NCBI GenBank assembly: GCA_001595385.3
Contig: LVEI03000001.1
Coordinates: 897,501-961,500 of the forward strand
Reading direction: 5' to 3'
Length of the DNA stretch: 64,000 bases
DNA from: Deltaproteobacteria bacterium GWC2_55_46
Lineage (GTDB): Bacteria; Desulfobacterota; GWC2-55-46
Below the pieces are notes generated by a model. The model was not told the DNA's origin, did not search any database, and was given only the letters and a program-made list of their open reading frames with translations. Shown here in pieces: positions 1 through 64,000 of the stretch. How positions within the stretch are numbered: position 1 is the stretch's first letter; every line of letters begins with the position of its first letter. The translations under genes and the position numbers were made by a program.

Positions 1-1010
<1,010 letters not shown>

Positions 1011-1121
1011 CTCACCGTGCCAGCGCACCGCGCCAGGCACGGTCCTGTTTTCAATTCAGTTGATACCTTAATTGGCATGCCTGCCGGATCTTCTCCGGCC
1101 GCAAACCCTCTGCAAGACAGA

Positions 1122-2687
1122 CTACTTCGCGAACTCCACGGCCCTTGATTCCCTTACCACCGTGACCTTTATCTGCCCCGGATAGGTAAGGTCCTTCTCG
1201 ATCTGTCTGGCTATGTCCTTGGAGAGGACCACGGCCCCCTCGTCGCTCACGGCCGTCTCGACTATGACCCTGATCTCCCTGCCGGCCTGAAGGGCATAGG
1301 CCTTCTCGACCCCGCCGAAGCCCTTGGCTATCTTCTCAAGGTCATCGAGCCTGTTAATGTAGCTCTCGAGCATCTCTCTTCTTGCCCCCGGCCTCGCAGC
1401 GGAAAGCGTATCGGCGGCCTGGACCAGTATCCCGAAGATCGACTCCGGCGTGTCGTCGTGGTGCTGCCCTATGGCTGCGACTATCTTAGGCGCCTCGCCG
1501 TACTTCTTGGCCATATCGGCGCCTATAGCGGCGTGCGGCCCTTCTATCTCGTGGTCTACCGCCTTGCCTATGTCGTGGAGGAGCCCGGCCCTCCGGGCTA
1601 TCTTGGTCGGAAGACCCAGCTCGGAGGCCATGACGCCGCATATGAAGGCGACCTCCAGCGAGTGCGAATAGACGTTCTGCGCGTAGCTCGTCCTGAACTT
1701 GAGCCTCCCGATGAGCTTCTGTATCTCCTTGTGTATGCCGTGGAGGCCCGTGTCGAATATCGCCCGCTCGCCGGCCTCCATTATGGCCTGGTTCACCTCG
1801 GTTTCGACCTTCGTGACGATTTCCTCTATCCTCGACGGGTGTATCCTGCCGTCGGTTATGAGGCGCTCCAGCGAGAGTTTTGCGATCTCTCTCCTCACCG
1901 GGTTGTGCCCGGAGAGTATCACCGCCTCAGGGGTGTCGTCGATTATGATGTCTATGCCTGTTGCGGCCTCGATGGCGCGGATGTTCCGTCCTTCCCTGCC
2001 TATGATCCGGCCCTTCATCTCGTCGTTGGGGAGGTTCACGACGGAGACGGTCCTTTCCGCCACGTACTCGCCTGAGTACCTCTGTATGGCCAGCGCGATT
2101 ATATCCTTCGCCTTCTTGTCGGCCTCGGCCTTGCTCTCATCCTCTATGCGCTTTATGAGTTTGGCGCCCTCGTGCTTGGCCTCGTTCTCCATGTTCTCAA
2201 GGAGCATCCGCTTGGCTTCCTCGGCGGAGATGCCGGCAAGCCCCTCAAGCCTGGCCTTCTGCTCGGCTATTACGCCTTCGACCTCTGTCTCCATGTCCTT
2301 GAGCTTCTTTTCCTGTGTGGCGACCGTCTTCTCCCTCTTCTGGAAGTCGGCGTCCTTGCGGTCCATCGCCTCAGACTTCTTATCCAGGTTCTCTTCCTTC
2401 TGCTGCACCCTCCTCTCAAGGGACTGCAGCTCTTTTCTCCTCTCCCTGGTCTCCTTTTCGAACTCGTTCTTGCCCTCGAAGATCATGTCCTTGGCTTCGA
2501 GCTCGGCAGCCTTTTTTACGTTCTCGGCCTCTTTCGTTGCGTCAGCCACGATAGAGTCGGCCGTCTTTCTGCCGGAGTGCAGGTTGCCCTCATCTATCTT
2601 CTTCCTTGTGACGAACCCGATCCCGACCCCTATGATAATCGCAAAGACCGCTATTCCAGCAACGATGATGATGGTTGATAATTCCAT
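1122..2687 (-). CDS. rny: Ribonuclease Y
   Basis: A 521-residue membrane-anchored endoribonuclease that initiates mRNA decay. The domain order is canonical: one N-terminal transmembrane helix (about residues 5-26), a long charged coiled coil (about 35-205), a KH RNA-binding domain with [15 protein letters not shown], then an HD domain with [10 protein letters not shown] and [12 protein letters not shown] supplying the metal ligands. Length matches the family (about 520). The start ATG at 2685-2687 is followed at once by the hydrophobic anchor. It is followed by ymdB on the same strand. Nothing is missing. Confidence 0.97.
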
Positions 2688-2741
2688 AACCGGATGTGCC
2701 CCTTTCTGCCGTGTATTTAATAGGGGGGGCTAACGACGCCC

Positions 2742-3356
2742 TCAGACGCCGGATCCTCCCCTTTGCGTCCCCTCATGCGCCCCTGTCAACACGACTCGCT
2801 TCTCCGTTACGATAGCCGAGACCGTTACGTCGTGGGGCTCAAGGGGGATTTTTGTTTTAAGAACCTGAAACTCGTAAGCCAGCGCCACTATGGAGCACTT
2901 TGCGGAACCGAGTGCCGCGTCATAGTAGCCCTTGCCGAAACCGATCCTGCCTCCGCGCTCGTCAAATGCGACTCCCGGCACCACTATGAGGTCAAACGCC
3001 TCCGCCCCGACTGCCGCGGTCCCATCCAGCGGCTCGCGGACCTCGTAGGCGCCTGGCTCCATCTCATCGAGCGAGCGGACCCTGAAGAACTTAAGGGCTC
3101 GCCCGTTGCCTGCCGCCACCCTCGGATAGTAGACCTCTTTGCCGGAGCCGATGGCGGCCCTGAAGACCTCGTCGGTGAGGACTTCATTCCCAAAGCTGTA
3201 GTACAGGGCCAGCTTCGCCGAATCCCTGAAAAAATGAGAGTCTATGAGCCTTTGCTGGACCTTGAGGCTCAAGGCATAGACATCCTCGAACGAAAGTTCC
3301 CTTCTCGTCTCGAGAAGTTCGCCTCTCAGGGACTCTTTTTTGGCAAACCTCATCAT
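2742..3356 (-). CDS. fau: 5-formyltetrahydrofolate cyclo-ligase
   Basis: A 204-residue enzyme converting 5-formyl-THF to 5,10-methenyl-THF with ATP, in cytoplasmic one-carbon metabolism. Diagnostic features are the ATP-site start KKESLRGELL, the VPGVAFDERGGRIGFGKGYYD block (substrate and Mg-ATP site) and EPHDVTVSAIVTE near the end. Two adjacent ATGs (3356 and 3353) are possible starts; AAAGG lies just upstream. The gene follows 6S RNA and zapA in the same direction, the conserved zapA-ssrS-ygfA order known from gammaproteobacteria and others, which supports the 6S call. The C-terminal ~15 residues are Gly/Thr-rich and not conserved. Confidence 0.93.
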   Translation of the reverse strand: MMRFAKKESLRGELLETRRELSFEDVYALSLKVQQRLIDSHFFRDSAKLALYYSFGNEVLTDEVFRAAIGSGKEVYYPRVAAGNGRALKFFRVRSLDEMEPGAYEVREPLDGTAAVGAEAFDLIVVPGVAFDERGGRIGFGKGYYDAALGSAKCSIVALAYEFQVLKTKIPLEPHDVTVSAIVTEKRVVLTGAHEGTQRGGSGV

Positions 3357-3549
3357 TTACCTTTGGAAGGAAGGGGTGGACAGAGCTTGGGTGAGACTGA
3401 AGAAATGACAGAAAAGCGTGCGTCCCGGCTGGCGCGGGGTCCTGGGTACTCTATTTCCTCACATCAATCGGTTTTATCATTGGGAAACACGTTATTTAAA
3501 AACGAGGTATCTGAATCGGCCTTTAACCAGGTTATCTGCCCCAGCGCTT

Positions 3550-3731
3550 TTTATACATCCCCCCGCGCAAGCCGTGTCGATTGTTATTTGAACCTGCCAT
3601 GCAGGTGGGCGCCCTGTGGAAGCTTTCGGCTTTCCCTCAAGGGGACATGCCGGCCGCAGCCAGGGGAGGCTCCCTTATTCAGAGTATTGGTTCGAAATAC
3701 ACTGACCGATCACAAACCTGGCAGGGGGAAA
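3550..3731 (-). ncRNA. ssrS: 6S RNA (SsrS)
   Basis: The gene-free stretch between zapA and the 5-FCL gene reads on the minus strand as a ~182-nt RNA with 6S hallmarks. The outer ends can pair (UCCCCC near 3725-3730 with GGGGGA near 3558-3564, extended by UGC/GCG). Blocks typical of 6S follow in order: GAACCAAUACUCU, AAGGGAGCCUCCCC, GGCAUGUCCCCUUGAG, CACAGGGCGCCCACCUGC, and the hairpin ACCUGCAUGGCAGGU followed by UCAAAUAACAAUCGACACGG. 6S RNA mimics an open promoter and binds sigma-70 RNA polymerase in stationary phase. Its position between zapA and 5-FCL is the classical one. Exact ends are estimated to within a few bases. Confidence 0.9.
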
Positions 3732-3733
3732 GG

Positions 3734-4006
3734 CTAACTTACCAGCCTTCTGTCTATCTCATGAGCAAGCTCTTCGGATTTCCTTCCCAGCCTTTCGAGT
3801 ATCTCCTTTGTCTTGATGACCTCGCCGGTGATATTGAGCGCGGCTAATAAAGCCAGGTCCAGGGTAGATACCGCCTTTGTGCTCTCCTTTACCTCCTCTA
3901 TCTTAGTGTTAAGGTAATCTTCGACAGCGCGTATGTACTCTTCGCCCTCATCACTTTTGACAAGAAGCTTGTGGCCGAATATCCTGAGCTCAGCTACCTT
4001 CTTCAA
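3734..4006 (-). CDS. zapA: Cell division protein ZapA
   Basis: A 90-residue ZapA-family protein, which bundles FtsZ protofilaments at the division ring. The N-terminal globular part (VAELRIFGHKLLVKSDEGEEYI) is the ZapA beta-beta-alpha unit, followed by a long C-terminal helix (TLDLALLAALNITGE onward) that forms the antiparallel coiled-coil tetramer. Length is usual. It lies 7 bp downstream of the zapB-like gene and just upstream of 6S RNA, so one transcript probably yields all three products. Confidence 0.92.
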   Translation of the reverse strand: MKKVAELRIFGHKLLVKSDEGEEYIRAVEDYLNTKIEEVKESTKAVSTLDLALLAALNITGEVIKTKEILERLGRKSEELAHEIDRRLVS

Positions 4007-4013
4007 ACGAGCC

Positions 4014-4244
4014 TCACGCGCCCTGTATCAGGGACTCCATCCTGGCAAGGAGACCGTCGACCTTTTCCCTGACCTGGTCCCGCTCTCCTTCAAGCCTTTT
4101 GAGCTTCTCTTTTAACCCTGCAATTTCAAGGTCTTTTGAGCTAACTGCCTCTTTAAACCCCTCTTTTTCAGCTGAAAGCGTCTCGTAGGCGGCCAGAAGG
4201 CGTGTCATTCCCTCTTCCAGCCTCTCAAATCTATCCAGGGCCAT
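4014..4244 (-). CDS. Short coiled-coil protein, ZapB-like
   Basis: A 76-residue, entirely helical, highly charged protein with leucine heptads from about residue 5 to 70, no signal peptide and no Cys. Size, composition and location directly upstream of zapA (7 bp) point to a ZapB-like division-ring partner of ZapA. Coiled coils are easily mistaken for one another, so the function rests mainly on context. Start ATG at 4242-4244 lies behind GGAGGATTTTTA, a good ribosome binding site. Confidence 0.75.
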   Translation of the reverse strand: MALDRFERLEEGMTRLLAAYETLSAEKEGFKEAVSSKDLEIAGLKEKLKRLEGERDQVREKVDGLLARMESLIQGA

Positions 4245-4322
4245 TAAAAATCCTCCAATACTGTTATATATTACTTTTTTAAACCCCTCAAGTCAAGGGT
4301 TATGACCTTTGGCCAAAAGAGC

Positions 4323-4361
4323 AAAAAAAATCCCTGTCCGGTACAACCGGACAGGGATTTT
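4323..4361 (-). terminator. Rho-independent terminator after the glutamate synthase operon
   Basis: A perfect 16-bp inverted repeat (arms 4327-4342 and 4346-4361, core TCCCTGTCCGGT / ACCGGACAGGGA) with a 3-nt ACA loop. On the minus strand it is followed by eight T residues (4323-4330). It lies 12 bp after the gltB3 stop and separates that operon from the zapB-like/zapA unit. Confidence 0.92.
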
Positions 4362-4372
4362 CCAGGTCTATT

Positions 4373-5104
4373 TTAATAGGCGTAAAGGTTGCCGTAAGGC
4401 CTTGCCGATACCGGGATGAGCTTTTTAAAGCCCTTTTTCATGATATCCTCGAGCTTAAGCCCAAGGTCGGCGCAATAATCGGCAAGGGCCTCTTTAAGAA
4501 CCTTGATATCATCCTCGTCAGGCTCCATGATGCCCACCTCTGCCCCGCAGAACTCCTTTTCCACCTCTCCCCTTATGAATATGGTCCCGCCGTGCATGCC
4601 GGTGCCGAGGTAGTCCCCTACGATGGGGCCGTCATTGCCGAGCCCAAGCAGCACGAGAAGGCCTCCGGCCATGTACTCCCCGAAGAAATCCCCGGCTGTG
4701 CCGCCGACTATTATCGTGGGCGCCTGCTTTTTATTGCCCTTCATATGGATGCCGACCCTGTAGCCTACGTCGCCCCGGATGTGGAGCTTGCCGCCCCTCA
4801 TGCCGTAGCCGAGCACGTCGCCGGCGTTGCCCTCGACGATGACCTTGCCGCTGTTCATGGTATTGCCTATATTGTCCTGGGCGTTCGACTTGATCCTTAT
4901 CGTGGGGCCGTCCATGAAGGCCGCCAGGTCGTTGCCGGGCACGCCCTCGACCGTGATCGAGGCATTGCCGCGAAGCCCATCGCCTATGTAGTACTGGCCG
5001 TTCACGTTCTTGAGGACTATATCCTTCTCGCCCTTCTCTACAGCCTCGCGCACCTTCTTGTTAAGGTCGCGGTAATATGTCCCTGCAGCGTTGATCTCTA
5101 CCAT
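4373..5104 (-). CDS. Glutamate synthase, GXGXG domain subunit (GltB3)
   Basis: A 243-residue stand-alone version of the C-terminal beta-helix domain of the glutamate synthase large subunit. Repeated G-x-x-G-x-G turns (GNAGDVLGYGMRGGKLHIRG, VGGTAGDFFGEYMAGG, GDYLGTGMHGGTIFIRG) define the right-handed helix. In the one-chain enzyme this domain is structural and holds the amidotransferase and FMN domains together. As a separate gene it is the archaeal-type split GOGAT arrangement. It is last in the operon, 37 bp after the FMN subunit and directly before a strong terminator. Confidence 0.92.
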   Translation of the reverse strand: MVEINAAGTYYRDLNKKVREAVEKGEKDIVLKNVNGQYYIGDGLRGNASITVEGVPGNDLAAFMDGPTIRIKSNAQDNIGNTMNSGKVIVEGNAGDVLGYGMRGGKLHIRGDVGYRVGIHMKGNKKQAPTIIVGGTAGDFFGEYMAGGLLVLLGLGNDGPIVGDYLGTGMHGGTIFIRGEVEKEFCGAEVGIMEPDEDDIKVLKEALADYCADLGLKLEDIMKKGFKKLIPVSARPYGNLYAY

Positions 5105-5141
5105 CTCTTTATATCCCTCTCAAGTTCTCGGTTACCGTCTT

Positions 5142-6650
5142 CTATCTGCCAGCTGGCTTCACGCCGAGTATGTCGAGCGTGAATGTGTCGAGGCCAACGC
5201 CGCGGAGCCTTTCGCGGTTGCCCCTCAGGCTTTCTATCGAGTTTATGCCGAGGGCGCCGAGGATCTCTTTCAGCTCATGGGTCCATGCGTGTATGAGGTT
5301 GATGAGCCGTTCGGAGTAGACCTCCGGGTCGAGCCTGGCCGTAAGCTCCGGCCTCTGGCTGGTGATGCCCCAGGAGCAGTTCCCGGTGTAGCACTTGCCG
5401 CATGTGGTGCAGCCCATCGTTATGAGGGCGGCTGTGGCGATGCCGACGGCGTCGGCGCCGAGCGCTATGGCCTTTGCCGCGTCAGCGCTGGACCTGATGC
5501 CTCCGGCGGCGATGATGGAGGCCTCGTTCCTTATGCCCTCCTGCCTGAGCCTGTCGTCTACGGCGGCTATCGCGTGCTCAATGGGTATGCCGAGGTGGTC
5601 CCGTATTATCGAAGGCGCCGCGCCCGTGCCGCCCCTGAAGCCGTCTATATAGACGATGTCCGCGCCGGCCCTTACGATGCCGGAGGCTATGGCCGCAACG
5701 TTATGCACGGCGGCGATCTTAACCGAGACAGGCTTGTAGTTGGTCGCCTCTTTTATGGCGTAGATGAGCTGCCTTAAGTCCTCGATCGAGTAGATATCGT
5801 GCTGCGGCGCGGGAGAAAGGGCGTCGGTCCCGACCGGTATCATCCTAGTCCTTGCGACTTCAAGCGGTATCTTCTCTCCGGGCAGATGGCCGCCTATGCC
5901 GGGCTTCGCGCCCTGGCCTATCTTTATCTCGACCGCTACTCCTGCGTTCAGGTAGTCAGGGTTCACGCCGAACCTTCCGGAGGCGACCTGGACGATTATG
6001 TTGTCCTTATAGGGGATGAGGTCCTCGTGGAGGCCGCCCTCGCCCGTGTTCATGACTATGCCGCAGGCCTTGGCCGCCGTCGCGAGCACCTTTTGCGCGT
6101 TAAGGCTGATAGAACCGAAGGACATCGGAGAAAAGATTATCGGCACGTCGAGCTTTATCTGCGGGGGCATCGGCTCGGCGAGCTTGAGCTTGCCGTCCTT
6201 TGCCTTCTCGATCTTAACGCTCGACGGCTTCTTGCCGAGGTAGGTCCGGAGCTCCATCGGCTCCCTCAGGGGGTCGATGGAAGGGTTCGTTACCTGGCAG
6301 GCGTCTATAAGGAGGTTGTCGAAAAGTATCGTATACGGCATGTCGCTGCCCATGCCGGTAAGCGGTATGCCGCCTGTCTCGGCCTGCTTCTTTATGTTCC
6401 GTATATTATTGAAGCTCCAATAGGCGTTCTGCTTGAACTTGGTCGGGTTCTCCAGTATCTGTATCGCCTCTTCGGGGCAGTAATGGTAGCACCTCAGGCA
6501 TCTCACGCATTTAAAGGTGTCTATGAGTATACTTTCACCGCCCCAGGAGTAGACCCCCCAGCCGCAGTTCTGGATGCACCTTTTGCACCGAATGCACTTT
6601 ACCTTGTCTATTGTCGCCAGATACTCAGGTGGCGCAAGGCTCTTGAACAT
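5142..6650 (-). CDS. Glutamate synthase, FMN/Fe-S subunit with N-terminal ferredoxin domain (GltB2)
   Basis: A 502-residue subunit that makes glutamate from 2-oxoglutarate and channelled ammonia. The N-terminus holds two 4Fe-4S motifs (CIRCKRCIQNC near 18-28, CVRCLRCYHYCP near 48-59), then the FMN-binding TIM barrel with PMSFGSISLNAQ, GTGAAPS and AAGGIRSSADAAKAIALGADAV. A cysteine cluster CTTCGKCYTGNC near residue 415 binds the enzyme Fe-S centre. No NAD(P)H-binding subunit is adjacent, so ferredoxin or the HdrBC-like pair encoded just upstream is the probable electron donor (inference). Ribosome site AGAGGAAA precedes the ATG. Confidence 0.94.
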   Translation of the reverse strand: MFKSLAPPEYLATIDKVKCIRCKRCIQNCGWGVYSWGGESILIDTFKCVRCLRCYHYCPEEAIQILENPTKFKQNAYWSFNNIRNIKKQAETGGIPLTGMGSDMPYTILFDNLLIDACQVTNPSIDPLREPMELRTYLGKKPSSVKIEKAKDGKLKLAEPMPPQIKLDVPIIFSPMSFGSISLNAQKVLATAAKACGIVMNTGEGGLHEDLIPYKDNIIVQVASGRFGVNPDYLNAGVAVEIKIGQGAKPGIGGHLPGEKIPLEVARTRMIPVGTDALSPAPQHDIYSIEDLRQLIYAIKEATNYKPVSVKIAAVHNVAAIASGIVRAGADIVYIDGFRGGTGAAPSIIRDHLGIPIEHAIAAVDDRLRQEGIRNEASIIAAGGIRSSADAAKAIALGADAVGIATAALITMGCTTCGKCYTGNCSWGITSQRPELTARLDPEVYSERLINLIHAWTHELKEILGALGINSIESLRGNRERLRGVGLDTFTLDILGVKPAGR

Positions 6651-6715
6651 TTTCCTCTATTCCTCCGTCTACGCCGCCAGGTTCAAGCGGCGCGCCTTCT
6701 TTTTTTATTCAACCT

Positions 6716-7792
6716 TCAGTCTTCCAGGTCGACTATGACCGGGTCTCCGGCCTTTGGCGCCCAGACCTTGTCCGGCGCCGGGCATATCGCCCTTATGGCC
6801 GACTCCTCCGAGGCCATGTAGGTCACGTCGTCCTTTATCGCCGCCACAAGGGGACGGAGCTTTATCCTGTCGTTTATCCCGACAAGGCCGTTGCTGTGGC
6901 CGAAGAGTATCGAGAACGGGCCGTTAAGGAGCGCGCTCCCGTAAGTGAGCCTCAGCGCGGTAAGCGCCTCTTTCTCCGCCTGGTCCATCCCGTCTATCTT
7001 CTTCCAGAACGGGGCGGCCAGCGCCGCGCAGGCAACCGGGATGGAAAGCCCGTGCCTCCTGATAAGCAGGTCGAGCAGATAGGCCGCGACCTCGGTATCC
7101 GTAAGGAGAGTCAGCTTGTAGCCGTACATCTCGAGATACCTCTTGTTGATGCCATAAGATGATATCTCGCCGTTATGGACTATCGACCAGTCAAGGAGGG
7201 TAAAGGGGTGCGCCCCTCCCCACCAGCCCGGCGTGTTCGTCGGGAACCTCGTATGGGCTGTCCAGATGTAGCCTTCGTACTCCTCTATCTTGAAGAACTC
7301 CGCTATATCGCACGGGTTGCCGACGCCCTTGAAGGCGCCCATGTTCTTGCCTGAGCTGAATATGTACGCGCCGTCGATCTCGGAGTTTACCTTCATGACG
7401 GTCGAGACCACGAAGTCGGACTCCTTGGCGTCACCCACGATCTTCTCCTTCAAGGGAGAGACGAAGTACCTTACCAGCAGCGGGCTTATGGGTATGGCCT
7501 TCACGGGCCTTGTGGGTATCTCCTCTATCTTCTCTATATGGTAGCTGCCCTTGAGGAACTCCTCCACGGTCCACCTGACCGAGGGCTCGTCGAACATTAT
7601 ATGGAAGGCGTAGAAGTCCTTGAACTCGGGGTATATGCCGTAGGCGGCGTACCCGGCCCCAAGGCCGTTGCCCCTGTCGTTCATGAGGCAAAGCGATTTG
7701 ACTATGTGGCTGCCGCTGAGCCTCCTCCTCTTCCTGCTTATAAGGCCGGTAAGCCCGCAGCCAGATATGTCCTTCTGGTAGTTATGGTTCAC
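6716..7792 (-). CDS. Glutamate synthase, glutamine amidotransferase subunit (GltB1)
   Basis: A 358-residue class II (Ntn) amidotransferase that releases ammonia from glutamine. The nucleophile is the Cys of SGCGLTGLI about 13 residues in, so a short propeptide must be cleaved. Further Ntn motifs are [28 protein letters not shown] and [12 protein letters not shown] choose GTG at 7792, behind GGAGAAGGTGAAGCT; the longer open frame to 8071 overlaps the HdrC-like gene and encodes Arg-rich nonsense. With GltB2 and GltB3 it completes the three-gene archaeal-type enzyme. Confidence 0.92.
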
Positions 7793-7815
7793 AGCTTCAC
7801 CTTCTCCAAGTAATT

Positions 7816-8274
7816 TTACTTCTTTGTTTCGCCTGAGCCGGCGCGCCTGTCCTGCATGAGCGCATAGAGCTTCCTGAACTCTTCCGCCCCTGAAGCCTTC
7901 GGCTCCGGAAGGCCAAGCTTTTTCCTCGCCGGCAGGGAAGGCTCTCCAAGCCTGCTCGTCTTGACGAACATATCCCAGCCCCTCTTTACCTGCGGCGGGT
8001 GCATGCCCTTCCTCGCCGCGATGTTCCTCAGGGCGGCCATGGCGTTCTCGAACCCGTAATGCTGGTAGCACATCTCAAGGCAGTAGTGGCACTCAAGGCA
8101 CTCCCATATATGGCGGGAAGAGAGCCACTTTTCGTGTTCGCCCTTGAGTATGTCCTGGATGACGGCCCTGGGGTCGTACCCGGGTATGTGCATGCATGAA
8201 GGGCATATGGAGTAGCAGCCCCCGCACTTCGAGCACATCTCAAGGAGCTTGAAATCAAGTGTGGCTTCGAACAT
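7816..8274 (-). CDS. HdrC-like 4Fe-4S protein
   Basis: A 152-residue iron-sulfur protein with two cluster motifs: [12 protein letters not shown] near residue 15 and [11 protein letters not shown] near 64. This is the fold of heterodisulfide reductase subunit C and related electron-transfer subunits. No membrane segment is seen, so it should be cytoplasmic. It lies 17 bp after the HdrB-like gene and 23 bp before GltB1, so the two Hdr-like proteins and glutamate synthase share one transcript. They probably pass electrons to the synthase or couple it to another donor; the partner is unknown. Confidence 0.85.
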
Positions 8275-8291
8275 GGCGGTCCTTGTCTCCC

Positions 8292-9239
8292 TTAGCCCAG
8301 GGCGTTAGGGCCTGTAAGCCCGGCCTCTATGCCCTCTGACGGGGCCGGCTTCTTTGAAAGCGCCTCCCACCTGGCGATAAAGGGGCTGCAGTCGACCCTG
8401 TGGCTGTTGATACCGAGCTCTTCGGCGCTGTAGCCCAGGGCAAGGCCAAGGAGCTCTGTGAAATATATTACGGGGATCCCGAACTTCTCCCCTTCCTTTT
8501 CCATGAGGAACTGGTTGTTGTCGAACTGAAGGAAACAGGACGGGCAGCAAAGGACGAGCGCGTCAGCGCCTATGGCCTTAAGCTCACGGAGCTTTACCCT
8601 TGCGAAATCCAGCGCCCTGTCGTGCTCGTCGACCCTGTCGAGCCCCTGTCCGCAGCACATGAGCTTGCTCATGTGCTGGAGGCTTTCCGCGCCGAGGCCC
8701 CTTATGAGGTTGTCGAACTTCTTCGGGTTGAGCGGGTCGTCGTTATTAAGGGCGTGCGAGGGCCTTATCATGTGGCAGCCGTAGTGGAGCGCTATCCGCA
8801 TTCCTGTAAAGTCCCTCTTTATCTTCTGCCTTATCTTATGGATGCCCACCGCGTCGTGGAAGAACGGGACCAGGTGCTGCAGCCTTGAAGCCCCCTTGAA
8901 CTCGCGCCCCACCTCTTTCAGAAGGCTATTCACCTCGGCCTTCTCCCTGGGGTTCGCGTTTAGCTCGCCCTTTACGGTGGCAAGGTTGGAAACACAGCCC
9001 GTACACGGGCTTACGAGGTCGATGTCAAGCTCGTCCACGACAGCGACGTTCCTCGCGGCCGTCAGCACGAAGGCCCCGTGGTCTATGTTGTTTACGAGCG
9101 ACTTCTCAGGACAGCACGTGAACCCGTCTACGTCCCTGTACGGAAGCTGGAAGCTATCCAGGACCAGGCGGGTCGATTTCTCAATGAACGGGAAACGGGT
9201 CTGTATGGTGCAGCCCCAGAATACGGCAAACTCTCTCAT
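8292..9239 (-). CDS. HdrB-like CCG-domain protein
   Basis: A 315-residue protein with two cysteine-rich CCG domains, as in heterodisulfide reductase subunit B. The N-terminal half has CTIQTRFPF, a CCPEKS motif and CTGCVSN. The C-terminal half has YGCHMIRPS, then MCCGQG and LCCPSCFLQFD, the ligands of the non-cubane cluster in HdrB. Methanogen HdrB reduces a disulfide; here no methanogenesis is implied and the true substrate is unknown. It is the first gene of the operon that continues with HdrC-like and GltB1-B2-B3. A GC palindrome (9252-9268) lies in the leader. Confidence 0.85.
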   Translation of the reverse strand: MREFAVFWGCTIQTRFPFIEKSTRLVLDSFQLPYRDVDGFTCCPEKSLVNNIDHGAFVLTAARNVAVVDELDIDLVSPCTGCVSNLATVKGELNANPREKAEVNSLLKEVGREFKGASRLQHLVPFFHDAVGIHKIRQKIKRDFTGMRIALHYGCHMIRPSHALNNDDPLNPKKFDNLIRGLGAESLQHMSKLMCCGQGLDRVDEHDRALDFARVKLRELKAIGADALVLCCPSCFLQFDNNQFLMEKEGEKFGIPVIYFTELLGLALGYSAEELGINSHRVDCSPFIARWEALSKKPAPSEGIEAGLTGPNALG

Positions 9240-9300
9240 CGAACGGGCCTTCCGCCGCCTTAAAGCGGCAATCAGAAACTCACAGGGAAAGATACAAACA

Positions 9301-9330
9301 GAAAAAATAACCCCGCTCTACTACCGGGGT
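9301..9330 (-). terminator. Probable terminator after the ferredoxin gene
   Basis: On the minus strand, ACCCCG and CGGGGT arms (9311-9315 and 9325-9330) enclose a 9-nt loop and are followed by TATTTTTTC. It lies between the ferredoxin stop and the hdrB-like start, suggesting that the ferredoxin is transcribed separately. The stem is short. Confidence 0.55.
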
Positions 9331-9455
9331 CTCAAGAGTCCAGAGCATGCGCCGCCCTGCCTTCAGCGGCAGGGGCAGGCTACATGATCAGAATCAAACA
9401 CTATACGGCTGCCAACCGATGTAACAGCGGACCCCCATGGGTCCTGCCGCGAACA

Positions 9456-9644
<189 letters not shown>

Positions 9645-9705
9645 CTATCACCACCCTTTCCGGATTTTTTTGGTTTAAAAGAAGCGGATAGAACTCCATT
9701 CTTAT

Positions 9706-9718
9706 GTATACAGTATAC
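9706..9718. promoter_or_regulatory. AT-rich near-palindrome in the ferredoxin leader
   Basis: GTATACAGTATAC consists of two GTATAC half-sites one base apart, 65 bp upstream of the ferredoxin start, in an unusually AT-rich stretch (9655-9765). It may be a -10 region or an operator. No well-spaced -35 is visible. Confidence 0.3.
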
Positions 9719-9867
9719 TAACCCACAAAAAAATGAAATACAAGATTTTTTTGAAAGAGCCTATTGATGCTCTTATACCATTTCCCGGGCCGGTTTATGA
9801 TGATAAATATCCATATTTCACCACAACATATGGAAAATCCAGCCTGAAAGGCTACTTACGCCTGCCC

Positions 9868-11289
9868 TCAGCACCTTACGGCAAGGAGCCTTGGCTCTGT
9901 CATCTCCTCGATGGCGTACCTGACGCCCTCCCTGCCAAAGCCGCTCATCTTGACTCCGCCATAAGGCATGTTGTCTACCCTGTAGGCAGGCGCGTCGTTT
10001 GCGACCACCCCCCCGACCTCAAGCCTGGCAAACGCGCTCATTATCCTGCCCATGTCCCTTGTGAAAAGACCTGCCTGCAGCCCGTAAAGCCCGCTGTTCA
10101 CCAGATCGATGGCCTCGTCGAATGAATCATATGGCTCTATCGATACCAAAGGCGCGAAGGCCTCCTCTCCGCAGACCTTCATCGAGGGCCTTGTCCCGGT
10201 CATGACCGTCGGCTCCATGAAGCTCCCGTGGCGCTTGCCGCCAAGAAGGACCCTGGCCCCCTCTGCCTGAGCCTCCTTTATCCACTGCTCGGTCCTTATC
10301 GCGGCGGCCTCCTCTATCATCGGGCCAAGGTCGGTTGGCTCATCGAGCGGGTCTCCCATCTTTATCTTCCGGCACTCATCAAGGTATCTATCCATGAACT
10401 CATCGAATACAACCCTGTCCACGAATATCCTCTGCACCGATATGCAAACCTGTCCGGCGTTTGAAAAGGCCCCGATGGCGCACCTCGCCGCGGCAAGCGC
10501 CAGGTCAGCGTCCCCGTGGACTATAGCCCCCGCGTTGCCGCCCAGCTCAAGCGTCACCTTCCTCGTGCCAGCAAATTCTTTTAACGCCCACCCGACCTTC
10601 GCGCTGCCGGTAAAAGAGAGCTTCTTTATCCTTTCGTCCTGCCAGAGGCTTTGAGCCTGCTCATTCGAGCAGTTCACGATATTGAGCCCGCCGGATGGCC
10701 AGCCCGCCTCCGTGACTATCTCGCCCATGAGCAGGGCTGAGATGGGCGTTTTGGGCGAGGGCTTAAGGATAATAGGGTTTCCTGAGGCCATGGCCGGGGC
10801 GACCTTGTGGGCGGCAAGGTTCAGGGGAAAATTAAAGGGAGATATGCCGAGCACCGTGCCTATGGGAAACCTCCTCACGATGGCAAACCTGCCCTCAGAC
10901 CCCGGGCTTATATCAAGGGGGATGACCTCGCCCCCGAGCCTTTTGGCCTCTTCGGAGGCGAGCTGGAACGTATTGACAGCCCTTCTTACCTCGCCACGGG
11001 CGTCTTTTATCGGCTTCCCTGACTCTAAAGTTATCGCGGTCGCTATCTCTTTTTCGCGTTCCTCAAGCCCATTGACGACCTTTCTCAATATCTCGGAGCG
11101 CCTGTATGCTGGCAGACCTTTGATCTCGCCGAAGGAGGCAACAGAGGCCGCGAGGGCCTCTTCCAGCTGAGCATCGGTTGCCAGAAAGGTCCTGCCCACT
11201 ACAGAGCCGTCGTAAGGGCTTTTGACCTCCAGGGCCTTATCCGATCTCCTCCATTGCCCTCCTATGAGCATGCCCTTGTCTTTTATCAT
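9868..11289 (-). CDS. NAD(P)+-dependent aldehyde dehydrogenase
   Basis: A 473-residue member of the aldehyde dehydrogenase superfamily oxidising an aldehyde to the acid. Conserved pieces are the catalytic Asn region SPFNFPLNLAAHK, the cofactor motif KPSPKTP, FTGSAKVGW, the general base Glu in ELGGNAGAIV, the nucleophile Cys in FSNAGQVCIS, and the C-terminal MPYGGVKMSGFGREG. The GNA form at the ELGG motif and size resemble lactaldehyde/glyceraldehyde-3-phosphate-type ALDHs, but the substrate cannot be read from sequence. Start ATG at 11287-11289 follows GGGAGGAAGATC. It is divergent from hflX and stands alone. Confidence 0.88.
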   Translation of the reverse strand: MIKDKGMLIGGQWRRSDKALEVKSPYDGSVVGRTFLATDAQLEEALAASVASFGEIKGLPAYRRSEILRKVVNGLEEREKEIATAITLESGKPIKDARGEVRRAVNTFQLASEEAKRLGGEVIPLDISPGSEGRFAIVRRFPIGTVLGISPFNFPLNLAAHKVAPAMASGNPIILKPSPKTPISALLMGEIVTEAGWPSGGLNIVNCSNEQAQSLWQDERIKKLSFTGSAKVGWALKEFAGTRKVTLELGGNAGAIVHGDADLALAAARCAIGAFSNAGQVCISVQRIFVDRVVFDEFMDRYLDECRKIKMGDPLDEPTDLGPMIEEAAAIRTEQWIKEAQAEGARVLLGGKRHGSFMEPTVMTGTRPSMKVCGEEAFAPLVSIEPYDSFDEAIDLVNSGLYGLQAGLFTRDMGRIMSAFARLEVGGVVANDAPAYRVDNMPYGGVKMSGFGREGVRYAIEEMTEPRLLAVRC

Positions 11290-11369
11290 GATCTTCCTCC
11301 CGCTATTTAAAAGGTCTTAACAAAAAACAGAGCCCCAGTCAACTTCTGATAAATGTAACCATAATCAGA

Positions 11370-11397
11370 TTGTTTTCGACCGCCCATATGATATAAT
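11370..11397 (+). promoter_or_regulatory. Sigma-70 type promoter overlapping the start of hflX
   Basis: TTGTTT (11370-11375), a 16-bp spacer and TATAAT (11392-11397) give a good sigma-70 promoter. Its expected start point falls at about 11402-11405, that is, at the hflX ATG itself, so the mRNA could be leaderless. Confidence 0.6.
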
Positions 11398-11401
11398 TTT
11401 A

Positions 11402-13078
11402 ATGGAACTGTTTAAAGAGGAGGTCTTTCGCATAGCACAGGTATTCGGAAACCTCTCCGGCCTCAAGGCGAGCCAGCTGAAGGCCATAGAGAGGATATAC
11501 ACCCGCAAGGTCACGCCTTCAAGGGTCATTACGCCTGAGCTCGGCAGGTCCCTGACCGAGCTTTCAAGGGAGATCAAAAGGCAGCTCGGCATAATCGTCA
11601 ACAGAAGAGGGGCTATCGCCGCCGTTATCGTGGGCGACGAGCGCGAAATAGTCATCCCTGTACTCTCTGGCTATCCGCTTGGCAGAAAGCACCTTCGCGG
11701 GGTGAGGTGCGTACACACACATCTGAAGAACGAACCGCTTTCCCAGGACGACTTGACAGACCTCGCGCTCTTGAGGCTCGACCTCATCGCCGCCATAGGC
11801 GTTAAAGAGGACGGCCTTCCGGCAGATATCCATATCGCGCATCTGCTGCCGTACTACCCTGACGGCGAGACCTACGAGGTCGACCAGCCGAAGCCCTTCC
11901 ACGCCCTCGATATCGACGCCGAAAGCTTCGCTTCATCCCTTGAAGAGGAGATGGGGCGCGCGATAACCCGGGACGTGCGCGACAAGCGGGAGCGGGCCAT
12001 CCTGGTGAGTGTTGCCACTCGTCCAAGGGAAGAGCAGATGGAATCCCTTGAAGAGCTTAAAGAGCTTGCCAGGACCGACAACGTGGTCGTCCTCGACATG
12101 GCCTGCCAGAGGCCCGAAAAGCTCAACCCGAAGTACCTCATGGGCACAGGGAAGATAAAAGACCTCATAATCAAGGCCCTCCAGAAGGACGCCACCCTCC
12201 TCATCTTCGACCAGGAGCTTACGCCCACGCAGATAAGGGAGCTCGGCGAGATAATGGAACTTAAGGTAATAGACAGGACCCAGCTCATACTCGACATATT
12301 CGCCAGGCGCGCCCATTCAAGGGACGGCAAGGTGCAGGTGGAGCTCGCGCAGCTCAAGTACCTTCTGCCCAAGCTCACCGGCAAGGGGACATCGCTATCG
12401 AGGCTCATGGGCGGCATAGGCGGAAGGGGCCCTGGAGAGACGAAGCTCGAGGTAGACAGGCGCCGCGTGCAGGACAGGATAACTCACCTTGAAAAGGAGC
12501 TTAAGTCTTTAAGCCGCGGCAGGTACGAGAGAAGACGGAGAAGGGCCGGAAGCGGCATACCCATCATCTCGATCGTCGGCTACACGAACGCCGGCAAATC
12601 GACACTTCTCAACGCGCTCACCAGAAGCGACACTCTCGTCGAGGACAAGCTCTTTGCCACCCTCGATACCGCCTCCCGGAGGCTCCGCTTCCCGAAAGAG
12701 CGGGACACGGTCATAACCGACACCGTCGGCTTCATAAAAGACCTGCCTGAGGACCTATTCAAGGCCTTCAAGTCTACCCTTGAAGAGATGGAGGACGCAA
12801 ACCTTCTCATGCACGTCGTAGACCTCAGCAACCCCGCATTTGAAAGCAGGATCAAGACCGTTGAAGACGTGCTCGATGATATAGGGCTAAAAGAGATCCC
12901 GCGCCTTCTGGTCTTCAACAAGACGGACCTCATGGACCCCGTGGTGGCGAATAACCTCGCCCGGAGGTATGAGGCCATCAACATATCTGCCATTGACTCA
13001 AAGAGCCTGGCCGTTCTTTTAAAAGAGCTTGAAAAGAGGCTCTGGCCCGGAGAGGCGCTTGAGAAGACCGCCAATTGA
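11402..13078 (+). CDS. hflX: Ribosome-associated GTPase HflX (long form)
   Basis: A 558-residue GTPase that binds 50S ribosomes and can split stalled or heat-damaged ribosomes. The HflX domain begins about residue 195 (REEQMESLEELKELARTDN), followed by the Gly-rich helical linker GGRGPGETKLEVDRRR and the G domain: G1 GYTNAGKST near 393, G3 DTVGF near 439, G4 NKTD near 505. An additional ~190-residue N-terminal domain (KAIERIYTRKV, VHTHLKNEPLS) is longer than in E. coli HflX (426 aa) but is seen in deltaproteobacterial homologues. No ribosome binding site is visible before the ATG. Confidence 0.93.
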   Translation: MELFKEEVFRIAQVFGNLSGLKASQLKAIERIYTRKVTPSRVITPELGRSLTELSREIKRQLGIIVNRRGAIAAVIVGDEREIVIPVLSGYPLGRKHLRGVRCVHTHLKNEPLSQDDLTDLALLRLDLIAAIGVKEDGLPADIHIAHLLPYYPDGETYEVDQPKPFHALDIDAESFASSLEEEMGRAITRDVRDKRERAILVSVATRPREEQMESLEELKELARTDNVVVLDMACQRPEKLNPKYLMGTGKIKDLIIKALQKDATLLIFDQELTPTQIRELGEIMELKVIDRTQLILDIFARRAHSRDGKVQVELAQLKYLLPKLTGKGTSLSRLMGGIGGRGPGETKLEVDRRRVQDRITHLEKELKSLSRGRYERRRRRAGSGIPIISIVGYTNAGKSTLLNALTRSDTLVEDKLFATLDTASRRLRFPKERDTVITDTVGFIKDLPEDLFKAFKSTLEEMEDANLLMHVVDLSNPAFESRIKTVEDVLDDIGLKEIPRLLVFNKTDLMDPVVANNLARRYEAINISAIDSKSLAVLLKELEKRLWPGEALEKTAN

Positions 13079-13146
13079 AAGGTCAGCCGGACAACTTACC
13101 TGATATCTTCCAGCCCCTTATTCAGCAAAAAACGATTTTCCCATTA

Positions 13147-14217
13147 TCAGTGCTTATGGAAGTGATGGAGGTCCGGCACATGGGCATGTGAGTGGGCCAT
13201 GGCCCCGTGCTCGTGATGATGGGAATGTGGTACTTCCGTGCCTTCTTCGTGGTCGTGATGCTCGTCATGGACATGGCTGTGCTCGTGGCTCAAGGCCTCA
13301 TGCGTGTGCATATGCGCATGGAACTCCTTCATGACGAGCCACAGGCCTCCCGCCATAAATACAAAAGCCGCCGCCAGCATGAGCGTGACCGGCTCGCCCA
13401 GTACGACGATGGACGCCGCCATGCCCACGAATGGCGCGATCCCGAAGTATGCCCCTGTCCTTGCCGCCCCGAGATGCCTCAGGGCATAGACGAAAAATAC
13501 CAGGCTGACCCCGTAGCTCAAGGCGCCAAGAATGAGGGCTGAAGCGAGCGGCGCGGGCTCCGGGATATTCTCGTTCGCGACAAGGGCCAGGAAGAGGCTG
13601 GCCGTCCCGGCGGCAAGCCCTTTTATCCTGGCTATAAGGAACGGGTCCTTATGTGACAGGCGCCGGGTAAGATTATTGTCGATAGACCACATGAGGGCGG
13701 CTCCGGCCACAAGGACTGGACCGGCGTTTATCCGGAACCATCCGGCCGGGGAAGGACCTGTTGTAAGGACAGAGCCTGCGATGAGCATCAACCCTGCCGC
13801 GCACCAGACACGGCGGCCTACCTCTTCCTTAAAGACAAAAGAGGCGATGAGCGCGGTAAACACGACCTCTACATTGAGTATCAGCGAGGCGACCGAGCCA
13901 GCCGAGCCCTTTAGTCCCAGGATAAGCAGTATCGGGGCCGCGATGCCGCCCGCGGCTATCGAGCCGACGAGGTAGATGTAATCCCCTTTTTCAAGCCCGG
14001 GTTCGCGGACGTATCTCGCGTTAAGTCCCCTTACCAAGGAGACGAGGCATAGCCCCGCCCAGCTGCCGAGATACAATAGGCCGGCGAGCATAAGCGGGCT
14101 CATCATCCCCGCGAGGATCTTGGCAAAAGGGGTGCTTAGACCGAAGAAGGCGGCCGCAATGAGAGCCGAGACGACCCCGAAGCGGGAGTACCGCAAATAT
14201 CCTTTATCTGTACCCAT
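13147..14217 (-). CDS. DMT/EamA-family transporter with His-rich C-terminal tail
   Basis: A 356-residue inner-membrane protein with about ten predicted hydrophobic helices in two EamA halves (residues ~10-145 and ~165-300). The last ~60 residues form a cytoplasmic or periplasmic tail with more than 20 histidines, in HxH and HHEH patterns. EamA proteins are usually exporters of small metabolites. A His-rich tail is typical of metal carriers and suggests Zn, Ni or Co binding, either as the transported ion or as a sensor. No strong ribosome site precedes the ATG. It is convergent with hflX and lies downstream of dinB. Confidence 0.82.
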   Translation of the reverse strand: MGTDKGYLRYSRFGVVSALIAAAFFGLSTPFAKILAGMMSPLMLAGLLYLGSWAGLCLVSLVRGLNARYVREPGLEKGDYIYLVGSIAAGGIAAPILLILGLKGSAGSVASLILNVEVVFTALIASFVFKEEVGRRVWCAAGLMLIAGSVLTTGPSPAGWFRINAGPVLVAGAALMWSIDNNLTRRLSHKDPFLIARIKGLAAGTASLFLALVANENIPEPAPLASALILGALSYGVSLVFFVYALRHLGAARTGAYFGIAPFVGMAASIVVLGEPVTLMLAAAFVFMAGGLWLVMKEFHAHMHTHEALSHEHSHVHDEHHDHEEGTEVPHSHHHEHGAMAHSHAHVPDLHHFHKH

Positions 14218-14262
14218 CTTGTAGAAATCAGAAGCGCCGTTCCTGAGGGGGCAGGCACTTCT

Positions 14263-15303
14263 TCACTCAAGGTTAGAGACCTTCACACCGACCAGCCTTA
14301 TAGGCCGGTCGAAGTCGACCGCGTCGACGAGCTTCAAAACGGCGGCCCAGATATCGTTCATCGACTCTGTAGTGAGTTCCATCGTCTCTGCCCTTGCAAT
14401 GGTCCTGAAGTCGTTGAAACGCACCTTTATGGAGACCGTCCCAGCCTTGTACCCCTCGGCCTTGATCCTTCTAACAAGGTCCTGGGTAAGCCCGCTCAAG
14501 GTCTCTTTGACGACATGGAGGTCGGTGGTGTCCTCCTCGAAGGTGACCTCCCTGCTGAAGGAAGACGGCTCATAAAAGGGCACCACAGGGCTCAAGTCCA
14601 CCCCCCTGGCGTGCTCATGCAGGCTCCTCCCGATATTCGGCCCGAAGTTCCTCACAATATGCTGCACGGGCGTCTTTGAGAGATCCCCGACGCTATTTAT
14701 CCCCAGCTCCTTGAGCCTCGCCTCGGTCTTTGCGCCCACGCCCCAGAGCCTCCTTACCGGCAGGTCACGGAGGAACTTCTCGGCCTCATTCTCCTCCACT
14801 ACTAAAAAGCCGTCGGGCTTGCCCGCGTCCGTAGCCATCTTTGCCAAAAGCTTATTTGGCGCCACCCCTACCGATACCGTAAGCCCAAGCTCTTTTTTAA
14901 CGCGTCTTTTCATCTCGCGGGCCATGGCGACCGCGTTCGGGAACGGGTCCTGCCCAGGGCCTTGCTGGACCTCGACAAAGGCCTCGTCAAGGCCGAATGA
15001 CTCGACCAGGGGACTATAGTCCCTGAGTATCGACAGGAACTTTTCTGAGGCGCTTTCATACGCCTCGAAGTCTACCGGCAGGAATACAGCCTCTGGACAG
15101 CGCCGGAGGGCCTGCTTCAAAGGCATGCCGGCCTTTATGCCTTTCTTTCGCGCCTCATAGGATGCGGCCGAGACCACACCCCTTTTCGAGGGGTCGCCGT
15201 CTGCGCCGACCACCACAGGCCTGCCCAGCAGTTCCGGCATTTTTTTGATCTCGACCGACGCGAAAAAGGCGTCGAGGTCAAGGTGTATTACAGCTCTACC
15301 CAT
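14263..15303 (-). CDS. dinB: DNA polymerase IV
   Basis: A 346-residue Y-family translesion polymerase. Motifs in order: HLDLDAFFASVE (first catalytic Asp), VVVGADGDPSKRGVVSAASYEARKKGI, SFGLDEAFVEV (catalytic DE pair, here DEA), SVGVAPNKLLAKMATDAGKPDG, and the little-finger domain ending in GVKVSNL. The conserved SIDEAY sequence reads FGLDEAF, a tolerated variant. GGTGATAA precedes the ATG. There is no C-terminal beta-clamp tail of obvious QLxLF form. No LexA box is evident in the 40 bp upstream. Confidence 0.93.
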   Translation of the reverse strand: MGRAVIHLDLDAFFASVEIKKMPELLGRPVVVGADGDPSKRGVVSAASYEARKKGIKAGMPLKQALRRCPEAVFLPVDFEAYESASEKFLSILRDYSPLVESFGLDEAFVEVQQGPGQDPFPNAVAMAREMKRRVKKELGLTVSVGVAPNKLLAKMATDAGKPDGFLVVEENEAEKFLRDLPVRRLWGVGAKTEARLKELGINSVGDLSKTPVQHIVRNFGPNIGRSLHEHARGVDLSPVVPFYEPSSFSREVTFEEDTTDLHVVKETLSGLTQDLVRRIKAEGYKAGTVSIKVRFNDFRTIARAETMELTTESMNDIWAAVLKLVDAVDFDRPIRLVGVKVSNLE

Positions 15304-15320
15304 TTATCACCGCGCTCAGA

Positions 15321-15358
15321 AAAAATATAAAGGCCAAGGGGGTAAACCCAGGGCCTTT
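15321..15358 (-). terminator. Rho-independent terminator upstream of dinB
   Basis: On the minus strand AAAGGCC and GGCCTTT arms (15352-15358 and 15329-15335), with an inner GGG/CCC pairing, are followed by ATATTTTTT. It would end the transcript of the response regulator gene at 15644-16021 before dinB. Confidence 0.65.
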
Positions 15359-15473
15359 GCGAGACAAAAGTATAGCACACGTTGGGACGCCCAGCCAAAA
15401 GATTACTTGAGGGAGGTGAAATCTTTTTTGGATGAAAAAGATATGCCGGCAGGACGCTTTTGATTAAAAATTT

Positions 15474-15614
15474 GCTGAAAAACACAGATTTTCTTAAGGT
15501 TCAAAAACCATATGCGAGGCTACCATTAAATCGGGGGGCGAGAAAGGAGGCGTACTCTTCCGCTACTACAAGCTTCTGAAGCCAACGACGCAAATGGACT
15601 TTTTCGGCAGCCTG
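15474..15614. repeat. Dispersed MITE-like repeat, copy A
   Basis: A 141-bp non-coding element starting GCTGAAAAACACAG and ending CTTTTTCGGCAGC, so its ends form an imperfect terminal inverted repeat. It shares several blocks in the same order with 21598-21760: CCATATGCGAGGC, CCATTAAATCGGGG, GCGAG, AGGCGTACT, CAACGACGCA and ATGGACTT. No coding capacity is seen. It resembles small intergenic repeats common in deltaproteobacterial genomes. Confidence 0.8.
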
Positions 15615-15643
15615 TTAAACGGCGGCATGGAGTGGAATATGGC

Positions 15644-16021
15644 TCAGGCGTACTTCCTTGCCGAGCGCACTATCTCGTCGGCAAAATACGGCTTCCTTAT
15701 GAATTCGTCTATCATGCCTTCCCTGATGCCCTGAAGGATGACGTCCTCAGCGTCCCTGAAGTATCCTGTAAAGAGCACCACCCTGGCGTTCGGCCTTATC
15801 TTTTTTATCTCCCTGTAGGTATCAAGGCCGTTCATCCCGGGCATGATCATGTCCATAAAGACAAGGCTGTATGGCGTTGCCTTGATGGCCTCTACCGCCT
15901 CCTTGCCGTTTACGACGTAAGCTGCCTCAAACCCGTCATCCTTCAGTATCTCGCTTATTCCAAGTCCAACGGTCTCCTCGTCATCGACTATCAGCACCTT
16001 GCGTTCGTTCCTGTCAGCCAC
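15644..16021 (-). CDS. Single-domain response regulator
   Basis: A 125-residue CheY-like receiver. The acidic pair is in VLIVDDEE, the phosphoacceptor is the Asp of FMDMIMPGMNG (residue ~57), the Thr/Ser switch is in VVLFTGYF and the conserved Lys in FIRKPYFADEI. The start chosen is GTG at 16021, with GGAGG seven bases upstream; a longer frame to 16114 lacks a ribosome site. There is no output domain, so it works by protein-protein contact. No kinase gene is adjacent; the nearest is at 23050-24279. Confidence 0.88.
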   Translation of the reverse strand: MADRNERKVLIVDDEETVGLGISEILKDDGFEAAYVVNGKEAVEAIKATPYSLVFMDMIMPGMNGLDTYREIKKIRPNARVVLFTGYFRDAEDVILQGIREGMIDEFIRKPYFADEIVRSARKYA

Positions 16022-16252
16022 AAATACCCCTCCACCATGGGCCTTTTCGGAGAAATGCCCATGGTTAAATTGCCTAACAGACGCTTCCATTTTCCGCAGC
16101 TCTCGAACCGGCACGTAAACAATATGGCTCAGAGATGCTTTTCTGTCATGCTGAGGGTTATGTGGGTTTGACGGAGAGAGGCTTCAAAGATGCGATATGT
16201 GTGTAAATTATAGCGATCTTGACGGATATGTCAACCCGTACCAACGGACAGG

Positions 16253-16711
16253 TTAATCCTTGCCCATGAAGTAGCTGAAGGCGATGAGGGCCGCGGAGAC
16301 CAGGGTTATCGCGCCGGCGAACATGAGGGTTTCCCAGGCGTCCTTCCATTTGATGAGGTTTTCAAGGAAGGCTACGGCCATAACGAGGATTATAACGCTC
16401 CCCAGCTTGGCCTTGAGGTCATGGAGGTCGTGTACGACCAGCCACTCAGGGAAATCCACCTCGCCTATGAAGAGCTCGTACATGCCGAGGGCGAATATCA
16501 ATAAAGCGGTCGCTATGAGGAAGGTATCCATTATGGGGATGAGCTCTATTATCGCGTGGCCTTCCTCCATCGTCCCGATGGTGGAGACGAGATGGGCTAT
16601 CACGCTGACGGTCCTGTAGCCCCCCCAGATGAAGGCGGCGGCGGCGGCCAGAAGGGAGACCGCGACCGGTATGATGACAAGATACCTGCTATTTGAAAGC
16701 AACCTGTTCAT
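16253..16711 (-). CDS. YqhA-family (UPF0114) inner-membrane protein
   Basis: A 152-residue membrane protein with four hydrophobic helices (about 10-30, 55-80, 105-122, 128-148) and the family signature IPIMDTFLIATALLIFALGMYELFIGEV plus WLVVHDLHDLKAKLG between helices 2 and 3. The family is widespread but has no settled function; weak relations to ion channels have been suggested. AAGGGGATGATAA lies before the ATG. It stands alone, 230 bp downstream of nothing on its strand, and is divergent from the thioredoxin-like gene. Confidence 0.85.
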   Translation of the reverse strand: MNRLLSNSRYLVIIPVAVSLLAAAAAFIWGGYRTVSVIAHLVSTIGTMEEGHAIIELIPIMDTFLIATALLIFALGMYELFIGEVDFPEWLVVHDLHDLKAKLGSVIILVMAVAFLENLIKWKDAWETLMFAGAITLVSAALIAFSYFMGKD

Positions 16712-16891
16712 TTATCATCCCCTTTCGCAGTGGTAATTTACAGAAACCATCGGCGCAAGTCAAGCAATACAGGGGCGCCTGGTTATGGTTTTTATATTTT
16801 TTGACCGCGAAAAGCTGGTGCGATATAATGAAAACGAAATTCAATTTCAGTGTTTGGGCCCGATCTCTCTTTTAAAAACGGAGGTGCTATT

Positions 16892-17524
16892 ATGACACGC
16901 ATGAACTGGAAAAAGAACCTGGCAGAGGCGATCTCGGAGGCGGCCGGCGGCACAAGGCTTCCGCTCCTTGTATTCACGAGCCCCGGGTGCGAAGGCTCTC
17001 AGAAGGTCTTGCAGGAGGTCCTCACCGACGAAAAGTGCGTTGCGGCCATCGAGCGCGAAACCGTGCCAGTATCGATCGACATCACGAAAGATACGGAGAT
17101 GGCCATGAAATACAGGGTCGACTGGACCCCGTCGTTCGTAGTCTGCGACGAGGAGGGCAACGCCCTTGAGCGCTGGGAGGGCTACCTGCCAGCCGAGGAC
17201 TTCATCCCTCAACTACTGCTCTCCAAGGGGCTGTCGGCGTTCCACATGCAGCGCTTTGATGAGGCCGAACGGGAGTTTGAGATGATAGTAGACGATCACC
17301 CAGCCTCAGAGCTCGTGCCGGAGGCCGAGTACTATCTCGGGGCCGCGGCATTCAAGCTCACAGGCGAGACCGACAAGCTCTCGGAGGTCTGCCGCCAGCT
17401 CGTGATGACTCACCCAGAAAGCCCCTGGACCAAGAGGTGCTCCATATGGGGGCGTAACGCCAATTACCTTAAGCCGTTCGTGGGGTACAATGGCGGCGGG
17501 TCAGCCGGGAGCGGCGCATACTGA
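16892..17524 (+). CDS. Thioredoxin-fold protein with C-terminal TPR-like helices
   Basis: A 210-residue protein without signal peptide. The N-terminal ~110 residues read as a thioredoxin fold: LLVFTSPGCEGSQKV at the active-site position and WTPSFVVCDEEGNALERWEGY, with the cis-Pro in TPSF. Only one active-site Cys remains (CEGS instead of CxxC), so a classical disulfide exchange is unlikely. Residues 120-190 form helix pairs resembling tetratricopeptide repeats (HMQRFDEAEREFEMIVDDHP, AEYYLGAAAFKLTG). The start is ATG 16892 behind GGAGGTGCTATT. A strong terminator follows. Confidence 0.75.
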   Translation: MTRMNWKKNLAEAISEAAGGTRLPLLVFTSPGCEGSQKVLQEVLTDEKCVAAIERETVPVSIDITKDTEMAMKYRVDWTPSFVVCDEEGNALERWEGYLPAEDFIPQLLLSKGLSAFHMQRFDEAEREFEMIVDDHPASELVPEAEYYLGAAAFKLTGETDKLSEVCRQLVMTHPESPWTKRCSIWGRNANYLKPFVGYNGGGSAGSGAY

Positions 17525-17544
17525 GGCTTGCCTGGCAAGGGTTA

Positions 17545-17582
17545 AAAAAAGCGGCGCGGGCCAAAACCCGCGCCGCTTTTTT
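17545..17582. terminator. Bidirectional rho-independent terminator
   Basis: Arms AAAGCGGCGCGGG and CCCGCGCCGCTTT with a 6-nt loop CCAAAA, flanked by A-tract and T-tract. It serves the plus-strand thioredoxin-like gene and may also stop the minus-strand gene ending at 17631. Confidence 0.93.
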
Positions 17583-17630
17583 ATTGCGCTTAAACACCTT
17601 TGTCTTCTGTACTGCGTGGTAAAAAAACGG

Positions 17631-19355
17631 TTACGGCGTCGGCACATCCGACCCAAGGTAGTCGCTCGCCGCGGGAAGCCCCAGCCGGGCGGCCTCCCTT
17701 ATAAGCTCGATCCCCTTTTCCGACTCTCCCGCCGTTGAGTAGGCTATCCCGAGGTTAAAGAGCGCGGCCGGGTTTCCCGGCCTTATCTCCAGGACCTTCT
17801 GGAAGCTCGATATAGCCCCGGAGAGGTCCCCAACTTGAAAAAGAACGGCCCCCTTCCCGGAATAAGCTGCCCCGTTTCGCTCATCCAGGCCGATGACCAG
17901 GTCATAGTCCCGGATAGCCATCCTGTTATTGCCTGCCTTCACGTATACCTCCGCCCGCTTCAATAGCAGTAGCTGGAGGTCAGCGGGCGCCTTGTTTATT
18001 ATGCCCGTATAATCCTCGGCCGCTTTATCGAAGATGCCGGCCTTCTCATATGCCTTGGCCCTTTTCGCGTAGGCCTGTATCATCGTGGGATAGACCTTTA
18101 TCTGCTGAGTCCAGAGAGAAACGGAGTCCTTCCAGACATATATCTGCTTCACGGTAAGAAAGGCCATGACCAGGGCCGCAGGTATGAATACGGCGGCCAG
18201 AAGAACGAGCCTTCTATGGCTTCTTGAGACAAACAAGGCCGCCACGCCGGACAAGAAGAGCACTGGACCGAGGCTCGGCAGGTAGCTGTACCTGTCAGCG
18301 GCAGCCATATCGCTTACCTGGACCAGGCCGATGACAGGGAGAAGCGTTATCAGATAGTAGAGGTACGCGGCTGAAAGCGCCCTTCTCCTTAAAACGACAG
18401 AGGCCGCCCCGATGGAGGATAGGGCAAAGAGGCTCAGGAAAAATCCAGGATTGTAAAATTCTCCCGCCAACGGCCTCACGTAAAACGGGACAAGATCGGC
18501 AGGGAAAAAGAGTTTTTTGAGATAGAAGGCAAATCCCCTTATGGCGATATCTATCCTCTCGCTTATGGGAGAGACCATCAGAGGGGCTATGGCTCTATCC
18601 CCGCCCTGTGCCCATACCGTTACCAGGGCTACTACAGGAATAAGCGCGAGGAAAGGGAGCTTCTCGATTACTGCTTTTTTGAGTCCCATAAGCCCATGAG
18701 CCCTTCCCAGCGGATAGAAATCAAGGATGAGGAGCGCTATAGGGAGTGTTATGGCCATGGGCTTGCTTAAAAGAGCGAGGGAGAAGGAGATGAAAGAGAG
18801 CGCATAAAAATAAGCCCGCCTTCCCTCCCCTTTCGCATAGCGGATATACAAGAGCACGCTCAAGAGGAAAAAGAAGGCGCTTAAGACGTCCTTCAGCTCC
18901 GAGACCCATGCCACCGACTCGACGTGTTGGGGGTGAAGGCCGAATACAATGGCCGCCATGAAAGCGCCCGCAAGGACGGCCTTCTCCCGGAGCAGATGTG
19001 CGTCGCTGCTTTTTTGAAACGCAAGGACGAACAACTGTGAGGCAAGGACGAAGACCAGAAAGGTATTTGCCGCGTGAAGCAGGACGTTTACGAGATGGTA
19101 GCCGAAAGGATCGAAGCCCCAGAGCTCGTATTCGACCCCGTATGTGATGATGGTGAGCGGGTGCCAGTTCGAGTGCACGATAGACGTAAACGCCCACTTG
19201 AGGAATTGTAGCCCGGTGAGCCTTAGCCCCTCGCTCTCATAGAGATAGACGTAATCGTCCCAATCGACAAAACCGTTGCCGAGGGCAGGCAGGTAGACAG
19301 CAGCTGTAACGAGGGCCGCTATAAGGGCGAAAAAGGCTGTTCTTCTGGATAGCAT
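17631..19355 (-). CDS. Polytopic membrane protein with C-terminal TPR repeats (TMTC/PMT-like)
   Basis: A ~574-residue protein. The first ~420 residues have about 10-12 hydrophobic helices and the luminal-loop motif LGNGFVDWDDYVYL after helix 1, characteristic of O-mannosyltransferase-like TMTC relatives. HxxHVESVAWVSELKD near residue 155 is a further family mark. The remaining ~150 residues are TPRs (AYAKRAKAYEKAGIFDKAAEDY, GAVLFQVGDLSGAISSFQKV, AALFNLGIAYSTAGESEKGI). It may be a glycosyltransferase using a polyprenyl-phosphate sugar, but this is not established. ATG 19355 precedes the first helix; a GTG at 19406 would add 17 residues. Confidence 0.78.
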   Translation of the reverse strand: MLSRRTAFFALIAALVTAAVYLPALGNGFVDWDDYVYLYESEGLRLTGLQFLKWAFTSIVHSNWHPLTIITYGVEYELWGFDPFGYHLVNVLLHAANTFLVFVLASQLFVLAFQKSSDAHLLREKAVLAGAFMAAIVFGLHPQHVESVAWVSELKDVLSAFFFLLSVLLYIRYAKGEGRRAYFYALSFISFSLALLSKPMAITLPIALLILDFYPLGRAHGLMGLKKAVIEKLPFLALIPVVALVTVWAQGGDRAIAPLMVSPISERIDIAIRGFAFYLKKLFFPADLVPFYVRPLAGEFYNPGFFLSLFALSSIGAASVVLRRRALSAAYLYYLITLLPVIGLVQVSDMAAADRYSYLPSLGPVLFLSGVAALFVSRSHRRLVLLAAVFIPAALVMAFLTVKQIYVWKDSVSLWTQQIKVYPTMIQAYAKRAKAYEKAGIFDKAAEDYTGIINKAPADLQLLLLKRAEVYVKAGNNRMAIRDYDLVIGLDERNGAAYSGKGAVLFQVGDLSGAISSFQKVLEIRPGNPAALFNLGIAYSTAGESEKGIELIREAARLGLPAASDYLGSDVPTP

Positions 19356-19478
19356 GGCTTGTAATGGCGGAATGGGCCGGATACCTCGCCGGACACATCC
19401 ATTCACATCCTGCCAGTTTACATTTTTTGGTTTAAAATGAAAATGAAAAACAGAAAGGGGAGATCATGGGAAAGAGCT

Positions 19479-21305
19479 TCAGGGCTTTACAGGGGCTTTT
19501 CCGGTGGACTTCGTTTTAACGCAGGCAGGGCAGTATTCGTTCAAGGCATGGCCGCAGACCATGCAAAGCCTGCCTGAGCCCCCTGGCACATGCACATGCC
19601 CGGCGTCACCGGCTTCCTCGTCCGCGAGGCAGACCACCCTTGAAAGCTCCTCTACGGTTGTCAGGCCTGCCAGGACCTTCCTTAAGCCGTCCTGACGGAG
19701 TGTCACCATGCCAGCTTCGATGGCGGCTTCAAGGACCACCTCTTCAGGAGAATCCGAGGCGATGAGGTTTTTTATCTTCCTGTTCACCGTCATTATCTCG
19801 AAGATGCCTGTCCTGCCGAGATAGCCGCTGCCGCCGCACTTGCCGCAGCCCCTTCCCCTGTAAAGCATCCCAACGGATGGCCTGGCGCCAAGGAGGTCTA
19901 AATCATCCGCGCTCGGGACGTACGCCGCCTTGCAGTGCTCGCATATCTTCCTTACGAGCCTTTGGGCCACTATGCCGTTCAAGGCCGAGGCTATCATGTA
20001 GACAGGCACGCCCATGTTCTTAAGCCTTGTTACGGAAGATACGGCGTCGTTCGTGTGCAGGGTCGAGAAGACGAGATGGCCTGTCATGGAGGCCTGGTGG
20101 GCTATTATAGCGGTCTCCTCATCCCTTATCTCCCCGACGAGTATGACGTCCGGGTCCTGCCGGAGGACCGACCGGAGCGTATAGGCGAAGGTAAGGCCGG
20201 TCTTTTCATTGACCGCCACCTGGTTTACGTCCTTTAGCTCGTACTCTATAGGGTCCTCTATGGTTATGATGTTTATCCTGTCGCTCTTTACGCGGCTTAT
20301 CATGGAATAGAGGGTGGAGGTCTTCCCGCACCCGGTCGGTCCGGTCACGATGACCACGCCCTGGGGCTTGGAGATGGCCGTTACGAGCCGTTTTGTCTCT
20401 TCTTTGGCGAACCCTATATTATCAAAGCTCAAGGCCGCGGCCTTCGGGTCAAGGAGCCTCAGGACAGCTGTCTCGCCGTACTGGGTCGGCAGCGTAGAGA
20501 CCCTCAGGTCGAGCCCCTTTTTCCCGAGCCTGACCTTGATCCTGCCGTCCTGAGAGACCCTCCTTTCGGCTATGTCCATCTTGGCCATGAGCTTGATCCT
20601 CGATACCACCGGGCCGTTGACCCATTTGGGAAGCTGAAGCATCTCCCGCATGATGCCGTCTATCCTGAACCTGAGCTTTACGAAGGTCTCCTGCGGCTCG
20701 AAATGGATGTCGCTCGCCCTTTTTTCAAGGGCCTGGATGATGATGGAATCGACCATCTTTATTATGGGCGGTGTCGCGCTCTTCTGGATGTAAGTGGAGA
20801 GGTCCTCATAGTCCGTCTCGTGGACGACTTCGACGTACTGGTCCCTCTTGAAGCTCTGGACAAGGTCCTCCATAGGCTCGTTCATGTGGTGATACCTGCT
20901 GATGGCCGTTGATACGTCGGCAAGGGTAGCCACGAAAGGCCTTATGTCGAGGCCGGTCGAGAACCTCAGGTCGTCTATGGCGTTAAGGTTCAGCGGGTCC
21001 GCCATAGCGACATGCAATACCTTGCCGTCGCGGTAAAGCGGCATAAGGACGTATTTTTTGCAGATAGATTCCGTGACGAGCTTGATGGATTCGAGGTCTA
21101 TGGTAGACTCGATGTCCACAAAAGGTATGTTCAGCTGGAAAGAGAGGGTCTGGGCGATGTCCATCTCGGTCGCATACCCTTTCTTTACGAGTATGGTCCC
21201 GAGCCTCTGCCCTTTGCCCTTGCCCTCCTTAAGGGCTTCGTCGAGCTGTTCCGTGCTTATAAGGCCCGACTCGACGAGTATTTCTCCGAGCTTCTTTACA
21301 GCCAT
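19479..21305 (-). CDS. Type IV pilus assembly / type II secretion ATPase (PilB/GspE family)
   Basis: A 608-residue hexameric ATPase. It has an N-terminal MshEN-type domain (LGEILVESGLISTEQLDEAL, residues 5-150), then the AAA-like core: Walker A GPTGCGKTS (322-330), Asp box region EDPIEY, Walker B ILVGEIRDEETA, His box HLVFSTLHTND. The tetracysteine zinc motif CEHC...CGKC is near 480-515. A C-terminal tail of ~40 residues carries two extra CxxC pairs (CMVC, CPAC), a small zinc ribbon not usual in the family. No other pilus genes are in the window, so assignment to pilus or secretion is open. Confidence 0.88.
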   Translation of the reverse strand: MAVKKLGEILVESGLISTEQLDEALKEGKGKGQRLGTILVKKGYATEMDIAQTLSFQLNIPFVDIESTIDLESIKLVTESICKKYVLMPLYRDGKVLHVAMADPLNLNAIDDLRFSTGLDIRPFVATLADVSTAISRYHHMNEPMEDLVQSFKRDQYVEVVHETDYEDLSTYIQKSATPPIIKMVDSIIIQALEKRASDIHFEPQETFVKLRFRIDGIMREMLQLPKWVNGPVVSRIKLMAKMDIAERRVSQDGRIKVRLGKKGLDLRVSTLPTQYGETAVLRLLDPKAAALSFDNIGFAKEETKRLVTAISKPQGVVIVTGPTGCGKTSTLYSMISRVKSDRINIITIEDPIEYELKDVNQVAVNEKTGLTFAYTLRSVLRQDPDVILVGEIRDEETAIIAHQASMTGHLVFSTLHTNDAVSSVTRLKNMGVPVYMIASALNGIVAQRLVRKICEHCKAAYVPSADDLDLLGARPSVGMLYRGRGCGKCGGSGYLGRTGIFEIMTVNRKIKNLIASDSPEEVVLEAAIEAGMVTLRQDGLRKVLAGLTTVEELSRVVCLADEEAGDAGHVHVPGGSGRLCMVCGHALNEYCPACVKTKSTGKAPVKP

Positions 21306-21387
21306 TTAAACGCTTCCAATCTTACCGGATTATAGCATGTCTGCTAATGAAATCAAATGGTTTGCCCTGAGGCGATGGATTGAAAAC

Positions 21388-21413
21388 AAAAAAGGGCCGC
21401 CTGAGAGCAGCCC
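21388..21413 (-). terminator. Terminator of the tRNA-Ala gene
   Basis: On the minus strand GGGCTGC and GCGGCCC arms with a 6-nt loop are followed by six T residues, 10 bp past the 3' end of the tRNA. Confidence 0.85.
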
Positions 21414-21423
21414 CTGATATTGA

Positions 21424-21499
21424 TGGTGGAGGGTACCGGGATCGAACCGGTGGCCTGCACGTTGCGAACGTGCCGCTCTCCCATCTGAGCTAACCCCCC
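21424..21499 (-). tRNA. tRNA-Ala (anticodon CGC)
   Basis: A 76-nt cloverleaf read on the minus strand: acceptor GGGGGGT/ACCCTCC (one G-T pair), D arm GCTC/GAGC, anticodon stem GCACG/CGTGC around loop TTCGCAA giving anticodon CGC (reads GCG, Ala), variable AGGCC, T arm ACCGG-TTCGATC-CCGGT, discriminator A and an encoded CCA end. Stands alone between pilB and the SDR gene with its own promoter and terminator. Confidence 0.97.
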
Positions 21500-21519
21500 G
21501 GGAGAAAAGACAACGATAA

Positions 21520-21548
21520 TTAATAGCAGAAAAAAAAGCCCACCGCAA
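21520..21548 (-). promoter_or_regulatory. Promoter of tRNA-Ala
   Basis: On the minus strand TTGCGG (21543-21548), a 17-bp spacer and TATTAA (21520-21525), ending 20 bp before the tRNA 5' end. A GC-rich discriminator-like CTCCC follows just before the mature end. It overlaps the hairpin at 21531-21570. Confidence 0.6.
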
Positions 21549-21570
21549 GATTTAATTGCGCCGCCGGTGG
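21531..21570 (-). terminator. Possible terminator after the SDR gene
   Basis: On the minus strand CCACCGG...CGCAA and TTGCGGTGG can pair imperfectly and are followed by a run of eight T residues. It would separate the epimerase/two-component transcript from the tRNA gene. It overlaps the tRNA promoter, so one of the two readings may be wrong. Confidence 0.4.
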
Positions 21571-21597
21571 CCGGTTAGGCTCGCTTTTATTAAGGTT

Positions 21598-21760
21598 GCT
21601 GAAAAACACAGTTTTTATTCAGGCTGCTCAAAAAAACTCCATATGCGAGGCCCCATTAAATCGGGGAGCGAGGAACAAGGCGTACTTCTTTGGTACGCCG
21701 TAGTAGAAGCGAAGCGACGAGGACAACGACGCAGATGGACTTATTTCATGCTGTTAGCAG
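21598..21760. repeat. Dispersed MITE-like repeat, copy B
   Basis: A ~163-bp relative of copy A at 15474-15614. It begins GCTGAAAAACACAG, carries the CCATATGCGAGGC, CCATTAAATCGGGG, AGGCGTACTT and CAACGACGCAGATGGACTT blocks, and ends near CATGCTGTTAGCAG. Compared with A it has an insert TTCAGGCTGCTC near the left end and an internal GCGTAC/GTACGC hairpin. It lies just past the 3' end of the SDR gene. Confidence 0.8.
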
Positions 21761-21771
21761 ATTGCGGACTG

Positions 21772-22659
21772 TCAGTGAAGATAGGTCTGTAAGCCCTCAG
21801 AGAGACTTACCGGCCTCATGCGGAAGACCTCTACAAGGGCGTTCCTGGATGTCGTATTCTCCTCCAGGAGCATCTTGAGGGCATCCCTCGAGAATGGTGG
21901 GCTCGGCAGGAGCATTTCCGCGAAAAACGCCGCTACGTTCATAACAGGCATCGGCACGTGCGCCAATGGCCGCCGCCTCCCTATGGCTTCTCCTATCCGG
22001 CCTATTATCTCGTCGAATGTCAGGGGCTCCGGCCCCGCGACCTCAAGGGCCTTTCCTATGGTCTCTTTTTTCTTGAGCGATTGAACAAAGGAGCGCGCGA
22101 CGTCCTCCACGAAGACAGGCTGCATCCTGTTCTGCCCGTTGCCCGGCACGAACACAATGGGCACGAGCCTCATCGCCCTGGCGAATACGTTGGTGAAACG
22201 GTCTTCCCTGCCAAATATCACCGAAGGCCTGAATATCGTATACTCGAGGCCTGAGGCGCGGACTATCTCCTCGGCCTCCCATTTGGTCCTGTGGTACTCG
22301 CTCGGGGCGAGCGCGCGGGCGCCGAGCGCGCTCATGTGTATGAGCCTGGACACACCCAACCCCTTGCATGCCTCCACGACATTCCGGGTGCCTTCGACGT
22401 GCGCCGCCCTGTAGGAAGCGCCCCTTGATTCGGCCAGGATCCCCACGAGGTGCACGACTGCCTCGATCTCCGGCGTTATGGCCTTGAGGACGGTCGAGAT
22501 GCTGGTCACGTCGCCCTTGAAGAGCTGGCAGCCGGCTTCACCAAGGGCCGCAGCCCTCTCCGGGCGCCTGGCGAGGCAACGCACCCTGTACGAGTTTTTA
22601 AGAAGCTCTCTTGCCAGGCTGCTACCGACGAAACCTGTTCCGCCGGTAACAAGGATCAT
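21772..22659 (-). CDS. NAD(P)-binding SDR epimerase-like protein (NDUFA9-like)
   Basis: A 295-residue atypical short-chain dehydrogenase. The N-terminus has the nucleotide-binding TGGTGFVGSSLARELL; HLVGIL and HMSALGA follow, and the active-site Tyr/Lys is replaced by the atypical EYHRTKWEAE, as in complex I NDUFA9-like and NmrA-like proteins. FRPSVIFG and the C-terminal substrate region follow. Such proteins often act as NADP sensors or as quinone- or sugar-modifying enzymes; the substrate is unknown. Its ATG overlaps the stop of the upstream receiver gene by 4 bp, so translation is coupled. The 3' end borders repeat copy B. Confidence 0.85.
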   Translation of the reverse strand: MILVTGGTGFVGSSLARELLKNSYRVRCLARRPERAAALGEAGCQLFKGDVTSISTVLKAITPEIEAVVHLVGILAESRGASYRAAHVEGTRNVVEACKGLGVSRLIHMSALGARALAPSEYHRTKWEAEEIVRASGLEYTIFRPSVIFGREDRFTNVFARAMRLVPIVFVPGNGQNRMQPVFVEDVARSFVQSLKKKETIGKALEVAGPEPLTFDEIIGRIGEAIGRRRPLAHVPMPVMNVAAFFAEMLLPSPPFSRDALKMLLEENTTSRNALVEVFRMRPVSLSEGLQTYLH

Positions 22660-23018
22660 CGCTTCTTTCCGAGGATATCGGTGATGGTCTGCTTGAGCTC
22701 GGTGAGGTCAGAGGACTTGGTGATATAGGCGTCAGACGCCCATGTGCCGAAGTCGTGCTTGTAGTGGGGGTACGCCGTGCAGAGGATGACCGGCAGGTCC
22801 TTCCATTTCTCCTTTACGCGCCGGAGCACCTCGACCCCGTCCATTCCGGGCATCTTGATATCGAGGAGCACCAGGTCTATGGAATCCTTCTCCAGCTTCT
22901 CGAGGGACTCTTCTCCAGAGGACGCAAGCTCTACTTCCCAGCCCTCGTCCTCGAGCTCCTCCTTGTAAAGGAGCCTCAAGCCCTCTTCATCGTCTACGAC
23001 AAGGATCTTTTTTTTCAT
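22656..23018 (-). CDS. Single-domain response regulator
   Basis: A 120-residue CheY-like receiver: acidic pair in ILVVDDEEG, phosphoacceptor Asp53 in LLDIKMPGMDG, switch Thr81 in ILCTAYPHY and Lys101 in YITKSSDLTE. No output domain. It lies 31 bp downstream of a histidine kinase, its probable partner, and overlaps the SDR gene by 4 bp. GGAGTCTTT precedes the ATG. Confidence 0.92.
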   Translation of the reverse strand: MKKKILVVDDEEGLRLLYKEELEDEGWEVELASSGEESLEKLEKDSIDLVLLDIKMPGMDGVEVLRRVKEKWKDLPVILCTAYPHYKHDFGTWASDAYITKSSDLTELKQTITDILGKKR

Positions 23019-23049
23019 AAAGACTCCATGGACATGGATAGGCCGGGCT

Positions 23050-24279
23050 TCAGAGCGCCTGCCCTTTCTCAGCGGCCACCTCGGTCTCCTTCATCGCGCC
23101 GGGTAAAGGGAGCTTGATAGTAAATACGGCGCCAGGGCCCTCGTTAAGGACCTCTATCACCCCTTTATGCCTCATTATGATGGAATTGGCTATGGGGAGT
23201 CCCAGGCCGGTGCCGTGCTTCTTAGTCGTGAAGAAGGGGTTGAATATGTAGCCCATGGACTTCGGGTCTATCCCACCGCCGGTGTCAGAGACCTTTGCGA
23301 CCGAGAACTCGCCCGCCAGAGAGGTCACGACAGAGATCGTGCCTCCCTTCTCCATCGACTGTATCGCATTGGCTATAATATTGTCAAAAGCTATCTTCAT
23401 CTGCTCCCTGTCCGCAAGCACCGGGAGCGCCTGTCCGCTTGAGCGCCTGTCAACCCTTATCGCGTGGGCCGAAAGCTCGTCGCTGAAAAGCTCGAGAGCG
23501 TCATCGACTATCTCGTTAAGGTCATCCGGCTTGAGTTCGACCACGTTGTCCTTGAGGAACCGGATGATGCCGTTCATTATCTTTTCAATGCGCCCTATCT
23601 CGGCAGACATCTGCTCGATGTAGCATATCCCGGGAGAGCCGGGAGGAAGCTGCCTTCTAAGCCTTGCGGCGTAGCCGCCGATGCTCAAAAGCGGGTTCCT
23701 TATCTCATGCGCCATAGTGGCCGCCATGTCCCCAAGCGCGAGAAGTTTTTCCGAATTAACGAGCTTTTGCTGCATATCGACCAATTCCGCATAGACCCTG
23801 TGATGGTCCCTCAGAAGCTCGGAGCTTTTTACGAGGAAGAGGAACTGCATGGCAGAGAGCTTCAGTGCCTGCCTTTTAGGGAGCGTAAGCCTCACCCTCT
23901 TCCTTGCCTTCAGGTAAAGGACGCCGTAAGACCTCTCCTTTTCCCTCAGCGGATAGACCAACGCGGTCCTGAATCCCTCAAGGCCCCAGTCCTCCACACC
24001 TTCCCAGACCTTGCCCGGAGCCTCCTTATGGACCTCGACCGGCGCCCCTTCCTTCACGGCCAGCCTTGGAAGACCCTCGCCCCTCCTGTACCCGGCCGTG
24101 GTATCAATGGGACCGGCGGCAACAGGCTCAAACCCACCGTCATCCCCGATAAGATATACGACACACTGGTCAAAATGGAGATATCCGGCGAGCATACCCG
24201 CGGCCCGCCCAAGCTTCTCCTCGACACTGCCCTCCGAGACAGCAAGCTCGCTTACTTGTTCTATTATATCATATTCCAT
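23050..24279 (-). CDS. Soluble GAF-domain sensor histidine kinase
   Basis: A 409-residue cytoplasmic kinase with no membrane segment. A GAF-like sensor domain covers about residues 5-150 (FDQCVVYLIGDDGGFEPVA, FRTALVYPLREKERSYGVLYL). The dimerisation helix carries the phosphorylated His191 in MAHEIRNPLLS. The ATPase domain has N box DNIIANAIQSM, G1 VSDTGGGID, F box FFTTKKHGTG and G2 GTGLGLPI. The signal is unknown. The receiver gene follows 31 bp downstream; together with the SDR gene they form a three-gene unit. Confidence 0.92.
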   Translation of the reverse strand: MEYDIIEQVSELAVSEGSVEEKLGRAAGMLAGYLHFDQCVVYLIGDDGGFEPVAAGPIDTTAGYRRGEGLPRLAVKEGAPVEVHKEAPGKVWEGVEDWGLEGFRTALVYPLREKERSYGVLYLKARKRVRLTLPKRQALKLSAMQFLFLVKSSELLRDHHRVYAELVDMQQKLVNSEKLLALGDMAATMAHEIRNPLLSIGGYAARLRRQLPPGSPGICYIEQMSAEIGRIEKIMNGIIRFLKDNVVELKPDDLNEIVDDALELFSDELSAHAIRVDRRSSGQALPVLADREQMKIAFDNIIANAIQSMEKGGTISVVTSLAGEFSVAKVSDTGGGIDPKSMGYIFNPFFTTKKHGTGLGLPIANSIIMRHKGVIEVLNEGPGAVFTIKLPLPGAMKETEVAAEKGQAL

Positions 24280-24324
24280 GTGAAAACCCCGGAACAGGGT
24301 GAAGAGGCGCCGGAGCGCCTGGCT

Positions 24325-25323
24325 TTAGACCTTGGCCTCTCTCAGGAACTTGGCAGCCTCCTCCGGAGGGGTCGGATTGATGTAAAAGCCCGACCCCCAT
24401 TCGAAGCCAGCCACCTTCGTAAGCTTTGGTATCAGCTCGAAATGCCAGTGATAGAACTGGGACGCGCCGTCCTTGATGGGCGCTGCGTGCAGGATGAAGT
24501 TGTACGGGGGGAAGTTAAGGACCTTGTCTATCCTTTTCAGCACGTCGGAGAATATGAGCGAAAGGTTCTCGTACTGGTGCTTCTGCGAGTTCTCGAAGCT
24601 GCTCTCGTGGACCTTTGGCAGTATCCACAGCTCGAACGGGGCCTTCGGAGCGTACGGGGTTATGGCTATGAAGTCCCTGTTCTCGGAGACTACCCTGTGC
24701 CCCTGCATTATCTCCTGCCGTATGATGTCGCAGAAGACGCATCTTTCCTTGAAGTTGAAGTACTCAAGTGAGCCGTCAAGCTCCTCGGCCACCCTCTTCG
24801 GTATGATGGGCAGGGCTATAAGCTGGGAATGGCTGTGCTCGAGGGTCGCCCCGGCGGCCTCGCCGTGGTTCTTGAATATCAGTATGTACCTGAGCCTCTG
24901 GTCCTTCTTGAGGTCGATCATCCTGTCCCTGTAGGCCCACAGTACCTCTTCGAACTGGCTCGGGGATATCCTGGAGAGCGTGTCCGTATGCACCGGGGAC
25001 TCGATTATGACCTCATGGGCCCCGACGCCGTTCATCTTGTCATATACGCCGTCGCCTTCCCTGTTGAGGTCGCCCTCGACCTTAAGAGCCGGGTACTTGT
25101 TCGGGACCACGCGTACATGCCAGCCGGAGGAGTTCGGAGCGCCGCCGTTTTTGCGGTACGCGAGCACCTCACCCGGGGTCTTGGGCTCGTTGCCCGGACA
25201 GAACGGACAAAATCCCGCCTTTACGGTAGGCTGGGTGAACTCAAATTCCGAGGGGCGTTTTCCACGCTCCGTGGAGATGATGACCCATCTCCCTACTATG
25301 GGGTCTTTTCTAAGTTCTGGCAT
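24325..25323 (-). CDS. galT: Galactose-1-phosphate uridylyltransferase family protein
   Basis: A 332-residue HIT-superfamily nucleotidyltransferase. It has the zinc-site CPFCPG near residue 39, RVVPNKYPAL, HEVIIESP, the nucleophile region LEHSHSQLIALP (HSH standing for HPH) and the C-terminal FHWHFE-like motif FYHWHFELIPKL. In bacteria lacking a galactose pathway such enzymes may exchange UDP-glucose with hexose-1-phosphate or act as ADP-glucose phosphorylase-like enzymes. The presence of glucan genes in this window makes a role in sugar-nucleotide metabolism plausible. GGGGAGCATAA precedes the start. 45 bp upstream of the histidine kinase. Confidence 0.87.
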   Translation of the reverse strand: MPELRKDPIVGRWVIISTERGKRPSEFEFTQPTVKAGFCPFCPGNEPKTPGEVLAYRKNGGAPNSSGWHVRVVPNKYPALKVEGDLNREGDGVYDKMNGVGAHEVIIESPVHTDTLSRISPSQFEEVLWAYRDRMIDLKKDQRLRYILIFKNHGEAAGATLEHSHSQLIALPIIPKRVAEELDGSLEYFNFKERCVFCDIIRQEIMQGHRVVSENRDFIAITPYAPKAPFELWILPKVHESSFENSQKHQYENLSLIFSDVLKRIDKVLNFPPYNFILHAAPIKDGASQFYHWHFELIPKLTKVAGFEWGSGFYINPTPPEEAAKFLREAKV

Positions 25324-25404
25324 TTATGCTCCCCGTTAAAAGAGGCCAAAGAGGATGAGGCGGAAAGTACCTGAGAGTATTTACTTGAGGAGGTCCGGTT
25401 GTAG

Positions 25405-25767
25405 CTATGTGTTTCTCGCCTTTTCGAGCTCTTCTTCTTCCTTTTTACATTCTATACAGCAAGTAGTGACCGGTCTTGCCTCAAGCCTCTTCTCAGAGAT
25501 GTCTTCGCCGCAAAGTTCGCAGACGCCGAAGGAACCATCGTCGATCCTGCCGAGCGCCTCATTGACCTTCGTTATGAGCTTCCGTTCCCTGTCCTTGACC
25601 CGGAGGAGAAAGTTCCTGTCCGTCTCAAGAGACGCGCGGTCTGTAGGGTCAGGGAAGTTCTCTTCCTTCTCGCTCATCCCGGATACGACCTTGCCAGCGC
25701 CGTTCAACAGCTCTTCGAGCTTACCGTTGAGGATCGTCCTGTAGTACTCGAGCCTATCCTTTTCCAT
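25405..25767 (-). CDS. DksA/TraR-family zinc finger protein
   Basis: A 120-residue protein with an N-terminal coiled coil (about residues 1-75; RLEYYRTILNGKLEELLNG, then RNFLLRVKDRERKLITKVNEAL) and a C-terminal C4 zinc finger with CELCGEDISEKRLEARP and CCIECK. The coil tip and GSFGVC lead-in match DksA/TraR proteins, which enter the RNA polymerase secondary channel. The acidic tip residues of DksA proper are not clear here (TDRASLE), so it is a DksA-like regulator rather than certain DksA. Confidence 0.87.
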   Translation of the reverse strand: MEKDRLEYYRTILNGKLEELLNGAGKVVSGMSEKEENFPDPTDRASLETDRNFLLRVKDRERKLITKVNEALGRIDDGSFGVCELCGEDISEKRLEARPVTTCCIECKKEEEELEKARNT

Positions 25768-25812
25768 AATCCAGAAGTATAACCGAAAAAGCTCGGCGAT
25801 GTAAATAGCAAA

Positions 25813-26316
25813 TTAACCGGCGGTTTCCTCGGCAAGGGTCTCGCCTTTTCTCATAAAGGTGCCGCTTTTGCCCCCGGTCTTCTTTACAAGCCTTATATCC
25901 GTGATGGTCATCTCCTTGTCAGCGGCCTTGCACATGTCATAGATGGTAAGGGCAGCAACCGACGCCGCCACGAGCGCCTCCATCTCTACCCCGGTCTGCG
26001 AGGAGACCTTCGCCGTAGCGGTTATATCTATGCCCGGAGGCTCGCTTGCCGGTGAGAACTCGACGGCCACGCTCGTGACATTCAGCGGATGGCAAAGAGG
26101 TATCAGCTCGCCCGTCCTCTTGGCGGCCATTATTCCAGCTACCCTCGCCACACCGAGGACGTCGCCCTTTTTCACCTCGTTCGCGACAATGAGGTCCAGG
26201 GTCTCTTTCTTCATGAGCACCCTGCCCCTGGCGGTAGCTACCCTTTCAGTGGTATCCTTCGCGGTGACGTCGACCATCCTGGCCTTGCCGCGTTCGTCTA
26301 TGTGCGTAAGCCCCAT
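25813..26316 (-). CDS. moaC: Cyclic pyranopterin monophosphate synthase
   Basis: A 167-residue MoaC, which with MoaA makes cyclic pyranopterin monophosphate for molybdenum cofactor. Key motifs: [17 protein letters not shown] at the start, [19 protein letters not shown], the active-site [31 protein letters not shown] and the Lys of KAADKEMTI. The start is ATG 26316 with GAGGAGGG just upstream; an open frame to 26361 would translate the repeat remnant at 26339-26372. No other moa gene is in the window. Confidence 0.94.
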
Positions 26317-26338
26317 AACCCTCCTCGGATATACTACG

Positions 26339-26372
26339 GGTTGCTGAAAACTCAAAATCACGTCAGGCTGCT
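26339..26372. repeat. Remnant of the dispersed repeat, copy C
   Basis: TTGCTGAAAAC and CAGGCTGCT lie 13 bp apart, as TTGCTGAAAAAC and CAGGCTGCT do at the left end of copy B. It fills the gap between moaC and the upstream binding-protein gene, whose TAG stop (26371-26373) lies at its edge. Confidence 0.5.
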
Positions 26373-27936
26373 AATTGCCGGCCTCTACTATGCGCCCGCC
26401 CTCTACCGTCAGGATAAAGAGCTTTTTCCGGGCCTCCCTCTTGCTGTTGAAAGAGATATCGCCTGTGGCGCCCCTGAACTCCTTCGTGGACCTGAGCCTT
26501 TCCTTTACCCCGTCCCTGTCGGCATCCACACTTGCCGCGTTCAATAGCATCCTCGCCGCGTCAAAGGCCTGGGCCGAGAGGGTCCCCGGGGCGTGGCCGA
26601 AGACCGAGCCGTAGCTTCTGGAGAACCCTTCCGCGCTTTCGCCCGCCGCGAAAAACCCGTCAACGAATACAGCCCCCTCGACGTTCTTTCCGGCCAGATC
26701 CACGAGCCTCGGAGAGTTCCATACGTTCGGCCCCATGAGCCTTACACCCTTTACATTATAATAATCGAGATAGGGGGCTATGAGGGCCACCGGCTCATGG
26801 GAATCCGGTATGAACAGGGCGTCGACCTTGATCGTGGGGTTGAATTCCCTTATCTTCCGCCTCCCCTCCATCCGCTCATTCACCTGAACGCCAAAGAGCC
26901 TCTTTATGGTCTCGCTGAAATCCATCGTGCCCTGTGGATAGGAGGCCTTACGGACGACAACCCCGCCTTTTGCCTTGACCGCGGCCTCAAAATGCCTGGC
27001 GAGGTCGACCCCATACGCGCTCTGCGGGTGGAGTATGGCGAACCGCCTGGCCGCCATAGGGCCAGCGGCGTAATCGGCAAGCGCCCTGGCCTGGTCCTCT
27101 GAGGTAAGAAAATTACGGAAGACGTAATCGCCCGCGTCGGTTATGCCGTCCTTCTGAGAGAGGGTGATAAGGGGGAGCTTCTGCGTCTGCGCGTGCCTGG
27201 CGGCCTCTGCGGCGGTAGAGCTCATAAGCGGCCCGATGGCTCCAACGACCCTTTTATTTGAGGCGAGCTCCGCCACCGCGCTCCATACAGATGATGCGTC
27301 CGTTATATCTTTTACTATTACATCCACCTCGGCTCCCCCGGTTCCCTGAGAGTCGCCGAAGACACCGGCCGCCATAAGGACCCCTGACAGGGCGTCCTCG
27401 CCAAAGGAGGCGTAGTCGCCCTTGAGCGGCAGGAGCACCCCTATGGCCGGAAGGTCTGCCTGGGGCTTCAAGCCGTAAGCGGCCTTTTCCACTTCCTTCA
27501 GGAACCTCGCCGAGCGCGCGCGCATCTGAAGGCTGGCGCCCTTATCGCGGCTTATCGCCTCGAAGGCAGCCCTGGCCTCATCTATCCTGCCTGTTCTGTA
27601 GTCGATGAGGGCAAGCTCGTAGGCGGCGTCGTTCCTGAACCTGCTCTGCGGGAAGTTCGCCAGGAGCATATGGTAAGCATCTGCGGCCCTCTGAAGCTCC
27701 TTCTTATCGCTGTATATGCGCCCCAGCCTCAAAAGGGCCTCGTCGATATACTCCGCTGACGGGTTGCCATCGACATAGGCCGCGAGCTTCTTTACGGTCT
27801 CTGCCTGGGCGCCCTTCAGGTCGAGCTCCTCAAAGATGGTCATGAGGTCGCCTCCCTTGCCGGGCCACGCGGCATGGGCCGTTGGGCCGGAGAGCGCGGC
27901 AAAGAGGACGAACAGTACTGTTATCGCCTTTATCAT
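26371..27936 (-). CDS. Periplasmic LpoA/LivK-like binding protein with N-terminal TPR region
   Basis: A 521-residue exported protein. The signal peptide is residues 1-22 (hydrophobic core VLFVLFAAL, cleavage after AHA). Residues 30-155 are helical TPR-like repeats (EYIDEALLRLGRIYSDKKELQRAADAY). From about 165 a type I periplasmic-binding fold runs to the end (IGVLLPLKGDYASFGEDALSGVLMAA, VVGAIGPLMSS, PLITLSQKD, RFAILHPQSAYG). The TPR-plus-Peripla_BP_6 architecture is that of LpoA-type activators of penicillin-binding proteins and of YtfQ/LivK-like orphan receptors. Its start overlaps the dnaJ stop by 4 bp, which ties it to the heat-shock operon. Confidence 0.82.
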   Translation of the reverse strand: MIKAITVLFVLFAALSGPTAHAAWPGKGGDLMTIFEELDLKGAQAETVKKLAAYVDGNPSAEYIDEALLRLGRIYSDKKELQRAADAYHMLLANFPQSRFRNDAAYELALIDYRTGRIDEARAAFEAISRDKGASLQMRARSARFLKEVEKAAYGLKPQADLPAIGVLLPLKGDYASFGEDALSGVLMAAGVFGDSQGTGGAEVDVIVKDITDASSVWSAVAELASNKRVVGAIGPLMSSTAAEAARHAQTQKLPLITLSQKDGITDAGDYVFRNFLTSEDQARALADYAAGPMAARRFAILHPQSAYGVDLARHFEAAVKAKGGVVVRKASYPQGTMDFSETIKRLFGVQVNERMEGRRKIREFNPTIKVDALFIPDSHEPVALIAPYLDYYNVKGVRLMGPNVWNSPRLVDLAGKNVEGAVFVDGFFAAGESAEGFSRSYGSVFGHAPGTLSAQAFDAARMLLNAASVDADRDGVKERLRSTKEFRGATGDISFNSKREARKKLFILTVEGGRIVEAGN

Positions 27937-29048
27937 TCGAAGATTTCCTTGACCTTTGAAAAGAAGTTCTTCCTTAGAGGTGTTGTCTCCTCGCCGCTTA
28001 TCTCGGCGAACTCCTGCAAAAGCTCCTTCTGCCTTTTGTTGAGCTTCGTCGGGGTCTCAAGCGTTATGACAACCCGCTCGTCCCCGCGCTTGCCTGTGTG
28101 GACCGAGGCTATGCCCTTGCCGGGCATCCTGAAGACCTTGCCGGACTGAGTGCCGGCTGGTATCTTGAGCTTCGCGGGCCCCTCGATGGTGGGCACCTCT
28201 ATCTCGGAGCCGAGGGCCGCCTGGGCGAAACTTACGGGCACCTCGCAGATAACGTCGTCGTTCTCGCGTTTGAATATCGGGTGGGCGGCTACCGTTATGA
28301 AGATATAGAGGTCTCCCGACGGGCCGTTACGTTCGCCGTACTCGCCCTCCCCTGAAAGCCTCAACCTTGAGCCGGTATCGATCCCGGCGGGGATCTTGAC
28401 GGTGAGCGGGGCAACCGACCTGGTCTTGCCAGCCCCCCTGCACTCCGTGCAGGGGTCCTTTATGGTGACCCCTTTGCCCTGGCAGCCGGGGCAGGTCCTG
28501 GCTATGCTGAAAAACCCCTGCTGGAACCTGACCTGGCCGGCGCCTCCGCAGGTGGTACATGTGGCCGGGCTGGTGCCTGGCTTCGCCCCGCTGCCCCCGC
28601 ATGTATTACAGGCGACCGTCCTCGGCACCCTGATGGTCTTTTCCGTGCCGAAGGCCGCCTCATCAAACGTTATATCGAGGTCGAACCGGAGATCAGAGCC
28701 GCGCTCCGGGGCGGGCCTCCTCCTGCCTCCTCCGCCGCCGAAGAAATCAGAGAAAACATCCGTGAAGATACCCTGGAAGTCCGAGCCGAAGCCCCCGTAC
28801 TCGCCGCCGACACCTGCGCCGGAGCCCGCGTAGCCGAAGCGGTCATAGTTGGCGCGCTTGCCCGGGTCTTTAAGCGTCTCATATGCCTCGTTTATGCGCT
28901 TGAACTTCTCCTCTTTTTCCTTGTCGCCGGCGTGCTTGTCGGGATGGTACTGGTGGGCGAGCTTCCGGAAAGCCCTCTTTATATCGTCTTCGGTTGCGTC
29001 CCTCGCGACCCCGAGTATCTTATAAAAGTCCTTCTCTTCGCGGTCCAT
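27933..29048 (-). CDS. dnaJ: Chaperone protein DnaJ
   Basis: A 371-residue type I J-protein. The J domain (residues 5-70) has the HPD motif in HQYHPDKHAG; a Gly/Phe region follows (GYAGSGAGVGGEYGGFGSDF); four CxxCxGxG zinc repeats lie at ~150-210 (CNTCGGSG, CTTCGGAG, CPGCQGKG, CTECRGAG), then the C-terminal substrate-binding domain. It stimulates DnaK ATPase and delivers unfolded proteins. Lies 6 bp after grpE. The usual dnaK between grpE and dnaJ is absent. Confidence 0.97.
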   Translation of the reverse strand: MDREEKDFYKILGVARDATEDDIKRAFRKLAHQYHPDKHAGDKEKEEKFKRINEAYETLKDPGKRANYDRFGYAGSGAGVGGEYGGFGSDFQGIFTDVFSDFFGGGGGRRRPAPERGSDLRFDLDITFDEAAFGTEKTIRVPRTVACNTCGGSGAKPGTSPATCTTCGGAGQVRFQQGFFSIARTCPGCQGKGVTIKDPCTECRGAGKTRSVAPLTVKIPAGIDTGSRLRLSGEGEYGERNGPSGDLYIFITVAAHPIFKRENDDVICEVPVSFAQAALGSEIEVPTIEGPAKLKIPAGTQSGKVFRMPGKGIASVHTGKRGDERVVITLETPTKLNKRQKELLQEFAEISGEETTPLRKNFFSKVKEIFE

Positions 29049-29054
29049 TATCTA

Positions 29055-29615
29055 TCAGTGCACCTCTGGCTTTTTAGCCACAGCCACCATCGCGGGCCTC
29101 AGAAGCCTTCCTTTCAGGTAATAGCCCTTCTGGAACTCCTTGACGACCGTCCCCGGCTCGGCCTCAGCTGTCTCTTCTTCCGTTATGGCATGGTGTATCG
29201 CCGGGTCGAACCTCTCGCCCGCGGCCTTGATCTCCTGGAGGCCGAACTTCTGGAGCGCGCCGAACATCTGGTCGATGGTGAGCTTGACTCCCTTTCTGAG
29301 GGATTCGAGGTTCTCCTCCCCGTTCGCGTGCTGAAGGGCCCTCTCGAAGTTGTCCACTATCGGGAGTACATCTTCTATAAGGCTCTCGTTGGCGAAGCTT
29401 ATCGCCTCCGCCTTCTCCTTCTCCGTCCTTTTCCTGTAATTATCCAGGTCGGCGAGGGCGCGGAGATACTTGTTATTGTTCTCAGAGGCCTCCCTCGACT
29501 TGGCTTCGAGCTGTTCGGTCAAGCGCCGTATCTCCTCTTCCGGGGTCTCGGCTATCTGCGCCCCGGCCTCGTTTTCCTGCATCTCTTCTTTTTCCATGCC
29601 TTCGTCCTTCTCCAT
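29055..29615 (-). CDS. grpE: Nucleotide exchange factor GrpE
   Basis: A 186-residue GrpE: an acidic N-terminus, a long coiled-coil helix (about 25-90, EEEIRRLTEQLEAKSREASE), the conserved ALADLDNYRKRTEKEK, DNFERAL, and the beta wing with GERFDPAIHHAI and VVKEFQKGYYLKGRLLRPAMVAVAK. It releases ADP from DnaK. An alternative start at the seventh codon (Met) is possible. It follows hrcA after a 145-bp gap with an inverted repeat. Confidence 0.96.
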   Translation of the reverse strand: MEKDEGMEKEEMQENEAGAQIAETPEEEIRRLTEQLEAKSREASENNNKYLRALADLDNYRKRTEKEKAEAISFANESLIEDVLPIVDNFERALQHANGEENLESLRKGVKLTIDQMFGALQKFGLQEIKAAGERFDPAIHHAITEEETAEAEPGTVVKEFQKGYYLKGRLLRPAMVAVAKKPEVH

Positions 29616-29667
29616 ATGCGAATTCCCCGATAATCATTTTTTAAGGCGCCAGGCGCATAAAGTCATT

Positions 29668-29698
29668 GCACGGGCCTCAATAAAATTTAGGGCCGTGC
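29668..29698. promoter_or_regulatory. Inverted repeat between hrcA and grpE
   Basis: GCACGGGCCT and AGGGCCGTGC, 11 bp apart, match in nine of ten positions. Arm and spacer lengths resemble CIRCE (9-N9-9) but the sequence does not. It lies 53 bp upstream of grpE. It may be an operator or an RNA hairpin (it has no T-tract). Confidence 0.45.
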
Positions 29699-29760
29699 GC
29701 CCGGAAAATCAACCCCTGGCACAGCGCCCCTTAAAAAAAAGTCTTTTCTGGATTTCCAGG

Positions 29761-30786
29761 CTACAGGACCTTGCTCAAAAGCCCGGAGGCATAATCCACA
29801 AGCGGGATGATCCTCGAATAATCCATCCGGACTGGCCCGGCAACCCCGAGTGTGCCGAGCGTTTCATTCCTGCCGTAAGGCGAGGTGACGAAGCTCAAGC
29901 CCTCAAAGCCCTCTACGGCGCTCTCAGAGCCGAGGTATATGCGGATACCGCTCTCCTCGAGGCTCTTGTCGAGTATCCTCACAAGGAGGCTCTTCTCCTC
30001 GAAGGCGGCGAATATCCTCTTCATCATCTCGATATCGCCCCTGAATTCGGGCTGCTCGATGATGTTGACCTTGCCCTCCACCACCACATCGCTCTCTTCC
30101 GGCCCCAGGTCGTTCTCAAGCGCCTGGGCCCCGAGCCTCAATGCCTTGGCGAGGAGCTCGTCGTAGAGGTTCTTGTCCCTGTGCATCTCCTCCACTATCC
30201 TGCCCCTCAGCTCCCTGATGGTCAGCCCCTCGGCTATGGAATTGAGGTAATTCGATATGCTCTCCAGCTCGAGCTTCTCGATGCCGGCCATGCGCACGAC
30301 CTTGCTCTGCACAAGGTCGTTCCTGGAGACCAGGAGCACTATAAGGCCTGAAGAGTCTATGGGAAGCAGGTTTATATGCCTGATGACGAAGCTCTCGCGC
30401 CTGGGTATGAACATCAACCCGGCGCAATTAGTTATGGTCGAGAGCGCCTTGGCCGTGTCTGAAAGGATATCCTCTATGGCGGCGGTCTTCTCGCAGCCCT
30501 TCTTAAGGAGGTCCTTGTCCCCCTGCCCGGGCTCTTGAAACTCCCGCATGCTGTCTATGTAGAACCTGAAGCTCTTCTCGGTCGGGACCCGGCCCGCCGA
30601 TGTATGTGGCTGATGGAGAAAACCGAGGCTTTCAAGCTCGGCCATGACGTTACGTATGGTGGCCGGGCTCACCCCGAGGGAATACTTCATGGCTATGGCC
30701 TTTGAGCTTACCGGCTCAGCGGTCCTTATATAGTCCTGTACTATAGCCTTGAGTATATTGCTTGTACGTTCGGAAAAGCCGTTCAT
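29761..30786 (-). CDS. hrcA: Heat-inducible transcription repressor HrcA
   Basis: A 341-residue repressor of heat-shock genes that normally binds CIRCE and needs GroEL for folding. The N-terminal winged helix (RTSNILKAIVQDYIRTAEPVSSKAI, GVSPATIRNVMAELE, GFLHQPHTSAGRVPTE) is typical, followed by the GAF-like dimerisation domain. No CIRCE (TTAGCACTC-N9-GAGTGCTAA) is visible upstream of this operon in the window. A sigma-70 promoter lies at 30840-30869. Confidence 0.95.
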   Translation of the reverse strand: MNGFSERTSNILKAIVQDYIRTAEPVSSKAIAMKYSLGVSPATIRNVMAELESLGFLHQPHTSAGRVPTEKSFRFYIDSMREFQEPGQGDKDLLKKGCEKTAAIEDILSDTAKALSTITNCAGLMFIPRRESFVIRHINLLPIDSSGLIVLLVSRNDLVQSKVVRMAGIEKLELESISNYLNSIAEGLTIRELRGRIVEEMHRDKNLYDELLAKALRLGAQALENDLGPEESDVVVEGKVNIIEQPEFRGDIEMMKRIFAAFEEKSLLVRILDKSLEESGIRIYLGSESAVEGFEGLSFVTSPYGRNETLGTLGVAGPVRMDYSRIIPLVDYASGLLSKVL

Positions 30787-30839
30787 ACCCCGATAAGACC
30801 CCTTAAAGTACGGGCGTTTTTAAAAAAAGAACTGATTCT

Positions 30840-30869
30840 ATTATATACGAATCCCCATCAATAGCCCAA
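30840..30869 (-). promoter_or_regulatory. Sigma-70 promoter of the hrcA operon
   Basis: On the minus strand TTGGGC (30864-30869), 18-bp spacer, TATAAT (30840-30845), with the expected start about 45 bp before the hrcA ATG. No sigma-32-type promoter or CIRCE is seen here. Confidence 0.65.
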
Positions 30870-30916
30870 TAAAAATAACAGCCGCAAAAAGGCTTGTCAA
30901 GGACGTATGGCCAGCG

Positions 30917-32080
30917 TCAGATAATCCTTACGGCCACCTCGTTTAAAAGAAGAAGGCCCCTTTGCGTAAGACTTATATCCTCGCCTTTTTTCTCTACAAA
31001 CCCGTCCCTTACAAGTGTATCAAGGCCGCCGAGCGCCTCGATGGTAGACAGGCCGAACCTTTCCCTGAAGCGCGAGCCGTCTATCCCTTCCTCCACCATC
31101 CTGAGCCCCAGCATGACGGCTTCGAACATGGCCTCGCGACGTGTAAGCTCCTCGCTGCCATCTATGGGAGGGCTCCCTTCCCCGACCACGCGCATATAAT
31201 CTTCAGCGCCAGAGATATTCCACCACCTCTTGCCCCAGCCGGGCCCCGGAAGGTAAGAATGTGCCCCGGCCCCAACCCCTATATAGCCAGCGCCTTTCCA
31301 GTAGAGCGTATTATGCGCGCTCTCAAAGCCTGGTATGGCGAAGTTTGATACCTCATAGTGCCTGTAGCCCGCGGACTTGAGCACCTCTATCGCCTTCAGG
31401 TACATCTCGGCCTCAGCCTCTTCCCCTGGCAAGCCAAGCTTACCAGGGCCGTACTTACGGTAAAAGGGCGTACCCTCCTCCACGGTCATGCCGTAAAGGG
31501 AGATATGCTCCGGCCTCAAGGCCGCGGCCCTGGATAAGGTCTCCTCCCACTGGCCTATCTCCTGCCCGGGGGTGGCGAAGATGAGGTCTATCCCGATATT
31601 GCGAAAGCCCGCGTCCCTCGCCCATTGGAAGGCCGCGAGCGAGGCTGAAGCCGTATGTCTCCTGCCAAGGGCTATGAGGGCGCTGTCCTCAAGGGACTGA
31701 AAGCCGATGGAAAGCCTGTTGACGCCCGCGCCCATATAGCCTCTGAGCTTTTGAGGGCTTATAGCGTCAGGGTTGGCCTCGATAGTCACCTCACGAGGCG
31801 CTCCGAGAAGGATTTCAACCGTTTCCATGAAGCGGCCTATTGCATTGGGAGAGAAGATGGATGGTGTGCCGCCGCCGAAGTAGACCGTCGCCGCACGCGC
31901 GGAGATACCCTCACTTTGAACGGACGACTCAAGCTCTTTGGCAAGAGAGTCGACGTATCTTTCTTCCGGCGGCCCGGCGGGGGGCGCCTCGACGGAATTG
32001 AAGGCGCAGTAGGGGCATTTCCTCAGGCAGAAAGGGATATGGGCGTATACGCCTATCTCGTCTTTTCCGCGTAGTCCCAC
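30917..32080 (-). CDS. hemW: Radical SAM haem chaperone HemW
   Basis: A ~387-residue HemN-related radical SAM protein. The cluster motif is CLRKCPYCAF near residue 18, with the HemW-type HIPFC lead-in lacking the second SAM-site residues of true coproporphyrinogen oxidase. YFGGGTPS, EANPD, GVNRLSIGFQS and the C-terminal winged-helix (LTQRGLLLLNEV) follow. HemW inserts haem into respiratory proteins. I use GTG at 32080 (AAGAGGCT just upstream); this overlaps the CBS-protein stop by 28 bp. An ATG at 32101 would lengthen it by seven residues. Confidence 0.92.
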   Translation of the reverse strand: MGLRGKDEIGVYAHIPFCLRKCPYCAFNSVEAPPAGPPEERYVDSLAKELESSVQSEGISARAATVYFGGGTPSIFSPNAIGRFMETVEILLGAPREVTIEANPDAISPQKLRGYMGAGVNRLSIGFQSLEDSALIALGRRHTASASLAAFQWARDAGFRNIGIDLIFATPGQEIGQWEETLSRAAALRPEHISLYGMTVEEGTPFYRKYGPGKLGLPGEEAEAEMYLKAIEVLKSAGYRHYEVSNFAIPGFESAHNTLYWKGAGYIGVGAGAHSYLPGPGWGKRWWNISGAEDYMRVVGEGSPPIDGSEELTRREAMFEAVMLGLRMVEEGIDGSRFRERFGLSTIEALGGLDTLVRDGFVEKKGEDISLTQRGLLLLNEVAVRII

Positions 32081-32520
32081 AGCCTCTTGAATATGTCCCA
32101 TGGCGAGATTATCCCCAGGAGCGTTCCCCTGTCGTCTACCACCAGGACCGATTCTGCATGTTTTTTCGCGTTCACGAGGAGGGCCGCCACTTCCATGCTC
32201 GAAGTCTCCGGGGAGACGGCTATGAAGTCCCTGTCGAGGAGGTCGGCCACCTTCTTTTGCGAAAGGGCGTCTATATTATGGACGAACTCCGGCAGCTCCG
32301 GGGCGAACCTTACGTCTGCGATAAGCCCCTCGCTCACATACCTCGGCAATATGGACTTAAGGAGGGTCCTCGGGGTTATTACGCCTACGACCTTTCCTTC
32401 CCCGCCAACGACCGGTATCTGCCGCACCCTGGAATCGCGCACCAGCTTGAAGGCGTCGAGCATGGTGGCCGCCACCGGGATCGTCAGCACTTCCTTTGTC
32501 ATTATGGTAGCCGCTATCAT
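32053..32520 (-). CDS. CBS-domain pair protein
   Basis: A 155-residue protein made of two CBS repeats (about 5-60 and 85-145; TKEVLTIPVAATMLDAFKLV and DRDFIAVSPETSSMEVAALL) with GVITPRTLL and GIISPWDIF at the repeat ends. Stand-alone CBS pairs bind adenine nucleotides (AMP, ATP, SAM). It lies 29 bp downstream of the ArsB/NhaD transporter, which it may regulate, and overlaps hemW. AAGGAGGGGGCTT precedes the ATG. Confidence 0.9.
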   Translation of the reverse strand: MIAATIMTKEVLTIPVAATMLDAFKLVRDSRVRQIPVVGGEGKVVGVITPRTLLKSILPRYVSEGLIADVRFAPELPEFVHNIDALSQKKVADLLDRDFIAVSPETSSMEVAALLVNAKKHAESVLVVDDRGTLLGIISPWDIFKRLWDYAEKTR

Positions 32521-32549
32521 AAGCCCCCTCCTTGAAGACCAATAAATTG

Positions 32550-33830
32550 CTATCCGAGAAACCTTATATAAATGTAGACCGTCGATATGGCGATGGATAA
32601 GAGCATCAGCGGATAGGCTATCAGCATGAACTTGAAGAACCTGATCTTGTGCCCGTTCCTGTGGGCTATCCCGCAGACGACCACGTTTGCCGAGGCGCCT
32701 ATGATAGTGCCGTTACCGCCAAGGCATGCCCCGAGAGAGAGCGCCCACCAGAGCGGCAGCACCGCCGCGTCCCCGCCGAATGAAGGGGCCATGTCCTTTA
32801 TAAGAGGTATCATGGTCGCAACAAACGGGATGTTATCGACTATCGATGAGGCGATTGCCGAACCCCATAGTATCACATAACCTGTCGTGGCCATATGCCC
32901 GCCGGTCGCCGCTATCATCTTATCGGCCATTAGCCTTATGAAGCCTACCTCGACAAGGCTGTGGACGACTATGAATAAGCCTATGAAGAAGAATATAGAG
33001 GTCCACTCGACCTTCTCCATCACGCTGTGCAGGTCCTCTTTGGAGATAAGCAGAAGGAAGGCCGCGCCGAAAAGGGCTATCGTGGCAGGTTCAAGGTGGA
33101 GCTGCCTCTGGAGCATGAAGCCCCCGATGACCATTGCCAGCACAAAAAGACACTTTCTGAGGAGAGGCTTGTCGGAGAGCGCCTCCGATTCCCTGAACTC
33201 CATTATCCTCTTCTTCTTCTCTTCCGACACCTTGAAGGACTTGCCGTAGATGAACCTCAAAGGTATGAGGGTAGCAATGAATATTATCGGGATAACCGGC
33301 CCAACGCCGAATACGAAGTCCATGAAGGTGAGGCCCGTAGCGCTCCCTATCATTATGTTAGGCGGGTCGCCTATGAGGGTCGCCGTGCCGCCGATATTGG
33401 ACATGAGTATCTGAGAGACCAGGAAAGGATAGGGGTTGACCTCGAGCTCCTCCGCTATGAGGAGAGTTATCGGGACGGTAAGGAGGACGGTCGTTACGTT
33501 GTCGAGAAAAGCAGAGAGGATCGCCGTGACTATAGAGAGCGAGATGAGTATCTTCCAGGGGTCGCCCTTGGAGAGCTTCGCCCCCTTTATCGCTATGTAC
33601 TGGAACATGCCGGTCTTCTGGCAGATGAAGACGATTATCATCATGCCTATAAGGAGGCCGATGGTGTTGAAGTCTATCCCGTGGACAGCGGCCTCCTGGC
33701 TGATGACGCCAAGGAGTATCAGCGAAGAGGCGCCGAGGAGCGCGACAACCGCCCTGTTCAGCTTGTCCCATATAAGAAGGGCGTACACGATCACGAATAC
33801 CGCGATCGCGAGGTAGAGCCTGTGTTCCAT
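32550..33830 (-). CDS. ArsB/NhaD-type ion transporter
   Basis: A 426-residue inner-membrane protein with about 11-12 hydrophobic helices of the ion transporter superfamily. Signatures: GIDFNTIGLLIGMMIIVFICQKTGMF, SAFLDNVTTVLLTVPITLLIAE, SNIGGTATLIGDPPNIMIGSATGL and SSIVDNIPFVATMIPLI. The paired TATLIGDPPN and SxxxDNI motifs are shared by NhaD Na+/H+ antiporters and ArsB/P-protein permeases. No arsenic regulator is nearby, so a Na+/H+ or anion role is more likely than arsenite export. Confidence 0.87.
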   Translation of the reverse strand: MEHRLYLAIAVFVIVYALLIWDKLNRAVVALLGASSLILLGVISQEAAVHGIDFNTIGLLIGMMIIVFICQKTGMFQYIAIKGAKLSKGDPWKILISLSIVTAILSAFLDNVTTVLLTVPITLLIAEELEVNPYPFLVSQILMSNIGGTATLIGDPPNIMIGSATGLTFMDFVFGVGPVIPIIFIATLIPLRFIYGKSFKVSEEKKKRIMEFRESEALSDKPLLRKCLFVLAMVIGGFMLQRQLHLEPATIALFGAAFLLLISKEDLHSVMEKVEWTSIFFFIGLFIVVHSLVEVGFIRLMADKMIAATGGHMATTGYVILWGSAIASSIVDNIPFVATMIPLIKDMAPSFGGDAAVLPLWWALSLGACLGGNGTIIGASANVVVCGIAHRNGHKIRFFKFMLIAYPLMLLSIAISTVYIYIRFLG

Positions 33831-33964
33831 ATAAGAAAGACTCCGGAAAACGGGATTTAGTGAAGGAGCGGGTATTATTATTGAATTCTATGAAAAAAGT
33901 CAAGCGGTCATTAAAGAAGCCGCGGTGCATCAAAAAGTCTTACAAATCAATATGATATAAGCCA

Positions 33965-34834
33965 TCAGGCACCCTTCCCAATGGCCCGGTATTTTTTTGT
34001 GAACCCGACCGGCCTGTAGCTCTCCTTTGCCTTTCTTAAGCCGGTATCGCCCAGGTCCTGCTCCCGGTTGATCTGTGTATACTTATCCGGAAGTATGGCC
34101 GCGAAGCTTTTGACAACGAACTGCAGAAGCCCCTTCAGCCCTGAGACCCCTTTCTCGAAATGGATGACAAAGGTCGAGCTGTTGAGCTCCTCTCCCAATG
34201 TGTAAGCGGCGGGAGAGCCTTCTACAAAATAGATGGCGCCGCAAAGGCCGAGCTCTTCAGAGCGCTCGAGGGCCTCTTTCGCCGCCTCATAATCACCAGG
34301 CTCCTGCTGCCTTGACCTCCACTCATCGAGTACCTTGAGGGCCTCTCCCACGTACCCTTCCTGAAAGGGCCTGGCCTCGTAGTTGTAAGATCCCGTAAAA
34401 TAGTTCACGAGGTTCTTCTTCCTGTGGAACCTGCGCCCGGCAAGCCTTGACAGCTCTTCGCGGGAATAGATGTAATCGTAGTTGTCCCTGTCTTCCGTGA
34501 CCTCGTAGCCGAGCGATAGCAGCCTTCCGGCAACTCTTTCAGGTACGCATTTCATCGATGAGAACCTGCCGAAAAGCTCGCGCAGCAATTCCGCTGAAGG
34601 AAGGCCTGCGGGGAGCATGAAAAAGTCCTCGCCCCTGTCATTGCCGGCGATGACAGGGCTTCCGTCCGGCAGGAGAGATAGCCTGTAGTTGTGGGCAGCC
34701 CTGAAAAGATAAAGATTGGCGAAGGTGAACTCGGCTACCTCCGGCTCGAGCCCCCTCAGAAGCGGGTAAAGAAGCGCCCTGGCATCGAGCGTAAGCGAAG
34801 TAAAATCAGGATATCTGTCGACCTTGAAAGGCAT
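33965..34834 (-). CDS. DUF2156 (GNAT-like phosphatidylglycerol lysyltransferase C-terminal) protein
   Basis: A 289-residue cytosolic protein with the DUF2156 double GNAT-like fold found in the catalytic half of MprF. Marks are EFTFANLYLFRAAHNYRL, DRDNYDYIYSREELSRLAGRRFHRKKNLVNYF (the RLxGxxFxxKRN family signature) and YTLGEELNSSTFVIHFEK, then INREQDLGDTGLRKAKESYRP. No membrane half is present, so it probably transfers an aminoacyl group to another soluble acceptor. AGGAGCGAT precedes the ATG. It stands alone. Confidence 0.85.
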   Translation of the reverse strand: MPFKVDRYPDFTSLTLDARALLYPLLRGLEPEVAEFTFANLYLFRAAHNYRLSLLPDGSPVIAGNDRGEDFFMLPAGLPSAELLRELFGRFSSMKCVPERVAGRLLSLGYEVTEDRDNYDYIYSREELSRLAGRRFHRKKNLVNYFTGSYNYEARPFQEGYVGEALKVLDEWRSRQQEPGDYEAAKEALERSEELGLCGAIYFVEGSPAAYTLGEELNSSTFVIHFEKGVSGLKGLLQFVVKSFAAILPDKYTQINREQDLGDTGLRKAKESYRPVGFTKKYRAIGKGA

Positions 34835-35003
34835 ATCGCTCCTGTCTGAAAAGATCAGCCCTTTAGCCCTTTTAATTTTATCCCACCTTTACTACTTTTA
34901 ATCGATTTCAGGGCCGATAAGAAACTTCATTTAAAAACCCTATCATTTTCAACTACTTAAGCAACGGAAGAGTCAAGCTTACGTTGAAATACTCACAGCT
35001 CCG

Positions 35004-35017
35004 GTGACCAGGGTCAC
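35004..35017. promoter_or_regulatory. Palindromic operator candidate GTGAC-N4-GTCAC
   Basis: GTGACCAGGGTCAC, 66 bp upstream of the secreted protein gene at 35083. Half-site spacing (GTGA-N6-TCAC) is that of Crp/Fnr-family sites. An almost identical site is at 36397-36410. Confidence 0.5.
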
Positions 35018-35082
35018 TGCCCCTTGTAGCTATCGGTGATATAAGAAGGCTGTGTCAGAATCCGTTGAGGAGGAAAAGGGCC

Positions 35083-35547
35083 ATGAAGAGATTCAGCAGG
35101 TTTTTAGCGATATCGACTCTGTTCGCATTCGCCTCCGGAATAGCCCAAGCTGAGCTGGTCCCGATCTATGGCCCGGTCTATGTCGCGAAGAGCGAGAAGG
35201 ACGTCGAGCACAGGGGCACAGAGGCACGGTTCACCTTCTCGGCGCCGGTTGCAGGCAGCGGTAAGATAGTCGTCAAGAACGGCGGGGACTCTGGCAAGAG
35301 GTCGCGGGCCGCGAGCGCGGAGATAGAGCTTAACGGGCTTGACGTAGCAAAGCGCAAGGACTTCAACAAGCATGTAGAGGTGCTCGAATACGAGGTAAGC
35401 CTCCTTTCAGAGAACAAGATGGAGGTCGAGGTAAAGTCCTGCAGGAAGTGCGAGATAGAGATAACTGTGATGGGAGAGAAGCCTGCGCCATTGCCGGCCC
35501 CTCTTCCCCCGGAAAGAGCGCCTCTGCCCCCTGAGAGGCTGCCCTGA
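35083..35547 (+). CDS. Small secreted protein with Pro-rich tail
   Basis: A 154-residue exported protein of no recognised family. The signal peptide covers residues 1-22 (hydrophobic ISTLFAFASG, cleavage after AQA). The mature part is a beta-rich domain (RFTFSAPVAGSGKIVVKNGG, SAEIELNGLDVAKRKDFNK, LLSENKMEVEVKSC) resembling a jelly-roll or calcium-binding sandwich, with one CxxC (CRKC), then a tail of PLPPERAPLPPERLP repeats. ATG 35083 follows GAGGAGGAAAAGGGCC. A Crp-like palindrome lies 66 bp upstream. Confidence 0.75.
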   Translation: MKRFSRFLAISTLFAFASGIAQAELVPIYGPVYVAKSEKDVEHRGTEARFTFSAPVAGSGKIVVKNGGDSGKRSRAASAEIELNGLDVAKRKDFNKHVEVLEYEVSLLSENKMEVEVKSCRKCEIEITVMGEKPAPLPAPLPPERAPLPPERLP

Positions 35548-35586
35548 GAGGCATAAAGCAAAGAACTCCCGCTCCTACACTCCCTC

Positions 35587-35629
35587 AGGCCCCGCGTCCA
35601 TCCCCCCTGACTAACAGGACGCGGGGCCT
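35587..35629 (+). terminator. GC-rich hairpin after the secreted protein gene
   Basis: A perfect 13-bp stem AGGCCCCGCGTCC / GGACGCGGGGCCT with a 17-nt loop, 40 bp past the stop. No T-tract follows, so it may be a terminator of weak type or an mRNA end stabiliser. Confidence 0.5.
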
Positions 35630-35797
35630 GCCCACCAAAACAAAGTCCGCTCAATGAACACATCACACACATCACCGCCGCAAGCATCGGAGTATCTGAA
35701 TATCCTTCTATAACGCTTCTGCTCCCTCTCCACACCGGGGAGAGGATAAAAAACAGCGCGGCAAGCAACTGGTATTAAAACCCTGTGAGAAAATAAA

Positions 35798-35829
35798 AAA
35801 AGCCCCGCGCTCACAAGCGCGGGGCTTTT
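35798..35829. terminator. Bidirectional rho-independent terminator
   Basis: Arms AAAAGCCCCGCGC and GCGCGGGGCTTTT with loop TCACAA. It lies 16 bp after the TPR gene stop on the minus strand, with a T-tract (A-run 35791-35801 on the plus strand). Confidence 0.92.
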
Positions 35830-35845
35830 CAGAAGCTTTAGTCCG

Positions 35846-36277
35846 CTAACTGGCGATCTTCTCGACCAGGATGCCCAAGAACCTGTTGACTACGTTCTGT
35901 CTGGGGAGAAACGATATCATGGGCTTTCTGCGAAGACCCAGGCTCTTCATCTCGCTCAGCAGGGCGAAATGGTCGCTGTCGAACTTGAGCCCCTTCCTGA
36001 AGGCCCTCACGGCCACGGACTTCTGGCCGTTAAGCAAAAATATCCTGCCAAGGTTCAGGTATATCTCTGGGTTATAAAACTCCTTTTCAGCCGCCATGAG
36101 ACAGAGCGATATGGCCTTGTCAAAGTTACCTTCAACGCTTGCCAGGCTCACGGCATAATATGACGTTGCCGTGGGGTGCTGGGTAAAGCAGAGGTCCTGG
36201 TCAAAGACCTTTACCGCCTCGTCAAACCTCCCCGCCCGCGCAAGCCCGATACCTCTTTCGATCACTTCATTGCTCAT
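35846..36277 (-). CDS. TPR-repeat protein of unknown function
   Basis: A 143-residue soluble protein of three helix pairs like tetratricopeptide repeats: ERGIGLARAGRFDEAVKVFD, YAVSLASVEGNFDKAISLCL and YLNLGRIFLLNGQKSVAVRAF. The C-terminal stretch (KSLGLRRKPMISFLPRQNVVNRFLG) with two Arg/Lys patches and a short amphipathic end is not repeat. Partner unknown. AGGAGGCTATCT precedes the ATG. A Crp-like palindrome lies 120 bp upstream, matching that in front of the secreted protein gene, so the two may be co-regulated. Confidence 0.8.
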   Translation of the reverse strand: MSNEVIERGIGLARAGRFDEAVKVFDQDLCFTQHPTATSYYAVSLASVEGNFDKAISLCLMAAEKEFYNPEIYLNLGRIFLLNGQKSVAVRAFRKGLKFDSDHFALLSEMKSLGLRRKPMISFLPRQNVVNRFLGILVEKIAS

Positions 36278-36396
36278 AGATAGCCTCCTAAGGAATGGAC
36301 CGGTTTATCTGGAGTAAACGTCAGTCAAAAAGGTAGATGAAGTCCGAAAGACGATTGTCGTTGGTTCGATAATAAACCTGAAGAGGATTTTTTTAT

Positions 36397-36410
36397 GTGA
36401 CGCGGGTCAC
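36397..36410. promoter_or_regulatory. Palindromic operator candidate GTGAC-N4-GTCAC
   Basis: GTGACGCGGGTCAC, 120 bp upstream of the TPR gene and 54 bp past the Hsp70-like gene. It differs from the site at 35004-35017 only in two spacer bases. Confidence 0.5.
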
Positions 36411-36463
36411 CGAATTTGGAGGGAAGGCGCTCTGGGTTAAGGCAATCGGTTGGAATTACAATG

Positions 36464-39115
36464 TCACTGTAGCTTTAGCCCTGTCTCTACGAGCTTTTCC
36501 TCAGGGCCGTACTTTACAGCCAACTCTCCGGAAGAGCTTAAGCAGAAGGTCAGGCGCACTTCATCAGGCACATTTTCCCCGAAGGACAATGTCACCGGCT
36601 TGAGCCCTGTAAGGCCCGCCTCAGCGGCCTCCTTTATCTCCTGCTTGAGGAACTCGACCCCTTGCTCAGAGACCCACCTCCTTACGAGCGTGCTTTCAGG
36701 TATCTCGAAGAGCTCTATCGTGACCTCCTTCTGGAGCCCCAGCTTCCTGGCGGGCTTAACGCTGAAGCTCTTCTCCAGGGGCAGCTGCTCCCCCTTTTCA
36801 AGCACGATAGAGTACGAGTGGGTCACGTCCTTGCCATGCGGCGAGTACCTGAGCGCATAGGCAACCGCCAGGTGCCTGTCGGTTACCTCCCTTGTCCCGT
36901 AGGAGGCGGCGCCCATACAGACGGCCGTAAGCGGGCTGTGGTCGTATATCAGATTCCTTCCCCTCAGCTCCGGGAATATGTCGCCGATCTTCTCCTTAAA
37001 GGACGGTATCTGGGAAGAGCCGCCAGTCAAGAGCACGGCGTCTATCATCTCTTTCCTGAGCCCCACCTTCTCGGCCCTCTTGAGGATACCGACAACGGCC
37101 CTGTCTACGGAGCTATAAAATTCGCGCCCGTCAAGGACCTCCTCAAACTCGTCCCTCGTCATCCTGCACGCCTCCCGCCCGTTCCAGATGAACGGGGCAT
37201 CCCTTCTCTCGGAAAGCCTTATCTTCACCTCTTCGGCGGCGAGCATAAGATTGTACTGGGACGCGCCCTCTATCCCGGCCTTCTTGCCGAGGTACTCCGA
37301 GAGCCAGAGGTCTATGTCATGGCCGCCGAGCATAAGAGCCCTCTCGGGCTTCGCCACGATATGGACCTCGTTCATGTTGAGCCTCACGAGCATCGTATTG
37401 AAGGTGCTGCCCCCGAAGTCCACGACCATTATGAGCCTGTCCTTCTCATCGACCACCTGGTATCCGACAGCGGCGGCCAGCGGCTCTTCTATAAGCTCTA
37501 CCCTCGCACCCTTCATGACCTTCCCGGCTATCTCCCTTAGCGCAAAGCTGTAGTCCTGGTAGCCGACCGGCACGGTTATGTATATGACGTCGGCTGCGCT
37601 CCTGGGCAGGATGGAGAACCAGGGAGCGCCCGCGGAGGACTTCTTCAACTGCTGATAGAGGATCCTTATGAACCTCTCCATGTGCTCCCTGCCCCGCGGG
37701 TTACCTTCAAGGAGCATCTGCTTGATATTGGATATCGGGTCGCCGCCCGCGGCCTCCGCGCCTATGTTGTTGGTATCCGCGCTCAGAAGCGTCGGCACAA
37801 GTGAGATGTTGTCGTATTGTCTGGCCGCGGGGCCCAGGTTGATGAATTCCGGCGCCTCGTCCTTTTTCTTCCTCAACACAACGGTATTCGTGGCGCCCAA
37901 GTCTATCGAGACGCACTCGGATGACGCAAGGTCCCTCCTGCTGATGACGGCCCCGCCGGATTCAGGATGAAGTTCAGCTATGAATACAGGCCTTTCGACC
38001 TCCGCCCCGTGGAATGTGCTCTTCAATGTCTCCAGCCTGTCGACGACCTTCTTTACAGAATCGCGGAGCCCCCTGGGCTGGACCCAGACGTGGGTGTAGG
38101 GCTTGAGAGTCTCTAAAAAACGGGTGTCGTTCAGGGCGGCGCCGAACTTCTCGATCTCCTTGCCCAGTGTCTTCGCGTACTTCTCCCGCGCGAACCTGTT
38201 CTTCTTCGAATCGGTTATGCCGTTGTCCTCAGCGGAAAGTATGTAATCGACCACGTCGAATACATCCACGTCCTCCATCCATTTCCTGACTGTAAAAAAG
38301 GCGAGCGAGCGCTCTAAGGTCTTCTGTATAAGGGAAAAGAACTCACGCGCCCTTGGCGCTATCTGGAAGAGCTCTATCAGGCAGTACTCCCTGGCGAACG
38401 GATCTACCATCTCAAGGGTGGCGTCGAAGGCGTCCTCCATAGCCTTTAGCTCAAGGCCCCTCCACTGCCCTGTCTTCGGCAGCTCCCCCGCTATGGAGAT
38501 GAGCGAGTACCTCCTGTAATACGGCTCGGCTATCGCGTGGGCGGCCGTTATCGCGAGCTCTATCGCCTCTTTATAGACCGGCTGGAAAGGCCCGTCCCTG
38601 GGCGCTATCCTCGCTACCCCAAGGAGCGTAAAGCTCGCGAAAAACGATATATCGCTCGCCTTGGGAAGCTCACTGGCTATCTTTTCCATGTTGGGCCTGG
38701 CAAAACGCGGGCTATCGGGCAGGCCGAGCGCGAGCCTCCACGCTCTCACCCTGAGGTCCAGAAATTCTTTCGTCCCGGGCAGCTCGTTTGCGAGCCTTGC
38801 CAGCTCGGTGACCCTGCGGTTGGTCTCATCGAGGGCATCCGCGGCTGCAAGGGCGGCTTCCATAGCCCTGATGTAGAGGCGCTGGAACGGTATAGTAAAG
38901 GGGATCTCTTTTACGAACTCGAGGAGGGCAAGCCTCCTGTCGGAGGGGTCCTCGATCCTGTCGAGGAGGTCAAAGGCGATCGTGAAAAGCTCTACAGCCT
39001 CCGCGGTTTTGGGAAGCTCCCTGCCGGCGCGGACTATGAGGCTCCGTATGCTCGAATTGTCCTGGGTATCTCTGGCGGTATCGATGTACCGCCTCGGGGC
39101 TTCGAGGTTGCTCAT
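36464..39115 (-). CDS. Giant Hsp70-like protein with N-terminal helical repeats
   Basis: An 883-residue protein. Residues 1-~290 are a helical repeat array of about seven ~40-residue units, each with an ELPKT/EIPFT/ELPGT/IAPRD-type turn (for example AGRELPKTAEA, ANELPGTKEF, AGELPKTGQW). From ~400 an Hsp70 ATPase follows: phosphate-1 SIDLGATNTVVL, EEPLAAAVGYQ, phosphate-2 VVDFGGSTFNT, adenosine motif LLTGGSSQIPSFKEKI. A ~110-residue beta domain like DnaK SBD-beta ends the protein (VTIELFEI, DEVRLTFCLSSSGELAV); the helical lid is absent. Last gene of the AAA/DUF1257/DUF2997/radical-SAM operon, overlapping the latter by 4 bp. Confidence 0.88.
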   Translation of the reverse strand: MSNLEAPRRYIDTARDTQDNSSIRSLIVRAGRELPKTAEAVELFTIAFDLLDRIEDPSDRRLALLEFVKEIPFTIPFQRLYIRAMEAALAAADALDETNRRVTELARLANELPGTKEFLDLRVRAWRLALGLPDSPRFARPNMEKIASELPKASDISFFASFTLLGVARIAPRDGPFQPVYKEAIELAITAAHAIAEPYYRRYSLISIAGELPKTGQWRGLELKAMEDAFDATLEMVDPFAREYCLIELFQIAPRAREFFSLIQKTLERSLAFFTVRKWMEDVDVFDVVDYILSAEDNGITDSKKNRFAREKYAKTLGKEIEKFGAALNDTRFLETLKPYTHVWVQPRGLRDSVKKVVDRLETLKSTFHGAEVERPVFIAELHPESGGAVISRRDLASSECVSIDLGATNTVVLRKKKDEAPEFINLGPAARQYDNISLVPTLLSADTNNIGAEAAGGDPISNIKQMLLEGNPRGREHMERFIRILYQQLKKSSAGAPWFSILPRSAADVIYITVPVGYQDYSFALREIAGKVMKGARVELIEEPLAAAVGYQVVDEKDRLIMVVDFGGSTFNTMLVRLNMNEVHIVAKPERALMLGGHDIDLWLSEYLGKKAGIEGASQYNLMLAAEEVKIRLSERRDAPFIWNGREACRMTRDEFEEVLDGREFYSSVDRAVVGILKRAEKVGLRKEMIDAVLLTGGSSQIPSFKEKIGDIFPELRGRNLIYDHSPLTAVCMGAASYGTREVTDRHLAVAYALRYSPHGKDVTHSYSIVLEKGEQLPLEKSFSVKPARKLGLQKEVTIELFEIPESTLVRRWVSEQGVEFLKQEIKEAAEAGLTGLKPVTLSFGENVPDEVRLTFCLSSSGELAVKYGPEEKLVETGLKLQ

Positions 39116-39687
39116 CTTATTTCCGGCCTGGCGGTTATGCGGCTGAACCCGGTCTCCCTCACCATCCCGTCGGCCCCTATGAAGACCTCTGACCTGCCCG
39201 GCATATAGAGGTCATGAAGGCTGTACCTCGGCGTGAGAAAATGGAAGCTCTGGTTCGTGGAGCCGCGGGGCAAAAGCGTAGCCTCCTGCCTGGTCTCATC
39301 ATAAGGCCCGTCTACGAGTACATCTATCGACGCGAGGCAGGCTCTCATCGCGGGGTCCGCTTCTATCTCTTCGATCTTGAAGCCGGTATAGACGAGGGTC
39401 GTGAGTCCGCGCGCCCTGGCTGATTCGAGCAGAGCCTTCAACCCCCTTGGTTGCGAAAACGGCTCTCCGCCGCTCACGGTAAGGCCTTCGATATCTATCG
39501 CAACGTATCTTTCAAGGATGTCTTCGGCAGGGGTGAGAACGCCAGCGTCAAAGGGGTGCGTGGCAGGGTTAAAGCACCCCTCGCAGCGCCTCTGGCAGCC
39601 CTGGAAGAAGACAACGACCCTTTTTCCCGGCCCGTTGACGCTTGAGCGCGGCAGCACCGCGTGTATGTTTATGAGCCCGCCGTCCAT
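39112..39687 (-). CDS. Radical SAM activase-like protein (NrdG-like)
   Basis: A 191-residue short radical SAM protein. The cluster motif is CQRRCEGC (Cys 31, 35, 38), followed by the SAM-binding GGEPF in LTVSGGEPFSQP and VLVDGPYDE. The size and layout are those of glycyl-radical activases such as NrdG, or of the NrdG-like 4Fe-4S single-cluster family. No glycyl radical enzyme is encoded nearby. The start overlaps nothing, 15 bp after the DUF2997 gene; the stop overlaps the Hsp70-like start (ATGA). Context suggests it modifies, or supplies electrons to, another member of this operon. Confidence 0.88.
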   Translation of the reverse strand: MDGGLINIHAVLPRSSVNGPGKRVVVFFQGCQRRCEGCFNPATHPFDAGVLTPAEDILERYVAIDIEGLTVSGGEPFSQPRGLKALLESARARGLTTLVYTGFKIEEIEADPAMRACLASIDVLVDGPYDETRQEATLLPRGSTNQSFHFLTPRYSLHDLYMPGRSEVFIGADGMVRETGFSRITARPEIR

Positions 39688-39702
39688 AAAAACAGAGACC
39701 GG

Positions 39703-39888
39703 TCAATCCTTGGCGTCGAGCTTGACCCGGACATCGCCATCAAGGATCTCGTCCTTTTCCACAAAGCTCTCTATCTTTCCGAGGTGCTTTGTGAGCTGAC
39801 TGGCGACCTCCTTGCAGTCATTGTAGACGCTGGAGTCTATCTCGACGCGTCCGTCCGGCGTTATTTTTATCCTTATCTGCCTGTCCAT
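39703..39888 (-). CDS. DUF2997 small protein
   Basis: A 61-residue protein of the DUF2997 family: beta strand RQIRIKITPDGRVEIDSSVYN, helix DCKEVASQLTKHLGKI, then FVEKDEILDGDVRVKL. Family members are found beside DUF1257/Ycf35 genes, as here (4 bp gap). Function unknown; too small for an enzyme, so probably a binding or adaptor subunit. No Cys residues other than one in NDC. Confidence 0.82.
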   Translation of the reverse strand: MDRQIRIKITPDGRVEIDSSVYNDCKEVASQLTKHLGKIESFVEKDEILDGDVRVKLDAKD

Positions 39889-39892
39889 GCCC

Positions 39893-40231
39893 TTACCCTT
39901 TGAGGACTATCTGTATCTCGCCGGCCGTCTCGGTTTCGCTCGCTATCTCGAAATCCAGCGGCAGGTTGTCTTTTATCGATTCATAGGCGTATATCTGTTT
40001 GAGCCTGTTGGAGAAGGCGCCGACCACCCGGTTGTCCCCCGCCATCTGGTAGTTGCCTGTCTTCTCCTGCGACATGCTTATGATGTCCCCGTCCCTGTCG
40101 ACCTCGACCGTATCCTTCCGGACGTTTTCCACGAAGCCGGTTATCTCGCCGCGCTTCTTTAATTCCTCAAGGGCGCAGACAAGATATTTCTTGCTCGAAA
40201 GCTCTGTTTTTATGACGGTGTAGAAAGACAT
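39893..40231 (-). CDS. DUF1257 protein (Ycf35-like)
   Basis: A 112-residue protein with the family start MSFYTVIKTELSSKKYLVCALEELKK, close in pattern to plastid/cyanobacterial Ycf35 (MSHF-x-IKT...), then a beta-rich middle (VEVDRDGDIISMSQEKTGNYQ) and FSNRLKQIYAYESIKD. Function unknown. It lies 10 bp after the AAA protease and 4 bp before DUF2997, so the three are surely translated from one message. Confidence 0.85.
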   Translation of the reverse strand: MSFYTVIKTELSSKKYLVCALEELKKRGEITGFVENVRKDTVEVDRDGDIISMSQEKTGNYQMAGDNRVVGAFSNRLKQIYAYESIKDNLPLDFEIASETETAGEIQIVLKG

Positions 40232-40241
40232 CCTCTCTCCC

Positions 40242-42377
40242 TCACTGGACCGGGTTTTCCCTGAAGAAACGGTTGAGGCCTTCTCCGTTTATGAGCACTT
40301 CCCCTACGAGCTTCTCTACGAGGGCCATGACGACCTCTTTATTGTCAGAGACGACCTTGGCTGTGGCCTCCTTGGCCGAATCGAGTATCCTCTGGATGTC
40401 CTCCAATACGTCCCCGCCAGAGGTGAGGGCGTAGTCCTGGAGGACCATGAGGCTTTTGTTCCTCATTATCTCGCCGAAACCGTACTCGATGACCATCTTG
40501 CGGGCGATCCCGGTTGCCTGTATGAGGTCGTGAGAGGCCCCTACCGTCTTGGAGTCGTTCCCGATTATCTCGTCCTCCGCCACCATGCCGCCGAGTATGA
40601 CGCCTATCTCCTTTTCAAGGTCCCTCTTTGTGTAGGTGGTCCTTATGGCCTCGTCTACCGGGATGAAGGCGGCGTAAGACTTATAGTTGTCTACGCTTAC
40701 GAAGGCCGGGGTCTTGTTGAAGTAGAGCTTCATCATGACCGCGTGCCCGGCCTCGTGGATGGCTATGTTCCTCTTTTCCGTATCAGAGAGGGACTCGGCC
40801 CTCTGGAGGAAGAGCGACTTGGAGGCCGGCCTCGCCCTCTGGTGGCTCCATGCCCGGAGCTCCTCTATCTCCTCTTTCTTGAGTACCGAAAGGGGCGTTA
40901 TGTGCCTTATGGACTTAAGGAGGCTCTCCTGCGTTACGTCAAGCGAAAGGAGCCCCTCTATGACCTCTTCGATGTTCCTGCCGCCATGGTCCTCGTGGAG
41001 CTGGTTGAAGATGGTCACCACGGCGTCCTTTACCGCCTGCTCTATCTCGGCGCCTGTGAAGCCCTGGCTGTTGAGCGAAAGCTCCTTTACGTCGAGGCGC
41101 GAGAGGTTCTGGACCCTCCTTTCGAGGTGTATCCTGTATATCTCCTCGCGCTCCTCCTGGCTGGGGAGGTCGACGAAGAAGACCTCGTCGTAGCGCCCCT
41201 TCCTCCATAGCTCCGGCGGCAGGTTCTTGGGCTCGTTCGCGGTCGATATGACGAAGACCGGGTGCTCCTTCTCCTGAAGCCAGGTGATGAAGGTCCCGAA
41301 AACGCGGAGCTGGGTGCCCGAATCGCCCTGGTAGCCTCCGATGCCGCCGAAGGCCTTGTCTATTTCGTCTATCCAGAGTATACACGGGCTTACAGCCTCG
41401 GCAAGCTGTATGCACCTTCTTATGTTCTTCTCGGATTCTCCGACGGTGGAGCCGAACAGGCGCCCCACGTCGAGGCGCAGAAGCGGCAGGTTCCAGATGC
41501 CGGCAAGGGCCTTGCAGCAAAGGCTCTTTCCCGAACCTGGCACGCCTATCAAAAGGAGCCCTTTCGGGACATCGAGGCCGAGGGTGGATATCTTGTCGCG
41601 AGAGAGCCTGAAGACGTGCTCCCTCTCTACAAACCACTTCTTTATCTCGCTTAAGCCCCCGATATTCTCTATCGTCTCCCTGTGCGGGTAGTAATCCAGT
41701 ATCTTCTGTTTTTTGATGATCTGCTGCTTTTCGTCCTGTATATATGAGATGCAGTTCTCGTTAAGGAAGCCGTTATTGAGGCTTATCGCCTTCCTGATGA
41801 CGCGCCTTATATTATCCATGGAAAGGCCCTGGAGCGACTTGTAGAGGATAGACCTGGTGGAGGCGTGCCAGCTTGCCGGGATCAGATGTCCGTATGTCCT
41901 GGAGACCATGTCGGCAATCTCATCGTAGTCCGGAAGCGATAGCTCTAAAACTACTATGTCCTCTTCAAGTTCCGGGGGTATTTCGCTCAAGGTCGGAGAG
42001 ACGATGCAAACGGTATTGACGGTGTGGCGCTCGTCTATTATCGCCGGGAGGTCGCGGAAGCGCCTCAGGAACTCATGGGAATTGAAGTAGGAGGCTATGT
42101 CCTTCAAGAGAAAGAAATTGCTGACATTCTCGCCCTTGATTATCTTCTCCTCTATTACGGAGAGGATCTTCTCCCTGCCTATGGGCTCCCTTTTCTTCTT
42201 CTCGCCCCCGTACAGGCCCCTGGATACCGACCAGGACCAGAAACTGAGCTTCATGGAATCGCAAAGCGATTCCACAATCCTTTCCACCCTCCGCTCCTCA
42301 AAGGAGACGAGCCAGAGGATGGGGTACCTGGCCTCGATATGTATCCGTATCTCGTTCTCGAAGTCTCTGGCGTTCAT
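40242..42377 (-). CDS. Soluble AAA+ ATPase fused to an M41 (FtsH-type) zinc protease, Ycf46-like N-terminus
   Basis: A 711-residue protein without membrane segments. Residues 1-~235 match the Ycf46-type degenerate AAA domain (IHIEARYPILWLVSFEERRVERI). The active AAA module has Walker A GVPGSGKS (278-285), Walker B ILWIDEID (333-340), sensor-1 ISTANE and an Arg-finger region WRKGRYDE. From ~530 a peptidase M41 domain follows: HEAGH (541-545), LGGMVAEDEI and the third zinc ligand Asp617 in VGASHDLIQATGIARKM. All catalytic residues of FtsH are kept. First gene of the five-gene operon. AGGT lies before the ATG. Confidence 0.9.
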   Translation of the reverse strand: MNARDFENEIRIHIEARYPILWLVSFEERRVERIVESLCDSMKLSFWSWSVSRGLYGGEKKKREPIGREKILSVIEEKIIKGENVSNFFLLKDIASYFNSHEFLRRFRDLPAIIDERHTVNTVCIVSPTLSEIPPELEEDIVVLELSLPDYDEIADMVSRTYGHLIPASWHASTRSILYKSLQGLSMDNIRRVIRKAISLNNGFLNENCISYIQDEKQQIIKKQKILDYYPHRETIENIGGLSEIKKWFVEREHVFRLSRDKISTLGLDVPKGLLLIGVPGSGKSLCCKALAGIWNLPLLRLDVGRLFGSTVGESEKNIRRCIQLAEAVSPCILWIDEIDKAFGGIGGYQGDSGTQLRVFGTFITWLQEKEHPVFVISTANEPKNLPPELWRKGRYDEVFFVDLPSQEEREEIYRIHLERRVQNLSRLDVKELSLNSQGFTGAEIEQAVKDAVVTIFNQLHEDHGGRNIEEVIEGLLSLDVTQESLLKSIRHITPLSVLKKEEIEELRAWSHQRARPASKSLFLQRAESLSDTEKRNIAIHEAGHAVMMKLYFNKTPAFVSVDNYKSYAAFIPVDEAIRTTYTKRDLEKEIGVILGGMVAEDEIIGNDSKTVGASHDLIQATGIARKMVIEYGFGEIMRNKSLMVLQDYALTSGGDVLEDIQRILDSAKEATAKVVSDNKEVVMALVEKLVGEVLINGEGLNRFFRENPVQ

Positions 42378-42439
42378 ACCTGAACCCTTTGGGATATCAA
42401 GATATCATAATCATAACACAACATACCCCCGGTTCACAC

Positions 42440-42472
42440 CTGAAAACCTACGTATGAAAAGGGGTTTTTCAG
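42440..42472. promoter_or_regulatory. Inverted repeat upstream of the AAA/Hsp70-like operon
   Basis: CTGAAAACC and GGTTTTTCAG pair with one extra T, 14 bp apart, about 65 bp before the AAA protease start. Between it and the gene a weak promoter (TGTGAA, 17 bp, TATGAT) can be read on the minus strand. It may be an operator. Confidence 0.35.
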
Positions 42473-42541
42473 AAAAGGGCACGTTTCTTGTTCCATTTTT
42501 GGGGGTGTCGACAATATAGCATATTTACGGGGTTTGGAAAT

Positions 42542-42578
42542 AAAAAAAGAGGCCGCGGGACTCGCTCGCAACCTCTTT
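42542..42578 (-). terminator. Rho-independent terminator after the DUF1328 gene
   Basis: On the minus strand AAAGAGGTTGCG and CGCGGCCTCTTT form a 12-bp stem (two G-T pairs) with a 9-nt loop, followed by seven T residues. Confidence 0.88.
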
Positions 42579-42606
42579 TGGCTGACGGGCAAATTGCAAA
42601 CCTGGT

Positions 42607-42774
42607 TCAGGCGGCGGGCCTGCCCCTGCCAGCGATGAGAGAGACGACGAAGAGTATGATGAAGACCACGAAAAGGAGCTTCGCGATCCACGCGGCGGTC
42701 CCCGCTATCCCGGCGAAACCCAGCACGGCCGCGATTATGGCTATTATGAGGAATGTTATCGCCCATGAAAGCAT
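42607..42774 (-). CDS. DUF1328 (YtjA-family) small membrane protein
   Basis: A 55-residue protein with two hydrophobic helices: [20 protein letters not shown], a [11 protein letters not shown] turn, then [17 protein letters not shown] and a GRGRPAA end. This is the typical length and pattern of the DUF1328/YtjA family, stress-associated inner-membrane peptides. The start ATG is at 42772-42774 behind GGAGGGATACTT. A consensus promoter lies ~85 bp upstream and a terminator follows, so it is monocistronic. Confidence 0.9.
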
Positions 42775-42857
42775 AAGTATCCCTCCTATTTCCCTGAACG
42801 CCTGACCCCGTTGCCAGAAAGACCAGGCTTCAGCGCCTTATTTACCTGATTACCTTG

Positions 42858-42885
42858 ATTATATATCGGAGGGGCGGGGTGTCAA
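42858..42885 (-). promoter_or_regulatory. Consensus sigma-70 promoter of the DUF1328 gene
   Basis: On the minus strand TTGACA (42880-42885), a 16-bp GC-rich spacer and TATAAT (42858-42863): both hexamers match consensus perfectly. Expected start ~42850, a 75-nt leader. Confidence 0.82.
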
Positions 42886-42960
42886 ATCGCTCGTAAATAC
42901 AGGCCTCAGGCGGCCTGGCAAAGGTGCCGTGCCCATATTGAGCAACGTTTAAAGCCGCCA

Positions 42961-42990
42961 TTGACTTGAGCGGCCCGCATAACTTATAGT
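42961..42990 (+). promoter_or_regulatory. Sigma-70 promoter of the DedA gene
   Basis: TTGACT (42961-42966), 18-bp spacer, TATAGT (42985-42990). Transcription would begin near 42997, which excludes the in-frame GTG at 42994 as start codon and supports ATG 43027. Confidence 0.75.
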
Positions 42991-43026
42991 GTTGTGGTTT
43001 CGCACACCCGGACAAAAGAGGGGAAT

Positions 43027-43668
43027 ATGGAGCTTATAAAGGATTTCATAGAGATATTCATGCACCTGGACAGGCACCTGAGCGCGGTGATACAGGCATA
43101 CGGGGGCTGGACCTACGCCATACTCTTTCTCATAATCTTCTGCGAGACAGGCCTTGTCGTAACGCCGATACTCCCGGGCGACTCGCTCCTTTTCGCCATC
43201 GGCAACTTCGCCGCCCTCGGTTCATTGAAGATAGAATACCTTGTAGCCGGCCTCTCGATAGCGGCGATACTCGGAGACTCCGTCAATTACGCCATAGGCC
43301 GCTACCTCGGCCCCAAGGTCTTCAAAAAGACGGATAGCAGGATATTCAGGAAGGAGTACCTCGACAGGACGCACAGGTTCTATGAGAAGTACGGCGCCAG
43401 GACGATAATATTCGCCAGGTTCGTGCCCATAGTCCGCACATTCGCGCCGTTTGTGGCTGGAGTCGGGGCCATGTCCTACGGCAAGTTCCTCATCTACAAC
43501 ATAACAGGAGGAATAGCCTGGATATCGATCTTCGTCTTCGGAGGCTACTTCTTCGGGAGCCTCCCCATAGTGAAGGAGAACTTCACCATCGTCATCCTCG
43601 CCATAATAGTGCTTTCGATAATGCCCGGAGTGATAGAGTTCATAAGGGCAAGGCGGCAGACGGCTTAA
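43027..43668 (+). CDS. DedA/SNARE-associated (VTT) family membrane protein
   Basis: A 213-residue inner-membrane protein. Marks of the family: LFLIIFCETGLVVTPILPGDSLLF (first reentrant segment with E and the PGD motif), ILGDSVNYAIGRYLG, the Arg-containing FARFVPIVRTFAPFVAGVGAM and NITGGIAWISIFVFGGYFFG. DedA proteins are undecaprenyl-phosphate or phospholipid flippases. Start ATG 43027 behind GAGGGGAAT. A strong terminator follows. Confidence 0.93.
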   Translation: MELIKDFIEIFMHLDRHLSAVIQAYGGWTYAILFLIIFCETGLVVTPILPGDSLLFAIGNFAALGSLKIEYLVAGLSIAAILGDSVNYAIGRYLGPKVFKKTDSRIFRKEYLDRTHRFYEKYGARTIIFARFVPIVRTFAPFVAGVGAMSYGKFLIYNITGGIAWISIFVFGGYFFGSLPIVKENFTIVILAIIVLSIMPGVIEFIRARRQTA

Positions 43669-43681
43669 GGTAAAAGAGCTG

Positions 43682-43719
43682 AAAAAAAAGGCCCCGGCGG
43701 GAGAACCCTCCGGGGCCTT
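43682..43719. terminator. Bidirectional terminator between dedA and hppA
   Basis: AAGGCCCCGG-C-GGG and CCC-T-CCGGGGCCTT arms with loop AGAA and an A-run (43682-43689) on the left. It lies at the 3' ends of both convergent genes. Confidence 0.9.
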
Positions 43720-43732
43720 CGTTCATTTCAGC

Positions 43733-45778
43733 TTACGTGAAGAGCAGCGTCCCGAAGAGCACTGCCACAAGGTTTATGACCTTTATCATCGGGTTGATGC
43801 CCGGGCCTGCGGTGTCTTTATATGGGTCGCCGACGGTGTCGCCAGTAACGGCCGCCTGGTGGGCCGGCTTGTGCTTGCCGCCGTGGGCCCCTTCCTCTAT
43901 GAACTTCTTGGCGTTATCCCACGCCGCCCCGCCGGATGTCATCTTTATAGCCACGAAAAGCCCGGTCACGATCGACCCGACGAGCACCCCGCCGAGGGCC
44001 TTGGGCCCAAGGACCACCCCGACCGCTATCGGCGCTATGACAGGTATGAGAGATGGTATGACCATCTTCTGTATGGCCGCCGTTGTGACGATATCGACGC
44101 ATTTGCCGTACTCGGGCTGGGCGCTGCCATCCATTATGCCCTTTATCTCCCTGAACTGCCTTCTCACCTCGTCGACTATCGCCCCTGCCGCTTTTCCGAC
44201 GGCCTTCAAGAGCTGGGCGGCAAAGTAGAAGGGCAGCATGCCGCCTATAAAGAGGCCTACCAGCACAAGCGGATCAGAGAGGTCGAATATGACCTGCGCC
44301 CCGCCGGTGGAGATGATCCTTGTATACTCGGCAAAGAGGACTATCGCGGCAAGGGCCGCCGAGCCTATGGCGTATCCCTTTGTGACGGCCTTGGTCGTAT
44401 TGCCGACCGCGTCGAGCGGGTCCGTAATGGCCCTTACGGAACTGCCCATATTCGCCATCTCGGCGATGCCGCCGGCGTTATCTGTAATGGGGCCGAAGGA
44501 GTCTATCGCGACGACTATCCCTGCCATGGTGAGCATGGCCTCAGCCGCGACAGCCACGCCGAAGAGCCCGGCGAGGTGGAAGCTCGCGAGTATGGCCCCG
44601 GCTATTACCAGGACCGGCAGGGCCGTCGCCTGCTTGCCGACAGCCAGCCCGGCTATGATATTGGTAGCGTGGCCGGATATCGACGCCGAGACTATCTCCT
44701 GGACCGGGCTGTAGTGCTTGGCGGTGTAGTAGTCCGTTATCACGACCAGCGCTATCGTAACGGCCAGGCCTATAAGCGCGCACAGGTAATAACTGGACCA
44801 GCCTATGCCCCCGACCCCGTCCATCAGGTAGTAGGTGACAGGGTAGAAGGCCGCCGCCGCGAGCACGGCTGTGGCGACGAAGCCCTTGTAGAGGGCGGCC
44901 ATTATGTTGTTGCTCGAGCCGACCTTTACGAACCAGCTGCCTATTATAGTCATAATTATCGCGGCCCCGCCGAGGACCAGCGGGAAGAGCATCGCCGTCT
45001 GCGATCCTGGGAAGAGGATATGGGCCAGCGCCATCGTGGCGACCGTCGTGACGGCGTAGGTCTCGAAGAGGTCCGCAGCCATGCCGGCGCAGTCGCCGAC
45101 ATTGTCGCCGACGTTATCGGCTATTACGGCCGCGTTCCTCGGGTCATCCTCCGGTATCCCGGCCTCTAACTTTCCGACGAGGTCAGCCCCGACGTCCGCG
45201 GCCTTCGTATATATGCCGCCGCCGACCCTCGCGAAAAGGGATATCAAGCTGCCGCCAAGGCCGAGGGAGAGTAAAGAGGCCACCGCGTGCCCCTCGTCTG
45301 CTACACTTATGGCTACAACATAGAAGCCTGTTACCGCCAGAAGGCCCAGGCCTATGAGGAGGAGGCCCGTTACAGCCCCGCCCCTGAATGCCACCTGCAA
45401 CGCGGCGTTGAGGCCATTGTGCGCGGCCTGCGCCGTCTTGGCGTTGGCCCGTACCGCCACCATCATGCCGACATAGCCGGAGATGCCTGAGGCCACGCCG
45501 CCGACCAGGAAGCCGCATGCGGTAAGCAGGCCAAAGTGCTTTGACCATGAACCAGCTACCCAGAGGAGCACGAATATCACCGCGGCCACAACTGCCACTG
45601 TCTTGAACTGCCTCGCCATATAGGCTGAAGCGCCTTCATGGATAGCGGCCTGGATCTTCCTCATCTCCGGGGTCCCGCCATCCAGCCCTTTCACCCAGAA
45701 GGCAAGATACACGGCATAGATGATGCCCAGCACCGCGGAGCCCAGAGCGAACAGGATCATCAACGATGAGCTTTCCAT
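43733..45778 (-). CDS. hppA: Membrane-bound proton-pumping pyrophosphatase
   Basis: A 681-residue integral membrane enzyme with about 16 helices that pumps H+ with energy of PPi. The PPi site is in [45 protein letters not shown] and, near the end, [14 protein letters not shown]. In [17 protein letters not shown] the Lys and Thr (K-x-x-T) are the residues that replace bound K+ in potassium-independent enzymes, so I predict a K+-independent H+ pump rather than a Na+ pump. AGGAGAAACGTGTA precedes the ATG. Confidence 0.96.
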
Positions 45779-46087
45779 TACACGTTTCTCCTTTGCAGAT
45801 TTGTGATTATGTGCCGCAAACAGAGGTGATCGACGCAGTCAGGTTTATCCGCCTGGGCTGCCGGTGGAACGGGAAACCGAAACAACTGGAACCTCAATTA
45901 CAGAGCTACAGCCTGTCAGAAACCGTAATCGAAAGTATCTCTGAGCCAGATACGTACAGTTCTCGTCTTTTTTTAGAAGGGAGTTATCAGCAAGGGCCGA
46001 TAAACTCTGGTTGGATTAGTACAAGGAATGTACCATTTCTAATTGCCCTAAATCAACAATTCTATTCTGGCAGGTTCCAGGAAAATG
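45779..46087. other. 309-bp gene-free stretch between hppA and the SprT-like gene
   Basis: It holds the hppA leader (ribosome site AGGAGA at 45784-45790) and a lower-GC segment (45950-46080). A plus-strand open frame 45766-46107 crosses it, but it lacks a ribosome site, has unbiased codon use and no recognisable domain. I see no RNA gene or repeat. Confidence 0.5.
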
Positions 46088-46762
46088 TCAAAGGAGGTGC
46101 CTGTTAGACCTCTCCCAGGCCGTAGCGAGCTGGAATAGCTTGAACTCCTTTTCTTTTCGCCTGAACTCTCTTGAATGGACGCTCATCCTCTCCCCTTTGC
46201 GCTCCATGCCGAGGTGGGCGTGAAGCATCTCATGGTAGACGATGAACTCGACAAAGAACCGGGGTACGGCAGGGGAATCGAGGATCGCGGAGACCCTGAC
46301 GGTCCGGGAGGCGAATGAGTACGAGCCGAGCGTTCTTCTGCGCACCCTGCCGGGCTGTCTCCTTGACCATGTGATAGAGGCGGCTATAGAGCCGCTGAAG
46401 TACTCGCGGTTGACAGCGCCGAATATCTCGGCGAGGTCATGGCACCTGCCGCTCGGCCGAAGCCGCTCATTCCTGGGCTTGCCCTGTAGCTCCAGGCGCT
46501 TATCCCTTATAAAGCGGTTCACGAGCGGGGTCTTTATACGGCTGCCGGCTATGAAGCGGCCTAACTCCCCGAGGACCTCTTTAGGCGCGGAAAGGAATAT
46601 CCTGTGGAGCCTTAAGGCTACCTCGCCCTGCCCTCCCTTCGCGGAGACCATCCTCGTTGAATTATCTGTGACTGTAATCGAGACAGCGCGCCCTGAGGCC
46701 CGCTCAATGAGTTCCCTTACGTGGCTTAAGTCTTGTGTGAACGGGATCGGAAGCTGTTCCAT
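46088..46762 (-). CDS. SprT-like zinc metalloprotease-fold protein
   Basis: A ~224-residue protein with a SprT-like zincin domain in the C-terminal half: LAEIFGAVNREYFSGSIAASITWSRR (substrate lead-in), LGSYSFASRTVRVSAILDSP and the metal motif VYHEMLHAHLGM (HExxH), with a further His in MSVHSREFRRKEKEF. The N-terminal ~100 residues (DLSHVRELIERASGRAVSITVTDN) are less clear. The start is uncertain: ATG 46762 is the best, the open frame runs further to 46915 but overlaps the promoter of the divergent xfp gene. Confidence 0.8.
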   Translation of the reverse strand: MEQLPIPFTQDLSHVRELIERASGRAVSITVTDNSTRMVSAKGGQGEVALRLHRIFLSAPKEVLGELGRFIAGSRIKTPLVNRFIRDKRLELQGKPRNERLRPSGRCHDLAEIFGAVNREYFSGSIAASITWSRRQPGRVRRRTLGSYSFASRTVRVSAILDSPAVPRFFVEFIVYHEMLHAHLGMERKGERMSVHSREFRRKEKEFKLFQLATAWERSNRHLL

Positions 46763-46893
46763 AAGTGGGCGTATTGTAAGGGCCGGCGCCCCTGTTTTCA
46801 AGAAGAAACAAAGAAGGACGGTCTTCTCCTGGCTGTTGCCCGCTTCGATCCTCAGAATGTGATAAAGTTTAATGTATAAATATGGAGGTGACG

Positions 46894-49287
46894 ATGAAGA
46901 GCCATGAAAAGGCAAAACGCGATTATGCGGCCGGCACGGCGGTAGACCGGTACTTCAGGGCCGTAAACTATCTCGCCGCCGCGCAGATATACCTTAAGGA
47001 CAACCCGCTCATGGAAGAGCCTTTGAAGGCCGGGCACGTTAAGGAGCGGCTCCTGGGCCATTGGGGCACCGCCCCCGGCATAAACCTCACCTACCTCCAC
47101 CTCAACAGGCTCATACTGAAGACCAACGCGAGCGTCCTTTTCGTGACCGGGCCCGGCCACGGCGCGGCGGCCAACCTCGCGAACATGTACCTTGAGGGCG
47201 CCCTCACCGAGATATATCCGGAGCTTACGCTCGACATGGAAGGCTTGAGAACGTTCCTCAAATGGTTTTCATGGCCTGACAGGTTCCCCAGCCACCTTAA
47301 CCCGGCACTCCCCGGGGTAATACACGAGGGTGGCGAGCTCGGCTATGCCCTTTCGACCTCATACGGAACGGTGCTCGACAACCCGGGGCTCATTACCGTC
47401 TGCCTTGTGGGCGACGGCGAGGCCGAGACCGGCCCCACCGCCGGGGGCTGGCACTCGAACAAGTTCCTGAACCCGGCTACCGACGGGGCTGTGCTTCCGA
47501 TACTGCACCTTAACGGCTTTAAGATATCCTCCCCCACCATATTCGGCACCATGACCGACGAGGAGCTTACAAGCCTTTTCAGAGGCTACGGCCACGGGGT
47601 TGAGATAGTCTCCGCCGGTACAGACGTGCATGACGAGTATGACGCGGCGCTCGACAGAGCCTACGACAAGATACGAGCGCTTCAGGGCGCATCGAGGGCC
47701 GGGAAGATGCCAGAGAGGCCCAAGTGGCCCATGATAATACTCAAGACCCCCAAGGGCTGGACGGGGCCCAAGAAGATGGACGGCAAGATTGTGGAAGGCT
47801 CCTTCAGGTCGCACCAGGTGCCTGGAAAGGACTTGATCAAGAACACGGCCCACATGAAGGCCATAGAGGAATGGCTCCGCTCATACAGGCCATGGGAGTT
47901 ATTCGACAGGGACGGAAGGCCAGCCCAGGATATCCTTTCGCAATGCCCGGCTGGCGAGCTAAGGATGTCCATGAACCCATACAGCATAGGCGGCAGGAAA
48001 AGGGTCCCGTTAAAGCTACCGCCGCTCGATGAGCGCTGGGTAGAGGTGAAGGGCCGGGGCGCAAAGGAGGCGAGCGCGATGGAGGCGCTCGGCCAGTACT
48101 TTAAAGACCTCATGATAAGGAACCGCGAGGAACGGAACTTCCGTATCGTCTGCCCGGATGAGCTTGAATCGAACAGGCTAGAGGCCGTCCTCGACGTCAC
48201 CAACAGGCAGTACGTATGGCCGGTGCCGCCAGGGTCCGAGAAGATCGGCCCTGAAGGCATGGTCCTTGAGGTCCTAAACGAGCACAACTGCCTTGGATGG
48301 CTCGAAGGCTATCTCCTTACCGGCAGGCACGGGGTCTTCCCGTGCTACGAGGCATTCCTGCAGATAGTGGACGGCATGGCCAACCAATACTCGAAGTTCC
48401 TGAAATCCGCCCTCGAGGTGCCATGGAGGCTCCCTATATCGTCCCTCAACTTCATCCTCACCTCGGAGGCCTGGAGGCAGGAGCACAACGGCTACTCCCA
48501 CCAGGGGCCTGGCTTCATAAATAACCTCCTTACGAAAAAGGGCTATATCTACCGCATATACCTGCCGCCTGACGCGAACACGCTCCTTTGCACCATCAGC
48601 AACGCCCTTGCCTCGACCGACCAGATAAACCTGATCATCGCGAGCAAACAGCCGATGGCGCAGTGGCTTACCATGGAGGAAGCCATCGAAGACTGCCAGG
48701 CGGGCATAGGCATCTGGAGCTGGGCGTCGACCAACGGCGGCGAGGACCCGGAGCTTGTGCTCGCCGGGTGCGGCAACAACCTGACGCTTGAGGTGATGGC
48801 AGCGGCGCGGATATTGAGAGAGGAGGCCCCGGACTGGAGGATACGCGTCGTGAACGTCATAGACATACTCGTGCTCGGCATACCGCAGAAGTACCCGGGC
48901 GGGCTCGATGAGGCGCGGTTCCAGAGGATATTCCCTCTCGACTGCCCGGTCCTCTTTAACTTCCACGGATACACCTCAGCCATAAAACAGCTCGTCTGGG
49001 AGAGGCCCGGCAACAGCCGCTTCGACATAAACGGCTACAGGGAGGAGGGCACGACCACCACCCCCTTTGACATGCTGGTGCGTAACCGCGTCAGCAGGTA
49101 CCACCTGGTCATGAAGGCCGCCGAGGAGATAGCCGCCGGAGACCCCGGCAAGGCGGCCCTGGCGGAGAAGCTCGTGATCAAGTACTCAAGAAAGCTCATC
49201 GACCACAGAAATTACATAGACCAGTTCGGGATCGACCCGCCTGAGATACTCAACTGGAGATGGCAGCCTGACGGGGGCAGGAGATGA
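46894..49287 (+). CDS. xfp: Xylulose-5-phosphate / fructose-6-phosphate phosphoketolase
   Basis: A 797-residue TPP enzyme that cleaves xylulose-5-P (or fructose-6-P) with phosphate to acetyl-phosphate and glyceraldehyde-3-P (or erythrose-4-P). Signatures: GHWGTAPGINLTYLHLN, VTGPGHG, the thiamine-binding VGDGEAETGPTAGGWHSN...LHLNG, SHQVPGKD and DELESNRL. ATG 46894 is preceded by GGAGGTGACG; the ATG at 46882 is part of that site. It is complete and starts the row xfp-treZ-GH57-treY, which suggests a carbon-overflow or bypass route feeding from stored glucan. Confidence 0.95.
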   Translation: MKSHEKAKRDYAAGTAVDRYFRAVNYLAAAQIYLKDNPLMEEPLKAGHVKERLLGHWGTAPGINLTYLHLNRLILKTNASVLFVTGPGHGAAANLANMYLEGALTEIYPELTLDMEGLRTFLKWFSWPDRFPSHLNPALPGVIHEGGELGYALSTSYGTVLDNPGLITVCLVGDGEAETGPTAGGWHSNKFLNPATDGAVLPILHLNGFKISSPTIFGTMTDEELTSLFRGYGHGVEIVSAGTDVHDEYDAALDRAYDKIRALQGASRAGKMPERPKWPMIILKTPKGWTGPKKMDGKIVEGSFRSHQVPGKDLIKNTAHMKAIEEWLRSYRPWELFDRDGRPAQDILSQCPAGELRMSMNPYSIGGRKRVPLKLPPLDERWVEVKGRGAKEASAMEALGQYFKDLMIRNREERNFRIVCPDELESNRLEAVLDVTNRQYVWPVPPGSEKIGPEGMVLEVLNEHNCLGWLEGYLLTGRHGVFPCYEAFLQIVDGMANQYSKFLKSALEVPWRLPISSLNFILTSEAWRQEHNGYSHQGPGFINNLLTKKGYIYRIYLPPDANTLLCTISNALASTDQINLIIASKQPMAQWLTMEEAIEDCQAGIGIWSWASTNGGEDPELVLAGCGNNLTLEVMAAARILREEAPDWRIRVVNVIDILVLGIPQKYPGGLDEARFQRIFPLDCPVLFNFHGYTSAIKQLVWERPGNSRFDINGYREEGTTTTPFDMLVRNRVSRYHLVMKAAEEIAAGDPGKAALAEKLVIKYSRKLIDHRNYIDQFGIDPPEILNWRWQPDGGRR

Positions 49288-49419
49288 ACGGCGTTACCCC
49301 CCATCACCTTCGATTGACTTATCCTTATACGGATATAGACTTTATGTAAGCTTTTTACCATGCCGTATCCCGGCCACAGGCCGTATAAGTCCAATAAATG
49401 CCGGCCGTTTTCAGGTTCG

Positions 49420-51249
49420 ATGAAGATAGGAGCCATCCTCGAAGACGGAGCATGCCGTTTCACGGTCTGGGCACCTGTTGCTCCCGCGGTCGGGCTTGTC
49501 CTTGAAATGCCAGGGGAGTCCCATAAGCGCAGAATAGCAATGGAAAAGGACGGCTCCGGATACTGGCACGCCTTCGTGGCCGACGCCCGCCCCGGGTCGA
49601 GGTATTTCTTTTCGCTCAACGGATGCGAGAGGGCCGACCCTGCCTCGCATTATCAGCCTCTCGGGGTCTTCGGTCCCTCGGAGGTCATAGACCACTCTTC
49701 CTTTAAATGGAATGACAAGGGGTGGAAGGGACTGGCGCCGGGAAGCCTTGTCATATACGAAGTACACACAGGGACCTTTACAAGGGCCGGGGACTTCGGA
49801 TCGATAATCACGAGGCTCGACGAGCTTAAGGAACTTGGAATAAACGCCCTGGAGCTTATGCCCGTGGCGCAGTTCCCCGGGAAAAGGAACTGGGGCTACG
49901 ACGGGGTATTTCCCTTCGCCGTGCAAAATAGCTATGGCGGCCCGCTGGCCCTCAAGAGGCTCGTAGACGAATGCCACAAAAGGGGCATTGCAGTCGTACT
50001 GGACGTCGTATACAACCACCTCGGCCCGGAGGGGAACTATATCGCGGACTTCGGCCCATATTTCACGGAAAGGTATAAGACCCCGTGGGGGGCGGCAATA
50101 AACTTCGACGGGCCTGAAAGCGACCATGTAAGGAACTACTTCGTGGAGAACGCCCTTTACTGGTTCGAGCGCTTCCATATGGACGCCCTCAGGCTCGACG
50201 CGGTACACGCCATAATAGACATGAGCGCGTTTGCCTTCCTGGCCTTCCTGAAAAAAAAGACGGCGGAGTTCTCTTTGGACCAGGGCCGCGCCTTCCATCT
50301 CTTCGCCGAATCGGACCTGAATGACACGAAACTGGTCTCAACAGGCGAGTACGGCTACGGCCTTGACGCGCTCTGGTGCGACGACTTCCACCATTCGATA
50401 CACGCGCTCCTTACAGGGGAACGGAACGGCTACTACGCGGACTTCGGGTCGATATCCCATCTTGCAAGATCACTCAACGACGGGTTCGTCTACTCGGGGC
50501 AGTATTCGGCCTACAGGAAAAGAAGCTTCGGGAGCCCATCTGCCCTTATCCCGAAGGAGCGCTTCATAGTGAGCGTCCAGAACCATGACCAGGCCGGCAA
50601 CCGGATGCTCGGGGAGAGGCTCGCGAAGCTCACCTCTTTCGATGGGCTCAAGCTCTCGGCCGGGCTCCTTCTTCTCTCCCCTTATATCCCGCTTATCTTC
50701 ATGGGCGAAGAATACGGCGAGGATGCGCCATTCCTCTACTTCGTAGACCACGGCAACGAGGAGCTGATACAGGCAATAAGGGAAGGCAGGAAAAAGGAGT
50801 TCGAGGAGTTCCAGTGGCAGGGAGAGCCGCCAATGCCCGACAGCCCGGAGACCTTTCACGCCTCCATGCTCAGGTGGGAGTCCAGGCGTTCGGGGCATAA
50901 AAAAACCCTTCTCGACCTGTACAGGGCCCTTATCGAGATGCGCCGGTCAATACCCGCCCTTGGGGTCTCAAGTGAAGCTGTTGCAAGGGCCTGGGGGTCG
51001 GAAGAAGAGAAGATCGTATTCCTTTTGAGGGAAAAAAAAGATAGCGCGGCCTTCGCGCTCTTCAGCTTCAATAGAGATACAGCTCGGATACCGGTGCCCT
51101 TCCCCCCTGGCAGATGGACGAGGAAGATAGATTCCGCCGGGCCGGAATGGGATGGGCCTGGAGGAAGCCTGCCCGCGGCGGGAGAAGGGGGTGCGGAGCA
51201 AGAGGTGAATCCGCTGAGCTTCGCCCTCTACATAAGGGAGCGGGCCTGA
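49420..51249 (+). CDS. treZ: Malto-oligosyltrehalose trehalohydrolase
   Basis: A 609-residue GH13 enzyme that releases trehalose from maltooligosyl-trehalose. N-terminal carbohydrate-binding domain (FTVWAPVAPAVGLVL, residues ~5-95), then the barrel: LMPVAQFPGKRNWGYDGV, DVVYNHLGPEGNY, nucleophile Asp260 in LRLDAVHAI, acid Glu297 in FAESDLND, Asp390 in VQNHDQAGNR. ATG 49420 is chosen since the upstream 20 residues are not family-like. Its TGA abuts the ATG of the GH57 gene. Works with treY (53667). Confidence 0.94.
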   Translation: MKIGAILEDGACRFTVWAPVAPAVGLVLEMPGESHKRRIAMEKDGSGYWHAFVADARPGSRYFFSLNGCERADPASHYQPLGVFGPSEVIDHSSFKWNDKGWKGLAPGSLVIYEVHTGTFTRAGDFGSIITRLDELKELGINALELMPVAQFPGKRNWGYDGVFPFAVQNSYGGPLALKRLVDECHKRGIAVVLDVVYNHLGPEGNYIADFGPYFTERYKTPWGAAINFDGPESDHVRNYFVENALYWFERFHMDALRLDAVHAIIDMSAFAFLAFLKKKTAEFSLDQGRAFHLFAESDLNDTKLVSTGEYGYGLDALWCDDFHHSIHALLTGERNGYYADFGSISHLARSLNDGFVYSGQYSAYRKRSFGSPSALIPKERFIVSVQNHDQAGNRMLGERLAKLTSFDGLKLSAGLLLLSPYIPLIFMGEEYGEDAPFLYFVDHGNEELIQAIREGRKKEFEEFQWQGEPPMPDSPETFHASMLRWESRRSGHKKTLLDLYRALIEMRRSIPALGVSSEAVARAWGSEEEKIVFLLREKKDSAAFALFSFNRDTARIPVPFPPGRWTRKIDSAGPEWDGPGGSLPAAGEGGAEQEVNPLSFALYIRERA

Positions 51250-53670
51250 ATGGAGAAATACATCTGCATACACGGCCACTTCTACCAGCCCCCGAGGGAG
51301 AACCCGTGGCTTGAGCATATCGAGCTGCAGGACTCGGCCTACCCTTACCATGACTGGAACCAGAGGATAACAGCCGAATGCTACGAGCCCAACTCGGCAG
51401 CCCGCATACTCGGCCCTGATCTCAAGATAATCGAGATAGTCAACAACTACTCAAAGATGAGCTTCAACTTCGGCCCCACCCTGCTCTACAGCATGCAGGA
51501 GAGCTCGGACGCCTACAAGAATATCATGGAAGCCGACCGCGCGAGCATGGAGCGTTACTCGGGCCACGGCTCTGCCATAGCCCAGGTCTACAACCACATG
51601 ATAATGCCTCTTGCCGACAGGAGGGACAAGCGCACCCAGGTCATATGGGGCATAAAGGATTTCAAGTCGCGCTTCGGCAGGGAGCCTGAAGGCATGTGGC
51701 TCCCGGAGACAGCGGTGGATACCGAAACGCTCGAAGTGCTCTCCGAGACCGGCGTCAGGTTCACCATACTCGCCCCAAGGCAGGCAAAGAGGGTCAAAAA
51801 GAACCATAAGGGCGCCAGATGGAAGGAGCTTACCGATGAGCGCCTGGACACCTCAATGCCATACCTCTGCCATCTGCCTTCAGGCAGGAGCATCGCCATC
51901 TTCTTCTACAACGGCGAGATCTCCCATGAAGTGGGCTTCGGCAACCTGCTGGACAACGGGGAGAACTTCGCGAAAAGGCTCGCCGGCGCGTTCCAGTCCG
52001 ATGAAAGGGCGGCGGCCCTCGTCCATATAGCCACCGACGGCGAGTCGTACGGCCATCACCACAGGCACGGGGACATGGCGCTCTCATATTGCATGCACTT
52101 CATAGAGTCGCAGGGGCTGGCGAAGTTCACCAACTACGGCGAGTACCTTGAGAGGTTCCCCCCTGAAAACACGGTGGAGATACACGAGAACTCATCCTGG
52201 AGCTGCGCGCACGGCATTGAGCGCTGGAGAGCTGACTGCGGCTGCTCTACGGGCGGCTACCCGGATTGGAACCAGGCATGGAGGGCGCCTTTAAGGGAGG
52301 CCTTTGACTGGCTCAAACGCGCGTTCGACCCGATATACGAGAAGGAGGCGTCGGCTTACCTCAAAGACCCGTGGGCAGCCAGGGACGGGTACATAGAGAT
52401 CATAAACGACAGGTCTGCCGAGAAAGCAGAGGCCTTTTTCGCCAGCCACGCGAGGAGGCCTCTGGGAAGGAACGAAAAGGTAAAGACGCTCAAGCTCCTT
52501 GAGGGTCAAAGGAATACGCAGCTCATGTACACGAGCTGCGGCTGGTTCTTCGACGAGGTATCCGGCATAGAAGGCGTACAGGTCATGATGTACGCGGCAA
52601 GGGCCATACAGCTCGCGTCTGAAGCCGCGGGCGCCGAGCTCGAAACAGAGTTCGAGGGGATGCTCGAAGGCGCGCCAAGCAACATATACGGGAACGCGAG
52701 GAACGCCTACAACATGTTCGTCAAGGTCGCCAGGGTGGACCTGCTGAGGGTCGGCGCGCACCACGCCATATCGTCTCTTTTTTTCGACCACAACAGGAAG
52801 ACGGAGATTTACGCCTTCAACGCCCTGAACGAATCCCTTGAAAGGATAGAGGCCGGCAAGAACAGGCTCGCCATCGGCAGGACCGTCATAGGATCGAAGG
52901 TGACATGGGAAGAAGCAAAGCTCTCTACCGCCGTCTTGCACCTTGGAGAGGTGAGCATAAACTGCGGGATAAAGTACTTCAGGGGCGAGGACGAGTTCAC
53001 GAGGGCGAAGGCGGACCTTAAAGCCGCCTTCGACAGGGGAGAGATCCCTGACGTCATACGGCTGATGGACAAGCACTTCGGCACCGGGAGCTATTCGCTC
53101 TGGCACCTCTTCAAGGACCAGCAGAGAAAGATCATCAACGAGATACTGCTCGCCACATACAAGGACATCGAGGGCTTTCACAGGCACATATTCGAAAGCA
53201 ACTACGGGACCATGGATTTTCTGAGGAAACTCGGAATACCGCTGCCCAGGCCGCTGGGAGTGTCGGCCGAGTTCATACTGAACCACGACCTTGAGGAGAT
53301 CCTGAAGGAAAAAGAGCTGGACATCGACGGCCTCGGCGCCACCATAAAGAAAAGCCAGCACCTCTCCGCCCAGATAGACCCGGACACCATAGGCTATGTC
53401 GCTGGCGCATGGATCAACGCCCGCATGGAAGAGACCGCCGAGCCTTGCCGTCTTGAGGACCTTGAACGTATAAGGGACGTCTTACGGCTCCTGCGCGCAA
53501 CGCCTGTGAAGCTCAACCTGTGGAAGTCGCAGAACATCTATTATCAGCTTGGCAGAAAGGTCTACCCCGGCGTTAAGGCAAAGGCCGGGGAAGGGGACGA
53601 CGGCTCAAGGAAGTGGGTGGCCGTTTTCGATGACCTGGGCAGCTACTTCCATATGAAGGTATCCGGATGA
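51250..53670 (+). CDS. GH57 family glycoside hydrolase with DUF3536
   Basis: An 806-residue protein. The GH57 N-terminal barrel begins CIHGHFYQPPRENPWLE and carries MSFNFGPTLL, the probable nucleophile Glu153 in MWLPETAVD and HIATDGESYGHHHRHGD (Asp263 acid/base). DUF3536 forms the C-terminal ~450 residues with WSCAHGIERWRADCGC and QLMYTSCGWFFDE. GH57 enzymes act on alpha-glucans, so an amylase or transferase supplying maltooligosaccharides to TreY is likely. It is placed between treZ and treY with start/stop contacts at both ends (4-bp overlap with treY). Confidence 0.9.
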   Translation: MEKYICIHGHFYQPPRENPWLEHIELQDSAYPYHDWNQRITAECYEPNSAARILGPDLKIIEIVNNYSKMSFNFGPTLLYSMQESSDAYKNIMEADRASMERYSGHGSAIAQVYNHMIMPLADRRDKRTQVIWGIKDFKSRFGREPEGMWLPETAVDTETLEVLSETGVRFTILAPRQAKRVKKNHKGARWKELTDERLDTSMPYLCHLPSGRSIAIFFYNGEISHEVGFGNLLDNGENFAKRLAGAFQSDERAAALVHIATDGESYGHHHRHGDMALSYCMHFIESQGLAKFTNYGEYLERFPPENTVEIHENSSWSCAHGIERWRADCGCSTGGYPDWNQAWRAPLREAFDWLKRAFDPIYEKEASAYLKDPWAARDGYIEIINDRSAEKAEAFFASHARRPLGRNEKVKTLKLLEGQRNTQLMYTSCGWFFDEVSGIEGVQVMMYAARAIQLASEAAGAELETEFEGMLEGAPSNIYGNARNAYNMFVKVARVDLLRVGAHHAISSLFFDHNRKTEIYAFNALNESLERIEAGKNRLAIGRTVIGSKVTWEEAKLSTAVLHLGEVSINCGIKYFRGEDEFTRAKADLKAAFDRGEIPDVIRLMDKHFGTGSYSLWHLFKDQQRKIINEILLATYKDIEGFHRHIFESNYGTMDFLRKLGIPLPRPLGVSAEFILNHDLEEILKEKELDIDGLGATIKKSQHLSAQIDPDTIGYVAGAWINARMEETAEPCRLEDLERIRDVLRLLRATPVKLNLWKSQNIYYQLGRKVYPGVKAKAGEGDDGSRKWVAVFDDLGSYFHMKVSG

Positions 53671-56456
53671 GGGTACCCTCTTCGACCTACAGGCTTCAGT
53701 TCAACGCGTCGCTCAGCCTCAAGGACGCCGCCGGCATATTGGCCTACCTCTATGACCTCGGCGTCTCCGACATATACGCCTCCCCTGTCTTTACGGCCCG
53801 GAAAGGCAGCCTCCACGGCTATGATATCGTAGACCACAACAGGATAAACCCGGAGATAGGCACGTTCGAGGAGCTGGGATCCCTCCTTGAGAGGCTCAAG
53901 ACGATGGGCATGGGATGGGTGCAGGACTTCGTGCCGAACCACATGGCCTATGACGGCGCGAACGCGCTTCTGATGGACGTGCTCGAAAAAGGGATGAACT
54001 CGAGGAACGCTGTCTTCTTCGACATAGAATGGGACCACCCGTACGAAGGCATAAAGGACAAGGTGCTCGCGCCTTTCCTTGGCAGGATCTACGGCGAGGC
54101 GCTGGAGGCCGGGGAGATACGGCTCGTTTATTCAGACGAGGGGCTCAAGGTGACCTACTTCAATTTAAGCTTCCCCCTGAAGATCGATTCCTATGCGGCC
54201 TTCCTGACCTACGGCCTGAGAAGACTCACGTTCCAGCTCGGCAGAGAGCACCCTGATTATATCAAGCTCCTCGGCATATTATACGTCTTAAAGAACCTGC
54301 CCCCGGCTGGCGAGGAAGAAGAGCTTCAGGACCAGGTGCTCTTCGTAAAGCGGATGCTCTGGGAGCTCTTTACCGGCAACGTCCAGGTCAAAAGGCACAT
54401 CGACGACAACCTGGCCTCCTTCAACGGCAGCACAGGAGACCCTGAAAGCTTCAACCTCCTCGACAGGCTCCTCTCCGAGCAATTCTTCAAGCTCTCGTTC
54501 TGGAAGGTCGCGGCGGAGGAGATAAACTACAGGAGGTTCTTCAACATAAACGGGCTTATTACGCTCCGGACCGATGACGAATTCGTCTTCGAGAAGACCC
54601 ATTCACTCCTGTTCAAGCTCCTGGAGAGCGGAGTTACAGGCTTGCGGGTGGACCACATCGACGGCCTGTCGAATCCGCTGGCATATCTCAGGAGGCTTAG
54701 AGAGCGCGCCGGGGAGGCATACATAATAGTAGAGAAGATACTTGACCACGATGAGGATATCCCGTTCACCTGGCCGGTCGAGGGCACGACCGGGTACGAC
54801 TTTCTGGCCGCCGTAAACGGCCTCTTTTGCGACGCCGGCAACGATTCGAGGTTCACGAAGATATACTCGAACTTCACCGGTATCAAAGAACGTTACGGGG
54901 CGCTTTTCGTTGAAAAGAAAAAGCTCATAACCGAGATCGACATGATGAGCGACGTCGGCAACCTTGCCCAGATGCTCAAGTTCACGCTCAAGAACGACAG
55001 GTACGGAAGCGACATAACCCTTCCGGGCCTCAAAAGGGCCATAGTCGCCGTCATGGCCTCTTTCCCGGTCTACAGGACATACATAAGCAACGAGTCTCTC
55101 ACGGATACCGACTTGAGGTACATAAAAGAGGCGGTCTACAGGGCGATAGCGGAAAACCCGGCCCTTCTGCACGAGCTGACCTTTTTAGAGAAGGTGCTGA
55201 CGCTTAACTTCCGCGAATACCTGAGCGATGACGAGAAGAACGAGTGGCTCAAGTTCTCCATGCGCTTTCAGCAGTTTACCGGCCCGCTCATGGCAAAGGG
55301 CGTCGAGGACACGCTGTTTTACATCTACAACCGGCTCATCTCATTAAACGAGGTCGGCGGTTCGCCCGGACGGTTCGGCGGCACCCTTGAAGCCTTCCAT
55401 TCAAGGAACATGGGCGCTTCCGAACTTCGCCCCCATTCCATGAACGCGACCTCCACGCACGATACAAAACGGGGCGAAGACGTGAGGGCGAGGATAAACG
55501 TCCTCTCCGAGATGCCTGGGGAGTGGGAGGCGGCGTTAAGGAAATGGAGCGCCCTCAACAGGAGAAAAAAGAGGGTCGCAGGCGGCTTGCGCGTGCCTGA
55601 CAGGAATGATGAGTACTTCCTCTATCAGACCCTCATAGGCTCTTTCCCTTTCGAGGAAGAGCACAGCGCATACAGGGAGCGCGTAAGAACATACATGATA
55701 AAGGCCGTCCGGGAGGCGAAGATACACACGGCATGGCTCAAACCGGACAAGGACTATGAAGATGCCTTTATCCGGTTCATGGACGGTATCCTCAAGGATG
55801 TACCCGGGAACGCGTTCCTGAAAGCGTTCGTCCCGTTCCAGAAAAAGGTCGCGTGGTACGGGATCATCAATTCGCTCTCCCAGCTCATTGTGAAGGCCGC
55901 CTCGCCTGGCGTGCCGGATTTTTACCAGGGCGCCGAACTGTGGGACTTAAGCCTTGTCGACCCTGACAACCGCCGTCCGGTTGACTTCGCAAAGAGGATC
56001 AAGCTCCTGAAGGAGGTGCGCGCGGGGCTCGAAAAGGACAGGGCCGGACTTCTGGAAGGCATGCTCTCCGCCCCCGAGGACGGCAGGATAAAGCTCTTCA
56101 CGACCCATTTGGCGCTTTCAGAGAGGCGAAAGGCCATTGGGCTTTTCAGGGACGGCTCATACCTGCCGATAGAGGCCTGCGGCAGGCACAAAAGAAGTAT
56201 CATCGCCTTTGCCAGGGTGCTCGGGGATGAGGCCGCGCTTGTCATCGCCCCGCGCTTTATGACCTCCGTAGTACCTGAAAGGAGATGGCCTGCCGGCGGG
56301 GATTGCTGGGAGGATACCTGCGTAATTGTGCCGGAGGGCCTTCAAAATACCCGGTGGAAAGAGGCCTTCACTGGCAGAGACTTTTCCTTTACCAGGGAGA
56401 TGCGGATAGGCGCTCTGCTCACTTCATTCCCGGCAGCGTTCCTTCTGAGGGGATGA
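53667..56456 (+). CDS. treY: Malto-oligosyltrehalose synthase
   Basis: A 929-residue GH13 enzyme turning the reducing end of an alpha-1,4-glucan into a trehalose unit. Conserved: STYRLQFNASLSLKDAA at the start, YASPVFTARKGSLHGYDIVDH, VQDFVPNHMAY, nucleophile Asp329 in LRVDHIDGLSNP, Glu356 in IIVEKIL, Asp599 in TSTHDTKRGEDVRARI. The ATG overlaps the GH57 stop by 4 bp. The 3' end overlaps the convergent flippase gene by 38 bp. Confidence 0.95.
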   Translation: MRVPSSTYRLQFNASLSLKDAAGILAYLYDLGVSDIYASPVFTARKGSLHGYDIVDHNRINPEIGTFEELGSLLERLKTMGMGWVQDFVPNHMAYDGANALLMDVLEKGMNSRNAVFFDIEWDHPYEGIKDKVLAPFLGRIYGEALEAGEIRLVYSDEGLKVTYFNLSFPLKIDSYAAFLTYGLRRLTFQLGREHPDYIKLLGILYVLKNLPPAGEEEELQDQVLFVKRMLWELFTGNVQVKRHIDDNLASFNGSTGDPESFNLLDRLLSEQFFKLSFWKVAAEEINYRRFFNINGLITLRTDDEFVFEKTHSLLFKLLESGVTGLRVDHIDGLSNPLAYLRRLRERAGEAYIIVEKILDHDEDIPFTWPVEGTTGYDFLAAVNGLFCDAGNDSRFTKIYSNFTGIKERYGALFVEKKKLITEIDMMSDVGNLAQMLKFTLKNDRYGSDITLPGLKRAIVAVMASFPVYRTYISNESLTDTDLRYIKEAVYRAIAENPALLHELTFLEKVLTLNFREYLSDDEKNEWLKFSMRFQQFTGPLMAKGVEDTLFYIYNRLISLNEVGGSPGRFGGTLEAFHSRNMGASELRPHSMNATSTHDTKRGEDVRARINVLSEMPGEWEAALRKWSALNRRKKRVAGGLRVPDRNDEYFLYQTLIGSFPFEEEHSAYRERVRTYMIKAVREAKIHTAWLKPDKDYEDAFIRFMDGILKDVPGNAFLKAFVPFQKKVAWYGIINSLSQLIVKAASPGVPDFYQGAELWDLSLVDPDNRRPVDFAKRIKLLKEVRAGLEKDRAGLLEGMLSAPEDGRIKLFTTHLALSERRKAIGLFRDGSYLPIEACGRHKRSIIAFARVLGDEAALVIAPRFMTSVVPERRWPAGGDCWEDTCVIVPEGLQNTRWKEAFTGRDFSFTREMRIGALLTSFPAAFLLRG

Positions 56457-57807
56457 CGAGGAGCGCGGCTGCCCCCCCGTAGGCCGCAACCCCTACAAGG
56501 ACCTGCAAAAACATATTGGGGAGCCACAAAACGCACGCCAGCATGCAAAGCCCGGCCGCGCCATATCTTGCGAGAAGGCCGAACGGGAGCCTGAGCCCCT
56601 GTCGGCTCAAGACCATGACGTTCAGCGCAAACCCCGCAGCCTCGGTAATGGCGAGCGACCACGCCGCCCCGGTGAGGCCCCATGCCGGTATCAGGGCAAA
56701 AGAGAGCGCGATAGAGAGCGCACCCATGGCTGACGAGACCGAGAGGTTGCTACCGCCGAGCGAGACGGCATTGAATGTAGACCGCGCGCACGTATTGAGA
56801 AAGGCGAAGGCCGTAGCCCAGATAAGCACCTCTATAGCGCCGCCGGCAGGAGCGAAATCGCTTCCTCCGAAGAAGACCGCTATCTCGTCTGCCGCGGCGG
56901 CTGTGGCAAGGGCAAGCGGCATGGCGACAAGTGTCAGCATCCCGAAGCTCCTGGAAAAGATGCCTTGCCGGAGGTCTTCCCTTGCCGAGGCGAGGGCCGG
57001 GAATACCGAATTCATGAGCGCCTCCGGGATTATCCGTAAAGAGGTCGTAAGCCGGAATGCGATGGCAAAGTATCCCATGCTCTCGATAGTGCCGTAAAAA
57101 TAGAGGACGATGGAGCCGGAGATGAGATAGAACGTATTGAGGGTATTGGAAAGGCCTATTGGGAAGGCCTCCTTCAATATGCTGAACGGGGAGAAGGTGA
57201 CAGCCCTGCCGGCCCCTGCCTCCCTGAAGGAAAGGAGAGCGAGAAGCATAAAGGCCGGGACGTTGGAGAGCACGTAAACTGCCAGAATGACCTCGACGCC
57301 CTTGCCCAGGTAGACCGCCGCGAGTACGGCAACGAGGCCCATGAGCTCTGAGGCCATCCCAAGCAGCGCGGGTACGCGCATCTTCAACCACGCCCGGAAA
57401 GGTACCTCGAGGAACCACCTGAAGGTAACGTCCCTGAACGATACCAGTAACCCCAGGGAGGCGATGACGATAAGAAGCCGCACGTCCTCCGCGAAGCCCA
57501 GGAAAAAGGCCCCGGCTACCGCGAGCCCAATGGCGGCAAGACTCGAGCAGAGGCCCAGGAAGACCCCCTTCGCGAACATTTCCCCCGGCTGCCCTTCCCC
57601 GGCCCTTATGCGCCTTATGAGGACGGGCGTAAGGCCCATCTCGGCTATTGAGCTAAAGAGCGTTATATAGAAAAAAGCGAAGGAGAACCTGCCGAAGTCA
57701 GCCGCTCCCAGGTAGCGCGAGAGTATGAACACAAGCGCTATGCTCGATACCTTGTTGAAGGCGCTGGCCGAGAGTATCCATGCCGTGTTACTTAAGACGT
57801 TTCCCAT
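56419..57807 (-). CDS. Oligosaccharide flippase (Wzx/MOP family)
   Basis: A 462-residue inner-membrane protein with about 12-14 hydrophobic helices. The start NTAWILSASAFNKVSSIALVFILSRYLGAADFGRFSFAF is the family signature of polysaccharide-lipid flippases. GLSNTLNTFYLISGSIVLYF and IEVLIWATAFAFLNTCARSTFNA follow in the second half. It moves a polyprenyl-linked repeat unit to the periplasm. First of seven minus-strand genes of an exopolysaccharide locus when read from the left; its end overlaps treY. Confidence 0.88.
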   Translation of the reverse strand: MGNVLSNTAWILSASAFNKVSSIALVFILSRYLGAADFGRFSFAFFYITLFSSIAEMGLTPVLIRRIRAGEGQPGEMFAKGVFLGLCSSLAAIGLAVAGAFFLGFAEDVRLLIVIASLGLLVSFRDVTFRWFLEVPFRAWLKMRVPALLGMASELMGLVAVLAAVYLGKGVEVILAVYVLSNVPAFMLLALLSFREAGAGRAVTFSPFSILKEAFPIGLSNTLNTFYLISGSIVLYFYGTIESMGYFAIAFRLTTSLRIIPEALMNSVFPALASAREDLRQGIFSRSFGMLTLVAMPLALATAAAADEIAVFFGGSDFAPAGGAIEVLIWATAFAFLNTCARSTFNAVSLGGSNLSVSSAMGALSIALSFALIPAWGLTGAAWSLAITEAAGFALNVMVLSRQGLRLPFGLLARYGAAGLCMLACVLWLPNMFLQVLVGVAAYGGAAALLVIPSEGTLPGMK

Positions 57808-57818
57808 TGCGCGGTCCT

Positions 57819-59006
57819 TCAGAGACGGGTTCCGAACCTCTTCTCCATATACGAAAGCAGCTCATCCGCCCTCCTGCCCCAGTCCCATTCTTTAGCCAGA
57901 CTGACCGCGTCATCCCTTGTCCGCTCGTAGAGCTGCTCATCTTCCAGGAGCCTGAGTATGAGTCGGGCGAATTCCCGAGAGCTGCCCACCGGGGCCTTGA
58001 GCATGCCCTTCGGGTAATACCTCTTCAACGCCGGCAGGTCAAAGCCGACCGCCGGGAGCCCCCATGCCATGCCCTCGCACGCGGCCATGCCACCGCTGTC
58101 GTATACGGCAGGATGGACTATGACGCGGCTCCTCCGGAATATCCTGTATTTGTCCTCCCCGTCCATGAAGCCGAGGAGGTCTATGCGCTTTTCAAGCCCC
58201 CTTGAGGATATCTCTTCTTCTACCATCTTCCTGTACCGGGCTGAGTCGGCCCCTATGAGCGCCAGCCGGGCGGATGGCCGCCTCTTGACCACATCTTCCC
58301 ATATTCCGACAAGCTCCAGCACCCCCTTCTGGGGATGGAACCTGCCTACAAAGCATGCGTCGTAGTCTTTTCGCAAAGGCAGAGCCCCAACGGGTGCGAA
58401 AGCGTCTACCCCGCCCCTTACGGTAACGACATCCTGAGGGGCTCTCCCCGCGCTCAGGAAGACCTCCCTGTCATCTTCGCAGGTGACGAAGACTGCGTCG
58501 GCCTTTTTGTTTATGAGCTTATAGACGGGCTTTTGGTGCAGGTAGTAGCATAGCGCCTTCGCGTCGGGGAGCCTCCTCCCGGCATGCGCGCCCCGGAAGC
58601 CCTTAAAAGGGGCTGGCGCGAAAAGGTAGAAGCCGGCTATCCAGTTAGCCTTGAGCCTCTTGCTTAGCAGGTAGGCGGGGATAGAGTCAGGCCAGAAATC
58701 CGAGGCAGAGTAGACTATATGAGGGCCTTCTTCGGCCTTTTTTCTGAGCGCTCCCAGAGAGCCTTCAACGGTCCTCATCATGTAATTGAGGGCAAAGCCG
58801 TACTTTTTGAACCTCCCGGCAGGCCAGAGCACGAACTCGACCCCTTCCAGCCTGTTCCTTTTACACATCTCAAGGCCCTCTTCCCAGACGTAGACCAGGA
58901 CCCTGTGCCCGCGCGAGGCCCATCTCCCCGCGCATTCCATGAATATCCTGTCTCCGCCGCTGAGAGACTGGCCTATGGCGGCATTTGCGACTATATGGAT
59001 AAACAT
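57819..59006 (-). CDS. Glycosyltransferase family 4
   Basis: A 395-residue GT-B enzyme. The N-terminal domain begins MFIHIVANAAIGQSLSGGDRIFME with the GG acceptor loop; the C-terminal domain has CFVGRFHPQKGVLELVGIW (donor phosphate), LIGADS and the catalytic E-x7-E region GMAACEGMAWGLPAVGFDLPAL. It transfers a sugar from a nucleotide donor; donor and acceptor are unknown. Lies 11 bp before the flippase and 3 bp after the GT2 gene. Confidence 0.9.
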   Translation of the reverse strand: MFIHIVANAAIGQSLSGGDRIFMECAGRWASRGHRVLVYVWEEGLEMCKRNRLEGVEFVLWPAGRFKKYGFALNYMMRTVEGSLGALRKKAEEGPHIVYSASDFWPDSIPAYLLSKRLKANWIAGFYLFAPAPFKGFRGAHAGRRLPDAKALCYYLHQKPVYKLINKKADAVFVTCEDDREVFLSAGRAPQDVVTVRGGVDAFAPVGALPLRKDYDACFVGRFHPQKGVLELVGIWEDVVKRRPSARLALIGADSARYRKMVEEEISSRGLEKRIDLLGFMDGEDKYRIFRRSRVIVHPAVYDSGGMAACEGMAWGLPAVGFDLPALKRYYPKGMLKAPVGSSREFARLILRLLEDEQLYERTRDDAVSLAKEWDWGRRADELLSYMEKRFGTRL

Positions 59007-59009
59007 CTC

Positions 59010-60050
59010 CTACTGGCTCCAGCCCTCCCTTTTAAGCTCGCCGCCAAGAAAGCCCGTCAGGGTGCCGAACCCATAGACGATGAGCGTCAGCCAGCACGCG
59101 ACCGGATGGAAGAGCCAGGCGCTGTTGGGCCTTCTCATATAGCCTCTTGCCGACTGCGAAAGGAGCGGCACGACGGTCACGCACGAGAGGACGAACTTCA
59201 AGACCCCGGCCTTGTCCACGCTCTTCCATGGGTACTTCCGGAGGCCCAGCCTGTTGTAGTGTCGGTAATCCCGGAGCCTTCTCTTCTGCTTTCTTATGAA
59301 AGTCCTTATGTCGCCGGAGAAGACATGGATGATGCCGGTCTTTACCTTCGCGAACCTTATGCCAGGACGTGTCAGAAGCAGCTCGCATATTATATCGATA
59401 TCGAAAAGATAGTCTCCTGGCTGACACCAGCCTAAAGCCTCCCTGCGGATAATGAACCCGTTAGCCCCCATTGTCGGGAAACGGCGGGGGTCGAGCTTAA
59501 GCTTGAACCACGGCCCCATGTCCTCCGCGAAATACGGCATCCCGGTCCATTTGCCAGTTAGGGCCGAGTACCTGTCGTAATTGCCCAGGAAGAGGCAGAG
59601 CGGGTCGTTCATGCCTAAAAACGCGCAGTAGCGCGTAATATACCCGTCATTCGACCTGCATACGTACTCCAGCGGCTCGGCCCCCGCCACTTCGCTGTCG
59701 GCAAAGGGCTCGACCATGCGTTTGAGCCATCCCTTGTCAGGGAGGATGTTATCGGAATCGATGAAGGCCACAAGCTCGCCTTTGGCGGACTTGAGCCCGG
59801 CGGCCTTGCCGGCTTCTCCGGTCTTGAGGGCGTTCGGCACCACCGCCATCCTCACTGCGCTATCGGACTGGACGAGCCTTACTATGTCCCTGGTAGAATC
59901 CGTAGAGCCTCCGTCGGCGATTATTATCTCGATCTTTTCAGCGGGGTAGTCCTGGGAGCAGATGCTCCTCAGGCACTCCTTCAAGGTCCGCTCGGAGTTT
60001 AGCGTGGGGATCACGACCGAGATGACAGGCGATCCGTCGATACTCTTCAT
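59010..60050 (-). CDS. Glycosyltransferase family 2 with C-terminal membrane segments
   Basis: A 346-residue GT-A enzyme: VISVVIPTLNSERTLKECLRSI at the start, IIIADGGSTDSTRDI, donor metal site FIDSDNI and, later, GANGFIIRREAL. The C-terminal ~70 residues contain two hydrophobic helices (VLKFVLSCVTVVPLL, ACWLTLIVYGFGTLTGFLGG), so it sits at the membrane. Its start overlaps the radical SAM stop by 4 bp. Confidence 0.9.
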   Translation of the reverse strand: MKSIDGSPVISVVIPTLNSERTLKECLRSICSQDYPAEKIEIIIADGGSTDSTRDIVRLVQSDSAVRMAVVPNALKTGEAGKAAGLKSAKGELVAFIDSDNILPDKGWLKRMVEPFADSEVAGAEPLEYVCRSNDGYITRYCAFLGMNDPLCLFLGNYDRYSALTGKWTGMPYFAEDMGPWFKLKLDPRRFPTMGANGFIIRREALGWCQPGDYLFDIDIICELLLTRPGIRFAKVKTGIIHVFSGDIRTFIRKQKRRLRDYRHYNRLGLRKYPWKSVDKAGVLKFVLSCVTVVPLLSQSARGYMRRPNSAWLFHPVACWLTLIVYGFGTLTGFLGGELKREGWSQ

Positions 60051-61555
60051 GAGGCCTCCCGGCCGGCGGCGTTGCCCTTGGCCCTGGCGCTGAAATCGGA
60101 GAGGTGGCCCATGAGCTTCATCCCCGCCATGAAAAGGAACCTGAGGTCGTCAACGCTCCTTATCTTCAGCACCTTCCTCGTTATGAAAAGCGGGTTGAGC
60201 GCCGCCTTGTAAAGCCCCTTGGTCAGTTTCTTTACGTCATCTTCTGAAATGGGGCTCCTCCAGACCGACTCCCTCATGTCGTACCTGTCCCAGTCCTCGG
60301 TCAGGAGCCAGCCTTCACGCCTGGCCTCTTCGTACATGGGCGTGCCAGGGTAAGGGACCACGATGGTTGCCTGAAGGGTGTCGATATACCCTTTCCTGAA
60401 CATCTCTTTAGCGAAGGATATGGTCTCCCCGGCGTCGGCCTTGCCCTCCCATGGGTAGCCTATCATAGCGGTGACATGAGGCTCGAGCCCGGCCGCCTTG
60501 GCGAGTCTAAAGCCCTTCACTATCTGCTCTACCTTAAGCCCCTTATTGAGCCTGTCCAGCGTCGCCTGGTTGACCGACTCGAGCCCAAAGAGCACGAACC
60601 TGAAGCCGGCCTTTGCCATGAGCTCGTACTCGGACTTGCCGAGGGCGTTTATCCTCATGTTGCAGCCCATGTATATCTTCTTGTGATACCCCCTCTTTAT
60701 CATCCCCTTGCAGAAGGTCTCCAGCCAGTCGCAGGCCGGGAAGGAGCCGCTGTCGTCAAAGACCTCTCTCACGCCGTACTTCTCGATAAGCACCCCTATC
60801 TCGTCAAGAAGCCTTTCAGGAGACACCGACCTGAAGTCCTTCCCGGGATAGAGCGTCGTCCATGAGCAGAAGCTGCACTTGCCCCACCAGCAGTCCCTGC
60901 CTGCCATCGTATACGTGCCGGGCCTTCTTTTGAAGTTGCCGTTCCTTGAGCTGTAAAGGCCCCATTGGGTCAAGTCCCTATCTATGAAGGGCAAGCTTTC
61001 GAGGTCGTGCTTTTCGTGCCTCCCCTCCGACTTTACCGCCTTGCCGTCTTTCCGGTACCATATCCCGGGCTCAAGGCCGTCGTACGCACCGCCTGAAGCA
61101 AGGGCCTTGCAAAGACAGAGGAGCAGGAAATCGTGATCGCCTCCGGTCAGCACGAAATCAACCCTTGAATTGGCGAGCGACTCTTCGGGCAGCGCCGTCA
61201 CATGGTCGCCCACGAGCGCTACCAGAAGGTCCCACGACGACCTTTCAGCTTCGTCCTTGAGCCTGTCTATTATCGCCCAATGCCTTTTTACGACCGGCGT
61301 CTTCGTCTCGATGACGATGACGTCAGGCCGCTCCTTCTTTATCCTTGAGAGCCACGCCTCGAATTGAAGCCCCTGGGCTATCGCGTCATCCCAGAAGACG
61401 TCGAAGCCCTCTTTCTGAAGGAGCGTCGCGGCGTATGCCGGGACTACCGGATATATGTATGTCGGATTATTGAACCACTGGAACTGGCGGTTCTGCGAAA
61501 GGAGCGGCACGCCTTTGGCGCTCTCAAGCGGCGGATATGAAATGGCTACCTTCAT
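60047..61555 (-). CDS. B12-binding-domain radical SAM protein
   Basis: A 502-residue protein. Residues ~1-160 are a Rossmann-like cobalamin-binding domain (YAATLLQKEGFDVFWDDAIAQG, PDVIVIETKTP), though the usual DxHxxG is not seen. The radical SAM core starts AGRDCWWGKCSFCSWTTLY (a Cx4Cx2C variant), with DDSGSFPACDWL, LFGLESVNQATLDRLNKG and MIGYPWEGKADAGE. Such proteins methylate or rearrange inert carbons. Between two glycosyltransferase genes with 4-bp overlaps on both sides, it may modify the sugar or lipid of the exopolysaccharide. Confidence 0.88.
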   Translation of the reverse strand: MKVAISYPPLESAKGVPLLSQNRQFQWFNNPTYIYPVVPAYAATLLQKEGFDVFWDDAIAQGLQFEAWLSRIKKERPDVIVIETKTPVVKRHWAIIDRLKDEAERSSWDLLVALVGDHVTALPEESLANSRVDFVLTGGDHDFLLLCLCKALASGGAYDGLEPGIWYRKDGKAVKSEGRHEKHDLESLPFIDRDLTQWGLYSSRNGNFKRRPGTYTMAGRDCWWGKCSFCSWTTLYPGKDFRSVSPERLLDEIGVLIEKYGVREVFDDSGSFPACDWLETFCKGMIKRGYHKKIYMGCNMRINALGKSEYELMAKAGFRFVLFGLESVNQATLDRLNKGLKVEQIVKGFRLAKAAGLEPHVTAMIGYPWEGKADAGETISFAKEMFRKGYIDTLQATIVVPYPGTPMYEEARREGWLLTEDWDRYDMRESVWRSPISEDDVKKLTKGLYKAALNPLFITRKVLKIRSVDDLRFLFMAGMKLMGHLSDFSARAKGNAAGREAS

Positions 61556-62520
61556 CTCTTTGCACCTTTCGACGAGATACCCTGCATGAACCTCAATCCG
61601 TAGATGAGGTGCGTGAAGAATATGCCGGGCATCGAGAGGGCCCCTACAAGAGGGTCTCTCTCCTTAAGGGTTATGAGCACTGATTCCGAAATAAGGAGCA
61701 TGAAATAAATGGAGAGCACTCCGAGGTAGAAGATCATGAACGGCCCGCTTACAATCGAGATGGGCCCTCCGAGCAAGAGCCAGAGCACGAAGAGGCTCGG
61801 AATGAAATAAGGAAGCCTCATGGAGGTCTCCGGCAGCACCTTCGCGAAGTAGCCCCTGTGGAAGGCGTACCTGCCTACCTGCTTCAGGTGCTCCAGGAAA
61901 AGCGGCCTCCTGTGGTGGAAGACGAAGACCCGAGGGTCGTAGATTATTTTTTTGCCGAGTTTTTTCGTGAGGTCCAGGCAAAGTTTGGTATCCTCCCCCG
62001 GCCAGTAGGCGGTATCAAAGCCTCCGGCCTCCTCGAAGGCGCTCCTGCGGATGATGAGGTTCACTGTCGGGAAGTCGTCGACCTCGCGCTCTTTCTCCGG
62101 CATGTACCTGTACCCGTAATTGCCGCTGGCAAGCCACGAGGAGAAGACCCGGCCGGACGCCCTCTGCCAGACTGAATCGTGCTCCGGGGTGACGGCAGGG
62201 CCGCCTACAGCCGCGACGTTTTGGTCATTGAAATGCCGCACCGCCTTTTGAAGCCAGTCCTTGCGGGGGTAGGCGTCGTCGTCGAGGAACGCGAATATCT
62301 CTCCCCTGGCGTAAAGCCGCGCCTGGTCCCTCTTCTCGGCCGGGCCGACGGGGCCGGTCGGGATTATCCTTGTTTTCGGGAAAGAGTCGTCAGAGGGGGA
62401 GTCAGGGAATATGATCACCTCGAAGTCCTTGTAGTCAAGGGCCTGGATGTGCGCCATGGACTCCCGTATGTAATCGTTTACTTCCTTTACAGGTATGATT
62501 ATGGATACGAACGGCGTCAT
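61552..62520 (-). CDS. Glycosyltransferase family 2, membrane-associated
   Basis: A 322-residue GT2: TPFVSIIIPVKEVNDYIRES, FPDSPSDDS, the DxD motif FAFLDDDAYPRKDWL, VAAVGGPAVTP, and an acceptor region DTKLCLDLTKKLGKKIIYDP. Two to three hydrophobic helices follow (PYFIPSLFVLWLLLGGPISIVSGPFMIFYLGVLSIYFMLL split at the turn), so it is membrane-bound. ATG 62520 overlaps the upstream flippase stop by 4 bp; an open frame continuing to 62691 is a shadow inside that gene. Confidence 0.88.
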   Translation of the reverse strand: MTPFVSIIIPVKEVNDYIRESMAHIQALDYKDFEVIIFPDSPSDDSFPKTRIIPTGPVGPAEKRDQARLYARGEIFAFLDDDAYPRKDWLQKAVRHFNDQNVAAVGGPAVTPEHDSVWQRASGRVFSSWLASGNYGYRYMPEKEREVDDFPTVNLIIRRSAFEEAGGFDTAYWPGEDTKLCLDLTKKLGKKIIYDPRVFVFHHRRPLFLEHLKQVGRYAFHRGYFAKVLPETSMRLPYFIPSLFVLWLLLGGPISIVSGPFMIFYLGVLSIYFMLLISESVLITLKERDPLVGALSMPGIFFTHLIYGLRFMQGISSKGAKR

Positions 62521-63773
62521 CGTCCGGCTATGCCCTCCAGTTTGGCTTGAGCCGGCACGAAAGAACGCCGCTCCCTCATGGCCCCGAAAAGGCCGATGAG
62601 CACAAGCGCCAGGTCTACTCCGCCTGCCGCCATAACCGCCTCCGTCATTGAGCCGTGGAACCTGCTCAACAAAAACGGCAGCAGCACGCAAGCCGCCGCG
62701 AGCGGGAATATAAAACCACGTCTGCGCGCAAGGCTGAAGCCTGAGAAAACGCTTACGGCAGACATGAGCGCGGCCGCCAGGGCGTAGAGCTTCAATACCG
62801 GGGCCGCCTGCGCGAATGGCTCTCCGAAGAGGAAGGCAAGGACGTGGGCGGGGAACAGGACCAGCACAGGCAGGCAGATAAGCGCGGTGGCGAGAACAAA
62901 CCCAAGCCCCCTGTCGAGGAGCTTTACCGCTTCAACGCCCCCCGGGCCGGGCTCCATGGACGACGGAAAAAGAGACTGTGTCATGTAATACAAGAGGAAG
63001 AGTACAGTCTTCCCCAATATGGAGGCCGCTGCATAAAGCCCGGCCTCCTCAGCCGGGAAGTAGTGCTTCACCATCAAAAGATCGATATTGGTAAGGACCG
63101 CGAAGAGGAGCGCGTAAGCGAGCGCGGCAGGGCTGCAAATGTATATGGCGGCGGAAGGCGCGGAGTCCCCGGCCCTGAACAGGTATGTCAGAAGAGGGAG
63201 CGTGGTCAGAAGGAATACAAATGCTACTGAAAGGACGAGACCGGCTACAGCGCCTGCAAGGCCGTAGCCGGATGCTACGAGGGCTGCGCCTGCCAGGAGG
63301 CGCAACGGACTTAAAAAGCCCATGCCCGCGCCGAAATACGATGACCTCCGCAGCCCCTGCAGCAACCCAAGGTTCACCGATAGAACAAAGGCAAAGAAGA
63401 GCCCCGCCCCGGTCATCGAGACCAGCCAATCGCTTCCGAAACCGAGGAATTCCGAGACCGGTTTTCTCAAGATAGTCAGTAGTACAAAGAGCGCGCCGCC
63501 GAAGAGCGCCATATGAAGCAGACTTCTTCTGTAAAGGGACGGGATGGCCCAGGCGCGTCCGCTCGATGCGAGCGAGAAGACCTCTTTCGACAGGGCTGGC
63601 ATGGTGGCCGCGGCTGGCACGCCCGCGATGAAAATAATGGAGAAGAGCGCGTTAAGCGAGCCGAAATCGCCCATTGAAAGGGACCTACTCATAACGGCCT
63701 GAAAGATACAGTTCGCCACGCTTCCCGCAAGCGTAGCCAGGAAAAGCACCGTGCCGCTTTTTAAGGCATTCAT
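62517..63773 (-). CDS. Second oligosaccharide flippase-like protein
   Basis: A 418-residue protein with about 12 hydrophobic helices: SGTVLFLATLAGSVANCIFQAVMSRSLSMGDFGSLNALF is the start typical of MOP/Wzx flippases. DLLMVKHYFPAEEAGLYAAASILGKTVLFLLYYMTQSLFPS matches the central region. Two flippase genes in one locus suggest either two different lipid-linked products or one with another function. The start ATG overlaps the upstream stop (TGATG). Confidence 0.87.
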   Translation of the reverse strand: MNALKSGTVLFLATLAGSVANCIFQAVMSRSLSMGDFGSLNALFSIIFIAGVPAAATMPALSKEVFSLASSGRAWAIPSLYRRSLLHMALFGGALFVLLTILRKPVSEFLGFGSDWLVSMTGAGLFFAFVLSVNLGLLQGLRRSSYFGAGMGFLSPLRLLAGAALVASGYGLAGAVAGLVLSVAFVFLLTTLPLLTYLFRAGDSAPSAAIYICSPAALAYALLFAVLTNIDLLMVKHYFPAEEAGLYAAASILGKTVLFLLYYMTQSLFPSSMEPGPGGVEAVKLLDRGLGFVLATALICLPVLVLFPAHVLAFLFGEPFAQAAPVLKLYALAAALMSAVSVFSGFSLARRRGFIFPLAAACVLLPFLLSRFHGSMTEAVMAAGGVDLALVLIGLFGAMRERRSFVPAQAKLEGIAGR

Positions 63774-64000
63774 CAGACCATCCCCTTCACCGCAAACGTC
63801 CCTTCCTCGAAGGCGCTGCCATAGTGCCTGATAATATGGAGCCTCAGGAATATCGCGAGCGTGTCGAGCGCCATCCTCGCCACGTCAGCCGCCTTTATCC
63901 TCCCCCAGCTCATCTGCCTTCTGAAGCTCAGTACGACAGGCGCCTCGGTTACCTTGAACCCCGCCTCATGCGCGTGCGCCAGCAGCTCTATGTCGAACGC
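63773..64000 (-). CDS. Glycosyltransferase family 2, C-terminal part (runs off right edge)
   Basis: The last 75 codons of a GT2, starting inside the window edge with AFDIELLAHAHEAGFKV, PVVLSFRRQMSWGRI and ending FEEGTFAVKGMV. The FDIELL motif, followed by a V-x-E-x-PV strand, is characteristic of dolichyl-phosphate-mannose-synthase-like GT2 enzymes making polyprenyl-phosphate sugars. The stop TGA overlaps the ATG of the downstream flippase (TGATG). Confidence 0.85.
   Translation of the reverse strand, partial: AFDIELLAHAHEAGFKVTEAPVVLSFRRQMSWGRIKAADVARMALDTLAIFLRLHIIRHYGSAFEEGTFAVKGMV

Follow-up and report, generated by a model that had tools for sequence, protein, structure and literature searches.

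A conserved gene cassette couples a soluble AAA-M41 protease with Ycf35-like, DUF2997-like, radical SAM, and solenoid-Hsp70 proteins in a deltaproteobacterial class

Our results revealed a chromosomal cassette in Deltaproteobacteria bacterium GWC2_55_46 and its class, in which a soluble AAA-M41 protease is encoded with two small proteins of the DUF1257/Ycf35 and DUF2997 types, a radical SAM protein, and a fusion of an alpha-solenoid to an Hsp70 nucleotide-binding domain. That these genes form one conserved unit is well supported, and we infer its substrate and chemistry. With moderate confidence, we read the cassette as a housekeeping chaperone-protease unit, in which the AAA-M41 protein would work with DUF1257 and DUF2997, with the solenoid-Hsp70 and a tetratricopeptide repeat (TPR) protein, and with a radical SAM step. 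The sequence examined, here called the window, is the whole 64,000-nt stretch of contig LVEI03000001.1 from this genome, and all of the coordinates given are window positions (Table 1).

A sequence-only reading of the window had described five minus-strand genes with gaps of 10, 4, and 15 bp and one 4-bp overlap, which lies between the radical SAM and Hsp70 open reading frames (ORFs), and the ORFs reproduced these coordinates exactly. The transcription unit probably comprises six genes, given that the TPR gene stands 3' of the Hsp70 gene in 11 of the 18 loci and that a terminator-like hairpin follows right after it. Upstream of the cassette lies a gene for a small DUF1328 membrane protein (42607-42774, minus strand), which has a perfect 12/12 sigma-70-like promoter at 42885-42858; read-through from there into the operon could occur. 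Elsewhere in the window (46091-46915, minus strand), a SprT-like metalloprotease-family protein is encoded near H+-pyrophosphatase and phosphoketolase genes.

Table 1. Features of the cassette and its immediate surroundings, in window coordinates
Feature	Position	Strand	Basis or remark
Soluble AAA-AAA-M41 protease, 711 aa	40242..42377	minus	ORF; Pfam AAA + Peptidase_M41
Coding part of degenerate N-terminal AAA domain (predicted fold)	41658..42377	minus	AlphaFold model + fold comparison
DUF1257/Ycf35-like protein, 112 aa	39893..40231	minus	ORF; sub-cut-off Pfam, intermediate profiles
DUF2997-like protein, 61 aa	39703..39888	minus	ORF; sub-cut-off Pfam, intermediate profiles
AAA-associated radical SAM protein, 191 aa	39112..39687	minus	ORF; Pfam Fer4_12 + Radical_SAM; not NrdG
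Alpha-solenoid + Hsp70 nucleotide-binding domain fusion, 883 aa	36464..39115	minus	ORF; Pfam HSP70
TPR protein, 143 aa, probable sixth member	35846..36277	minus	3' of Hsp70 gene in 11/18 loci
Terminator-like hairpin, 15 pairs, T-rich tail	35797..35830	minus	directly 3' of TPR gene; strong
Weak promoter-like site, 9/12, not above chance	42513..42540	minus	upstream of AAA-M41 gene

The five genes keep the same order and strand in all 18 intact loci of relatives, which span several families, and co-location of their homologues in other lineages was looked for and found in the class, in the phylum, and in cyanobacteria; hence, the proposal in the sequence-only reading that they make up one system is supported. 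Specifically, the AAA-M41 gene is present in 46 of the 63 genomes of the class (69-94% identity), and its tree is largely vertical: genera and family f11 hold together, and families f57, f7, and f53 probably acquired the gene by transfer. The radical SAM gene closely tracks it across the 63 genomes, both being present in 42 and neither in 15, with the AAA gene alone in 4 and the radical SAM gene alone in 2 (Fisher p 4e-9), and contig ends, partial hits, and one incomplete genome are found among these exceptions. Further, the radical SAM gene and the cassette are single-copy in the class, and the flanking genes of the cassette are conserved in several relatives. This inheritance profile, with presence in so many genomes, a mostly vertical tree, and conserved flanks, argues for a housekeeping unit rather than a fast-moving defense island. 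A defense island or mobile cassette within the class was considered and set aside, as the flanks and the tree argue against it, though a few transfers are likely.

The AAA-M41 protein consists of a degenerate AAA domain without a P-loop (residues 1-240), an active AAA domain (~245-520), and an M41 zinc peptidase (~525-705), and it is soluble and without the FtsH membrane anchor, with the fold of the first domain being predicted from a model. Both Pfam AAA (103 bits) and Peptidase_M41 (82 bits) scored above cut-off, and no transmembrane segment was found, the top 19-residue hydropathy of 1.27 falling at the P-loop, in agreement with the soluble AAA/M41 protease first read from the sequence. All 40 distinct members retain the Walker A/P-loop, the HEAGH zinc site, the third zinc ligand motif, and the arginine finger. 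For the N-terminal 240 residues, AlphaFold predicts an AAA fold (pLDDT 87.6), which compares with Vps4 at Z 15.6 over 214 residues and finds only AAA+ proteins at the tops of both fold lists, and the Walker A motif is absent from this domain. The active AAA and M41 domains carry the same catalytic motifs as those in the membrane protease FtsH, whereas the cassette protein has the degenerate AAA domain in place of the N-terminal membrane segments and scores 173 bits on the FtsH model, for which the cut-off is 600. Its N-terminal two thirds are Ycf46-like, with ~40-43% identity to the best cyanobacterial Ycf46-type proteins, and outside the class the degenerate-AAA/AAA half without M41 is the commoner form.

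The window's DUF1257-like and DUF2997-like proteins score 13.7 and 18.6 bits on their Pfam models, below the respective cut-offs of 22.2 and 24.1, and it is gene position and profiles through intermediate relatives that secured their identities, with the Pfam DUF2997 family being too weak as a search probe. Profiles built from cassette members match the DUF1257 and DUF2997 genes that adjoin related AAA genes in other parts of the phylum, and the joined profiles match cyanobacterial genes next to ferredoxin 7 (E 6e-31 for DUF1257 and E 1e-8 for DUF2997), which are those of the described DUF2997-ycf35-fed7 cluster (PMC4284462). These intermediate profiles, together with the AAA-DUF1257-DUF2997 neighborhoods in the phylum and in cyanobacteria, substantiate the connection to Ycf35 and Ycf46 that had been suspected earlier. 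The DUF1257-like protein has the predicted fold b-a-bbbb-a-bb (pLDDT 88.6), an adaptor-like helix-grip arrangement, and its model matches KA1 domains, BamC, and TBP-like folds with Z up to 8.5. We rejected these matches as functional evidence, because they show no more than a common arrangement; the adaptor role that we propose for this protein is thus suggested by genetics and not by its fold. Sequence searches found no solved-structure homologue of DUF1257 or DUF2997. The DUF2997-like protein has a single cysteine, C25, which is invariant in 13 aligned relatives.

The 883-aa protein matches Pfam HSP70 (PF00012) at 72.1 bits, above cut-off, and the phosphate and adenosine motifs of Hsp70 are present in 17-19 of 19 members. 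Its residues ~1-390 form an alpha-solenoid with seven ELPKT-type motifs, mostly ~40 aa apart, and nothing in Pfam or the PDB matches this N-terminal half. The nucleotide-binding domain is followed, where an Hsp70 would have its lidded peptide-binding domain, by a short C-terminal region of ~145 residues that matches no family.

Beyond the class, a sample of 198 genomes from the phylum showed that every genome with a strong DUF1257 match (19/19) also carries a Ycf46-type AAA gene, which adjoins DUF1257 in every phylum locus inspected. Eight phylum loci without M41 also carry an Hsp70-like gene, and those read in detail proved to encode HEAT-repeat proteins as well; in such loci, the separate HEAT-repeat and Hsp70 genes are the counterpart of the one fused protein in the cassette. 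The M41-less module, Hsp70 - Ycf46-type AAA - DUF1257 - DUF2997, thus occurs in other phylum members and in cyanobacteria, where Hsp70 and HEAT lie near the AAA-DUF1257-DUF2997 genes in some loci. In Sphaerospermopsis kisseleviana (L179), for example, a HEAT+GUN4 protein, a Ycf46-type AAA, DUF1257, DUF2997, and Hsp70 are found together, the GUN4 domain being tetrapyrrole-binding, and in the cyanobacterial locus L182, Hsp70 lies near DUF2997-Ycf35-ferredoxin 7. The Ycf46/Ycf35/DUF2997/Fed7 set of cyanobacteria and red-lineage plastids has the same two-domain AAA architecture as the cassette and adjacent DUF1257 and DUF2997 genes, and the cassette has the Ycf46-type AAA (degenerate AAA plus AAA) next to a DUF1257 protein by which that set is recognized. 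The set differs in that it is without M41, has ferredoxin 7 next to DUF1257 where the cassette has the radical SAM gene, and often has its genes scattered. Cyanobacteria and many red-lineage plastid genomes keep Ycf46 and Ycf35, and we know of no role assigned to either. Among red algal plastids, the losses of ycf35 and ycf46 follow similar habitat-linked patterns (PMC5940233); in other work, ycf35 and fed7 were both SigD-dependent (PMC8875361) and Ycf35 rose under copper/iron depletion (PMC8141849).

The core three genes of this module, AAA-DUF1257-DUF2997, are also found in phages. By profile search, we identified AAA - DUF1257-like - DUF2997-like in a Rhizobium phage (L158) and a Pseudomonas phage (L161), and AAA - DUF2997-like in a Rhodobacter phage (L159); plain tblastn of the phage collection gave no match for DUF1257, which was found by profile only, and no DUF1257 or DUF2997 was detected at a Mycobacteriophage AAA locus. 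In the three phages (L158, L159, and L161), the DUF2997-like genes (and the DUF1257-like genes of L158 and L161) are unannotated and follow an annotated AAA ATPase, the Rhizobium phage pair being phrog_20456 and phrog_23133, and the loci are without radical SAM, Hsp70, or protease. In a 206-kb contig from Paenibacillus sp. TCA20 (L078, also L223), which is listed as viral in IMG/VR and which we read as a large phage, nearly the same module also has a radical SAM gene, in the order radical SAM - x - Ycf46-type AAA - x - DUF1257 - DUF2997. In Candidatus Eisenbacteria (L045/L184), the radical SAM gene adjoins two Ycf46-type AAA genes, one of which is fused to a serine/threonine protein kinase. 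Finally, in other phylum members (L185-L188), AAA-DUF1257-DUF2997 triplets stand beside short unannotated genes, with toxin-antitoxin-like genes alongside in some, as on mobile elements.

A mechanism can be proposed for the cassette on the basis of these components. FtsH and other AAA+ unfoldases work as rings, and the AAA-AAA-M41 protein would likewise assemble into a ring, here a soluble one, in which the second AAA domain would unfold proteins and thread them into the M41 zinc-peptidase chamber, where they would be cut. The degenerate first AAA domain may stand in for the FtsH membrane anchor and act as a docking platform; DUF1257 and DUF2997, as constant small adaptor or regulatory subunits, would most likely dock on this layer. 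The solenoid-Hsp70 and the TPR protein would supply or hold clients in an ATP-dependent manner. The radical SAM protein could modify DUF2997, DUF1257, or the client, thereby gating the process, with DUF2997 and its invariant cysteine being the nearest small candidate. By analogy with the cyanobacterial DUF2997-ycf35-fed7 cluster, the setting is likely protein quality control tied to Fe-S/redox stress: fed7, beside ycf35/duf2997, is required for oxidative, metal, and iron-starvation tolerance, and its product binds a DnaJ-like protein (PMC4284462). Because most of the related modules are without M41, proteolysis may be an add-on, with remodeling as the core job. Likewise, a modification step is not essential to the core, because the radical SAM protein and the ferredoxin are missing from some versions, such as the AAA-DUF1257-DUF2997 of phages.

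Alternatively, the cassette could serve as an activase for a metalloenzyme or Fe-S protein, in which the AAA protein, Hsp70, and Ycf35/DUF2997 would open the client, the radical SAM protein (in cyanobacteria, ferredoxin 7) would introduce or restore a modification or a cluster, and M41 would clear failures only. Such a role would fit the many module versions that have no protease, the 4Fe-4S ferredoxin that adjoins DUF2997 and Ycf35 in cyanobacteria (seen in our loci and in PMC4284462), and the iron-starvation phenotypes and DnaJ-like partner of Fed7. However, the class invariably has M41 in fusion with the ATPase, its active site being intact in all 40 members, and no gene for a cofactor enzyme consistently neighbors the cassette; we consider this alternative tenable but rather unlikely.

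A second alternative arises from the FtsH ternary systems (MoxR-vWA subsystem 3; Kaur et al. 2020 eLife), which combine MoxR and vWA with an FtsH-type protein whose N-terminal AAA domain is inactive, which in a subset include a radical SAM protein thought to modify a peptide effector, and which have been proposed as biological-conflict systems (PMC7159879). Myxococcus loci that we reached via the radical SAM protein (L041-L055) are systems of this kind and contain Pfam fvmX5, fvmX6, and fvmX7 and a soluble AAA-M41 protein. The cassette shares with these systems a P-loop-less N-terminal AAA domain followed by an active AAA domain and M41 (the M41 being that of the Myxococcus loci read here), the radical SAM clade (100/99), extra small proteins, and solubility, but it has the solenoid-Hsp70, DUF1257, and DUF2997 instead of MoxR, vWA, and fvmX5/6/7, and it is vertically inherited in a whole class. 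Pfam scans found no MoxR or vWA in the cassette or the main flanking genes (~28-51 kb), no fvmX match in the cassette, and no effector domain in the cassette or the flanking genes scanned; DUF1257 and fvmX5 have a similar apparent layout, but hhalign found no detectable similarity, and we do not claim homology between them. By analogy, then, the cassette would work like an FtsH ternary system while lacking the MoxR, vWA, and fvmX components that define membership, and the solenoid-Hsp70 together with Ycf35/DUF2997 may take the place of the MoxR-vWA pair.

Under a conflict reading, whether anti-phage or self/non-self, the cassette would be a variant of these systems whose protease is unleashed on invaders once a signal passes a threshold. 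The architecture and radical SAM clade common to the myxobacterial systems, and the carriage of the AAA-DUF1257-DUF2997 core by phages, speak for it, but the single-copy, mostly vertical inheritance with conserved flanks in 46/63 class genomes, the lack of MoxR, vWA, fvmX, or effector domains among the genes scanned, and a sequence conservation like that of core genes speak against it. Further, the PADLOC matches were generic only, to AAA, radical SAM, and Hsp70. The cassette AAA also matches the IetA models of IetAS, an AAA + subtilisin anti-phage system, at 104 bits, and both pair an ATPase with a protease, but the cassette M41 is fused, there is no subtilisin partner, and the match is to the generic AAA domain only. 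We therefore regard a conflict role as doubtful and retain the housekeeping chaperone-protease unit as our preferred reading.

The radical SAM protein matches Pfam Fer4_12 (111.7 bits) and Radical_SAM (36.6 bits), both above cut-off, and has a CxxxCxxC motif and a long C-terminal tail. In a tree of its relatives, rooted by midpoint only, the cassette and myxobacterial FtsH ternary proteins form one clade (100/99) with single Eisenbacteria and cyanobacterial proteins, and the other clade consists of NrdG-type proteins, four of which are encoded directly beside a glycyl-radical enzyme. The cassette-type clade is without the NrdG CPH motif at the cluster, and its tail carries an HFLT.RY...TGF pattern. 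Thus, the cassette protein resembles NrdG in its Fer4_12/radical SAM fold, CxxxCxxC, and SxNQ motif, but differs from it in tail length (41-67 residues in the cassette type vs 22-38 in true NrdGs), in its separate clade, and in having no NrdD partner. Given the separate clade, the absent CPH motif, and the longer tail, it belongs to an AAA-associated family with a target other than that of NrdG. It is highly improbable that it is an ordinary NrdG/PFL-type activase that merely happens to sit in the operon: it does score 108.9 bits on the NrdG model TIGR02491, alongside the Fer4_12 match, but it misses the cut-off of 126.1, has the clade and tail just described, and is strictly linked to the AAA gene, and the Pfam models find neither NrdD nor a Gly_radical domain in this 100% complete genome. 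Hence, we rejected an NrdG/glycyl-radical activase for this genome, barring a glycyl-radical enzyme that escapes both Pfam models, and the label "NrdG-like" given to this gene before describes a resemblance of sequence only. In the class, an over-cut-off NrdD was found in 2/63 genomes and a Gly_radical domain in 4/63. Last, a chance neighborhood of genes with unrelated functions, which might be suspected from pairs that lie 100-300 bp apart in some relatives, is refuted by the conserved order and strand across several families and by the recurrence of the set as separate genes in distant lineages and cyanobacteria.

The sequence-only reading had also held the combination to be undescribed, which stands for the exact five-part set, not found in the open-access literature, but not for its kind, given that related FtsH ternary systems with a radical SAM protein have been described (PMC7159879). 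Specifically, we found no description of DUF1257 and DUF2997 with radical SAM and Hsp70 proteins in the open-access literature, with subscription journals mostly outside the scope of the search. More speculatively, and in our view improbably, the radical SAM protein might place a covalent radical mark either on the invariant cysteine of DUF2997 or directly on clients chosen by Hsp70/Ycf35, and this mark would destine proteins for the AAA-M41 chamber or permit them to be remodeled, with plastid Ycf46/Ycf35 as a protease-free descendant or cousin; if true, this would be a radical-chemistry-gated protein quality-control pathway. The AAA-M41 protein would exemplify an M41 protease that is soluble, has two AAA domains, and serves a housekeeping role, and its partner would represent a radical SAM family that is annotated like NrdG but has another function. 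Through its gene order, the cassette links Ycf46 and Ycf35 with protease, Hsp70, and radical SAM proteins, and it connects this whole group with the FtsH ternary systems. A role of the plastid-encoded Ycf46 and Ycf35 in client remodeling or degradation, with Fe-S/radical chemistry, thereby becomes directly testable.

Follow-up and report, generated by a model that had tools for sequence, protein, structure and literature searches.

At the locus examined here, one gene (P0001) encodes a chain in which an AAA domain lacking a P-loop, an intact AAA motor, and an M41 zinc-protease domain follow one another (Table 1). It was analyzed within a stretch of 64,000 nucleotides (the window) from Deltaproteobacteria bacterium GWC2_55_46. 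The coordinates in the original prediction proved correct, and the strand, which had been left out, can now be added: the plus strand of 40242-42377 is interrupted by stops, and the open frame runs along the minus strand. The gene heads a five-gene operon, all on the same strand, separated by 4-15 bases except for one overlap of 4 bases, and the operon stands among housekeeping genes. Upstream, a hydrophobic 55-aa ORF (window 42607-42774, minus), presumably a DUF1328-like protein, is conserved; a perfect TTGACA-16-TATAAT is found at 42885-42858, and a conserved hairpin precedes the fusion gene. Rfam detected only 6S and a tRNA within the window, with nothing upstream of the operon. Past its other end lies a gene for a 143-aa TPR protein (window 35849-36277, minus), which was seen in three close relatives (L034-L036) and in none of the eight remaining fusion loci compared, some of which are cut short.

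Table 1. Features of the fusion gene, its operon, and a second, soluble-looking AAA-M41 protein; positions are those of the window unless another record is named.
Feature	Position	Strand	Size, basis, or remark
Ycf46-M41 fusion gene P0001	42377–40242	minus	711 aa; first gene of operon
P-loop-less AAA (D1-like) domain, residues 1-222 of fusion	41712..42377	minus	AlphaFold2 model on p97 D1; absence of Walker A
Active AAA motor, residues ~230-515 of fusion	40833..41690	minus	Pfam; alignment of 50 rows
M41 zinc-protease domain, residues 526-711 of fusion	40245..40802	minus	Pfam; PDB alignments; alignment; AlphaFold2 fold match
DUF1257 (Ycf35)-like protein	39893..40231	minus	112 aa; PF06868 below cut-off
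DUF2997-like protein P0002	39703..39888	minus	61 aa; PF11211
NrdG-like radical-SAM / 4Fe-4S protein	39112..39687	minus	191 aa; Cx3Cx2C (C31, C35, C38)
Hsp70-like ATPase	36464..39115	minus	883 aa; Pfam, nucleotide-binding domain only, 513-739
Soluble-looking AAA-M41 protein	Rhizobium leguminosarum pRlX5, L190:3525-5549	minus	674 aa; unannotated record

The original prediction had read the product as a dead AAA domain, a canonical AAA module, and an intact M41 site combined in one chain, and Pfam searches, alignments, and an AlphaFold2 model all confirmed that combination. The Pfam AAA match covers residues 274-403 (E 2e-29), and the Peptidase_M41 match, above the Pfam cut-off, covers residues 530-701 (E 6e-23). 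The AlphaFold2 model is of moderate quality (mean pLDDT 76.7, pTM 0.55), and its superpositions on FtsH across the motor and protease together gave an rmsd of ~10-19 Å; the model thus does not fix how the domains are arranged relative to one another. In the same model, residues 2-222 align structurally with D1 of p97, an AAA domain (Z ~13, rmsd 3.6-3.9 over ~200 residues, 10% identity), and residues 2-516 superpose on D1-D2 of Cdc48/p97. A Walker A motif or P-loop in the N-terminal domain was found in 0 of 50 aligned rows, comprising 28 unfused homologs and 22 fusions (the window and 21 of 27 named loci; the remaining six were excluded because they are near-copies, have broken frames, or are cut). 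Together with the D1 fold match, this bears out the assignment of the N-terminal region as an inactive AAA domain. In the motor that follows, the Walker A Lys, the Walker B Asp and Glu, the sensor Asn, and both arginine-finger positions (K284, D337, E338, N381, R392, and R395) are invariant in all 50 rows, as befits the canonical module that had been proposed.

One part of the motor sets the fusions apart. Their pore loop 1 reads Thr-Val-Gly, with Thr311 present in all 22 fusions, whereas the 28 unfused rows carry Leu (23), Phe (3), Met (1), or Thr (1) at this position. A gap-free alignment to the genome's own FtsH places Thr311 at the position of the FtsH pore-loop Phe (Phe-Val-Gly), a residue important to FtsH. 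With Thr in place of the aromatic residue, processive threading by the fusion appears doubtful from sequence comparison; its expected clients would therefore be loosely folded or delivered by partners, and a strong general unfoldase would not be expected. Phe308, which is conserved and lies three residues before Thr311, might stand in for the aromatic residue.

The HEAGH motif of the protease domain occupies residues 541-545, and H541, E542, H545, and D617 are retained in all 22 aligned fusions, so the M41 site is intact as first described. In PDB alignments, D617 falls on the Asp that acts as the third zinc ligand in FtsH and YME1. For residues 526-711 of the model, the fold match is 2di4, the protease domain of FtsH (Z 18.6, 33% identity; rmsd 2.8 over 165 residues), and the M41 domain is ~13 residues shorter than that of FtsH after the third ligand. 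In seven pairwise comparisons, several with dS values near or at saturation, dN/dS was 0.06-0.19 for the M41 domain and 0.03-0.06 for the N-terminal domain; the motor gave 0.02-0.09 in the six calculable pairs, and M41 evolved faster than the motor in those six of seven. By these estimates, the M41 domain is under purifying selection, with looser constraint than in the rest of the fusion. A decayed protease was ruled out by the conservation of the catalytic residues and the dN/dS values. A search with the M41 domain alone gave matches in 284 of 297 sampled genomes of the phylum; after 12 fusions, the listed matches fell to E 7e-20 or weaker, nearly all of them in frames of ~600-680 aa, the size of FtsH (one exception, of 213 aa, sits at the start of a contig), and no close non-FtsH donor of the domain was found among them.

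FtsH, from which the M41 zinc protease is best known, is normally anchored in the membrane. No membrane segment was detected in the fusion by a hydropathy scan, as distinct from a dedicated transmembrane predictor: the 19-residue Kyte-Doolittle mean peaks at 1.27 (peaks of 1.17-1.33 across the 22 fusions), and an FtsH protein of the same genome reaches 2.45. The predicted lack of a transmembrane helix was thus upheld. FtsH is the best NCBIfam model for the fusion; on the FtsH equivalog TIGR01241, however, the protein scores 173 bits against a cut-off of 600, which rules out a plain FtsH. Two canonical FtsH genes are retained in the same genome, indicating that the fusion represents an added function. 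In one relative, an FtsH-like gene (625 aa, L043:5205-7079, plus) lies ~2.4 kb from the fusion gene.

The kinship of the rest of the chain lies elsewhere. Over residues ~6-520, the fusion aligns end to end, at ~40% identity, with unfused proteins of cyanobacteria, Planctomycetota, Sumerlaeota, and others, in agreement with the suggestion that its N-terminal region is related to Ycf46. We take Ycf46 to be the appropriate family name for these proteins and for residues 1-520 of the fusion; public records label them 'AAA family ATPase'. Both Ycf46 and Ycf35 are conserved proteins of cyanobacteria and of algal plastids, and the motor family is poorly understood. In P0001 numbering, 25 of the 28 unfused rows end at 519-543, and the later ends of the other three (617, 618, and 663) reflect stray terminal alignment. 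Judged by these alignments, the fusion consists of an entire Ycf46-type protein (residues 1-520) with an M41 domain joined to it.

The fusion alignment was used as a profile to search one genome from each species, and 587 stretches matched. Among the best 80, 27 loci (L068-L094) hold the fusion or its pieces at 71-92% identity, in genomes labeled as Deltaproteobacteria, Nitrospirae/Nitrospiria, Desulfuromonadales, or just 'bacterium', and no Ycf46-M41 fusion was found outside this lineage among those 80. Full-length orthologs with 69-94% identity in many independent assemblies rule out an assembly chimera. Of 48 genomes in its order, 39 carry the fusion, and in a sample of 297 genomes of the phylum, 66 gave a match at E <= 1e-30, of which 12 are the fusion at practically full length. 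In a tree of residues 1-520 (63 rows; a quick search with no bootstrap and no FtsH outgroup), a single branch separates the 22 fusions from 41 neighboring unfused proteins (SH-aLRT 100, stem 1.62). The fusion is thus real and old on the evidence of these sequences, with a single origin reflected in one supported clade. In two genomes (L084 and L085), the fusion occurs alongside a separate unfused homolog (35-36% identity); the two forms can therefore coexist. In the open-licence literature searched, no description of an M41 domain on a Ycf46-type motor with these partners was found; among the matches listed, papers mentioning both ycf46 and FtsH were plastid-genome papers and one cyanobacterial transcriptome, with nothing closer. 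Nor, among the sequences compared here, was the combination of an M41 domain with a Ycf46-type motor and this set of partners found elsewhere.

The operon partners, which the original prediction had missed, carry most of the functional information. Directly after the fusion gene comes a small protein whose 112-aa family most commonly matches PF06868 (7 of 12 members, all below the cut-off, best E 0.019); a PF06868 search of 21 related genomes gave only three weak matches (E 0.17-0.31), all on the 112-aa gene and none in the window's genome. Its model is well defined (pLDDT 86.7). The fold has no clear counterpart in the PDB: Foldseek found nothing at E <= 0.001, and the best match was VIA (Z 8.4 over 70 residues). 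The model was therefore not used to assign a function. The next family, of 61 aa, whose window member was absent from the original prediction's list, matches PF11211 in all 10 of its members (best E 5e-5), the window's member scoring 18.6 bits against a cut-off of 24.1. Profile searches of both small proteins against PDB sequences gave nothing credible. These assignments, weak alone, are strengthened by the neighbors of unfused Ycf46-type genes; these neighbors score above the Pfam cut-offs for DUF1257 and DUF2997. Within the same phylum, their DUF1257 matches reach E 1e-24 and 4e-28 and their DUF2997 matches E 3e-13 and 3e-15, one cyanobacterial and one planctomycete neighbor give similar scores, and PF06868 is found at the same place at E 1e-22 to 1e-28 overall.

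Pfam assigns the radical-SAM protein to Fer4_12 (E 5e-32) and Radical_SAM (E 7e-9), and its three motif cysteines are invariant in 11 of 11 sequences. The first 500 residues of the Hsp70-like protein gave no Pfam match. Of the 27 named fusion loci, 21 have all five genes, and the remaining six reach a contig end first; in one locus (L074) the radical-SAM gene is preceded by an additional 2.6 kb, and some loci have a split Hsp70-like frame. Among the 48 genomes of the order, 38 have both the fusion and the Hsp70-like partner, seven have neither, and three (61, 79, and 82% complete) have one alone (Fisher p = 4e-6, not corrected for relatedness). Elsewhere in the window, an hrcA-grpE-dnaJ cluster (27933-30786, minus; named by sequence reading) has no dnaK between grpE and dnaJ, and a full, standard DnaK-like gene is located at C1:1630585-1632372 of the genome.

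Partners of the same kinds accompany Ycf46-type genes that carry no protease. Near 20 unfused loci of the phylum, profile searches detected DUF1257-like proteins at 13, Hsp70-like proteins at 12, and radical-SAM proteins at three (E below 1e-10); no M41 domain was found nearby apart from one chance-level match (E 0.015). Unfused relatives at E <= 1e-40 also appear in 663 plasmid and 54 phage records, of which some are full-length relatives and others match the AAA part. Among the plasmid records, six loci were inspected, with DUF1257 at three, DUF2997 at four, a 4Fe-4S protein at three, and Hsp70 at one, the Calditerrivibrio locus having none of these; no annotated M41 was found at any of the six. 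On a Treponema plasmid in the L182-L187 set, the Ycf46-type gene is flanked by genes for a 4Fe-4S protein and for phage baseplate protein V. Of 61 M41 matches on plasmids, the 20 listed are mostly annotated as FtsH; of three that were fetched, two lack the Ycf46 N-domain and have strong hydrophobic segments in the N-terminal half, and the third is the Rhizobium protein of Table 1. With unfused relatives in other phyla keeping the same kinds of partners, the comparison indicates that a widespread module gained a protease once, in the fusion lineage. The earlier proposal that Ycf46 works with proteolysis thus stands for this lineage, in which the two are physically tied, in one clade, with a conserved M41 domain under purifying selection; it does not stand as a general claim, since the absence of M41 near the 20 unfused loci and six plasmid loci examined means that proteolysis cannot be assumed for Ycf46 at large. 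Published accounts describe a DUF2997-ycf35-ferredoxin cluster in cyanobacteria (PMC4284462), a presence of ycf35 and of ycf46 in red algal plastids that in each case tracks habitat (PMC5940233), and a stress-responsive operon containing ycf46 (slr0374), loss of which lowers the activity of the carbonic anhydrase EcaB (PMC7496141).

Taken together, the sequence and modeling evidence favors a reading of the fusion as probably a cytosolic ATP-dependent zinc protease, built by joining M41 to the C-terminus of a complete Ycf46-type ATPase. The chain would form a hexamer, in which the dead N-terminal AAA ring would take the place of the FtsH membrane anchor, holding the hexamer together and receiving clients. 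The motor would then pass clients down to the M41 ring, where they would be cut. The four operon partners (DUF1257-, DUF2997-, radical-SAM-, and Hsp70-like) could select, modify, or hold clients as adaptors, modifier, and holding chaperone. More tentatively, we offer the wider picture of one more architecture for ATP-dependent proteases of bacteria, a soluble, Cdc48-like double-ring protease with built-in M41, its own adaptors (Ycf35-like and DUF2997-like), a radical-SAM modifier, and an Hsp70. Such a system may show that the Ycf46/Ycf35 module handles clients belonging to a special protein class, possibly Fe-S or radical enzymes, and that in this lineage their handling ends in degradation. 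If the protease reading is correct, a second, inactive AAA ring can replace the membrane anchor of an M41 protease. The fusion makes protein degradation a testable idea for the role of Ycf46-type motors.

Several other explanations were weighed against this protease. Other Ycf46-type proteins are presumed to be remodeling chaperones, and the fusion could likewise be mainly a chaperone whose M41 ring makes limited cuts, for the maturation or release of one client, rather than carrying out full degradation. The invariant Thr of the pore loop, the ability of unfused homologs to work without an adjoining M41, and the maturation-type partners (radical-SAM and Hsp70-like) are all consistent with such a role; however, the whole M41 fold and every catalytic residue have been kept, and limited and full cleavage are not separable by sequence, and we regard this explanation as unlikely, if the most serious of the alternatives. 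That the M41 ring might be catalytically dead or structural, by analogy with the chloroplast FtsHi subunits, which have such an M41 domain, would fit its faster evolution relative to the motor. This is very improbable given HEAGH and Asp617 in every fusion and the low dN/dS of the domain.

The remaining alternatives concern where the gene came from and the company it keeps. A divergent FtsH that has lost its membrane anchor would share the AAA-M41 order, and FtsH provides both the best NCBIfam model and the best Foldseek matches. Nevertheless, the shortfall on the equivalog model, the missing pore aromatic, and the end-to-end alignment of residues 1-520 with cyanobacterial and planctomycete unfused proteins, compared with an FtsH alignment that begins only at residue ~225-235, make this origin barely credible. 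The plasmid and phage records of unfused relatives, some plasmid copies of which adjoin the same partners, raise the question of whether the operon is part of a mobile conflict or defense module. PADLOC, however, returned only domain-level matches, to IetA (AAA) and, weakly for two partners, to pVip and PDC-M61B, and the fused form is stable in its order and set among housekeeping genes; we therefore consider a defense role improbable.

The proposed cytosolic protease can be set beside four kinds of known system. Ycf46-type ATPases such as Synechocystis slr0374 share with it the succession of a dead and an active AAA domain and the same kinds of neighbors (DUF1257, DUF2997, a 4Fe-4S protein, and Hsp70); the members examined stop at residue ~520 or shortly beyond it and usually have Leu in the pore loop, whereas the fusion runs on into M41 and has Thr. 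FtsH, YME1, and AFG3L2 likewise place AAA before M41 and have HExxH and an Asp as the third ligand, but the fusion lacks their anchor and pore-loop aromatic, carries an extra dead AAA domain, and falls far below the equivalog cut-off. An engineered soluble YME1L is reported to use a hexameric coiled coil in place of the membrane anchor (PMC5095350). A natural case is the protein encoded on the R. leguminosarum plasmid pRlX5, which resembles the fusion in having AAA followed by M41, HEAGH, and no N-terminal hydrophobic anchor that could be found (its hydropathy peak, 1.72, lies within the M41 part), but whose N-terminal region has no similarity to the Ycf46 N-domain; an M41 protease without an FtsH-type membrane anchor is thus not unique to the fusion. 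On the same plasmid, a small second M41 gene (~2903-3528, plus), in a frame without AAA, lies tail to tail with the AAA-M41 gene. Finally, Cdc48/p97 offers a parallel in its D1-D2 double AAA architecture, from which the fusion differs in that its first AAA domain lacks a P-loop, the Cdc48 N domain is missing, and an M41 protease has been added.
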